DNA of 36,090 nucleotides from a bacterium (GTDB lineage Bacteria > Chlamydiota > Chlamydiia > Chlamydiales > RGXB01), in assembly GCA_010029555.1 (NCBI GenBank), contig RGXB01000001.1:1-36090 (forward strand). Direction: 5' to 3'. A model generated the notes under the pieces. That model was not told where the DNA came from. It did no database searches and worked only from the letters and a program-made list of their open reading frames with translations. How positions within the stretch are numbered: the stretch's first letter is position 1; every line of letters begins with the position of its first letter. Of this stretch, positions 1-36,090 are shown in pieces. Made by a program: the position numbers and the translations under genes.

Positions 1-1332
1 ACCCGATCCTGTGGCGCCGGCAATCAAACAGTGAGGCATCTTCGATAAATCGCAGATCACCTCCTCCCCGCTTACAGTTTTCCCTAGAAGAACCGGGATG
101 TGAAACTTTTTCGGATTATTGCGATAGGAGATAAGCATCTGCTTAAAGCCCACCTCCTGTGCTGTTAGTGAGGGGATCTCAACCCCTACCGCCGCCTTTC
201 CCGGAATCGGTGCTATAATCCTGATCGATTTTGCTTGAAGATTGAGTGCTATGTCATCTTCAAGCGCCTTGATCTTTTGGACTTTGACACCAATTGCAGG
301 GTGTACCTCAAATGAGGTAATCGTGGGTCCACAATTGATTTCTCCCACTTTCCCCTCGATTCCGAAGCTCAAAAGGGTCTCTTCAAGGATGCGCGCTTGT
401 CTCTCTAGATCTTTTTTCAAAAGAGGTTGATCCACCTTTTTAGCATCTGTAAGGAGAGAAATAGGGGGGAGCTCGTAACCGTTTGAGGTGATCTTTTTTT
501 TGCTCTCCAATTTTACCGCTGGGAGAAGCTCACTCGCTTTGATTTTGGGTAAAAGTCTTTTTTTTTCGGAAAAAACAGGCTCCTCTACATCCACCTCAAC
601 GATAGCATCCTCCTCAGGCGTCTTGAGTTTTCTTGGCCAAACCCGCTTAGGAGCGTCTAAAGAGGTTAAGCTAAATGTCGCTGTTTCGTCTGTCGGAGCC
701 TCTTTCTTCATTTTTAGAAAACGATCTTTAAGGTGATCTACTAGAGCTAAAGGGCTGATCTCAAAAATGGAGAGTAAAGAGATGAGTAAAACTAAAAGAA
801 AGCTGAAAAAAGTACCGGTAGGAGTGAGAAGAATTTTTAGGTTAAAATAGGGTATACCCTGATAAATGTAGTCGGCAAGGACTCCCCCTAAAAATACTTT
901 AGTGATCTTTGTAGGGTAGGGGCCGTCCGCGATCGCAGTATCAAAAAGAACAAACTTCTTCAAGTTGGAAAACACAGAGCTCCCAGCAATCAAAGAGAGT
1001 AAAATACAAGAGGACAATAGAAAAAGGGCAAAAAATAGTATTTTATTCGCCGGCCTGTCGAAAGGATCTTTAATCAGGTGCTTCACTCCCCAAAAAATCA
1101 GAAAAAATGCAAGCATAAAAGATTGAATTCCTAACAGGTAATTAAGAATAAAGCTCACGAAATACCCAACTAAGCCGAGAAGATTAGCTTCGGGCTTTTG
1201 TTGATGAAAAGAGATAAGAGCTAATAGTAAAAGCAGGGCAAGAGCACAAAGAATAAATCCGAATATTTCGCTGGGTTTATTTTGGAACTCTTCATCGGAA
1301 GGTGTATTTGTTTTAAACGAAACTTTAGGCAT
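1..1332 (-). CDS. ftsK: FtsK/SpoIIIE DNA translocase, N-terminal part (cut by window edge)
   Basis: FtsK anchors at the division septum and pumps chromosome ends through it. The ATG is at 1332-1330 and 444 codons lie in the window. The protein starts with four hydrophobic segments (about residues 23-42, 51-83, 97-120 and 144-190). A charged linker follows, then the alpha/beta start of the motor with GKVGEINCGPTITSFEV and IRIIAPIPGKAAVGVEIP, typical of the family. The last visible residues are AGATGSG, the first part of the Walker A loop, so its Lys-Ser, Walker B and the gamma DNA-reading domain lie outside. The gene is downstream of comEC and tRNA-His on the same strand. FtsK is expected in Chlamydiota even though FtsZ is absent. 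Identification is firm; the C-terminal state cannot be judged. Confidence 0.93.
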   Translation of the reverse strand, partial: MPKVSFKTNTPSDEEFQNKPSEIFGFILCALALLLLLALISFHQQKPEANLLGLVGYFVSFILNYLLGIQSFMLAFFLIFWGVKHLIKDPFDRPANKILFFALFLLSSCILLSLIAGSSVFSNLKKFVLFDTAIADGPYPTKITKVFLGGVLADYIYQGIPYFNLKILLTPTGTFFSFLLVLLISLLSIFEISPLALVDHLKDRFLKMKKEAPTDETATFSLTSLDAPKRVWPRKLKTPEEDAIVEVDVEEPVFSEKKRLLPKIKASELLPAVKLESKKKITSNGYELPPISLLTDAKKVDQPLLKKDLERQARILEETLLSFGIEGKVGEINCGPTITSFEVHPAIGVKVQKIKALEDDIALNLQAKSIRIIAPIPGKAAVGVEIPSLTAQEVGFKQMLISYRNNPKKFHIPVLLGKTVSGEEVICDLSKMPHCLIAGATGSG

Positions 1333-1373
1333 TTACCTAAAGGGTATGGATTAAGCTTATTTAAAGCAAGAAG

Positions 1374-1447
1374 GGCGAACGACGGGACTCGAACCCGCGA
1401 CAGCCAGATCCACAATCTGGAGCTCTACCAACTGAGCTACGTCCGCC
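1374..1447 (-). tRNA. tRNA-His (anticodon GTG)
   Basis: The minus strand folds as a cloverleaf. The acceptor GCGGACG pairs with CGTTCGC with one G-U pair, the D arm begins TAGCTC, the anticodon stem CCAGA/TCTGG encloses TTGTGGA, and the T arm is GCGGGTTCGAGTCCCGT. An extra 5' G at 1447 faces a C73 discriminator at 1374, which is the G-1:C73 pair diagnostic of tRNA-His. The 3' CCA is not encoded; TT follows the C at 1373. The gene lies 18 bases downstream of the comEC stop. Confidence 0.95.
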
Positions 1448-1465
1448 ACGAAACTTTATCAAATA

Positions 1466-2614
1466 TTAAACAGTATCCGCTGTTTTATGGCAAGAGCGAA
1501 GAATTGCGATACCCACGATAAGGATGAGAATTGTTTGAAGTAGGGGCTCTGCATCTTTTGGGGGATAGAGGTTGAAGGTTAAAGGTCTGGGAATTGCACT
1601 CATAAGGGCAAGAACTTTACCCGTGTACCAGCTACATAAAGGGGATAGAAAAGGGATAAACATGGATAGAATACATAAAAATAGAGTTGGCAACATCAGG
1701 GGGGGGAAGATCAGATTGGTAATTAAGGCCAAGGGAGGAAAGCTATGGATATGGAGTAAAATATAGGGCAAAGTGACAAAGGTTACGGCTAAATTTAGGC
1801 TCAGGAGATTGCAAAAAAATTTTTTACAAAGATTTTTACTCTGGGGGATCAAATAAAAAGATTTTTTCACAAAACGGGACTCAAGGAAAGCATTTATTTT
1901 TTTGCTGTAAAAGAGGATGCCAAAGGTGGCTAAAAAACTTAGAGCTGAGCCGATCTGAAAGCTCTTTTCGGAAAGGAGCAAAAAGACGAGTATAAAAGAC
2001 AAATAAAAGGTGTTTTTAGGATGCTGAAATCTTTTGCATAGAGGGGCGAGAAGGGTCAAAAATATAGAGAGAAAGCTGCGCAAAACAGAGCTGGATAGCT
2101 GGACAACTAAAACATATCCGCTGGCTATTAAAATCAAAAAAACCAAGGTAAAGCGCCCTTTGGATAATCGGGATAATAACAGATCAAAGGTCGAAAGAAT
2201 CGATTGAAAGTGAAAACCCGATATGGCTAAAAGATGACTAAGCCCCAGAGATCGAAACAAAAAGCCTAAAGATACACCGGGAGATTTGCCCAGCAGAAAC
2301 GTTTTATAAAAAAGGGCGATATCACTTGAGTAAAGCGCGTCTATTCTCTGTTCAAGCCCCTTTTGCAGCGGGGCAAAAAAGGGGGATATATCGAACGGTT
2401 TTAAAGGGGAATAGGGGTAAAAAAGCCCCATAAGAGCTGACAGAAGGAATAGGACCGGGTGCATGCAAGCGATCGGTATGACTAAAAAAACAACCAGAGC
2501 TTTATTTAAGCAATCTAAGTGGGTTAAAAGGGGGCAAAAGAGAATGCCTAGGGCAACGACAAGAGCCGGGTTTTCATTTGGAAACAGTCTAACGAAAGGG
2601 CTTTTGTAAGGCAC
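1466..2614 (-). CDS. comEC: ComEC/Rec2-type DNA uptake channel, reduced to the membrane core
   Basis: ComEC forms the inner-membrane channel for single-stranded DNA during natural competence. The 382-residue product is very hydrophobic with many membrane spans. It carries the competence-domain signature LGLSHLLAISGFHFQ at about residues 123-137. Full ComEC proteins of 700-800 residues also have an N-terminal OB-fold and a C-terminal metallo-beta-lactamase domain. Here only short N-terminal spans precede the competence domain, and the protein stops after the last membrane helix, so both soluble domains are missing. The start codon is GTG, with AGGG just upstream. It is flanked by ndh (48 bases upstream) and tRNA-His. 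Family assignment is good; whether the reduced form moves DNA is unknown. Confidence 0.8.
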   Translation of the reverse strand: MPYKSPFVRLFPNENPALVVALGILFCPLLTHLDCLNKALVVFLVIPIACMHPVLFLLSALMGLFYPYSPLKPFDISPFFAPLQKGLEQRIDALYSSDIALFYKTFLLGKSPGVSLGFLFRSLGLSHLLAISGFHFQSILSTFDLLLSRLSKGRFTLVFLILIASGYVLVVQLSSSVLRSFLSIFLTLLAPLCKRFQHPKNTFYLSFILVFLLLSEKSFQIGSALSFLATFGILFYSKKINAFLESRFVKKSFYLIPQSKNLCKKFFCNLLSLNLAVTFVTLPYILLHIHSFPPLALITNLIFPPLMLPTLFLCILSMFIPFLSPLCSWYTGKVLALMSAIPRPLTFNLYPPKDAEPLLQTILILIVGIAILRSCHKTADTV

Positions 2615-2662
2615 TGCCCTAAAGGTTAAAGGAAAAATTTCTTTTGTTTAAGCAAAAAAAGT

Positions 2663-3949
2663 CTAATTCTCTTTTTCGAGCTCTTCAATAGGCTTGAGGA
2701 TCACTCGATTGGTCCTTGTTCGTCCAGTTAGATAATGGACAATCCAATCAAGTGCTACCACTAAACGGTTTCGAAAAGAGACCAGATAGACCAGGTGAAT
2801 CAGAAGCCAAGCTAGCCAGGCGATGAATCCTTGTAATTGGAGTTTTCCGGAGACTGCAACCGCTTTATAGCTGCCAATAGTCGCCATCATCCCTTTATCA
2901 AAGTAGCTGAATGGTTTGGGATTTTTTTGCCCTTGGGTTTTTTTCTTGAGAAAGTTGCCCACATAGGCGCCCATTTGGATAGCTACCGGAGCTATCCCGG
3001 GAAGAGGAGATCCCTCACTCCCTTTGAAGTGGGATGCATCGCCAATCACAAACACATGGGGGTCTTCAGGTAGGTGCAAATAGGGTCCAACGATTGCTCT
3101 GCCCTGTCGGTCTAGCTCGGTATGAAGAGATTTTAGCAAAGGGGAGGCCTCATTACCGGCAGCCCAGATGACCGCTTCGGCAGGATAAAATCCTTTTTCA
3201 GTTTCCACCCCATTAGGTAGGACATTTGTAACTTTGGTGTTGGTCAATACCTCCACCCCCAAAGAAACCAAATCTTGGTGAGCCCTTTTACGCAAGGGTT
3301 CGGGATAGGCGGGGAGTACTTCTGGAAATCCCTCTAACAAAAGAACTCGGGCTTTTTTTGGATCGATATGTCGGAAATTTTTTTTGAGAGTGTCATTTTT
3401 CAATTCCGCTATTGAACCTGCAAGCTCTACGCCTGTGGGCCCGCCTCCAATCACAACAAAAACCATGTGCTCCATAAGCTCTTCAAAATTCTGAGCTTTT
3501 TCTGCACGTTCAAAAGCTAAAAGAAGTTTTTGTTTGATTTTGTAGGCGTCCTGGAGAGTCTTGAGCCCCGGAGCCAAAGCCTCATAATGGGGGTTACCAA
3601 AATAGGAATGTCTGGCACCTGTTGCAATAACAAGTTCATCATAAAAGAGTTCATGACCGTCATGGAGGAGGATCTTTTTGTGCTGCCGATCCACTTGGAC
3701 CACAAAACCCATGCGCACCTCGACGTTATTTTGGTCTTTGAAGATCTCCCTCAAGGGTTTCGAGATCGAGGATTCGCTCAGGCTTGCCGTAGCCACCTGA
3801 TAGAGAAGGGGTTGGAAGATGTGGGAATTCATCCTATCGATAAGAGTGATTCTGCAAGGAGCTTTTTTGAGTTTTTGAATGAGATTAATCCCGGCAAATC
3901 CCCCTCCGATGACTACAACATGCTTCTCCATACTTTTCTTCTTAAACAA
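2663..3949 (-). CDS. ndh: Type II NADH dehydrogenase (NDH-2)
   Basis: This is a single-subunit flavoprotein that passes electrons from NADH to quinone without pumping protons, at the inner face of the membrane. The sequence has the FAD-binding start VVVIGGGFAG (residues 11-20), a second nucleotide-binding loop VIGGGPTGVELAG for NADH, and VFVIGDASH near the FAD-binding end. A hydrophobic C-terminal stretch (FIAWLAWLLIHLVYLVSF) is the usual membrane-binding tail. Length (428 residues) is normal. ATG 3931 (MEKHVVV) is an alternative start with AAGAAG before it. The gene is divergent from hprK. Chlamydiaceae rely on the Na+-NQR, so NDH-2 suggests a broader respiratory chain. Confidence 0.9.
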   Translation of the reverse strand: MFKKKSMEKHVVVIGGGFAGINLIQKLKKAPCRITLIDRMNSHIFQPLLYQVATASLSESSISKPLREIFKDQNNVEVRMGFVVQVDRQHKKILLHDGHELFYDELVIATGARHSYFGNPHYEALAPGLKTLQDAYKIKQKLLLAFERAEKAQNFEELMEHMVFVVIGGGPTGVELAGSIAELKNDTLKKNFRHIDPKKARVLLLEGFPEVLPAYPEPLRKRAHQDLVSLGVEVLTNTKVTNVLPNGVETEKGFYPAEAVIWAAGNEASPLLKSLHTELDRQGRAIVGPYLHLPEDPHVFVIGDASHFKGSEGSPLPGIAPVAIQMGAYVGNFLKKKTQGQKNPKPFSYFDKGMMATIGSYKAVAVSGKLQLQGFIAWLAWLLIHLVYLVSFRNRLVVALDWIVHYLTGRTRTNRVILKPIEELEKEN

Positions 3950-4072
3950 ACATAGAAAAAAAAATAAGCTTTTTATGCAGAGAATACTAAAAAGTCAAAA
4001 AAAATCTTGGTAATACTAAAAAAAATTAGGTAAAAAAATGCAACGCTTCACGGGTTTGTTGCAAGTGTAATA

Positions 4073-4090
4073 CCATCTTTGGCAAGATGG
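4073..4090 (+). promoter_or_regulatory. Short hairpin in the hprK leader
   Basis: CCATCTT (4073-4079) and AAGATGG (4084-4090) form a perfect 7-bp stem with a 4-base loop TGGC, 24 bases upstream of the likely hprK ATG at 4115. No T-run follows, so it is not a standard terminator. It could be a leader structure or an operator half-site pair in the ndh/hprK divergent region. Function is unproven. Confidence 0.3.
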
Positions 4091-4114
4091 AACTTTAAGG
4101 TTGGGATCCTTTTT

Positions 4115-5077
4115 ATGTTGACCGTTCACGAGCTTTTGCAAAAGTATAAAGAGCCCCTCAATCTTGAGCTTACAGCGGGTGCAGACGGACTTAAAGAGAA
4201 GAAAGTTATTGTTCCAGAGGTGGAGCGCCCCGGCTTAGCTTTATGCGGCTATTTGAAACATCGCTCTGAAAGGCGTATCCTGGTTTTTGGAAAAATTGAG
4301 ATCGAGTATCTCAAAGACATTTCCCAAGACGAAAGAAAGGAGCGTTTATCTCTGCTTTTTGGAAAAAAGCTCCCGGCAATTTTTGTAGCTCGTAGGTACC
4401 GACCCCCCAAAGAGCTCATAGAAATTTGCAATGAAAAACGGATTCCATTATTCCGCTCAAGCCTATCAACGATGAACCTCATCACCCGACTGACGGTGAT
4501 TTTGGTGGAGGAATTTGCCCCTACCATGTCCTGTCACGGAACTCTTGTGGAGGTTTTTGGAATAGGGCTTTTGATCCAGGGGAACTCCTCTGTAGGTAAG
4601 AGCGAAGCGGCTTTGGGATTGATTGAGAGGGGGCATCGGTTGATTGCCGATGATGTGGTTCTAGTCTCTAAAAAGAAAGGGGGGTATCTTGAGGGGACAG
4701 GTCCTGAACTCACTCGCCACCTTTTAGAAATACGGGGAATAGGAATTATCAATGTAGCCCATCTTTATGGGGCTGTTTGTATATCGGAGTCTAAAAAAAT
4801 AGACCTTATTGTCAAATTAGAACAATGGGACGACACCCATTTTTATGATAGAATTGGTCTTGAAGAGAAGTTTTGCGAATTACTGAATATTAAGGTCCCT
4901 TTTTATATTATGCCCGTAAAGCCGGGTCGTGATGTGGTGCTTTTATTAGAGACAATCGTTTTGAATCATCGCCTTAAGGAGACCGGGTATAATTCAGCAA
5001 AAGAATTTAATGTGAAGCTTTTAGATACCCTTTCAAAGAAAGCTTGTTCGAAAGAAACCTCCTTAGATATACTTTAG
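4115..5077 (+). CDS. hprK: HPr kinase/phosphorylase
   Basis: HprK phosphorylates and dephosphorylates a serine of HPr, tying PTS phosphate flow to metabolic state. The product has the family N-terminal domain, then SCHGTLVEVFGIGLLI with the conserved His, the Walker A loop GNSSVGKSE (from about residue 156), the acidic ADDVV motif, the signature LEIRGIGIINV, and the C-terminal MPVKPGRDV. The ATG at 4115 gives MLTVHELL, the usual beginning; an in-frame TTG at 4079 lies inside the leader hairpin and is less likely. ptsI begins 7 bases after the stop, so the two are probably co-transcribed. No ptsH (HPr) gene is found next to them, although HPr is the enzyme's substrate. Confidence 0.92.
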   Translation: MLTVHELLQKYKEPLNLELTAGADGLKEKKVIVPEVERPGLALCGYLKHRSERRILVFGKIEIEYLKDISQDERKERLSLLFGKKLPAIFVARRYRPPKELIEICNEKRIPLFRSSLSTMNLITRLTVILVEEFAPTMSCHGTLVEVFGIGLLIQGNSSVGKSEAALGLIERGHRLIADDVVLVSKKKGGYLEGTGPELTRHLLEIRGIGIINVAHLYGAVCISESKKIDLIVKLEQWDDTHFYDRIGLEEKFCELLNIKVPFYIMPVKPGRDVVLLLETIVLNHRLKETGYNSAKEFNVKLLDTLSKKACSKETSLDIL

Positions 5078-5084
5078 AGGCCAA

Positions 5085-6737
5085 ATGATGACAACGCACT
5101 CTTTAGTGAATTTTGAAGGAAAACCTATTTTGAAAGGGGTAGCGTCGGGCCCCCTCGTTATTTATAGGGAAAAATCTTTTCAGGAAAAAAAAGAGTGTTG
5201 TCAGGATCTAGAGGAGAATATCCATAAATACCATCAAGCGCTTGCTATAACAAAAAAAGAGATACAGGCACTTTTAAAGCGCTTAAACGCGATGGAAAAT
5301 TTCGATTCGGTAAGTATCTTTCAGGCTCATCTTTCGATCCTTGACGATCCTCTATTTACGCAGCAAATTGAAAGTAAAATGCGCATCGAAAATATTCCTG
5401 CGCAACAAGCGTTGGAGAGCGCGATTGAAAGCGTTGTAGAGGCTCTTGAGGCAACATTGGATCCCTTTTTTCGAGAAAGGATTCTGGATCTTAAAGATTT
5501 GCAATACCGTATAACCTACCATTTACACGGAGCGGAACCGAAAATTCCGCAAACTTTTCAAGGAGCTATTGTCTGTGTGAAAGAGGTTTCTCCCTCTTTG
5601 GCTGCACAGGGAGCTTTGAAAGGGGTAAAAGGGTTCATTAGTTTGAACGGTTCAAGCGCTTCCCACACCTCAGTAGTACTGAAGAGTCGTGCTATTGGAC
5701 ATTTGTTGCTTGAGGATCTTTCGGTGCTTGAACCCTACGAGGGGAAAATGGTTCTTATGGATTCCCAAAAAGGGGTTCTTTACATAGACCCACCCTCAGA
5801 TTTTCTGGAATCCACGGAAAAAGCACCAAATACACTTTCATCTGCAGAAGAAACTTCGGGTGAAGTGTGTACGATAGATGGCCAATTGGTGCGGATTTAT
5901 TCCACATTTGATGGTGTGGAGTATTCTAGTGAGCTAAAAAACGGCATAGGGCTATACCGGACAGAATTTTACCTTTTGCATGATAGGGAAATAGCCTTCT
6001 GCGAGGAGCGCCAGACGCTCCTTTACCAGTCGATTTTAGAGGAGGTCAAGCCCCAAAAAGTTGTCTTTCGCCTTTTTGATCTTGGAGGGGATAAAAATTT
6101 TCTCCATGATCTGGATCCCAAGAGGGCAAAACTGCGCTCTGTTCAGTATTTGATTGAGAGGAGCGAAATCTTGGAGCTGCAGCTGAGCTCTTTGATGAAA
6201 GCTCAAAAAAATTCTCCCCTTTTTGTTCTTATCCCATACGTTGTAAAAAAAGAAGAGCTCGAGCTGATACAAAAAGAGATTTTTCGGATTCAAAATAATC
6301 TTGAATCGACCCTCAAGGTGCATTTGGGGGCGATGATCGAGACCCCTTTAACCGAGGATGCGCTCGAGGGGATTCTCGAGGTGGCCGATTTTCTAGCGAT
6401 TGGAACGAATGATTTGACCCAAGCCTTGATTGAAATTCACCGAGATTCGCCCGATTTTTGTTCGTTTCAGCCCGAACTATTTAGAACCATTCGCCAAATC
6501 ATTCAAAAAGCCTCCGATTGGGGTAAACCGGTTAGTGTTTGTGGAGAAATTGTCTCTAATCCTGTATTTACTGAGCTTTTAATAGGTTTAGGGGCGACCG
6601 ATTTCTCCTGTTCCTTTCATGAGATCCCCCAGATTAAACGGAAAATCCTTACTTCAGAACGAAAAAAGTCCTTTTTGCTTGCTGAAAAAGTTTGTGCAGC
6701 CACCTCTTCTTTTGAGGTAAAAACTCTATTACATTAA
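5085..6737 (+). CDS. ptsI: Phosphoenolpyruvate-protein phosphotransferase (PTS enzyme I)
   Basis: Enzyme I takes phosphate from PEP and passes it to HPr. At 550 residues it is near normal length. The phospho-histidine site is SSASHTSVVLKSR with His194. The PEP-binding domain shows GIGLYRTEF, LFDLGGDK, MIETP, AIGTNDLTQ and the catalytic Cys486 in SVCGE. The usual NPxLGxRAIR motif is replaced by DPKRAKLRSVQ, which keeps one Arg in register. It therefore looks active but divergent. RBS GAGG lies 5 bases before the ATG; a second ATG follows directly. The hprK-ptsI pairing without sugar permease genes suggests a mainly regulatory PTS, as proposed for Chlamydia. A terminator lies downstream, facing ybaB. 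Confidence 0.93.
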   Translation: MMTTHSLVNFEGKPILKGVASGPLVIYREKSFQEKKECCQDLEENIHKYHQALAITKKEIQALLKRLNAMENFDSVSIFQAHLSILDDPLFTQQIESKMRIENIPAQQALESAIESVVEALEATLDPFFRERILDLKDLQYRITYHLHGAEPKIPQTFQGAIVCVKEVSPSLAAQGALKGVKGFISLNGSSASHTSVVLKSRAIGHLLLEDLSVLEPYEGKMVLMDSQKGVLYIDPPSDFLESTEKAPNTLSSAEETSGEVCTIDGQLVRIYSTFDGVEYSSELKNGIGLYRTEFYLLHDREIAFCEERQTLLYQSILEEVKPQKVVFRLFDLGGDKNFLHDLDPKRAKLRSVQYLIERSEILELQLSSLMKAQKNSPLFVLIPYVVKKEELELIQKEIFRIQNNLESTLKVHLGAMIETPLTEDALEGILEVADFLAIGTNDLTQALIEIHRDSPDFCSFQPELFRTIRQIIQKASDWGKPVSVCGEIVSNPVFTELLIGLGATDFSCSFHEIPQIKRKILTSERKKSFLLAEKVCAATSSFEVKTLLH

Positions 6738-6843
6738 ATACATCAAAAAAAGCTAAGAGCTAAGCAAGAGGCGTCGACTCTATGTATGAAGTATTAGTGA
6801 ACCCTTTTTTTTCCCGCACTTTTTTTTAGGCGCGGGAGGAGAC

Positions 6844-6867
6844 AAAAACCCTTAAGTAGAGGTTTTT
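6844..6867. terminator. Bidirectional terminator between ptsI and ybaB
   Basis: AAAAACC (6844-6850) pairs with GGTTTTT (6861-6867) around a 10-base loop, with a T-run to 6870 on the plus strand and A-run/T-run symmetry on the minus strand. It lies between the convergent ends of ptsI and ybaB and touches the ybaB stop codon. A second possible stem with arms CCCGC/GCGGG lies just upstream at about 6812-6837, with a T-rich loop. Confidence 0.55.
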
Positions 6868-6868
6868 T

Positions 6869-7135
6869 TTAGAGCTGGAAGTGCTCCATTTTCTTTTCTG
6901 CATCTTCATAAGCTGCTTGAATCAGGTCCTCAAGACCCTCGACATCATCGGGATTAACACACTCTTTTTTAATTTTGATCCGTTTAAGCTCTTTATTTCC
7001 GCTTAGGGTAATCTCGACTAATTGTGAGGGGGCATGACCCACATATTCTTTTGATTTCAGTTCTTGAGTCAGCCTCTCTAGCTGCTCGGAGATATTGCGT
7101 TGATCTTTCTTTTTTTTCAAAAATCCGCTTCCCAT
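6869..7135 (-). CDS. ybaB: YbaB/EbfC family nucleoid-associated protein
   Basis: YbaB proteins are small dimeric DNA-binding proteins commonly encoded next to dnaX, as here. The 88-residue product has a lysine-rich start (MGSGFLKKKK), a helical segment, the core VEITLSGNKELKRIKIKKECV and the acidic helix DLIQAAYEDAEKKM. I place the start at ATG 7135 because AAGGA lies 6 bases upstream and the MGSG-KKKK start matches what I remember of the Chlamydia homologue. A longer reading from 7189 would overlap dnaX by 22 bases and add an atypical N-terminus. It is co-directional with dnaX, 32 bases downstream of its stop. Confidence 0.88.
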   Translation of the reverse strand: MGSGFLKKKKDQRNISEQLERLTQELKSKEYVGHAPSQLVEITLSGNKELKRIKIKKECVNPDDVEGLEDLIQAAYEDAEKKMEHFQL

Positions 7136-7167
7136 AGGTTTCCTTAGTGATTTTCCATTTTCAGATT

Positions 7168-8742
7168 TTATTGAGGTACAGCGTTCCACTCCACAAGGGC
7201 AAATTGGATGAGGTTTTGGTGGCGCACACTTGCCGGTAAAAGGCTCAAAGAGGGAGAGACGCTTACAGAAGTTGCAGCAGGGGCTGAGGTATTGGTGGCA
7301 ATAGGTGTTGCTGCCTGAATAAGGGGGGCTTCATTGTCCTTTTCGTCTTTTTGTTGTAGAGGTTCTTCAACAAAAAGTTTTTTTTCAGACAGATCGTCAG
7401 AGGAATCGGGGTTTAAAGGTGTTGGGGTCTGTTTTTCCAAAAATAGAGGGGAAAAAGCGGGGAGATTCCCCTCTTCTGGCCGGGGAGCTAAGGGGGAGTT
7501 TGACACAATAGGTAAAGAGGAGCCACAGGGGGTTTCTAAAGGGGTGTCTAGTTTGATGCACTCCTCAGTTGGGGAAAAAGGGGCTCTTTCGACTAATTTT
7601 TTTTCCAGTTCTTCCAGACGCTCCACAATTGCTGATATCGAAGGGCGGTGGCTTTTTTTCATCAAAAGGATCAATAGGGTTTCAAACTGCTGATGAGAGA
7701 GAAAAGGTCTGGTGGGTTGATGGAAAAAAGGGTAGATGAGCTCAAGCATTTCCAATAGGGATGTCAGGGAGTAATTTTTGCTTAGTTCCTGATAGGTGCT
7801 AAATTCCTCGTCGCTCAAATGGTAGGCCCTTGGATCCAATGTTTTTTGTAAACATAGAAGGTGATTACGCATATGCTCTGCGAGATCCTCTATCAAAAGA
7901 GAGGTCTCTTTTCCCGATAGCAAAAGGGAGTCTGAGGCTTTTTTGAGATCCTCTATGGAACGCTTTTGGATAGCACGGTCGATTAAAAAAAGCCCCTCTT
8001 TAGAGACTTTGCCTAGAGATTCACGCACGATTTCAATAGATAGGTCACCATTTGCTGTACACAAAAGCTGATCCAAAAGCGATTCGGCATCGCGCATACT
8101 CCCTTGAGCAACTTCGGCAATCAATGACAAAGAGGCAAAATCGGCTTTGAGGTGCTCATCATTTACAATTGACTGGAGTTTCGTCACAATAGTATCAAGT
8201 CGAATTCTTTGCAGATCAAACTTTTGGCAGCGACTTTGAATGGTTAAGGGGACTTTGTGTGGCTCGGTAGTCGCAAAGAAAAATTTTACATAAGACGGGG
8301 GCTCTTCTAATGTTTTTAACAGAGCGTTGAAGGCCTCTTTTGTTAACATATGCACTTCATCTATCAAGTAGACGCGAAATCGCCCTTTTGGAGGGGCGAA
8401 AGCAACCCCCTCGCTGATCAATCGGATATCATCAATACCACGGTTGGAGGCTCCATCGATCTCCATCAACTCCATCGAAGCTCCCCCTAACATTTGGAGG
8501 CAACTAGGACAAAGATTACAGGGTTCCGCCACTTTAGAGGGATTCTCACAGTTGATTGCGCGGGCAAATAGCCTTGCTATCGTGGTTTTTCCCGTCCCCC
8601 TTGTTCCCGAAAAAAGATAGTTTGCGGCAACTCTCCCGTTTTTGATCGCATTTTGTAGAGTATCGATGACAATCTGTTGTCCAATAACCTCTTGGAAAAG
8701 TTTTGGCCTGTACTTACGGGCGATGGGCTGGTACATTTGCAT
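7168..8742 (-). CDS. dnaX: DNA polymerase III subunit tau/gamma
   Basis: DnaX is the ATPase of the clamp loader that places the beta clamp on DNA. The AAA+ module is intact: Walker A GTRGTGKTT (46-54), a zinc site with Cys65, Cys75, Cys78 and Cys81, Walker B VYLIDEVHML, and sensor/arginine-finger region FFATTEPHKVPLTIQSRCQKF. Domain III continues to about residue 375. The rest is a Pro/Ser/Glu-rich, probably disordered tail with no recognisable polymerase-binding domain, so at 524 residues it is closer to a gamma form with a linker than to the 640-residue E. coli tau. It is divergent from pgpH and followed by ybaB. Confidence 0.93.
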   Translation of the reverse strand: MQMYQPIARKYRPKLFQEVIGQQIVIDTLQNAIKNGRVAANYLFSGTRGTGKTTIARLFARAINCENPSKVAEPCNLCPSCLQMLGGASMELMEIDGASNRGIDDIRLISEGVAFAPPKGRFRVYLIDEVHMLTKEAFNALLKTLEEPPSYVKFFFATTEPHKVPLTIQSRCQKFDLQRIRLDTIVTKLQSIVNDEHLKADFASLSLIAEVAQGSMRDAESLLDQLLCTANGDLSIEIVRESLGKVSKEGLFLIDRAIQKRSIEDLKKASDSLLLSGKETSLLIEDLAEHMRNHLLCLQKTLDPRAYHLSDEEFSTYQELSKNYSLTSLLEMLELIYPFFHQPTRPFLSHQQFETLLILLMKKSHRPSISAIVERLEELEKKLVERAPFSPTEECIKLDTPLETPCGSSLPIVSNSPLAPRPEEGNLPAFSPLFLEKQTPTPLNPDSSDDLSEKKLFVEEPLQQKDEKDNEAPLIQAATPIATNTSAPAATSVSVSPSLSLLPASVRHQNLIQFALVEWNAVPQ

Positions 8743-8963
8743 AGTTCTTGGATTTTAACCGATTTCTACTTTCTAAAGAACTTAGATTTTAAGCTTTTGC
8801 CGAACTCTTTTGCACGCGCGTCAGTGAAAAATAGTAGAAACACCTATTTTACTTCCCCCTAAATTGTAAATAAAAATAATAAAATACCCAAAAAAATAAA
8901 AGAATTGCTTTTCGAAAGGTATCAAGCTTCTCTTTAAATAGGGGGGGTTGGTACAATGAAATT
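8743..8963. promoter_or_regulatory. Divergent intergenic region dnaX / pgpH with candidate promoter for pgpH
   Basis: This 221-base AT-rich gap must hold the start signals for both divergent genes. TACAAT at 8952-8957 resembles a -10 box for pgpH, but the -35 position (about 8929-8934, TCTCTT) is poor, and it would place transcription start almost at the ATG (8964). On the minus strand TAAAAT close to the dnaX start, with TTCTTT 17 bases upstream, is a weak dnaX candidate. No other gene or clear repeat is visible. Confidence 0.25.
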
Positions 8964-11087
8964 ATGCAAATGAGACGATGGATGCGGTCCATTAGCGAGG
9001 GTTTGAAGGAAAACCGTCGTGGGTTGCGCCTCATAATTGCAAGTGTATTTTTTTTGATACTCTTTGCTTTTATACATTTTAGAGAAGTGCGGGTCGAGGC
9101 TTTAGAAATTGAGGCAAAGGCCTCGAGCTATATTGTAGCCCAAGTCGATTTCTCTTTTCCCGATGAGGAGGCGACTCTCATTTTGCGCCAAGAGGCGTTG
9201 TCTGATATTAGTTCTGTTTACCAAATTGATCCTAAATCGATCAAAGAGGCCCGATCCCAAGTCGAAGAGTATTTTATTAAAAATAAAAATTGGAGAGGGA
9301 ACAATGCGGCGACTTTCGAAGAGATCTACCAGACTATAGAAAATGTGGCTGAAGAGCTGGGTAAAATAAAAATTACCGACGAGAGAACCGTAAGAAAAGC
9401 TTGCGAGTCAAAGTACATGTGCCAGGGGATGATCCAGGTCCCGATCGATCCCTCAAATCCCACCCTATCAAACGATTTTTGGCCCATTTTTTTGGGTGAA
9501 GAGCTCCAAAAAGGGGGGGGGCAATCTAAGGAAGCGATCGATTTGGTTGTGCAGAGGTATGCCCTCTTCAAAAATTGGAACATTGAAGTGGACTACGAGG
9601 AACTCCGAAAGTTTCGTACCCACATTGAGGCTCTGGTAGAGGGGAAAAACACCTCTGTCAAAGCGGGTTCTTTGATCATTTCTGAAGGGGATACTGTAAG
9701 CGATAGGCATGTCAGGCAGCTTGCTGAGATGAAAAAACAGATTCAGGAGAGTCGTAATCTTTTTTCATGGAACACGCTTTTAGGTAGCGGGATTATCGCC
9801 CTTTTGTTGACCATACTGATTGCAAGATATTTCCGCCTCTACCATAAAAAAATTTACTACTCCTCTTTGAGTCTGTCTCTATATGCAACCATCATCTTTT
9901 TAACCCTGGGCGGGGCAAAGGTGATCGAGTACTTTTTAGTCGAAAATGCTCAATATCTTACCGATTATATCCGCTTTCCGGTTTTGGTCCCTTTTGCAGC
10001 AATACTCATATCTATTTTATTGAACAAGCAAGTCGCCCTATTTTCGTCGTTTTTTCTTACGATCACGATCGGATTGACACTTGCGGTGGATCAGGGGAGA
10101 TTTCTCCTTATCAACTATGTAGCCTCATTGGCTGCAATTTTTTTTAGTCAATCCCTCAGCAAACGTAAAGAGGTATTCAAGGTCTGTTTACTCCTCTGGT
10201 GTATTTGCGTGCCCATCATTTTAGGGGCAAATCTCATCACTTCAAGCTTCTTGCAGATGTCGACTTTTTATGACCTTTTTGTCACTTTACTTTTAGTTAT
10301 GGTTGAGGCGATGTTAATCGCCCTTTTATTACCCGTTTTTGAAACCGCTTTCAATGTGATGACCGACTTAAGACTCATGGAGCTTATGGATCCGAATAAC
10401 GAGCTGATCCGCAGGCTTTGTTTTGAGGCTCCCGGAACCTATCAGCACTCGATTATGGTGGGTATTTTGGCAGAAGCTGCCTGTTTGGCTATTGGCGCTA
10501 ACGGTCTTTTGTGCAGGGTTTCGGCCCTATTTCATGACATCGGGAAACTCTTCAATCCAAACTACTTCACCGAAAACCAATTTGCCGATTTTAATGTCCA
10601 TAGGCTTTTGGCTCCTACCGAGTCCGCCATGGTGATTATTTCCCATGTTCACGAGGGAGTAGAGCTGGCTAAAAAGCATAAGCTCCCGAAAATTATCATC
10701 GATATGATACAGCAGCACCATGGTACCACCATGGTGTCTTATTTTTATCAAAAAGAGGTGGAGCTTAGAGAAGGGAATGCGGATTTGGTAGATAAAAACC
10801 TCTTTACCTATCCTGGGCCTAAACCGCAAACGAAAGAGGCGGCTGTTTTGATGATTTGTGATACAGTTGAGGCGGCCTCAAGGTCTTTGGATGAGATCAA
10901 TGAAAAAAATGTGGAAGACCTCGTTTCTCGACTTATCAGCCAGAAAATAAAAATGGATCAATTCTCCGATTCGGATATCTCATTCAAGGAGCTGGAGACA
11001 GTGAAAAAGGTAGTGATTCATACCTTGTACGTCAGCCGACATAGCCGCATTAAATATTCTTCTAAATTGAACAGGGGAGAGGATTGA
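8964..11087 (+). CDS. pgpH: 7TM-HD family cyclic dinucleotide phosphodiesterase (PgpH type)
   Basis: Members of this family bind signals outside the membrane and hydrolyse c-di-AMP inside. The 707-residue product has one N-terminal membrane helix (about 23-41), an extracytoplasmic 7TMR-HDED domain, seven hydrophobic segments between about 268 and 460, and a cytoplasmic HD domain. The HD domain has GTYQHSIMV (His495), HDIGK (His524-Asp525), HVHEG and QQHHGTT, matching the metal-binding pattern of PgpH. Chlamydia is reported to make c-di-AMP, so a hydrolase fits. The gene is monocistronic and ends 8 bases before the convergent pgm stop, with no visible terminator between. The start could also be ATG 8970. 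Confidence 0.88.
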   Translation: MQMRRWMRSISEGLKENRRGLRLIIASVFFLILFAFIHFREVRVEALEIEAKASSYIVAQVDFSFPDEEATLILRQEALSDISSVYQIDPKSIKEARSQVEEYFIKNKNWRGNNAATFEEIYQTIENVAEELGKIKITDERTVRKACESKYMCQGMIQVPIDPSNPTLSNDFWPIFLGEELQKGGGQSKEAIDLVVQRYALFKNWNIEVDYEELRKFRTHIEALVEGKNTSVKAGSLIISEGDTVSDRHVRQLAEMKKQIQESRNLFSWNTLLGSGIIALLLTILIARYFRLYHKKIYYSSLSLSLYATIIFLTLGGAKVIEYFLVENAQYLTDYIRFPVLVPFAAILISILLNKQVALFSSFFLTITIGLTLAVDQGRFLLINYVASLAAIFFSQSLSKRKEVFKVCLLLWCICVPIILGANLITSSFLQMSTFYDLFVTLLLVMVEAMLIALLLPVFETAFNVMTDLRLMELMDPNNELIRRLCFEAPGTYQHSIMVGILAEAACLAIGANGLLCRVSALFHDIGKLFNPNYFTENQFADFNVHRLLAPTESAMVIISHVHEGVELAKKHKLPKIIIDMIQQHHGTTMVSYFYQKEVELREGNADLVDKNLFTYPGPKPQTKEAAVLMICDTVEAASRSLDEINEKNVEDLVSRLISQKIKMDQFSDSDISFKELETVKKVVIHTLYVSRHSRIKYSSKLNRGED

Positions 11088-11095
11088 CTCTCATT

Positions 11096-12568
11096 TTAGT
11101 GCGAAAAAAGCTCTTTTATTGCAGATGCTACTTCAGCAAGGTAGGCTTTTGCCTCTGTAATTGTCCCTTTAAACGGCCCTAATTTGAGGTAAAATTTCAC
11201 TTTGGGTTCGGTGCCGGAGGGGCGTACTAAAATCTGTAAGGAGTCAAGTTCGATCACGACAATCCCCATCTCAGGATGCACCCCTTTGTGTAAGACTTTT
11301 CTACTCCCAAGCATCGCAATAGTGGGTTTAAGCACCCTATTCTCGACAAAATCGGCCCCTTGTTGCCCCTCCTTGAGCTCATGGCTGACCTGATCCTCCC
11401 TATAAATTCCATAAATGGAATCGAGTTCTTCACTAAAATCGGTGAGGGTTTTTCCCTGTTTTTTGAGATCGTGCGCCATTTCGCTTACAAAAAGTGCCAT
11501 ATGAGGAGAGTCTTTATCCAATGACCCCCCCTTTACTATTAGGTAACCAATAGACTCTTCAAATCCCATAAGAAACCCCTCGGGATTTTCATGAAGAGCC
11601 TGGGAGATATAACGAAATCCGGTTTTATAGCGGTAGACTTTACGCCCATATTTTTTTGCCATCGCGTCGACAAGGTTTGTAGAGACAAACGAGGTGTGAA
11701 CATCCCCTTTTTTTCCCGACCTTAAAAGAGCCTCCAGCACCATCGCACCTATGCGATTGCCCGTAAAAAGGGTTTTTTTATCTAAAAATGCGATTCGATC
11801 GGCGTCGGGGTCTGTGGCAATCCCCAGATCAGCATCGAGATCCCCCATCATCTGTTGTACGAGGTAGAGGTTATTGGAATCTTCGGGATTGGGTTTTTTA
11901 AACCCTGCAAAATCGGGATCAATAGGCAACTGTTTTTCGACCAAAGAGAAGGAGGTGAAACCGGTTCTGCGTAAAAATTCGGGTATCAGGGTAGAACCAC
12001 AGCCACTAAACGGGGAGTAGACGATTTTGAGCTCTTTTCTCAAGGGATCAAACGGTTTATTTAAAACTTTTACCACTATAGAAAAGTACTCATCGATATG
12101 TTTTTTATCCACAAAATGGATATTTTCAAACGAGAGCTTTACGGGGTCAGATTTTTTTAAACATTCGAGTAATGTTTTTTCATGAGCTAAAAATTGCCCA
12201 CCATAACTTTCGTAAATTTTAACTCCGTTGTCACCGCTAGGGTTGTGGGATGCGGTGATCATAATTCCGCCACAAGCGTTTAAATGATGGCATAAAAAAG
12301 AGAGGTAAGGGGTAGGCATCAAAGTATCGGTGATGTGCACCTCAAAACCGTTTCCGCTAAAGACGTGCGCTACAGCATGAGCAAACTCTTTGGAATGGTG
12401 GCGACAGTCATAAGAGATGACAAATTTTTTACTTGTAGAGTCTTGTAAACAAAGCGCTGTAGCCTGAGCAAACTTCAGTACCGTTTCAAGATTCAACCCA
12501 TCTAGACCCTCTTTCATAGGGCCACGAAAACCTGCCGTTCCGAACGGGACCAATGGAATTCTTTGCAT
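11096..12568 (-). CDS. Phosphoglucomutase/phosphomannomutase (alpha-D-phosphohexomutase)
   Basis: Phosphohexomutases move phosphate between C1 and C6 of hexoses. All four signatures are present: catalytic phosphoserine loop TASHNP (Ser107), metal loop DPDADR (from Asp253), sugar loop GFEESIGYLI, and phosphate loop RPSGTEPKVKFYL near the C-terminus. The N-terminal FGTAGFRGPM is also typical. At 490 residues it is shorter than PGM2-like enzymes (about 570). Substrate preference (glucose, mannose or glucosamine) cannot be read from sequence. It is the last gene of a minus-strand group after the YkgJ-like gene, 45 bases downstream. Confidence 0.9.
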   Translation of the reverse strand: MQRIPLVPFGTAGFRGPMKEGLDGLNLETVLKFAQATALCLQDSTSKKFVISYDCRHHSKEFAHAVAHVFSGNGFEVHITDTLMPTPYLSFLCHHLNACGGIMITASHNPSGDNGVKIYESYGGQFLAHEKTLLECLKKSDPVKLSFENIHFVDKKHIDEYFSIVVKVLNKPFDPLRKELKIVYSPFSGCGSTLIPEFLRRTGFTSFSLVEKQLPIDPDFAGFKKPNPEDSNNLYLVQQMMGDLDADLGIATDPDADRIAFLDKKTLFTGNRIGAMVLEALLRSGKKGDVHTSFVSTNLVDAMAKKYGRKVYRYKTGFRYISQALHENPEGFLMGFEESIGYLIVKGGSLDKDSPHMALFVSEMAHDLKKQGKTLTDFSEELDSIYGIYREDQVSHELKEGQQGADFVENRVLKPTIAMLGSRKVLHKGVHPEMGIVVIELDSLQILVRPSGTEPKVKFYLKLGPFKGTITEAKAYLAEVASAIKELFSH

Positions 12569-12613
12569 ATTTGGGTTTTAACAACAAAGAGGATTAAAAC
12601 AAAAAGAAAAATC

Positions 12614-13030
12614 TTAGTTTGAGGTGGATTCCCCATGGATATTTGAGCGGATTTGCTCAAATGTAAAGTGGTCTGCTTCGGGGTGATCTAGCCCCTCACA
12701 ACGGATTTTTTCGTTTTCGAAAGCTTTTTTTGAACGAAAGATTTCGGGCCAAAAAGGGTAGGTTTTACACTGTTTCGGGCGAGCCTCATAAAGGGTGCAG
12801 CGGCTCTCTTTCAAAAAGACGCAATCAAAATTTGGGTGCTCCAAAAGGGCGGTTCGACCATGGAGCTTACGGGTATAGGTTTCTAAAAAAGTTTTTTTTG
12901 AGATCTTTAATTTTGAAGCCATTTCCAGAACCTCTTCGTCACTGACAAAAACAGCCCCCGGCTCTTTTGCACAACAATACCCGCAACCTGTGCACTTGAA
13001 TCCTACTCCTGATATGTACCAAGGCTTCAT
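12614..13030 (-). CDS. YkgJ-type cysteine-cluster protein
   Basis: This is a 138-residue protein of the zinc- or iron-chelating domain family (YkgJ, UPF0153). It has the CxxCxxCC cluster FKCTGCGYCC (residues 12-21), followed by VFVSDEEV, and distal cysteines in FDCVFL, RCTLYEARPKQCKTYPFWP. The Cys pattern with ARPxxCxxYPFWP is family-typical. The molecular function of the family is not established; a metal or Fe-S cofactor is likely. Its ATG overlaps the stop of the metallophosphoesterase gene (ATGA), so the two are translationally coupled. Confidence 0.85.
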   Translation of the reverse strand: MKPWYISGVGFKCTGCGYCCAKEPGAVFVSDEEVLEMASKLKISKKTFLETYTRKLHGRTALLEHPNFDCVFLKESRCTLYEARPKQCKTYPFWPEIFRSKKAFENEKIRCEGLDHPEADHFTFEQIRSNIHGESTSN

Positions 13031-13860
13031 GTGTGGATCTCTTTAAGATAAACCCTATCATTTTTCCAGGCCTCGTCAGAATTTTTTTTCTCGACGCGAC
13101 GCAGTTCTATTTTTAAAGATTTTGGGCCAAATTCATAAAAATTATACCGACCGAAGCTTCCTCGGGAGACACCCGGATTTGCAACTACCGTATTGTGCAG
13201 TTGATGAAGCGACTGCTGGTGGGTATGACCGTGGGCAAAAAGGACAATTTTTGGATGGGCTTCAACAATTTTTTGTAGATTGGAGCCTCCCACTAGGCGG
13301 TTGTTTTTTCCCTCCGCAATAGGAGGCGGATAGTGGCACAAAATAGCGATTTGCGGTTTTTGGGATGCAAGTAGGTGAGATTCTAAAGTTTCTTCTAAAG
13401 AGCTACAAAAAAGGCCCGAGTCCCTTTTTTTATTGTTGTGGGACAAGTCCAAACAGATAAGATCAATTAGGGGATGAATGGATATTGTCTCTACAGGAGA
13501 AAAGCGCTCTTTGTTTAAAAAAAGTTGTGCCAAAGAGTGTTGCAAATTACTCCTTACATCATGATTGCCCGGCACCAAACGAATCTTCAAAGGGGAGTGA
13601 ATAAAGGGGGATAATTCCCCTTTAGCATAAGCAAATTCTTCTAGAGTTCCCGAAACACTGATATCGCCCGAAATCCACAGCTCCTGGATATTTTGTTCCA
13701 GAATCTCGGTCAAAAGATTTTTAAAAATTCGAGAATGAAAAATTTTTTTTCTAAAAAATAGATGGTTTAATACCCCGAGCCCGTTTTTTCCCAGATAGCC
13801 CACCAGCGACTTGGGGTAGGAAAAAAAGTGTAGATCACTAATATGGGCAACGCGAAGCAT
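13027..13860 (-). CDS. Calcineurin-like metallophosphoesterase
   Basis: The 277-residue protein has the full metallophosphoesterase metal set: DLH (residues 9-11), GD in ISGDIS, GNHD, the isolated His in LCHYPPP, and GHTH near the C-terminus. There is no signal peptide or membrane helix. Candidate roles in this superfamily include cyclic nucleotide or dinucleotide phosphodiesterase and, in Chlamydia, the UDP-diacylglucosamine hydrolase LpxG; LpxG as I recall it has an N-terminal membrane segment, which this lacks. Substrate is therefore left open. RBS AGAGG precedes the ATG. It is coupled to the YkgJ-like gene downstream and lies 43 bases after the basic hypothetical gene. Confidence 0.87.
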   Translation of the reverse strand: MLRVAHISDLHFFSYPKSLVGYLGKNGLGVLNHLFFRKKIFHSRIFKNLLTEILEQNIQELWISGDISVSGTLEEFAYAKGELSPFIHSPLKIRLVPGNHDVRSNLQHSLAQLFLNKERFSPVETISIHPLIDLICLDLSHNNKKRDSGLFCSSLEETLESHLLASQKPQIAILCHYPPPIAEGKNNRLVGGSNLQKIVEAHPKIVLFAHGHTHQQSLHQLHNTVVANPGVSRGSFGRYNFYEFGPKSLKIELRRVEKKNSDEAWKNDRVYLKEIHT

Positions 13861-13903
13861 ACGCCTCTATATTGCCCCATATCGGGGGCTAAATCAAGAG
13901 AAG

Positions 13904-14305
13904 TTATCTCTTTTTTTTGCCCTTATATTCTTGTTTATGGGTACTAAGAGATTTATTGATGTTTTTGGAACGGGCCAACCCGCTCTCCTTACGATTGTTA
14001 AGAATTTTCCTATGAGTATTATGTAAAGGGTGTTCATCCCGATAACAACCGATTTCTTCTAAAGAATCGGCCCTTTTGGCATGTTTTTTTGCCCTTTTTT
14101 TCTTGTCTGCCTTAAGCTCATGAATGAAACGGCGGATCTGTTTTTGTTTATCCTTGGGAAAAAAATGGGTCAGGATAAAAGGGAGAACCTCGCCAGTAAT
14201 CACAATCTCTTCCTCCTCAGTGAAAGGAAGATATGTCTCAGCTTTCATCCCTGAACGGATGGCTTTTTTTCTTGTATGCTCTTGTCGGTGAGTTCTTCTT
14301 GGCAT
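13904..14305 (-). CDS. Hypothetical basic protein
   Basis: I do not recognise this 133-residue protein. It is strongly basic, with runs such as KADKKKRAKKHAKRAD and a C-terminal EYKGKKKR. A hydrophobic/acidic patch (TEEEEIVITGEVLPFILTHFF) lies in the middle. It has no membrane helix or signal peptide. The strong RBS (GAGGGAG before the ATG at 14305) and the position 43 bases upstream of the metallophosphoesterase support a real gene, probably the first of the operon. The charge suggests nucleic-acid or ribosome binding, but that is only an inference from composition. Confidence 0.65.
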   Translation of the reverse strand: MPRRTHRQEHTRKKAIRSGMKAETYLPFTEEEEIVITGEVLPFILTHFFPKDKQKQIRRFIHELKADKKKRAKKHAKRADSLEEIGCYRDEHPLHNTHRKILNNRKESGLARSKNINKSLSTHKQEYKGKKKR

Positions 14306-14435
14306 GGCTCCCTCTTGTCTATAATTTTATATATAAATTATTTTACTTTTTTAGGGAAATAGTTTATCAAATTTTTAGAGACCTCTTTAAGAGAGGCTAG
14401 AAATTTTATTGCAACACGTTAGAGGTAAATAGGTT

Positions 14436-14660
14436 ATGAAAGAGTATAAATCCAATATTTCCAAATGGATTAAAGAGGGGCAAAAAGAGCTAAACCCTCA
14501 GCGCATGGGGCAGATGAAAGAGGGGCACATGGATGAGCATCACAAAAACATGGGAGCCAACAAATTTCATGGGGCTAATGAGGACTTGGATAAATTTCAA
14601 CAAATGCGCCCGATTCACGGTTCGCCCATGGGAATGAAGAAAAAGGGTAAAAGAATCTAG
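14436..14660 (+). CDS. Hypothetical small Met/His-rich protein
   Basis: This is a 74-residue, soluble, low-complexity protein not recognised by me. Eight methionines and five histidines are spread through MGQMKEGHMDEHH and HGSPMGMKKKGKRI, without cysteine. Such composition occurs in metal-binding peptides and in small disordered proteins. The start follows AGAGGT and TAGG elements (spacing not ideal). It is divergent from the basic 133-residue gene and converges on rsmI, ending 30 bases from it. The frame is short, so coding status is likely but not certain. Confidence 0.5.
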   Translation: MKEYKSNISKWIKEGQKELNPQRMGQMKEGHMDEHHKNMGANKFHGANEDLDKFQQMRPIHGSPMGMKKKGKRI

Positions 14661-14690
14661 GTAACAGAGTTTAAAAAAAGCGCTAAATTT

Positions 14691-15488
14691 CTAGATTTGA
14701 TGCAGCTTTTCATAAAGCGGTTGTTTTTTCACCTCGTACTGGTCTGCGGCTATTTTTGCCGCAACACTTATGGGGAGAGCATATTTAGTGACAAGATGTT
14801 GAGCAAAAATAAAAGCATCCTCATCTTGAGACAATAGGGCATCTGGTTCTAAAGCCACCACAAGTTCTCCTAAATGCTCTTTATTTTTTAATAGAGCTAA
14901 AATCTCCTCTCTAGAGCCCTGCAGGCGCTCCTCAAATTTTTTTGTCAGCTCACGAAAAAGGGTAATCTTACACTTGAAGGGGATATTTTCTATTGTTTTC
15001 AAAATTCTATGGGGGCTCTCAAAAAAAAGTGTCACACCATCATAAGATTGCATTTGTTTGAAAGCCGCCTGCTGTTCCCCCAGTTTTTTTGGAAAGAAAC
15101 CAAGGAATTGGAATGGTTTCATGGTTCCTAAAAGGGAATAGGCGACTATAGGGGCAGCGGCACCGGGAAGCGATTCGACGGCAAGGTTTCTTTCAATACA
15201 GCTTTTGACTAATAAAGCACCCGGGTCACAGACGGCAGGAGTCCCGGCATCGCTGATTAGTGCTATTTTTTTGCCCGATTCAAGCGCTTCTAAAATTTTT
15301 TGGAGTTTGCTTTTTTCAGAGAACTGTTCGTAGGAAATTAAGGGTGCATGAATTTTATAGTGTCTTAAAAGCGGGGTGGAATGTCTTGTGTCCTCGCAAA
15401 GGATGAGATCCACAGATTGTAAAACCTCAATTGCGCGCAGGGTAATGTCTAAGAGGTTGCCAATAGGAGTCGCTACAAGGTAAAGCAC
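14691..15488 (-). CDS. rsmI: 16S rRNA (cytidine1402-2'-O)-methyltransferase RsmI
   Basis: RsmI methylates the ribose of C1402 in the decoding centre using SAM. The family motifs are clear: LVATPIGNLLDITLRA at the N-terminus, EDTRHSTPLL, ALISDAGTPAVCDPG (SAM pocket) and the GFFPKK segment. At 265 residues the length is normal, slightly short at the C-terminus. The start codon is GTG (15488-15486), with no strong RBS. A tRNA-Cys gene lies 38 bases upstream on the same strand. Confidence 0.92.
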   Translation of the reverse strand: MLYLVATPIGNLLDITLRAIEVLQSVDLILCEDTRHSTPLLRHYKIHAPLISYEQFSEKSKLQKILEALESGKKIALISDAGTPAVCDPGALLVKSCIERNLAVESLPGAAAPIVAYSLLGTMKPFQFLGFFPKKLGEQQAAFKQMQSYDGVTLFFESPHRILKTIENIPFKCKITLFRELTKKFEERLQGSREEILALLKNKEHLGELVVALEPDALLSQDEDAFIFAQHLVTKYALPISVAAKIAADQYEVKKQPLYEKLHQI

Positions 15489-15526
15489 GTTAGACCCAGA
15501 CTTAAATGTTTAAAAGAGGAGTGTAA

Positions 15527-15598
15527 AGGAGGTGGCCGGATTTGAACCGGCGCGTGGAGGTTTTGCAGACCTCTGCCTTACCGCTTGGCTACACCTCC
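15527..15598 (-). tRNA. tRNA-Cys (anticodon GCA)
   Basis: On the minus strand the acceptor GGAGGTG pairs with CACCTCC, followed by a T at the discriminator position, as usual for tRNA-Cys. The anticodon stem GAGGT/ACCTC holds the loop CTGCAAA with anticodon GCA. The T arm is GCCGGTTCAAATCCGGC. No 3' CCA is encoded. It lies upstream of rsmI. Confidence 0.95.
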
Positions 15599-15671
15599 CT
15601 ATAAGACCTAAAATTAAGATTTTAAGTTTAAAGAGGATTCTAGAATAAAATCGTTTGTGATTTTAAACTAT

Positions 15672-15712
15672 AGCCCCTTTTTTGTCTTTAAAAATCCCAA
15701 AGAAAAGGGGCT
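15672..15712 (-). terminator. Hairpin downstream of the VKOR-like gene
   Basis: AGCCCCTTTT (15672-15681) and AAAAGGGGCT (15703-15712) are perfect 10-base inverted arms around a 21-base loop. The stem lies 24 bases after the end of the VKOR-like gene and upstream of tRNA-Cys. A long T-run after the stem is lacking, but the arms themselves end in T/A tracts. It is probably a transcript end. Confidence 0.5.
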
Positions 15713-15736
15713 GTAGCGGTTTTTTGAAACCTCGGC

Positions 15737-17026
15737 TCAACCGTATCTTTCTTGAAGTTTTCCCTCAGGTATAGACAAAACAGCAAGAGCGACGGATGCC
15801 AAAATCAAAAGACCCATGGTTATTAGATCCAAACCAGAGAAGAAAACGCAGATTGCCAAAACCAAAGCCAAAACAAAGTTGAGTTTTCGAATTTTGCGCG
15901 CTACTTCCGCCATACTCAAAATAGAGACTACAACAATTAAGGCACCAAGAGTGTGAGAAAAATCGCTTATCAATCCCTCAAATTGGAATAAAAATGGGGA
16001 AAGCATGAAAAAAATTCCCAAAAGCGTGCATCCGATAAGGTAGGGCTGAAAGGTTACTCCACGCACCATTTCAACAAGAAACTCCTTGAGAGATGGGGGG
16101 AATTTTTCCGCTGCCAAATCATCAGACACCCCTTCCGGATACGTCCCTTTAAAGAAAGTGCGCACTAAATGCCCCTCTTTGTAGGCGGTGATGAGAAGTT
16201 GTGTAACAGCCACGACCTCATCCAAAGTGAGCATACACATCAATAACATACAGAAGGCGGCTAGAAGACAAAGACTACACCATGCACCCACAATAAGGGG
16301 TTGTAAGATGACTAAAACAATACTGACTAGACCCAAAGGGACGACCAAAAAAGAGAATCCCACAACGAGCCAGGGCATAGTTCTCCACCTTGCGGTACGC
16401 CCTTTAAGCCCTAAAAGAACCTCAAGAGAGTAGGCTAGTGCACCTAACCCCGCATCAGGGAGCGGGAAAGATTTGGAGATATCAGAACTGATCACTTTTT
16501 CCGTCCCGTCTACAAAAAACGGATCCCAGATATAATCAATATATCCAAGTTGGTAAGCGCACATCAAACGGGCAGCAAACCAACCTATGGTTCCAAAAAC
16601 AAGGATGGGAAACCGTTGGACCCAAGAAGAGGGATTATAGGACCAGCCCTTGGGGATTTGCCCTTTATCCTCATCCATCACACCTTTTATTCCCGGGAAA
16701 ATAAGACTGAAAAGGATCAAAAGGATCCCGGAAACTGTATCATTCAAATAAGCTGAGGAATCTTTAGCCCAAAAAAGCATAGGGGCAAGTTGGAGATAGA
16801 CGCCGGTGAATCCAATCACCCATGGAGAAAAAGCCCCCCCTCTTAGGGCAAAAAATGAGGCGACGATGGCAATTGCGCCACAGATACGATCACTAGAGAC
16901 GATCTCGGACTGAGAGATGCCAAGCATATCCACTGTAAAAAGGAGCCAAAATCCTAGAAACAGCGTAACCAGAAAATACCAACTTTTGTGGTGAGTCTCT
17001 TTAGCGAGGTGGTTTTTTTTGAGCAT
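15737..17026 (-). CDS. VKOR-like multi-pass membrane protein
   Basis: The 429-residue protein has about ten hydrophobic segments. The first third contains ALRGGAFSPWVIGFTGVYL, resembling an SPW-repeat membrane domain. The middle has a vitamin K epoxide reductase-like core: LPDAGLGALAYSLEVL, RWRTMPWLV, then QPLIVGAWCSLCL with the redox pair Cys250-x-x-Cys253. The periplasmic loop before it (WDPFFVDGTEKVISSDISKSF) has no cysteine pair, so the shuttle cysteines of classical VKOR are missing. The start at ATG 17026 is chosen for GGAG 8 bases upstream; a TTG at 17050 is in frame. It overlaps the end of the epimerase gene by 26 bases, so coupling is expected. Function is unknown; redox at the membrane is a guess from the CxxC. 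Confidence 0.7.
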   Translation of the reverse strand: MLKKNHLAKETHHKSWYFLVTLFLGFWLLFTVDMLGISQSEIVSSDRICGAIAIVASFFALRGGAFSPWVIGFTGVYLQLAPMLFWAKDSSAYLNDTVSGILLILFSLIFPGIKGVMDEDKGQIPKGWSYNPSSWVQRFPILVFGTIGWFAARLMCAYQLGYIDYIWDPFFVDGTEKVISSDISKSFPLPDAGLGALAYSLEVLLGLKGRTARWRTMPWLVVGFSFLVVPLGLVSIVLVILQPLIVGAWCSLCLLAAFCMLLMCMLTLDEVVAVTQLLITAYKEGHLVRTFFKGTYPEGVSDDLAAEKFPPSLKEFLVEMVRGVTFQPYLIGCTLLGIFFMLSPFLFQFEGLISDFSHTLGALIVVVSILSMAEVARKIRKLNFVLALVLAICVFFSGLDLITMGLLILASVALAVLSIPEGKLQERYG

Positions 17027-18098
17027 CTTCACGACTCCATTGTTTTTCAAGACTACTTGGAACTATAAGATTATTTTCCCGATAGAAATCTCTAAGGTTA
17101 TTTTTTGCCCAGGCGATCAATTGCTCAAGTTTTTTATCCAGAGAATGTTGGGGTTTCCAACCCAATAAATTCTTCGCCTTGCTGCAATCACAATCATAGT
17201 GCAAATCCGCGATATCAATCATAAATGGTTTTATGAAGGAGTTTCTTAAAAAGAAGGAGCCGATCTTCGCAGCGAATTTGGGAACCCATATAAGGGGGAA
17301 TTTGTAACCAAACAAAGCTTTGCTCATTCTTTGGTGAAGCTCAATAAAGGAAAAAGATTTGTCTTCGGAGGCTAAAAAAGTGACAAAATTTGGAAGGGAG
17401 GAGGCTTTTTCCATGGTAAGTAAAATCATATTTACTAAATCATCCATGTGTAAGAACGGGTTTCCATGAGTTCGTTTACCTGGGTAGAAGAAAGCCAAAA
17501 GCTGTTTTTCCATAACTCTTTGCAACTGAGTTGATAGAGGAATCGAATGAAATTGATCATCATAGATCCCGGACATGCGGATAATTGTGACCTGTTTGAT
17601 GGAGCCCTTCTCCTCTTGGATCACCGATTCAGTGATAATTTTCGATTTGGGGTAGTTCCAGTAGGGGCAAAGCGGATCCTCTTCCGTGATTTTTTTTCCG
17701 ACGGGGGTCTCTTTGTGAACAAGCATGGTACTGGAAAACATGAATTGATCCACCTCAAAGCTCTGCAATAGCTGCAATAAAAGCCGTGTTCCCTCAACGG
17801 TGATTTTTTGGTATTTTTTAAATTGGGAATTGTCCTCAAAACTATAGTAAGCGGCCAAATGGATAACGCAGTGGATTTTGTTGCCATGTTTTTGCTTGAT
17901 GTTATTGAAAGTGGAGATCATGGATTCTTTATTGGAAACGTCAAGGGGAATAATCTCTTGATCCTCAGAAAAAAAGATGGCACTGGAGCGATCAAATCCA
18001 ATCACTTTGAACTGATCAGCGATTCGCTTGATAACAGCCCTACCAATACGCCCTCCGGCTCCAGTGATAAGGACTAGCCGTTTTTTACCATTTTCCAT
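17001..18098 (-). CDS. NAD-dependent epimerase/dehydratase (extended SDR)
   Basis: The 365-residue protein begins with a Rossmann loop GAGGRIG (Gly13, 16, 19), then HLAAYYSFED, FSSTMLVH and the catalytic pair Tyr149-xxx-Lys153 in NYPKSK. The C-terminal half has LHMDDLVNMI and LLGWKPQHSLDKKLEQLI, typical of the extended SDR family with sugar-nucleotide or sterol-type substrates. Substrate cannot be assigned. The last residues (EDAQKKPPR) are read in the overlap with the VKOR-like gene. It is the first gene of this minus-strand pair, divergent from murF. Confidence 0.85.
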   Translation of the reverse strand: MENGKKRLVLITGAGGRIGRAVIKRIADQFKVIGFDRSSAIFFSEDQEIIPLDVSNKESMISTFNNIKQKHGNKIHCVIHLAAYYSFEDNSQFKKYQKITVEGTRLLLQLLQSFEVDQFMFSSTMLVHKETPVGKKITEEDPLCPYWNYPKSKIITESVIQEEKGSIKQVTIIRMSGIYDDQFHSIPLSTQLQRVMEKQLLAFFYPGKRTHGNPFLHMDDLVNMILLTMEKASSLPNFVTFLASEDKSFSFIELHQRMSKALFGYKFPLIWVPKFAAKIGSFFLRNSFIKPFMIDIADLHYDCDCSKAKNLLGWKPQHSLDKKLEQLIAWAKNNLRDFYRENNLIVPSSLEKQWSREDAQKKPPR

Positions 18099-18197
18099 TA
18101 TAATTCTCTTTTTATTGTCTTTTTTTGTCTCATACTGTTTTTACCGTTTTTCTATCAAGGTTCTCTTAAAGATCTATAAAATAATTTTTATAAAGAA

Positions 18198-18260
18198 ATG
18201 AACTATAAAGAATGCAGGTGCGTTTTCTTGATTTATAGAGTGAAAAACAGTTACCTTTAG
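18198..18260 (+). other. Possible 20-codon upstream ORF before murF
   Basis: An ATG at 18198 opens MNYKECRCVFLIYRVKNSYL and stops at 18258-18260, seven bases before the murF ATG. The stop overlaps the AGGA that could serve as the murF ribosome binding site. It could be a leader peptide coupled to murF, but the upstream sequence has only a weak RBS (AAAGAA) and chance is quite possible. The rest of the 18099-18267 gap is AT-rich and holds the divergent promoters, none with a clear -35/-10 pair. Confidence 0.2.
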
Positions 18261-18267
18261 GATTCTG

Positions 18268-19452
18268 ATGCAACAGCTTAAGTTTACAGTAGATAGCCGT
18301 CAAAAAAACGAAAATGGGGTTTTTTTTGCACTTAAAGGGGCAAAAACAGACGGTCACCTTTTTTTAATGGAGGCAAAGGCAAATGGGGCAAAAGTGGCCT
18401 ACGTCTCCGATGAATACAAGGGAGACGATTTTGGATTAGAGCTGCATCTAGTAGAGGATCCATTTAAGACTCTCCAAGAGCTGGCTCGACAAAAGATTCA
18501 TGCCGCTAACCCATTCATCGTGGGAGTGACCGGCTCTTTTGGAAAAACTACCACTAAAGAGGCCCTTTACCTGGCGTTTTCCAAACAAAAAGGGTGCTTT
18601 CGTAATCCTTTAAACCAAAATTCCCAAATCGGTTTACCGCTTTCTATATTAAATTGTTACAGCAACGAACCTTTGCTATTTTTAGAGATGGGGATAGAAA
18701 TGCCGGGGGATATGGAAAATCTTGCTAGGATTGCCCCGCCTGATGTCGCAGTGATAACCCGAATAGCTGAAGCGCACTTAGACACACTCCAGACTTTGGA
18801 AAATATTGCCCTAGAAAAGGGTAAAATTGTCGTTACCCCAAAAACAAAGGTGCAATTTGTTCACTACTCGGCAAGTAGATTTTACACCGATAATCAAGAG
18901 GGAGAGCTTAAGCAAATCATTTATGGCCAAAACGGCGAGCCCCTATTTGGGGATGTGTTCGATCTAATCGAAAAAATGGGGGGGGTTCTAGGGCTTGTTC
19001 CCCAACCCTTTACATGGAAAACCCCAGATTTGAGGTATCAAACAAAAATGTACCAAAAGGGTGGGGTAATTTTAGATTGCTATAATGCTAACCCGACTAC
19101 AATGAGGATTTTTTTTCTTTCTGACCATAAAATGCAGACGGACTTGAGGAGAGTCGCAATTATCGGGCAGATGGAGAGTTTGGGAGAGAAAACAGAAGAT
19201 TATCATATGCAACTAGCCATAGATTTACAAAACTCGTTTGATGTGGCTTTTTGCATAGGAAAAAAAATGCAACTGGTGTTTGATTTTTGGAAAAAGCAGG
19301 CAAAACAGGTTTTTTGGGTAGAAACTGTTGAACAGTTAAAGCCGATTATCAAACAACAAATACAACCAAAAGACTTTGTTTTGGTGAAAGGGTCTAACGC
19401 TAATCGACTTTGGGAGGTAGAGCCATGGTTAGAGCAGGCATTGAATACATAA
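18268..19452 (+). CDS. murF: UDP-MurNAc-tripeptide:D-Ala-D-Ala ligase MurF
   Basis: MurF adds the D-Ala-D-Ala dipeptide to the cytoplasmic peptidoglycan precursor. Seen are VDSRQKNENGVFFALKG (the UDP-binding start), the Mur ligase ATP loop GVTGSFGKTTT (86-96), NPLNQNSQIGLPLSIL, LEMGIEMPGDM and the C-terminal DCYNANPTTMR and KGSNANRLWEV. At 394 residues it is short: family members of about 450 carry some 20-30 more residues before the DSR motif. A TGA at 18241-18243 blocks an in-frame extension. It leads the dcw operon and overlaps mraY. Confidence 0.93.
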   Translation: MQQLKFTVDSRQKNENGVFFALKGAKTDGHLFLMEAKANGAKVAYVSDEYKGDDFGLELHLVEDPFKTLQELARQKIHAANPFIVGVTGSFGKTTTKEALYLAFSKQKGCFRNPLNQNSQIGLPLSILNCYSNEPLLFLEMGIEMPGDMENLARIAPPDVAVITRIAEAHLDTLQTLENIALEKGKIVVTPKTKVQFVHYSASRFYTDNQEGELKQIIYGQNGEPLFGDVFDLIEKMGGVLGLVPQPFTWKTPDLRYQTKMYQKGGVILDCYNANPTTMRIFFLSDHKMQTDLRRVAIIGQMESLGEKTEDYHMQLAIDLQNSFDVAFCIGKKMQLVFDFWKKQAKQVFWVETVEQLKPIIKQQIQPKDFVLVKGSNANRLWEVEPWLEQALNT

Positions 19453-20435
19453 GCCCTTTGTTAGTGGCGCTGTTTTGTTTTTTGCTTTCCAAGTTTTGTT
19501 ACCCTTTCTGGATACGATGGATAAAAAATTTCCGTCTAGATTCTAAAGGACATGTTGATCACATCATAGATCCCGATACCAAGCTTTTAAAAGAAAAAAC
19601 ACCCTCTTTTGGAGGTGTTCCTTTCCTGATAATCCCCTTTTTCGTCGTCCCCTTTTTCGTTCAGCCTCTCCCGTCTGCCTACTATGCTTTTTTGGCGCTC
19701 GTGATCGGGATGGCTATGGTTGGGTTAATCGATGATCTCTATAAACTTATCCCCTCAAAAAAGGGGATATCGGCCAAGGGAAAATCGCTTGGACAAATTG
19801 TTGCCGCTACAATTTTTTTGACCCTTTTATTTTCCGGTGAGCACGACTTTCTATTAAAAATCCCTTTCGGATCGGAAATCAGCTTTGCAAGTGTAGGTTC
19901 AAAATGTTGTTTTTTGTTTTTTTTGGCCTTTATACTAGTTGGGACTTCGAATGCTGTTAATTTAACCGACGGTATGGATGGACTTGCCGGCTTATTGAGT
20001 ATTGTAAGCCTCTTTTTTTTAGCACTCATCAGTTATTTTGAAGGGCAGGTCTTTACCACTTGTATGATTATGGCTTTTACTGGCGCTCTTTTCGGTTTTT
20101 ATCTCGTGAATAAAAAGCCGGCACGGATATTCATGGGGGACGTAGGGTCTTTACCCTTAGGAGGCCTGATAGCGGGATTTTCTATCTACCTTCACCAGGA
20201 GTTGGTACTCGTTTTTTTGGGCGGCATGTTTGTTATAGAGACTCTATCGGTGATTCTTCAAGTCAGCTATTACAGGCAAACTCAAAAGAGAATTTTTCGT
20301 TGCGCTCCTTTACACCACCATTACCAGTTTCATGGACAAAAAGAGGAGGTGATCGTCAGCCGATTTGCTCTTGTCCAAATTCTTTTTGCTTTTGGGGGAT
20401 TTTTACTCTATTACCTTGCGAGGATGTATGTATAG
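19425..20435 (+). CDS. mraY: Phospho-MurNAc-pentapeptide transferase MraY
   Basis: MraY moves phospho-MurNAc-pentapeptide to undecaprenyl phosphate, making lipid I in the inner membrane. Hallmarks: KTPSFGGVPF, MVGLIDDLYKL (Asp pair), NLTDGMDGLAG, FMGDVGSLPLGG and the HHH cluster in CAPLHHHYQFHG. About ten membrane helices are visible. I start at ATG 19425 because GGGAGG lies 7 bases upstream; an upstream TTG at 19410 would lie over the RBS. Length 336 residues is typical. It overlaps murF by 28 bases and murD by 8. Confidence 0.94.
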   Translation: MVRAGIEYISPLLVALFCFLLSKFCYPFWIRWIKNFRLDSKGHVDHIIDPDTKLLKEKTPSFGGVPFLIIPFFVVPFFVQPLPSAYYAFLALVIGMAMVGLIDDLYKLIPSKKGISAKGKSLGQIVAATIFLTLLFSGEHDFLLKIPFGSEISFASVGSKCCFLFFLAFILVGTSNAVNLTDGMDGLAGLLSIVSLFFLALISYFEGQVFTTCMIMAFTGALFGFYLVNKKPARIFMGDVGSLPLGGLIAGFSIYLHQELVLVFLGGMFVIETLSVILQVSYYRQTQKRIFRCAPLHHHYQFHGQKEEVIVSRFALVQILFAFGGFLLYYLARMYV

Positions 20436-21522
20436 ACCTCTCATTTTAGGGCAGGGGCAGAGTGGAAAATCGGCTTTTCGTCTTTTTTTAAAAGAGAATA
20501 TTATTCCTGTACTTTACGATGATCAATCAAAAACTGCCGTTGATTTCACCTTAATAGACCGTGTTGTCGTTTCACCGGGTTTTACTCAGGAGCATCCCCT
20601 GATACAGATGGCCTATGAAAAAGGGATCAAGGTGCAATCTGAAGTGGATCTTGCCTTAGAAAAAATGTCAGCAGGTTGTCTTATAGGGATCACAGGTTCT
20701 AATGGGAAATCCACATGCGTAAAAAAAATGGAGCATGTTTTCCTTTCTTTAGGATTCAAAGCCAAAGCGCTTGGAAATATTGAGATCCCCTTAACCTCAG
20801 AAGATCTTAGCGGTTATGACATAGTCGTAATCGAGATGAGTGCGCAACAACTTGAGACTACACACTCTAGAGTATTAGATCTTGGTGTGATTCTTAATAT
20901 CCAGCCAAACCATTTAGATCGCTACCATACTATGGAGAGGTATGAGCAGGTAAAAAGGAAAATTTTCCATTTAGTAAGGGAAGGGGGAACCAGTTTAGGT
21001 CCTAATACCTCTATGGAGGAGATTTGGGATTGGGTGGCCAAAAAGTTTTCGATCGATAAAGAAAAGATCTACGAGGCTTTAACTACTTATCAAAATTTAC
21101 CACATCGATTAGAATATCTTGGAGACTTTTTTGGAAAAAAAATTTACAATGATTCTAAGTCTACCACAATTAGTTCTACCCTTTACGCTTTGAACGCTGT
21201 TGAAGGGCCGGTGCAGCTGATTCTCGGAGGGAGATCCAAAGGGGAAAATCTCCTCTCCTTTCGGGAAAATCTTCTTAAGAGACCCCTAAAAAGGATTTTG
21301 GCGATCGGGGAAACCATGCACATCATAAAAGAGATTTTTGATCCTAAGATCGAAGTTGTCCTTTGTGAGACCTTGGAAAAGGCTGTAGATGAGGGTTTAA
21401 AAGGGGAGGGCAATCTTTTATTGTCCCCCGGTTTTGCAAGTTATGATCAATTTAACTCCTATGCTCATAGAGGGGAGTCGTTTAAACAGAGGATAGAATG
21501 GGAAAAAAAGATGCTATCTTAA
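20428..21522 (+). CDS. murD: UDP-MurNAc-L-Ala:D-Glu ligase MurD
   Basis: MurD adds D-glutamate to UDP-MurNAc-L-Ala. Seen are the N-terminal LGQGQSGKS, VVSPGFTQEHP, the ATP loop GITGSNGKST, NIQPNHLDRYHTMERY, HRLEYLGDFFGKKIYNDSKSTTI-type C-terminal start and LLLSPGFASYDQF. At 364 residues it is well short of the usual 430-450. The missing part lies in the central domain after IFHLVREGG, where a typical MurD has roughly 60-70 more residues. The start ATG 20428 gives MYRPLILG with GAGG upstream, overlapping the mraY stop. Function is probably kept since the catalytic segments remain. Confidence 0.9.
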   Translation: MYRPLILGQGQSGKSAFRLFLKENIIPVLYDDQSKTAVDFTLIDRVVVSPGFTQEHPLIQMAYEKGIKVQSEVDLALEKMSAGCLIGITGSNGKSTCVKKMEHVFLSLGFKAKALGNIEIPLTSEDLSGYDIVVIEMSAQQLETTHSRVLDLGVILNIQPNHLDRYHTMERYEQVKRKIFHLVREGGTSLGPNTSMEEIWDWVAKKFSIDKEKIYEALTTYQNLPHRLEYLGDFFGKKIYNDSKSTTISSTLYALNAVEGPVQLILGGRSKGENLLSFRENLLKRPLKRILAIGETMHIIKEIFDPKIEVVLCETLEKAVDEGLKGEGNLLLSPGFASYDQFNSYAHRGESFKQRIEWEKKMLS

Positions 21523-22109
21523 TCACAGTTTTGATGAATTGCATCCTGTTATTTTTTGTTTTTTTTACAGGGCGTCAAAGTGAACCTCTGAAACCTTCTC
21601 CCAAGGAGGCTTCCGTTGCTTTGGAGTCCACAAAAGCCGACCTTTCTAAAAAAGAGGGGATTGACGAGGTGGATCAATTACTCAAAAAACTGACCCAAAC
21701 ACATCTTCTTGAAGAAAAGCCCGCAGTAGAAAAAGTCGCAAAGCTCAAAGAAGAGCCCCAAAAACCGTTGGAGGCGATGCCTGAGGGGGAGAAAACGATA
21801 CCGCAAGATATAATCGTCCGAGCAGGCGATACACTTGATAAGATTGCGCGTAGCTATGGATTGAGTGTTGAAGAGATCATGCGCACGAATCATCTGATCG
21901 ATTCCAGACTACAAATTGGGCAGGTTTTGAAGTTAACGAAATCCTCAAAAAAGGGTCAGGAAAAATACTATACAGTGAAAAATGGGGATAATCCCTGGAC
22001 GATTGCCATGAAAAATCAGATGAAAGTCGACGAGCTTTTGCGCCTCAATAATCTTGATGAGGAGAAAGCAAAAAGGCTCAAGCCGGGAGATCAGCTGAGA
22101 ATACAATGA
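21498..22109 (+). CDS. LysM-domain membrane-anchored protein
   Basis: This 203-residue protein has a short charged start, one N-terminal membrane helix (ILITVLMNCILLFFVFF), a Lys/Glu-rich linker and two LysM domains: IIVRAGDTLDKIARSYGLSVEEI (about 107-150) and YYTVKNGDNPWTIAMKNQMKVDEL (about 158-202). LysM binds the glycan strands of peptidoglycan. No M23 peptidase domain follows, unlike true NlpD. In Chlamydia I recall a LysM protein at this same place, annotated nlpD. The gene overlaps murD by 25 bases and ftsW by 4 (ATGA), with AGAGGA before its ATG. Confidence 0.88.
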   Translation: MGKKDAILITVLMNCILLFFVFFTGRQSEPLKPSPKEASVALESTKADLSKKEGIDEVDQLLKKLTQTHLLEEKPAVEKVAKLKEEPQKPLEAMPEGEKTIPQDIIVRAGDTLDKIARSYGLSVEEIMRTNHLIDSRLQIGQVLKLTKSSKKGQEKYYTVKNGDNPWTIAMKNQMKVDELLRLNNLDEEKAKRLKPGDQLRIQ

Positions 22110-23215
22110 GCCTAGTATCCAGACTTTTATTGATTTTGACGCTCTCGGTATTTTCTCTAGGACTTGTGATGGTATATAATACCACTTCAGGCGAGCTACT
22201 GGATCGGATGCATGAGTTTGGGTTGATAGATTCCCTTTTAAAACAGGGGGCTTACGGGGTCTTAGGCCTTGTCATGGGGACAGTTGTGTTTGTGACTGGC
22301 CATAAAAAATGGATTGAATACGCCCCCTTATTATTTGGGGTTTTTTGCCTTCTTTTAGTTCTTGTATTTGTCCCTAAAATAGGGTGTACAATCAATGGTG
22401 CCAAAAGATGGATTAAGCTCTTGGGGCTCACTTTTCAGCCCTCCGAGATGATGAAAATTTTATTGCCGTTGTTTTATATTTGGTATCTACAAAAAAGGGA
22501 AAATTTCGGATCGCTTAAAAAGTTTCTAGAAATTTTAGGGCTGCTAGCGGTTCCAATTTTTCTCATTTTGGTAGAGCCCGATAATGGGACAGCTCTGATT
22601 CTAACCTCTACCATCATAGTACTCCTTTTTCTCAGCCGTGTACCTTTCCGTTTTTGGTTAGCTCCCATCATGGTTTTTATTAGTATTGCCGCAATTTTCG
22701 CTTCAAAAATGCCCCATGTACAGAACAGAATACAGATCTATTTAGACCCCGAGACCGATCTTTTAGGGAAAGGGCATCAACCCTACCAAGCCAAAATAGC
22801 TGCAGGGTCCGGAGGACTTCACGGCAAAGGGCTAGGGCAGAGTTTACAAAAGTATAATTACCTCCCTGAGGCTAGAAGCGATTACATTCTGGCGATTTTT
22901 GCAGAGGAGTTTGGCTTAAGGGGAATTATTGCCCTTATATTGGTCTACATGTGGATCATTTTTTTAGGATTCATTGTAGCGATGAGAACCACCGATAAAC
23001 AGAGTTTTCTTTTAGCTGCATCTTTGAGTTATGTTTTTGCCATTCAGGCCTTTTTAAATATGGGGATCGTATCGGGGCTTTTGCCTAGCAAAGGAACAAG
23101 CCTGCCGTTCATGAGTCAGGGGGGGTCCTCTTTAATTGCAAATGCAATACTGATTTGCCTTTTGATGGAAATAGATGAGGTAAGATGTCGTGTAACCAGA
23201 TTGCACTTAGCGTAG
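22106..23215 (+). CDS. ftsW: Lipid II polymerase FtsW (SEDS family)
   Basis: SEDS proteins polymerise lipid II together with a class B penicillin-binding protein. Many membrane helices are visible. Family motifs are NGAKRWIKLLGLTFQPSEMMKI, EPDNGTALIL, YLPEARSDYILAIFAEEFG and GLLPSKGTSLPFMSQGGSSL. At 369 residues it is of normal length. FtsW versus RodA is decided by the dcw context: it lies between the LysM gene and murG. The start overlaps the previous stop as ATGA. Confidence 0.93.
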   Translation: MSLVSRLLLILTLSVFSLGLVMVYNTTSGELLDRMHEFGLIDSLLKQGAYGVLGLVMGTVVFVTGHKKWIEYAPLLFGVFCLLLVLVFVPKIGCTINGAKRWIKLLGLTFQPSEMMKILLPLFYIWYLQKRENFGSLKKFLEILGLLAVPIFLILVEPDNGTALILTSTIIVLLFLSRVPFRFWLAPIMVFISIAAIFASKMPHVQNRIQIYLDPETDLLGKGHQPYQAKIAAGSGGLHGKGLGQSLQKYNYLPEARSDYILAIFAEEFGLRGIIALILVYMWIIFLGFIVAMRTTDKQSFLLAASLSYVFAIQAFLNMGIVSGLLPSKGTSLPFMSQGGSSLIANAILICLLMEIDEVRCRVTRLHLA

Positions 23216-24168
23216 GGGGAACCTTTGGTCACTTGCGCCCGGCGTTAGAGGCGGCAAATTCGGCAAAAGGGCGCTCTTTTTTGATTGGAATAGGTTTAAA
23301 AGACTCCCCATTCTTAAAGGGTATAAACTGCGAGGTTGTCTCTTTAGAAGGGGCTCGGGTGTTCCATCATCTTTTAAAAAGCTGTTGGCAAGCTTTTATC
23401 GCCTTTCAAAAGAAAAATCCCCAAATAGTGATCAGTTTTGGTAGTTTTCATAGTTTTCCAGCTACATGCATCGCTCTATTTTTAGGGAAACCGATCTGGG
23501 TATTTGAGCCCAACGCTACTATGGGTAAGGCGAATAGATTTTTCTCTTTTTTTGCACACAAAGTGCTTTGTTACGACGAAAATCTTGTGCTCGAGTTTCC
23601 TAACCGGGGCGTGTTGATCGCTCCTGAAATGGAACAAAAAGAGAAAAAAGCGATCTATACCTCGTTTGGTCTTAGCGAAAATAGGCCGGTTTTGTTGATT
23701 ATTGGAGGTTCCTCAGGTTCCAAATTCATCAATGAGTGGGTAGAAAAAAATTGTCATAAACTTAAAGAATTCCAATTAATCCATTTAGTCGGCCCAAAAA
23801 ATGATCCCGACCGCTGGAGAAAAGTATACAGCTCCTTAGAGATCACAGCCTATGTAGAGCCATTTATTTCCAATGTAAAGGAGGCTATGCAGATTGCAGA
23901 TATTGCCCTCACCAGAGCAGGGGCAAGCACTTTGTTCGAGCTTTATCATTACGCAGTCCCCTCTTTAATCATCCCTTTCGAAGGGGCTTACGAGCATCAG
24001 AAACAAAATGGTTTAAGCTTTTTAGAAAAAGGGGGGCAAGGGGTTCTTGTTTCCGAAAATGAAGAGGAAAAAATACTTTCTAGTCTTTTGGGGCTAATGG
24101 GTCTTAAAAAAGACCAAATCTTTGACGTAAAAGGGAAAAAATGGAGCGATATCATTTCATTGGCATAG
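23185..24168 (+). CDS. murG: UDP-GlcNAc:lipid I transferase MurG
   Basis: MurG adds GlcNAc to lipid I to give lipid II at the inner leaflet. Assignment rests on order between ftsW and murC and on family segments: N-terminal SVGGTFGHLRPALEAA, IGGSSGSKFIN (phosphate loop), and LTRAGASTLFELYHYAVPSLIIPF with YEHQKQNGLSFLEKGGQ. Length (327) is a little below the usual 350. The N-terminal loop normally reads GGTGGHxxPA; here the second glycine pair is Phe-Gly and the His is retained. RBS GAGGT precedes the ATG. It overlaps ftsW by 31 bases and murC by 28. Confidence 0.9.
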   Translation: MSCNQIALSVGGTFGHLRPALEAANSAKGRSFLIGIGLKDSPFLKGINCEVVSLEGARVFHHLLKSCWQAFIAFQKKNPQIVISFGSFHSFPATCIALFLGKPIWVFEPNATMGKANRFFSFFAHKVLCYDENLVLEFPNRGVLIAPEMEQKEKKAIYTSFGLSENRPVLLIIGGSSGSKFINEWVEKNCHKLKEFQLIHLVGPKNDPDRWRKVYSSLEITAYVEPFISNVKEAMQIADIALTRAGASTLFELYHYAVPSLIIPFEGAYEHQKQNGLSFLEKGGQGVLVSENEEEKILSSLLGLMGLKKDQIFDVKGKKWSDIISLA

Positions 24169-25442
24169 GGGGAATTGGCATGAGTGCACTTGCCAGTATC
24201 CTTTTAGATCAAGGCCATACCGTTTCGGGCTCTGATTTGGTACTGAATGAAAGGGCTCTGTACTTGCGAAAAAGGGGCGCTGAAATTTTTGAAGGGCATG
24301 AAAATACTGTAGTCCATGAGGAGGCAATAGCGGTAATACACTCGCGCATACCTCAAGATCATCCAGAATTGCGCCATGCCAAAAGAAAAATCCACCGCCT
24401 AGATTTATTTACCAAAATTGCGGGGCAAACCCCTGTGTTTGCCGTAGTGGGGGCGCATGGTAAAACCTCTACTTCGGCCCTTTTAGCTCATGTTTTGCAT
24501 TCCTATGACTCCGATACTGGATTCAAAGTTGGAGGTGTTTGGAAACAGTCGGGGTTGAACGGCAAATCTGGACGGACAAAATATGTTTTGGAAGGGGATG
24601 AGAGTGATGGTTCTTTTCTGAGAATCCATCCAGAAGGGGCTATTATTACCAACGTCGACGCAGATCACCTGGATTTCTGGGGAAGCTTTTTTTCTTTAAA
24701 AAAAGGGTATAGTGATTTTTTAAAGACGGTAAAAAAAAGCGAATGGATTTTTTATGCTGCAGGTGAAGATGAGGGTCTTGTGCAAAGTGGTACCTCTTAT
24801 GGGATTGGGAAAGGGGACATTCAGGCGATCAATTTGCGCATTCATGAAGACGGCTCTATTTTTGATATAATACAGCCTTCAGAAAATTTGTTTGTAAAAG
24901 ACGTTTACATACCCTTGATGGGAGAACATCAGGTGAAAAATGCTCTTGGGGTTTTTGGAATGGCAAAAGCTTTAGGGGTAAAACCAGACTTTATCAAAGA
25001 GTCTTTTCGATCTTATGAAGGGGTCAAAAGGCGTTGTGAAAAGGGGCGAGATTTTACTAGTTGGAAAACATTTTTAGATTATGGTCACCATCCAAAAGAG
25101 CTTGCAACTACCTTTGAGGCGCTGAAGAGACAATACAATATCCCTCTATTCGTTGTGTTTGAACCCCACAAGTATTCGCGCACAAAAAACCTTTTTCAAG
25201 CTTTTGTTGAGGTGCTGAAAATTCCTCAAGCGGTGTGTATACTACAGACATATGCCGCGGATGAAAAGTATGATTATGAGGGTTCCTCAGAAAAATTGGC
25301 AAAAGCACTGGGAATTGCGGTTACAAAAAAGGGAGAGATAAAAACCGTTTTAGAAAAAATGAGTAAAGACAGTGGGGAAAAGGGGGTGCTTCTTTTTATC
25401 GGTGCCGGAAACATAGATAGGATTTTTGAGGAATGTCTTTAA
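24141..25442 (+). CDS. murC: UDP-MurNAc:L-alanine ligase MurC (not fused to Ddl)
   Basis: MurC starts the peptide stem by adding L-Ala to UDP-MurNAc. Seen are YHFIGIGGIGMSALA (2-16), the ATP loop GAHGKTSTS (104-112), EGDESDGSFL, NVDADHLDFWGSF, DYGHHPKELATTFEAL and FEPHKYSRT. It ends at residue 433 with LLFIGAGNID. In Chlamydiaceae murC is fused to ddl as one long protein; here it ends as a plain MurC, and no ddl follows in the window. Its 3' end overlaps ftsQ by 10 bases. Confidence 0.95.
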   Translation: MERYHFIGIGGIGMSALASILLDQGHTVSGSDLVLNERALYLRKRGAEIFEGHENTVVHEEAIAVIHSRIPQDHPELRHAKRKIHRLDLFTKIAGQTPVFAVVGAHGKTSTSALLAHVLHSYDSDTGFKVGGVWKQSGLNGKSGRTKYVLEGDESDGSFLRIHPEGAIITNVDADHLDFWGSFFSLKKGYSDFLKTVKKSEWIFYAAGEDEGLVQSGTSYGIGKGDIQAINLRIHEDGSIFDIIQPSENLFVKDVYIPLMGEHQVKNALGVFGMAKALGVKPDFIKESFRSYEGVKRRCEKGRDFTSWKTFLDYGHHPKELATTFEALKRQYNIPLFVVFEPHKYSRTKNLFQAFVEVLKIPQAVCILQTYAADEKYDYEGSSEKLAKALGIAVTKKGEIKTVLEKMSKDSGEKGVLLFIGAGNIDRIFEECL

Positions 25443-26245
25443 CTCAGCGCTTGGGGCTTGTTTTGATCCCCCTTTTTTGTATTTGTGGAGTCGGGTTTTT
25501 TTTGGGTTTTCAATTCCAGCCGGCAGAAAAAGAGGTGGACTCGATCCTTTTTTGTAGCGATAAACCCACACTTACCGAGCCTAGATGGCTTTTAAGCTAC
25601 CTAAAAAGTCAAGGGGGCACAGAGGGTTTTAGGGCCGAAATACAAGAAAAAGATCTCCACCCCATTTTTAGACACTTGACCGTATCAAACTTCCCCCCCT
25701 CTAGCGTTTATGTCTATTACGGTCTTAGAGAGGTCGCTTTCATTTTAGGTGACTATGAGAATTTGGGTTTAGACCCTGAGGGTGTTCTTGTTGCTCTACA
25801 TCCATTTCAATCCCCAAAAAAAGTTCCCAGACTCTTTTTGGGCCCGATCAAAAATTTACGCTTGGCCTCAAAGCTGGATCAGACCCTTTTCAAAGAGATT
25901 CTTGAGTTGAAAAGTGCATTTCAAGACACGTTAGATTTTATCGACCTATCCAAAAAAGGGTGTCTTTTGCCCTATCGGACCGTGAATTTAGGGATCAGCC
26001 AAAAGAAAAATTTTTCTAATACAGGGAAAATGCTCCTTGTTAGGCTTAACCCAGACCATCTTAAAGAGGGGGTAAAGGAGCTCCAGGCTTTCTTGCATAC
26101 GGTGCCGATTGTGGGAATCGATAAAGTGGTAAAGCTCGATTTGCGGACTTTGGGTATCGGGTTTTTACAAACGGTTGATACCCATAGAGAGCAAAATTTT
26201 TACTGGGACGAACCCCATTTTTGGGAGACTAGAGCAATTTCTTAG
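25433..26245 (+). CDS. ftsQ: FtsQ-like division protein
   Basis: The 270-residue protein has a short cytoplasmic end, one membrane helix (about 8-26) and an extracytoplasmic domain, the FtsQ/DivIB layout. In the middle YVYYGLREVAFILGDYENLGLDPEGVLVAL matches the POTRA-plus-beta region of FtsQ, where a REPxA..GD....D.xG pattern is usual. Near the end VVKLDLRTLGIGFL matches the late FtsQ strand. Similarity is remote, so position after murC is important support. A chlamydial FtsQ has been described at the equivalent locus as I recall. FtsQ recruits later septal proteins to the divisome. No ftsA or ftsZ follows. Confidence 0.72.
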   Translation: MSLTQRLGLVLIPLFCICGVGFFLGFQFQPAEKEVDSILFCSDKPTLTEPRWLLSYLKSQGGTEGFRAEIQEKDLHPIFRHLTVSNFPPSSVYVYYGLREVAFILGDYENLGLDPEGVLVALHPFQSPKKVPRLFLGPIKNLRLASKLDQTLFKEILELKSAFQDTLDFIDLSKKGCLLPYRTVNLGISQKKNFSNTGKMLLVRLNPDHLKEGVKELQAFLHTVPIVGIDKVVKLDLRTLGIGFLQTVDTHREQNFYWDEPHFWETRAIS

Positions 26246-26336
26246 ATGAATAGCCCCCATTCAACCCTCTGAAAACTAACGATCTAGGTTTTTTTTTAAT
26301 GATGATCCTTTTTATAGAGATGTTTAGCCCTTGATT

Positions 26337-26342
26337 TATAAT
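26337..26342 (+). promoter_or_regulatory. Candidate -10 box for rsbV
   Basis: A consensus TATAAT lies 39 bases before the rsbV ATG, in the 135-base gap after ftsQ. No recognisable -35 is found about 17 bases upstream (ATAGAG), so this rests on the -10 alone. The gap also has a 9-base T-run at about 26289-26297 without a clear stem. Confidence 0.3.
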
Positions 26343-26380
26343 AGGTTTTTTAAGATTTTGAGGTTAGAACGGAGAAAACA

Positions 26381-26704
26381 ATGAGCATCAATCGGTTCGA
26401 TGAAAATGGAGTATCTTTTCTCGAAATCATTGGAAGAGTGGATTTTGCGAATGCAGCTTACCTTGAGGAAGAGCTCAAAAAATGCATAAGCGAAAACCGC
26501 AGCGCCATTGTATTGGACTGTTCTCAGCTGGAATATATCAGTAGTGCCGGCTTAAGAATCCTGATCTCTTACACAAAAAAAACAAAACTGGTACTATTAT
26601 CCCCTTCGGAGGACCTAAAGTATATTTTGCACTATGCGGGCCTCGATAAAGTTTTAAAAATTTCCCCTTCGAAAAGTGAACTTAAGAAATACATATCCTT
26701 TTAA
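26381..26704 (+). CDS. STAS-domain anti-anti-sigma factor (RsbV type)
   Basis: This is a single STAS domain of 107 residues. The conserved phosphorylatable serine is in LEYISSAGLRIL (about 47-58), preceded by AIVLDCSQL and followed by a KTKLVLLSPSEDLKYIL strand-helix pair. RsbV-type proteins bind anti-sigma kinases (RsbW) when unphosphorylated. Chlamydia has two such proteins and I recall one in this place. Here no RsbW or sigma gene lies in the window. RBS GGAG lies 7 bases before the ATG. Its end overlaps miaA by 29 bases. Confidence 0.88.
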   Translation: MSINRFDENGVSFLEIIGRVDFANAAYLEEELKKCISENRSAIVLDCSQLEYISSAGLRILISYTKKTKLVLLSPSEDLKYILHYAGLDKVLKISPSKSELKKYISF

Positions 26705-27608
26705 CGCCCTTTTCCTTGCCGGACCAACAGCCTCCGGTAAAACATCTTTAGCTATTGCTTTGGCCAAACGTCTTCAAGCTGAAGTCATTACCGTGGACTC
26801 GGCTCAGGTCTATAAAGGGATGGATATCGGAACTGCAAAACCCGATTCTACCGAGATGGAGGGTGTGGTTCACCACCTGATTGACGTGCACGATGTGACT
26901 TGCCCCTTTAGTGTGGCGGATTTTATCGCTCATGTGGAAATCCTCCTAAAGGACATGAAAAAAAGGGGGGTTTTCCCCATCTTTGCAGGTGGAACAGGGC
27001 TCTACTTTCAGGCCCTATTGGAGGGGTTGCCAAGTACCCCGCCTGCAAATCTGTCAGTGCGTGCCCGTTTGGAGGTGCTAGAAACGGGAGAGCTCTATCA
27101 GATTTTACAAAAAAAAGATCCTGATTATGCCAAAAGAATCACAAGCAACGACAGGCATAAGATTTTGAGGGCTAACGAAATTCTTGTAACCACACAAAAA
27201 AGGGTTTCTGACTTTCAGGAAAAAACAAAACCCTTTCATTGCAGCCAGCTAAACCCCAAATGCTTTTTTATCTACCGCCCACGCCCCATCCTCTACGAGC
27301 GGCTCAATATGAGGGCTAAGCATATGTGTGAAAATGGGCTTATTGAGGAGGTAGAGATCCTTCTCAAAAAAGGGATAGAATCCAATCCGAATGCAAAAAA
27401 AGCTATTGCTTACCAGCAACCGCTGCAATATCTGAAAGGGGAGCTCTCCTACGAAAAAATGCTTCTAGAGCTGCAACAGGCCAATCGTAATTATGCTAAA
27501 AGGCAGTTTACCTGGTTTAAACGGATGGATGCGTTCACCCCTATTGACTTAGAAACGGTGGGCACACAAGACTTTATAGAATTGTGTATAAAAGAGCTTC
27601 AGATCTAG
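26676..27608 (+). CDS. miaA: tRNA dimethylallyltransferase MiaA
   Basis: MiaA puts a dimethylallyl group on A37 of tRNAs reading UNN codons. The P-loop AGPTASGKTSLA, DSAQVYKGMDIGTAKP (substrate contact), HHLIDVHDV, FAGGTGLYFQALLEGL and the C-terminal YAKRQFTWFK are all present. Length (310) is normal. The start is GTG at 26676, inside the end of rsbV, giving a 9-residue lead before the P-loop strand. It is co-transcribed with rsbV. Confidence 0.94.
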   Translation: MNLRNTYPFNALFLAGPTASGKTSLAIALAKRLQAEVITVDSAQVYKGMDIGTAKPDSTEMEGVVHHLIDVHDVTCPFSVADFIAHVEILLKDMKKRGVFPIFAGGTGLYFQALLEGLPSTPPANLSVRARLEVLETGELYQILQKKDPDYAKRITSNDRHKILRANEILVTTQKRVSDFQEKTKPFHCSQLNPKCFFIYRPRPILYERLNMRAKHMCENGLIEEVEILLKKGIESNPNAKKAIAYQQPLQYLKGELSYEKMLLELQQANRNYAKRQFTWFKRMDAFTPIDLETVGTQDFIELCIKELQI

Positions 27609-27619
27609 TTTTATCGATT

Positions 27620-27647
27620 TAGGGGGGTGTTAATCCCCTATTCTTTT
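27620..27647 (+). terminator. Possible terminator after miaA
   Basis: TAGGGG (27620-27625) pairs with CCCCTA (27635-27640) around a 9-base loop, followed by TTCTTTT. It lies 12 bases after the miaA stop and ahead of a new promoter for rsfS. The stem is short. Confidence 0.4.
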
Positions 27648-27698
27648 AAAAAAAATTTCTAAAAAAACGCTTTTCTCCCTTTTTTTTAAAAACCTCTA

Positions 27699-27728
27699 TA
27701 GACGGATTTAAGGGAAAGCGAGTATAGT
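27699..27728 (+). promoter_or_regulatory. Candidate promoter for rsfS
   Basis: TAGACG (27699-27704, four matches to TTGACA) and TATAGT (27723-27728, five matches to TATAAT) are separated by 18 bases. Transcription would start only a few bases before the rsfS ATG at 27739, giving an almost leaderless message. This agrees with the lack of a ribosome binding site before that ATG. Confidence 0.4.
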
Positions 27729-27738
27729 CTATGCCCAT

Positions 27739-28089
27739 ATGGATCAAGAAAAACTTCGACTAGTAGCTCAAGCAATTTATGATAAAAAAGGGACCGACAT
27801 CCTCTGTTTTGATGTGAAGTCCGTTTCGGGAATTTCCGACTATGTGATTATCGCAACCGGAAACGTCGACAAACACGTTAAAGCGATAGCACGCGAAGTG
27901 GAAGAGCAAATGCGCCTTTTCAAAGAAAAACCGGTCTACGCCGAGGGTTACGAGGAGGGGAGATGGATTGTTTTGGACTTTGTGGGGCTGATTGTGCATC
28001 TTCTTTTAGCCGATACAAGAGAGTATTATGACCTTGAATCTCTCTGGAAAGGGGGAAAAATTGTGGATTTAAAAATCGAGGCCAAGTGA
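27739..28089 (+). CDS. rsfS: Ribosome silencing factor RsfS (Iojap/YbeB)
   Basis: RsfS binds ribosomal protein uL14 and blocks subunit joining during starvation. The 116-residue protein matches throughout: AIYDKKGTDILCFDV, SGISDYVIIATGNVDKHVKAIAREVEE, EGYEEGRWIVLDFVGLIVHLLLADTREYYDLESLW. Length is normal. There is no good RBS before ATG 27739. It overlaps fabF at GTGA and probably couples to it. Chlamydia has the same gene pair as I recall. Confidence 0.94.
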   Translation: MDQEKLRLVAQAIYDKKGTDILCFDVKSVSGISDYVIIATGNVDKHVKAIAREVEEQMRLFKEKPVYAEGYEEGRWIVLDFVGLIVHLLLADTREYYDLESLWKGGKIVDLKIEAK

Positions 28090-29360
28090 GCAGACGACGG
28101 GTTGTTATTACAGGAATGGGGACAGTCTCCCCGTATGGTTGCAATACAGAAGAGGTTTTTGAACAGATTCTTGGGGGAGTAAGCGCCATTAAGGAACTGC
28201 AAATCTTTCCTGCTGATAGACCCTTTAAAAGAGCTTTGGGTGCGGCCCCTGTGGAAGTCCCGATTGAGGAGTATCTGCCCCAAATAGAGAAAAAAGAGAT
28301 CAGACGACTTGACCCGTTCATGAAGTATGCTCTAATCGCATCTCAAATCGCTTTAGAAAACGCCTCTTTATTCCCTTTTGAGGAAAATATCGATAGAACA
28401 CGAGGGGGTGTATTGATCGGATCGGGGATGGGGGGGTTGTCGACGATTGAGAACAACATGTATCTTACGATTGAGGGATACAACAAAATCAGCCCATTTT
28501 TTATCGCCCACTCGATCGTGAACATGGCTGGAGCAAGGGTAGCAATCGAGTATGGACTCAAAGGTCCTTGTTATGATATTTCCACAGCTTGCGCCACCTC
28601 TAGCAACGCCCTATTGGCGGCAAAAGAACAGATCGAGTTAGGTAAAGCCGATTTCATTTTGGCTGGCGGATCGGAAGCTGCGATGGGTGTTCCAGGTTTT
28701 GCAGGTTTTTTTGCTTGCAGGGCTTTATCCCATTGGGACGGCGAACCTAGTGGGGCATCGAGACCATTCGATAAACAGCGCAGCGGTTTTGTGATGAGTT
28801 CAGGGGCTGCTGTTTTAGTTTTAGAGTCGTATGAACATGCGCTCAAAAGAGGCGCAAAAATTCTTGCTGAATTTAAAGGGGGAGCCACTACTTGCGATGC
28901 TTTTGATATTGTTTTGCCCGATCTTAAAGCATCAAGCGCCATACGTGCTATGCAGCTTGCTTTAGAGGATGCAGATTTGAGGCCACAGGATATAAGCTAT
29001 ATTAACGCTCATGCGACCTCCACTTTCCAAGGAGATATCAGCGAAATGCTGGCAATAACCAACGTTTTCAAGGGGTGCGAAAGCACTCTCAATATCAGCT
29101 CCACAAAATCGATGCACGGCCATAGCCTTGGTGCATCGGGTGCGTTCGAGGCGATTTTGGCAATTATGGCCCTAAGGACCGGGAAAATCCCCCCAACAAT
29201 CAATCTGGACGACCCCATTGATGAGGTGAAAGATTTTGATTTAACCCCCAATATTGCTGCCGTAAAACCTTTGGAGCAGATGAGGGCTGTAATGAAAAAC
29301 TCCTTTGGGTTTGGGGGCCACAACGTTTCATTGGTATTTACAAAATATGAGGGAAATTAA
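28086..29360 (+). CDS. fabF: Beta-ketoacyl-ACP synthase II
   Basis: FabF elongates acyl-ACP with malonyl-ACP in type II fatty acid synthesis. The Cys-His-His triad is visible: Cys169 in STACATSSNALL, the first His in NAHATSTFQGD, and the second in STKSMHGHSLGASGA. The N-terminal RRVVITGMGTVSPYG and the glycine-rich FGFGGHNVSLVF end are typical. Length (424) is normal. The start is GTG overlapping the rsfS stop by 4 bases. bioY follows after 2 bases, so both are probably on one message. Confidence 0.95.
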   Translation: MSRRRVVITGMGTVSPYGCNTEEVFEQILGGVSAIKELQIFPADRPFKRALGAAPVEVPIEEYLPQIEKKEIRRLDPFMKYALIASQIALENASLFPFEENIDRTRGGVLIGSGMGGLSTIENNMYLTIEGYNKISPFFIAHSIVNMAGARVAIEYGLKGPCYDISTACATSSNALLAAKEQIELGKADFILAGGSEAAMGVPGFAGFFACRALSHWDGEPSGASRPFDKQRSGFVMSSGAAVLVLESYEHALKRGAKILAEFKGGATTCDAFDIVLPDLKASSAIRAMQLALEDADLRPQDISYINAHATSTFQGDISEMLAITNVFKGCESTLNISSTKSMHGHSLGASGAFEAILAIMALRTGKIPPTINLDDPIDEVKDFDLTPNIAAVKPLEQMRAVMKNSFGFGGHNVSLVFTKYEGN

Positions 29361-29362
29361 AG

Positions 29363-29893
29363 ATGCTAAAGAGTATTTATCTAGAAAAACGGGCTACTAA
29401 AGAATTTTTTTTGATTCTCTCGTTAGCCTTAGCTATTACTTTCTTGGGAAAAATTTCGTTTTTTCTCCCTTACACCCCCATACCCGTCGCTTTAAGACCG
29501 CAGCTTGTTTTGCTATTTGCCTGGTGCTTTGGCTATAAAAGAACCGCTATGGCCCTTGTGGGATTTTTAACAGGTTGCTTTGTAGATTCGCACCTGCTTG
29601 CGTCGTTGAAAAGTTTCTCTCTCGGGGTTTTTGGCCCCACATCAGGATATTTGATGGGCTATTTTGTGGTCGCTTACCTGGCTGAAAAAATGAAGATCAA
29701 GGGAGTAGGTATGACGGGCACCTTTGTTCTATTATCTTTATTACTAGATCTATTAGGCGCCTTTGGAGTTAGTCTGTATTATGGAATTGAGAAAGGTTTA
29801 CTATTGGGATTCTTCCCTTTTATTGTGAGTGACCTTTTAAAATCGGTCCTTTTTTCTCAATCTCATAAACTATGGGCGAGGTGGGGACGATAA
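29363..29893 (+). CDS. bioY: Biotin uptake S-component BioY
   Basis: BioY is the substrate-binding membrane subunit of energy-coupling factor transporters for biotin. The 176-residue protein has about five to six membrane helices, with the family N-terminal pattern LGKISFFLPYTPIPVALRPQLVLLFAWCFGYKR and SLGVFGPTSGYLMGYFVVAYL in the middle. No ECF ATPase or T-component is nearby, so it would use shared or separate partners. Its position after fabF fits a link with fatty acid synthesis, since acetyl-CoA carboxylase needs biotin. The start ATG 29363 lies 2 bases after the fabF stop. Confidence 0.88.
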   Translation: MLKSIYLEKRATKEFFLILSLALAITFLGKISFFLPYTPIPVALRPQLVLLFAWCFGYKRTAMALVGFLTGCFVDSHLLASLKSFSLGVFGPTSGYLMGYFVVAYLAEKMKIKGVGMTGTFVLLSLLLDLLGAFGVSLYYGIEKGLLLGFFPFIVSDLLKSVLFSQSHKLWARWGR

Positions 29894-30085
29894 AAGAATA
29901 TTTTGTGCGATTTTCGCGATGAGCATATTTAAACTTAGATTTTTTTGATTCATCAAGTTTTCCACGATTTGTGAAGGACTAAAAGCACTTTGTATTTTCA
30001 TAATTCCCCTAGAAATATTGTTTTCTTTTCCCATTTTTTCTCTAGATTTTGCTAATGCTACAACACATAGCGTTAGAAGATCCAA
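29870..30085 (-). pseudogene. Possible remnant reading frame, antisense edge of bioY
   Basis: A 71-residue frame begins with TTG and its end overlaps the bioY 3' end by 24 bases. It continues upstream without a start codon (FKKHLELSPYF) until a TAG. It includes SPSQIVENLMNQKNLSLNMLIAKIAQNILL, which looks helical. I do not recognise it. It may be the tail of a decayed gene together with the next minus-strand frame, or chance. The 29894-30360 stretch otherwise shows no clear gene. Confidence 0.2.
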
Positions 30086-30132
30086 GAAATATGGGGAAAG
30101 CTCTAAGTGTTTTTTAAAACAAATCTATTGTT

Positions 30133-30318
30133 TTATTCAACTCTTTTTAAAAAATCTTTCATGAGTCGTTTGATTTTTTTACAACTTGTACCCCAAGGAT
30201 ACATGTTTGCCAGGATCTCGTCCTCAAAACCTTCGAGGAAGCTTAATTGATGCTCTTCGGGTGGATTTTTGTCCGGTAAAGAATGTTTCTTCATCTCTAA
30301 TTTAGAGGATTTGTCCAT
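30133..30318 (-). CDS. Possible small hypothetical protein
   Basis: This is a 61-residue frame with ATG at 30318. It is charged (MDKSSKLEMKKHSLPDKNPPEEHQLS) and ends in a basic helix KKIKRLMKDFLKRVE. There is a weak GGGTGA before the ATG. No family is recognised. It lies between bioY and the first acyltransferase fusion on the opposite strand. It might be a real small gene, or the first part of a broken gene continued in another frame at 29870-30085. Confidence 0.3.
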   Translation of the reverse strand: MDKSSKLEMKKHSLPDKNPPEEHQLSFLEGFEDEILANMYPWGTSCKKIKRLMKDFLKRVE

Positions 30319-30360
30319 AAATCACCCATAAAATACGACAACCCTTCGCGTCAATATTTT

Positions 30361-33186
30361 TTGCAAATTTTAAATGAGGAGGTTGCCCCACCCCTTTTAA
30401 AAAAAATTGTGGAAAAAGACCCTTTTTTGCAAGAAGAGAATAGGTTAAGGTTTGATGTGATTAGAGATATTAGCATCCGGATTCTGTCATTTACAGTGAG
30501 GAGGTTGTTTAGCCTTCGCTATCGTGTGCATTTGCACGGGCTAGATGAGGTAAAAAAAATCCTCAAATCAGATAAACCTGTGGTGGTTTTACCCAATCAT
30601 CCGGCCATGACCGATACCTGGCTTTTGTACTCAATTATCGGGCAGATAGTATCACTTAAACCGGTTATGTTAGAAAAATTTTTTACCCAAAAAGGGTTGT
30701 ACTGGATTTACAGATTACTCCAGGCTATACCGGTTCCCGATTTCGAGGTCATCGTAAATGAGTGGAAAGCCCGACAAGGGGATAGGGCTTACGAAGAGAT
30801 TCTCAAAACTCTAAATCGCAAAGAAAAGGTGATCATCTATCCTGGCGGTACGTTAAAAAATTCGAGCAAAGAGAGTTTAAGGGGAAAGTCCGCTGTACAC
30901 AGGTTGCTATCTGAGGAGATTGATCTCGAGGTCATTCTTGTGAGAACTACCGGTTTATGGGGAAGCTCTTTTTCGCATGGGATTTTAGGAAATACTCCCG
31001 ATTCCTGGGAAACATTGAAAAAATCCTTTTTCCTTTTATGGAAAAATTTGATTTTTTTTATGCCTAAAAGAGATGTAACAATAGAATTTTATCGCCTTCC
31101 GTCCGATTTTTCCATTCCAGAGAGTAAAATGGAGTTCAATCGGTTCCTAGAGGGTTGGTACAACCAGTATAAGTATCAGGACGCCACCGAATCTGAGGAG
31201 AGACCGAATCTTGTTCCCTATTTATTTTGGGATAAAAAGGGTTCCACCCCGAAAGCTTATCTATCTTGTTCAAAGACGTTAGATAAAGATGTTAAGGTTC
31301 CGGTAAATATGCGGGAGATGATCTTAAGCAAACTCAGTAAAATGACAGGTTTTCCAAAAGAGCACATTCATCCTGAGCAGAATTTGGCCGTGGATCTTGG
31401 TTGTGACTCGATCGACCTGTCAAATTTGATCCTATTTTTGGAGCAAAAATTCCCTGTTAGTTCGAAATTCTGTTCCTTAGATATTGTCTATGTGCAGGAT
31501 CTTTTTCTAGTCGCTCTAAATAAAAAAGTACCTTGTGTGAATGAAATCTTGTTGAAAGAAAAGTCTCGGGGTTGGAAAGAGCAGGTGTTTGCTGTAACGA
31601 AAAGATTTGAGGTGCTTGGTAAAACCATTCCTGAAGCTTTTATTCATCGGATGAAACTTGTAGCAGATAAAGAAATTGTTGCAGATAAAACAGTTACTCT
31701 TACAGGTAAAGAAACGCTTTTCACAACGATTCTTTTAGCTGGTAAGATCCGTAAAATAGAGGGTAAATACATAGGGATAATACTTCAACCATGTGTCGAC
31801 GAATCCTTGATTCTTTTTGCTGCAATGTTAGCCGGAAAAGTTCCAGTATTGATCAATTGGAATAACGGTTATGCGAGCACAGATGAATTGATGCGAATGC
31901 TCTCTATAAAATCGGTATTCACATCGCGCAAATTTCTTGATCATGAACCTCATTTTGAATTGGGGAATATAGAACCTTTGCTAGTTATGATAGAGGATTT
32001 TTACACAGATATTTCTGTTTTTGAAAAGTTAAATGCCCACCTTTTGGCCTCCAAATCCACAAGCTCTATTTTGAGCCATTTTGGGTTAGACGGTTTGTCC
32101 GAGGACGTGAACGCTCTTGTGCTATGTAAATGTATTAGCGAACATCTACCAAAATTTATTCCGCTTACACACAAAAACCTGATTGTTAATATAGAAGATC
32201 TAGGGGAGAGATTGTTATCTCAAGAAATCTCCACCTTTCTGTGTTGCACTGCACTTTATTACTCTAATGGGTTGATAGTTACGACCCTTCTTCCTCTTTT
32301 AAACGGATTGAGGGTCTTTTTTTCGCAAGAATTGACCTATTATCCTTTTCTCGCTAAACAGATTCAGGACTGGGGTATCGATTTCTTAGATTTGACTGTT
32401 TCAAAACACTACAAAGAATTATTCAATTGCTGTGAGCCAGCTCAACTAGTGTCGCTTAGGTTCTTAGTAAGCGAAAATGCGACGCAATCCGTTAGAGATA
32501 AACTAAAAAAGATCAATCCCAAAGCGAAAATTTACCTTGGGTTTGGGACGACAGAGACTTCTGTGTTGACTTCACAAACTCACAAGGACCAGAAGCCTAA
32601 AGGTCTCGGAAGGGCTCTAAAAAGAGTCGAATTGATTGTAGTTGACCCACAAGATTTAAAACCTGTATCGCAAGGGGTAGAAGGAGAAGTACTGGCGCAT
32701 GGTCCCTCAATTTTCAATGGTTACCTTGATGAAAAATTAGAGTCCCCTTTTGTAAATTTAAATGGTAAATCTTTTTTTCGAACAGGGTATTTTGGTTATT
32801 TGGATACGAAGGGAAATCTGATCACTGACAATAAAAGGGGAGCAAATACTTTAACCAGGGTCTCGGGCAATTTAGTCAAATTGCCCATGATAGAGCAATT
32901 TTTGACCTACAAGGCCAAAGAGTTGGGTTGGTCAAGCGCTCTAGGAAACAAAGGGAATTCGTTTGTTGTAATTCCTCTCCAAACAGAGGATAAAAAAAAC
33001 GAGCTTGTATTGATAAGTTCACTTGACGTTTCTTTAGATGAGGTAAACAAAATCATAGCAGAATCTGCTTTACCTAACTTCTGTAGATTACACCGACTAT
33101 TAAAAGTCACAGAGATCCCATTGCTGTCGAGTGGTAATGCGGATGTCAAGGCCTTAACCGAGCTAGCGCATAGAGAGTTCTTATGA
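30361..33186 (+). CDS. PlsC acyltransferase-ACP-(degenerate) acyl-ACP synthetase fusion, copy 1
   Basis: Numbered from TTG 30361 this is 941 residues. The acyltransferase has HPAMTD (His80-Asp85, HX4D), IYPGGTLK and VRTTGLWGSSFS. It is followed by an acyl carrier domain (about 337-415) with the phosphopantetheine serine in DLGCDSIDLS (Ser350), then an ANL adenylate-forming domain. That last domain is damaged at core motifs: the P-loop reads CKCISEHLPK where copy 2 has CTSGTESHPK; the FHCFG motif is YYSNG; the TGD motif is TGY (Tyr810); GRLKRFTKVGG is replaced by KRGANTLTRVSG; and the catalytic Lys is Asn926. The frame is intact. GTG 30457 (AAGG 6 bases before) is the alternative start, aligning with copy 2. 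Probably active in acyl transfer but not in fatty acid activation. Confidence 0.82.
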   Translation: MQILNEEVAPPLLKKIVEKDPFLQEENRLRFDVIRDISIRILSFTVRRLFSLRYRVHLHGLDEVKKILKSDKPVVVLPNHPAMTDTWLLYSIIGQIVSLKPVMLEKFFTQKGLYWIYRLLQAIPVPDFEVIVNEWKARQGDRAYEEILKTLNRKEKVIIYPGGTLKNSSKESLRGKSAVHRLLSEEIDLEVILVRTTGLWGSSFSHGILGNTPDSWETLKKSFFLLWKNLIFFMPKRDVTIEFYRLPSDFSIPESKMEFNRFLEGWYNQYKYQDATESEERPNLVPYLFWDKKGSTPKAYLSCSKTLDKDVKVPVNMREMILSKLSKMTGFPKEHIHPEQNLAVDLGCDSIDLSNLILFLEQKFPVSSKFCSLDIVYVQDLFLVALNKKVPCVNEILLKEKSRGWKEQVFAVTKRFEVLGKTIPEAFIHRMKLVADKEIVADKTVTLTGKETLFTTILLAGKIRKIEGKYIGIILQPCVDESLILFAAMLAGKVPVLINWNNGYASTDELMRMLSIKSVFTSRKFLDHEPHFELGNIEPLLVMIEDFYTDISVFEKLNAHLLASKSTSSILSHFGLDGLSEDVNALVLCKCISEHLPKFIPLTHKNLIVNIEDLGERLLSQEISTFLCCTALYYSNGLIVTTLLPLLNGLRVFFSQELTYYPFLAKQIQDWGIDFLDLTVSKHYKELFNCCEPAQLVSLRFLVSENATQSVRDKLKKINPKAKIYLGFGTTETSVLTSQTHKDQKPKGLGRALKRVELIVVDPQDLKPVSQGVEGEVLAHGPSIFNGYLDEKLESPFVNLNGKSFFRTGYFGYLDTKGNLITDNKRGANTLTRVSGNLVKLPMIEQFLTYKAKELGWSSALGNKGNSFVVIPLQTEDKKNELVLISSLDVSLDEVNKIIAESALPNFCRLHRLLKVTEIPLLSSGNADVKALTELAHREFL

Positions 33187-33270
33187 TGGTCGAGGTAAAA
33201 AGCAGGACTGATTATTTAAAATTTTTCTCGTCATTTAACCTTTCTTTTGGTTTTTGAAAAAAGGCTAAAA

Positions 33271-33417
33271 ATGGGCTACAGCAAAATGGGGTTTGAAGAA
33301 GAAGTCCCCATTTTGCTAGAATACCATCAGTTTTTTTTACACATAGTTCAAGGGGTTAATGGTGATAAGAGATATTTTTATCAGGATCCTATCCTTTCTT
33401 TTAAGGAGGCTGATTAG
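33271..33417 (+). other. Out-of-frame 48-codon ORF overlapping the start of copy 2
   Basis: ATG 33271 opens a frame (MGYSKMGFEEEVPILLEYHQ at its start) that runs across the copy 2 ATG and stops at 33415-33417. EEEVPILL resembles NEEVAPPLL in the N-terminal extension of copy 1. It may be a remnant of an N-terminal extension moved out of frame, an upstream coupled ORF, or chance. No RBS is clear. Confidence 0.25.
33280..33317. repeat. 12-bp perfect inverted repeat between the two fusion genes
   Basis: AGCAAAATGGGG (33280-33291) is repeated inverted as CCCCATTTTGCT (33306-33317) with a 14-base spacer. A run of eight T begins at 33331, 13 bases after the stem. It could be a terminator for copy 1, an attenuator for copy 2, or a protein-binding palindrome. 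The rest of the 172-base gap is T-rich and featureless. Confidence 0.55.
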
Positions 33418-36090
33418 CCTTCGCTATCGCGTCCGATTAAAAGGATTGGATGAGATAAAAAAAATCTTGAAGTCAAATAAACCCGTCGTTGTGTTACCTA
33501 ATCACCCGGCAATGACCGACCCATTGCTACTCTACTCTGTTTTGGGGCAGATAGCATCGTTAAAGCCGATTATGGACGAGCGATTTTACTACCAAAAAGG
33601 GGTGAACTGGCTTTTTAGGTGTATCCGTGTCGTGCCAATACCCGATTTTGAGCTCGTTGTTAATGAGTGGAAAGAAAGACAAGGGGAGCTGGCTTACCAA
33701 AGTATTCGCCGCTCTCTAGATCGCAAAGAAAAGGTGATCATCTATCCCGGGGGTGGACTTAAAAGATCTGGCAAAGAGTATCTGGGGGGGAAGTCTTTTG
33801 TCCATAGATTGCTTTCAGAGGATCCTAATCTAGAGGTGATTCTCGTAAGAACGACCGGTTTATGGGGCAGCTCATTTTCAAGAGCGATTATTGGAGACTC
33901 ACCGAATTTCTGGGAAACGGCAAAAAGGTCTATCGTCCTGTTGTGCAAAAATTTAATTTTTTTCATGCCTAAAAGGGATATAACAATAGAATTTTCGCCC
34001 CTGCCTGCCGATTTTCCCTACCAAGTAAGCAAAATTCAGTTTAATCGCTATCTAGAGAGCTGGTACAACCAGTACAAGTATTCCGATGGTACCGAATTAC
34101 AAGAAAGACCCAGCCTTGTCCCTTATCTATTTTGGGATAAAAAGGGTTCGACTCCAAAAGCATTTGTGTTTAGCTCGCAAACCTTAAATAGAGATGTCGA
34201 AGTTCCACAAGAAATGCGAGAGGTCATCTATAACAAGCTTAGTAAAATAACTGGTCGCCCCAAGGTTCAAATCAAAGACGACCAAGATTTAGCCGTTGAT
34301 TTGGGTTGCGACTCTCTAGATTTATCTAATCTTATCACCTTTTTGGATCTCAAATTCGGTATTGATAAGAAGATCTCTTCAATGGATCTGGTGCATGTAT
34401 TTGACCTCTTTTTGGTAGCTTTGCAAAAAAAAGTGCCTAAAGCGCGTGAAATGCAGTCAAAGGATATGCTGCGAGGCTGGAAACAGAAAAGCGTTTTGGG
34501 GATAAAAAAACTAGAGGTGCTTGGTAAAACTATTCCTCAAGCTTTTGTCGAGCGGATGAAACGTCTCGCAGGGAAAGAGATTATCGCAGATGAGACTGCC
34601 AATCTTACTGGGAAAAAAGCGCTGATAGCGACGATTCTTCTAGCAAGCAAGATCCGTAAGCTTGAGGGGAGATACGTAGGTGTCATGCTTCCGGCAACGG
34701 TTGGCTCAACACTAATTATCTTCGCGACGATGTTGGCTGGAAAAGTTCCCGTGATGATCAACTGGACTTCGGGATCCAGGAGCACTGATCACGTGATTCA
34801 TACCCTGTCTATTAAATCGGTATTGACAGCTCGTAAATTCCTAGATCGGGTGGCCCACATTGAATTGGGGGCTATAGAACCCCTATTAGTTTTTGCCGAA
34901 AATCTTAAACTAAGGATTTCAATTTTAGACAAATTAAAAGCTCTACTACTGTCTTCTAAACCCACAAAGTCTATTTTGGCTCATTTTGGGATCGAAAGTC
35001 TTTCTGATGAGATGAATGCCGTTGTTCTTTGCACAAGTGGAACAGAATCTCACCCCAAATCGGTACCGCTGTCGCATAAAAATTTGATTGCGAATATCGA
35101 GGATCTTGAGGATGTAATTTATCCCTTCGAGACAAAATCTTTTCTAAATGCTTTACCGCAGTTTCACTGTTTTGGACTTACCGTGATGACCTTACTTCCG
35201 ATGCTGAGTGGTATCAGAGTCTACTTTTCCCCCGATCCGACCGATTCCCCAAGAATCGCTCAGGAGATTCAAGCCTGGGATATCGATCTTTTGGCATTGA
35301 CACCAAGCTTTTATGCAAACCTTCTAGCCTCTAGTGAACCAGGTCAGCTCCAATCGCTCAGGGTATGCATTACCGGGGCTGAAAAAGCGCCGAAAGCTCT
35401 GATTGAGCATCTTTATAAAATGAATCCTCAGGCAAAACTACTAGAAGGATACGGTATCACCGAGTGTTCTCCTGTTTTGTCTGCTCAGCGTTTTAGGGAG
35501 GAGAACCATATAGGTGTAGGTCGTGCCTTAAGCAAAGTCGAATTGATTATTGTCGACAGAGAGAATTTAAAACCTCTTCCTCAGGGGGAAGACGGGGAGA
35601 TATTGGCACGGGGCCCCTCCATTTTTAAGGGGTATATTGAAAAAGATATCAAATCCCCTTTTGTGTTGATCAATGGGAAATCGTATTATCGTACAGGAGA
35701 TTTTGGTCAACTGGATGCCGAAGGGAACCTAATTCTAAAGGGGAGGTTGAAACGTTTTACCAAAGTTGGTGGCGAGATGGTGAATTTGCCCCTGATAGAG
35801 GAGATTTTGACTAATACTGCAAAAGGTTTGGGTTGGTTTACCGGTATGCGTAAAATTGACAGTCCCTTTGTTGTGATCCCTATTGAAAAAGAGGGAGAAA
35901 AAACCGAACTTGTATTGATCAGTATCGTGGATACTACTGTCGATGAGGCCAACAAAATCCTGTTTAAGTCGGGATTGCCTAAATATTTTAGAATGCACCA
36001 TGTGGTAAAAGTCTCTGATATGCCGCTACTTGGCTCGGGTAAAGTCCATCTTCGGGCGTTAACCGACTTGGCTAAAAAGGAAATATCCTA
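33359..36090 (+). CDS. aas: PlsC acyltransferase-ACP-acyl-ACP synthetase fusion, copy 2 (stop just outside)
   Basis: From ATG 33359 the frame is open to the window end for 910 codons plus TA, so a stop probably falls one base beyond. The acyltransferase has HPAMTD (His49-Asp54), IYPGGGLK and VRTTGLWGSSFS. The acyl carrier domain has Ser319 in DLGCDSLDLS. The adenylation domain is complete: P-loop TSGTESHPK (559-567), LPQFHCFGL, ITGAEKAP, GYGITECSP, RTGDFG (Asp781), GRLKRFTKVGG and the C-terminal LGSGKVHL with Lys895. Like E. coli Aas it should activate a fatty acid with ATP and transfer it to a lysophospholipid, with its own ACP domain as possible carrier. The acyltransferase half is closer to copy 1 than the ligase half. 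AAGGGG precedes the ATG. Confidence 0.88.
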   Translation, partial: MVIRDIFIRILSFLLRRLISLRYRVRLKGLDEIKKILKSNKPVVVLPNHPAMTDPLLLYSVLGQIASLKPIMDERFYYQKGVNWLFRCIRVVPIPDFELVVNEWKERQGELAYQSIRRSLDRKEKVIIYPGGGLKRSGKEYLGGKSFVHRLLSEDPNLEVILVRTTGLWGSSFSRAIIGDSPNFWETAKRSIVLLCKNLIFFMPKRDITIEFSPLPADFPYQVSKIQFNRYLESWYNQYKYSDGTELQERPSLVPYLFWDKKGSTPKAFVFSSQTLNRDVEVPQEMREVIYNKLSKITGRPKVQIKDDQDLAVDLGCDSLDLSNLITFLDLKFGIDKKISSMDLVHVFDLFLVALQKKVPKAREMQSKDMLRGWKQKSVLGIKKLEVLGKTIPQAFVERMKRLAGKEIIADETANLTGKKALIATILLASKIRKLEGRYVGVMLPATVGSTLIIFATMLAGKVPVMINWTSGSRSTDHVIHTLSIKSVLTARKFLDRVAHIELGAIEPLLVFAENLKLRISILDKLKALLLSSKPTKSILAHFGIESLSDEMNAVVLCTSGTESHPKSVPLSHKNLIANIEDLEDVIYPFETKSFLNALPQFHCFGLTVMTLLPMLSGIRVYFSPDPTDSPRIAQEIQAWDIDLLALTPSFYANLLASSEPGQLQSLRVCITGAEKAPKALIEHLYKMNPQAKLLEGYGITECSPVLSAQRFREENHIGVGRALSKVELIIVDRENLKPLPQGEDGEILARGPSIFKGYIEKDIKSPFVLINGKSYYRTGDFGQLDAEGNLILKGRLKRFTKVGGEMVNLPLIEEILTNTAKGLGWFTGMRKIDSPFVVIPIEKEGEKTELVLISIVDTTVDEANKILFKSGLPKYFRMHHVVKVSDMPLLGSGKVHLRALTDLAKKEIS

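Follow-up and report, generated by a model that had tools for sequence, protein, structure and literature searches.

Two head-to-tail genes at the 3' end of a Chlamydiota contig encode proteins with the domain order acyltransferase (AT)-ACP-ANL ligase, and the ligase domain of the first (copy 1) is, judging from its residues, almost certainly catalytically dead. The combination of this ligase with an AT and an ACP kept under selection makes copy 1 most likely an acyl-transfer unit that would rely on a trans source of activated acyl groups, either copy 2 or fatty-acid synthesis, a reading that we hold with slightly better than even confidence.

The canonical copy 2 and the layout of the pair

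The window (the whole stretch of DNA that was analysed) is the complete 36,090 bp contig C1 of a Chlamydiota MAG (1.41 Mb, 343 contigs, 62.5% complete) that also encodes AcpS and free AcpP. The features of the pair, which was compared with the single copy-2-type genes of two congeners (L001 in genome G002 and L002 in genome G001), are as follows.

30361-33186, plus strand: copy 1 open reading frame (AT-ACP-pseudo-ligase) from TTG, 941 codons/aa (ORF list)
30457..33186, plus strand: copy 1 from its likelier GTG start, about 909 aa (start-region homology, AF2 confidence, eroded-looking promoter block)
30454..31248, plus strand: copy 1 lysophospholipid-type AT domain, HX4D intact at 30598-30615 (Pfam PF01553)
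31249..31578, plus strand: copy 1 ACP domain, phosphopantetheine serine S350 intact at 31408-31410 in DLGCDSID (PF00550)
31579..33183, plus strand: copy 1 putative pseudo-ligase (ANL) domain (motif comparison; ANL fold predicted)
32128-32154, plus strand: copy 1 P-loop, KCISEHLPK (motif comparison)
32788-32790, plus strand: copy 1 TGD Asp changed to Tyr (motif comparison)
32824-32874, plus strand: copy 1 A8 region (motif comparison)
33136-33138, plus strand: copy 1 A10 Lys changed to Asn (motif comparison)
33280..33317, no strand: perfect 12-bp inverted repeat, AGCAAAATGGGG...CCCCATTTTGCT, between the copies (sequence search)
33293..33345, plus strand: promoter-like block before copy 2 (alignment with the L001 and L002 upstream regions)
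33359..36088, plus strand: copy 2, predicted canonical AT-ACP-ANL acyltransferase/acyl-ACP synthetase, 910 codons/aa (ORF list, Pfam, motifs)
34313..34315, plus strand: copy 2 ACP serine S319 (homologue alignment)

The two proteins are 58% identical, and the ORFs and Pfam domains agree with the preliminary description of tandem paralogues sharing this domain order. Pfam finds Acyltransferase (PF01553), PP-binding (PF00550, just below the cut-off, although above it for copy 1 when searched genome-wide) and AMP-binding (PF00501) in each, with AMP-binding scores of 195 bits for copy 2 vs 98 bits for copy 1. The copy 2 frame is still open at the contig end (36090) and has no visible stop because the contig ends there; in the syntenic congener gene (L001, 7001-9733) a stop follows immediately after the codon equivalent to the last of copy 2.

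By its sequence, copy 2 is the chlamydial form of Aas (lysophospholipid acyltransferase/acyl-ACP synthetase) with a built-in ACP. The HX4D residues H49 and D54 are conserved (PF01553, 40 bits) and ANL motifs A3-A10 are complete (TSGTESHPK, FHCFG, YGITE, TGD, GRLKRFTKVGGE and GSGK), as had been claimed for its core motifs. Its acyl acceptor is likely to be ACP rather than CoA, given the built-in ACP with its serine (PF00550). The closest NCBIfam models are PRK08633 and PRK06814 (bifunctional acyltransferase/acyl-ACP synthetases) and PRK06334 (Chlamydia acyl-ACP ligase), all below their cut-offs; with best scores of 423/1221 bits (PRK08633) and 352/847 bits (PRK06334), copy 2 is a relative of the family outside those equivalogs. 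It is 80-82% identical to the single genes of the two congeners.

The AT-ACP-ANL protein is nearly universal in Chlamydiota, its AT-ACP part being found in 129 and its ligase part in 132 of 138 good genomes, and homologues also occur in other PVC bacteria. AT motif III reads YP[A/S/G]G, without the Glu that PlsC has in its PEG motif, in all 63 first-set homologues covering it (residues 126-140 of copy 2, window 33734-33778). Two further observations concern the rest of the window. A small conserved minus-strand ORF of 61 aa (...YPWGTSCKKIKRLMKDFLKRVE; 30133-30318) lies between an MreD-like gene and copy 1, with counterparts of 52-56 aa in the corresponding position in L001 and L002. A run of cell-wall genes (18268-25442) includes a MurC-like protein of 433 aa (24141-25442) without a C-terminal Ddl fusion, a fusion that Chlamydia MurC carries.

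Ligase residues, structure and selection in copy 1

Relative to copy 2, copy 1 is substituted in the P-loop (T559K, S560C, G561I) and in the other motifs (F602Y, H603Y, D781Y, R796K, R799T, K802R, G804S, E806N, K895N), so that it has K-C-I, Tyr, K/T/R and Asn at the P-loop, TGD Asp, A8 Arg/Lys and A10 Lys in place of the pattern of an active ANL enzyme. The residues changed are nearly invariant across 66 PVC homologues, and P-loop T/S/G/K, F602, H603, E702, D781, R796, K802, E806 and K895 are present in all 79 Chlamydiota ligase domains of a set that was sampled separately and overlaps the first (some genes are in both). Loss of near-invariant ligase residues is confined to copy 1 in both sets, and because these residues vary so little elsewhere the losses are far beyond chance. 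ANL enzymes cannot adenylate once the TGD Asp, the A8 region and the A10 Lys are lost, and for this reason the copy 1 ligase is judged almost certainly dead. The preliminary description had called the copy 1 motifs all altered; every change that it named is real, but the wording was slightly too strong, as the P-loop Lys (K567 -> K598) and the A5 Thr and Glu are retained. Its proposal of a pseudo-ligase domain is strongly supported by the lost residues. A search for literature on ANL pseudoenzymes found none, and a broader pseudoenzyme search returned none on ANL enzymes among its titles and abstracts. Other AMP-binding matches in the genome (C13, C305) are different proteins, so a third copy or rescue ligase was rejected.

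The remaining domains are differently preserved. Among columns at least 95% conserved in the family, copy 1 has changed 1 of 22 in the AT, 1 of 4 in the ACP (L to I) and 31 of 67 in the ANL domain; that is, it keeps 21/22 of the AT columns and 36/67 of the ligase columns. Losses in the ANL domain are concentrated in the catalytic motifs (22/34, vs 9/33 elsewhere; Fisher p = 0.003). The HX4D motif and the ACP serine are both kept, as first noted by eye and now seen in the homologue alignment; the latter stands in CDSID, a form of the DSL/DSI motif, and is Ser in all homologues covering the site.

The AF2 model of copy 1 (33 homologues) has a pLDDT of 81.6 and a pTM of 0.78, with pLDDT below 50 at 592-595 (P-loop), 825-830 (A8 hinge), the N-terminal extension and the linker. 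For copy 2 the values are 86.7 and 0.83, and the only stretch below 50 is 367-369 (linker). Foldseek matches the copy 1 model to ANL ligases with E down to 3e-29, a fold that the input alignment of active homologues favours.

Selection was examined with a codon model in which neutral branch lengths were shared across parts, and independent fits were also run. The omegas on the copy 1 branch, which are approximate as synonymous sites are near saturation between congeners and early and late phases are averaged over the branch, are 0.149 (AT), 0.269 (ACP), 0.242 (ANL-N), 0.360 (ANL core) and 0.381 (ANL C-terminal part), whereas the background lies at 0.02-0.04. For each part the fit rejects omega = 1 (2dlnL 13-30), and a single relaxation factor for all parts is rejected too (2dlnL 36, 4 df), with relaxation strongest in the ligase; copy 1 is thus more constrained than a neutral sequence, to a degree that differs from domain to domain. 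The core and C-terminal part of the ligase change at family-conserved sites about as frequently as at variable sites, and retention of hydrophobic residues in the copy 1 ligase is no better than expected (not significant), so there is weak support for selection acting on the fold of the dead domain.

The main rival reading is the slow decay of a redundant copy 1, in which the ligase was lost first, the promoter eroded and the AT-ACP part is to follow, leaving a reading frame without function. This would account for a copy 1 branch omega that is 4-17 times the background in every part, the AT among them, and for the presence of copy 1 in one genome of the three from the genus. It sits poorly with the frame itself, since the copies differ at 42% of residues and copy 1, through its 941 codons, has zero stops and no indels other than small in-frame ones, whereas a neutral simulation run to a comparable divergence yields about 18 stops overall (about 11.8 in the ligase) and a minimum of 10 in 200 runs; the rejection of omega = 1 in every part and the conserved AT columns argue against it as well. 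Lacking stops, frameshifts and an omega near 1, copy 1 is so far not simply a pseudogene, and we regard decay as a possibility to be taken seriously, though an improbable one.

A newly gained chemistry in the copy 1 ANL domain, or binding of an acyl-AMP-like ligand with no adenylation, would be compatible with the open frame, the predicted ANL fold and motifs that are changed rather than deleted. We consider it very unlikely, as the P-loop, TGD Asp, A8 and A10 Lys were lost together, constraint is flat at the formerly conserved core and C-terminal sites, and there is no sign of a new conserved site.

Duplication, start site and upstream regions

Identity between the copies falls from 71% in the AT to 59% in the ACP and 51% in the ANL domain, which confirms the visual impression that the N-terminal halves are more alike than the ligase halves; copy 2 and the congener proteins are about 80-83% identical in each of the three domains. 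Seven other Chlamydiota paralogue pairs with intact ligases show an ANL identity about equal to or higher than that of the AT, the reverse of the window. Among these observations, an independent tandem duplication (L090, L091, L098 and L102, in G173 and G172) likewise has intact ligases and an AT less alike than the ANL, a trend opposite to that of the window, and G172, G173 and G183 have tandem or near duplicates in which both ligases are intact. Gene conversion was rejected as the source of the similar N-terminal halves, there being no near-identity tract (90-nt windows <=0.78, no exact match longer than 28 nt). Between the copies, twofold codons agree more often in the AT than in the ANL domain (0.83 vs 0.65) and fourfold codons do not (0.42 vs 0.45); the twofold likeness leaves a small place for some old gene conversion in the AT.

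No copy 1 orthologue was found in the two congener genomes searched, each of which has one copy-2-type gene. The order up to the gene in L001 is that of the window (fabF, MreD-like, the gene), and cysS and lysS follow it in L001; the L002 contig ends just upstream of the gene, so synteny is seen for L001 only. At same-amino-acid sites of all four genes, the fraction of shared codons is 0.525 for copy 1/copy 2, vs 0.412 for copy 2/L001 (p = 0.0004) and 0.448 for copy 2/L002 (p = 0.02). Because synonymous codons agree more often between the two copies than between copy 2 and either congener, the duplication is lineage-specific and younger than the split from the two congeners. A duplication predating the genus split, as in a weakly supported protein tree (80/31), is contradicted by this codon sharing, and the tree is probably pulled by the long copy 1 branch.

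The same data bear on an assembly artefact, in which copy 1 would come from another organism or be a chimera. The MAG is in 343 pieces and the contig ends inside the pair, but the upstream gene order is that of the congener, the codon sharing ties the copies to each other, and the region between them carries the ancestral upstream block, all of which make an artefact extremely improbable.

That block, common to the congeners' single genes, reads TTGAAG-N18-TAGAAT and then TCAGTTTTTTTTA before copy 2, and resembles an extended -10 promoter (TTGAA..., TGCTA[G/T]AAT). Alignment of the copy 2 upstream region with those of L001 and L002 scores above all 200 shuffles; a promoter consensus scan alone finds sites no more numerous than chance. 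Upstream of copy 1 only a remnant of the block aligns (score 32 vs a shuffle maximum of 31), in which the -10 is changed and the stretch after it is gone. The ancestral promoter block before copy 1 therefore looks eroded, which weakens the case for strong copy 1 expression, is the main support for decay and makes a late decay of copy 1 possible.

The remnant also bears on the start codon. The 32-codon extension from TTG 30361 reads through it, is absent from copy 2 and the congeners' genes and has the lowest model confidence, and for these reasons the true start is probably GTG 30457, where the start regions of the other genes align. The protein would then be about 909 aa. The 12-bp inverted repeat overlaps the copy 2 promoter block, is expected by chance 0 times and has no counterpart in the upstream regions of the L001 and L002 genes; it could be a copy 1 terminator or an operator.

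Proposed role and comparison with known systems

In the canonical copy 2, the ANL domain would activate a free fatty acid with ATP and load it onto the phosphopantetheine of the internal ACP, which would present the acyl group to the N-terminal HX4D acyltransferase for re-acylation of a lysophospholipid. In copy 1, with a ligase that appears dead and an AT and ACP that appear selected, acyl groups may arrive by either of two routes: copy 2 may charge the ACP of copy 1 inside a mixed oligomer, or copy 1 may take acyl-AcpP from fatty-acid synthesis. The dead ligase would probably be kept as a structural or oligomerisation part. The preliminary description had suggested that copy 1 persists to transfer acyl groups or to serve as a carrier that is charged in trans; the domain-wise constraint and the existence of ligase-less AT-ACP paralogues fit this, and the interpretation as a whole is partly supported. 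Such paralogues, the substrate use of CT775 and the self-association of Aas serve as precedents by analogy for a trans-fed copy 1. Against it stand its occurrence in one MAG, where the lack of a copy 1 orthologue leaves no orthologue selection test, and the eroded-looking promoter block. In a more specific picture, which we think clearly less likely than not, the copies are joined in a mixed Aas complex: a single live ligase loads both carrier domains, the dead ligase serves as scaffold and the second AT, possibly with a different lipid preference, is fed in trans.

Copy 1 might instead be a regulatory pseudoenzyme that modulates the ligase or the membrane placement of copy 2 in a mixed oligomer, its own acyl transfer being unneeded. 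The copies are adjacent, Aas-type enzymes can self-associate (PMC11416262), and dead paralogues activating a partner are known from other families (PMC5201418, PMC3663545). Yet the best-kept part of copy 1 is the AT with its catalytic HX4D, together with the ACP serine, and regulation alone would need neither, so we think it unlikely.

If the mixed complex is real, it would give a pseudo-adenylating enzyme a role in the recycling of membrane lipids in bacteria, and copy 1 would be a clean example of a pseudo-ligase in an otherwise intact acyl-transfer protein beside a live twin. It raises the testable question of whether an Aas-type ligase can load the carrier domain of another chain. The full-length, ligase-less and split forms in Chlamydiota suggest that activation and transfer are separable modules in the reuse of fatty acids by these intracellular bacteria.

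Dead paralogues that partner an active enzyme, such as the prozyme of AdoMetDC and the dead DHS paralogue, resemble the window in being active/dead pairs, but they have other folds and reactions, and the partnership shown there is one that the window pair may have. MFS(LplT)-fused Aas proteins (PRK08633, PRK06814) are the best NCBIfam matches, below cut-offs; their models have an extra N-terminal part, and the window proteins have no MFS domain. LplT-Aas fusions are described (PMC11416262), and L015 and L035 have an extra N-terminal membrane-transporter part (MFS-like, LplT-type). L095 has an extra N-terminal MFS-like part as well, without an ACP and with a PEG-type AT motif.

E. coli Aas (NCBIfam PRK08043) likewise combines an N-terminal HX4D acyltransferase and a C-terminal ANL acyl-ACP synthetase in one chain, with acyl-ACP channelled to the acyltransferase (PMC6167442, PMC11416262), and it self-associates in a two-hybrid test (PMC11416262). 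It differs in using a separate holo-ACP, where the window proteins have an ACP domain built in between, in having a PEG motif III where these have YPxG (no Glu), and in having a working ligase where copy 1 has none.

Ligase-less AT-ACP proteins (L103-L108; 405-520 aa, families f11 and f19) are found in six other Chlamydiota genomes, namely G012 and G029, with a short ANL remnant (L103, L104), and G091, G105, G110 and G111. They keep HX4D and the ACP serine, as copy 1 does, but their ligase is physically lost or a remnant, whereas that of copy 1 is full-length and apparently dead. A full-length AT-ACP-ligase protein accompanies them in five of the six genomes, all but G105 (in G012 it is cut by a contig end). 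A G105 ligase protein without ACP was considered as the natural trans partner of its AT-ACP protein and rejected, being of another, MFS-fused type.

Chlamydia LpaT (CT775) and AasC (CT776; PRK06334) provide both activities from adjacent genes, and the copy 2 ANL domain aligns along the full AasC model (PRK06334). The Chlamydia-type L079 has an adjacent AT and ligase without an ACP domain, a split arrangement matching LpaT and AasC (PMC6167442). Unlike the window proteins, these are two proteins with no ACP domain, and the stand-alone CT775, which has no fused ligase, takes both acyl-ACP and acyl-CoA (PMC5693948); these reach the AT in trans, as is proposed for copy 1.
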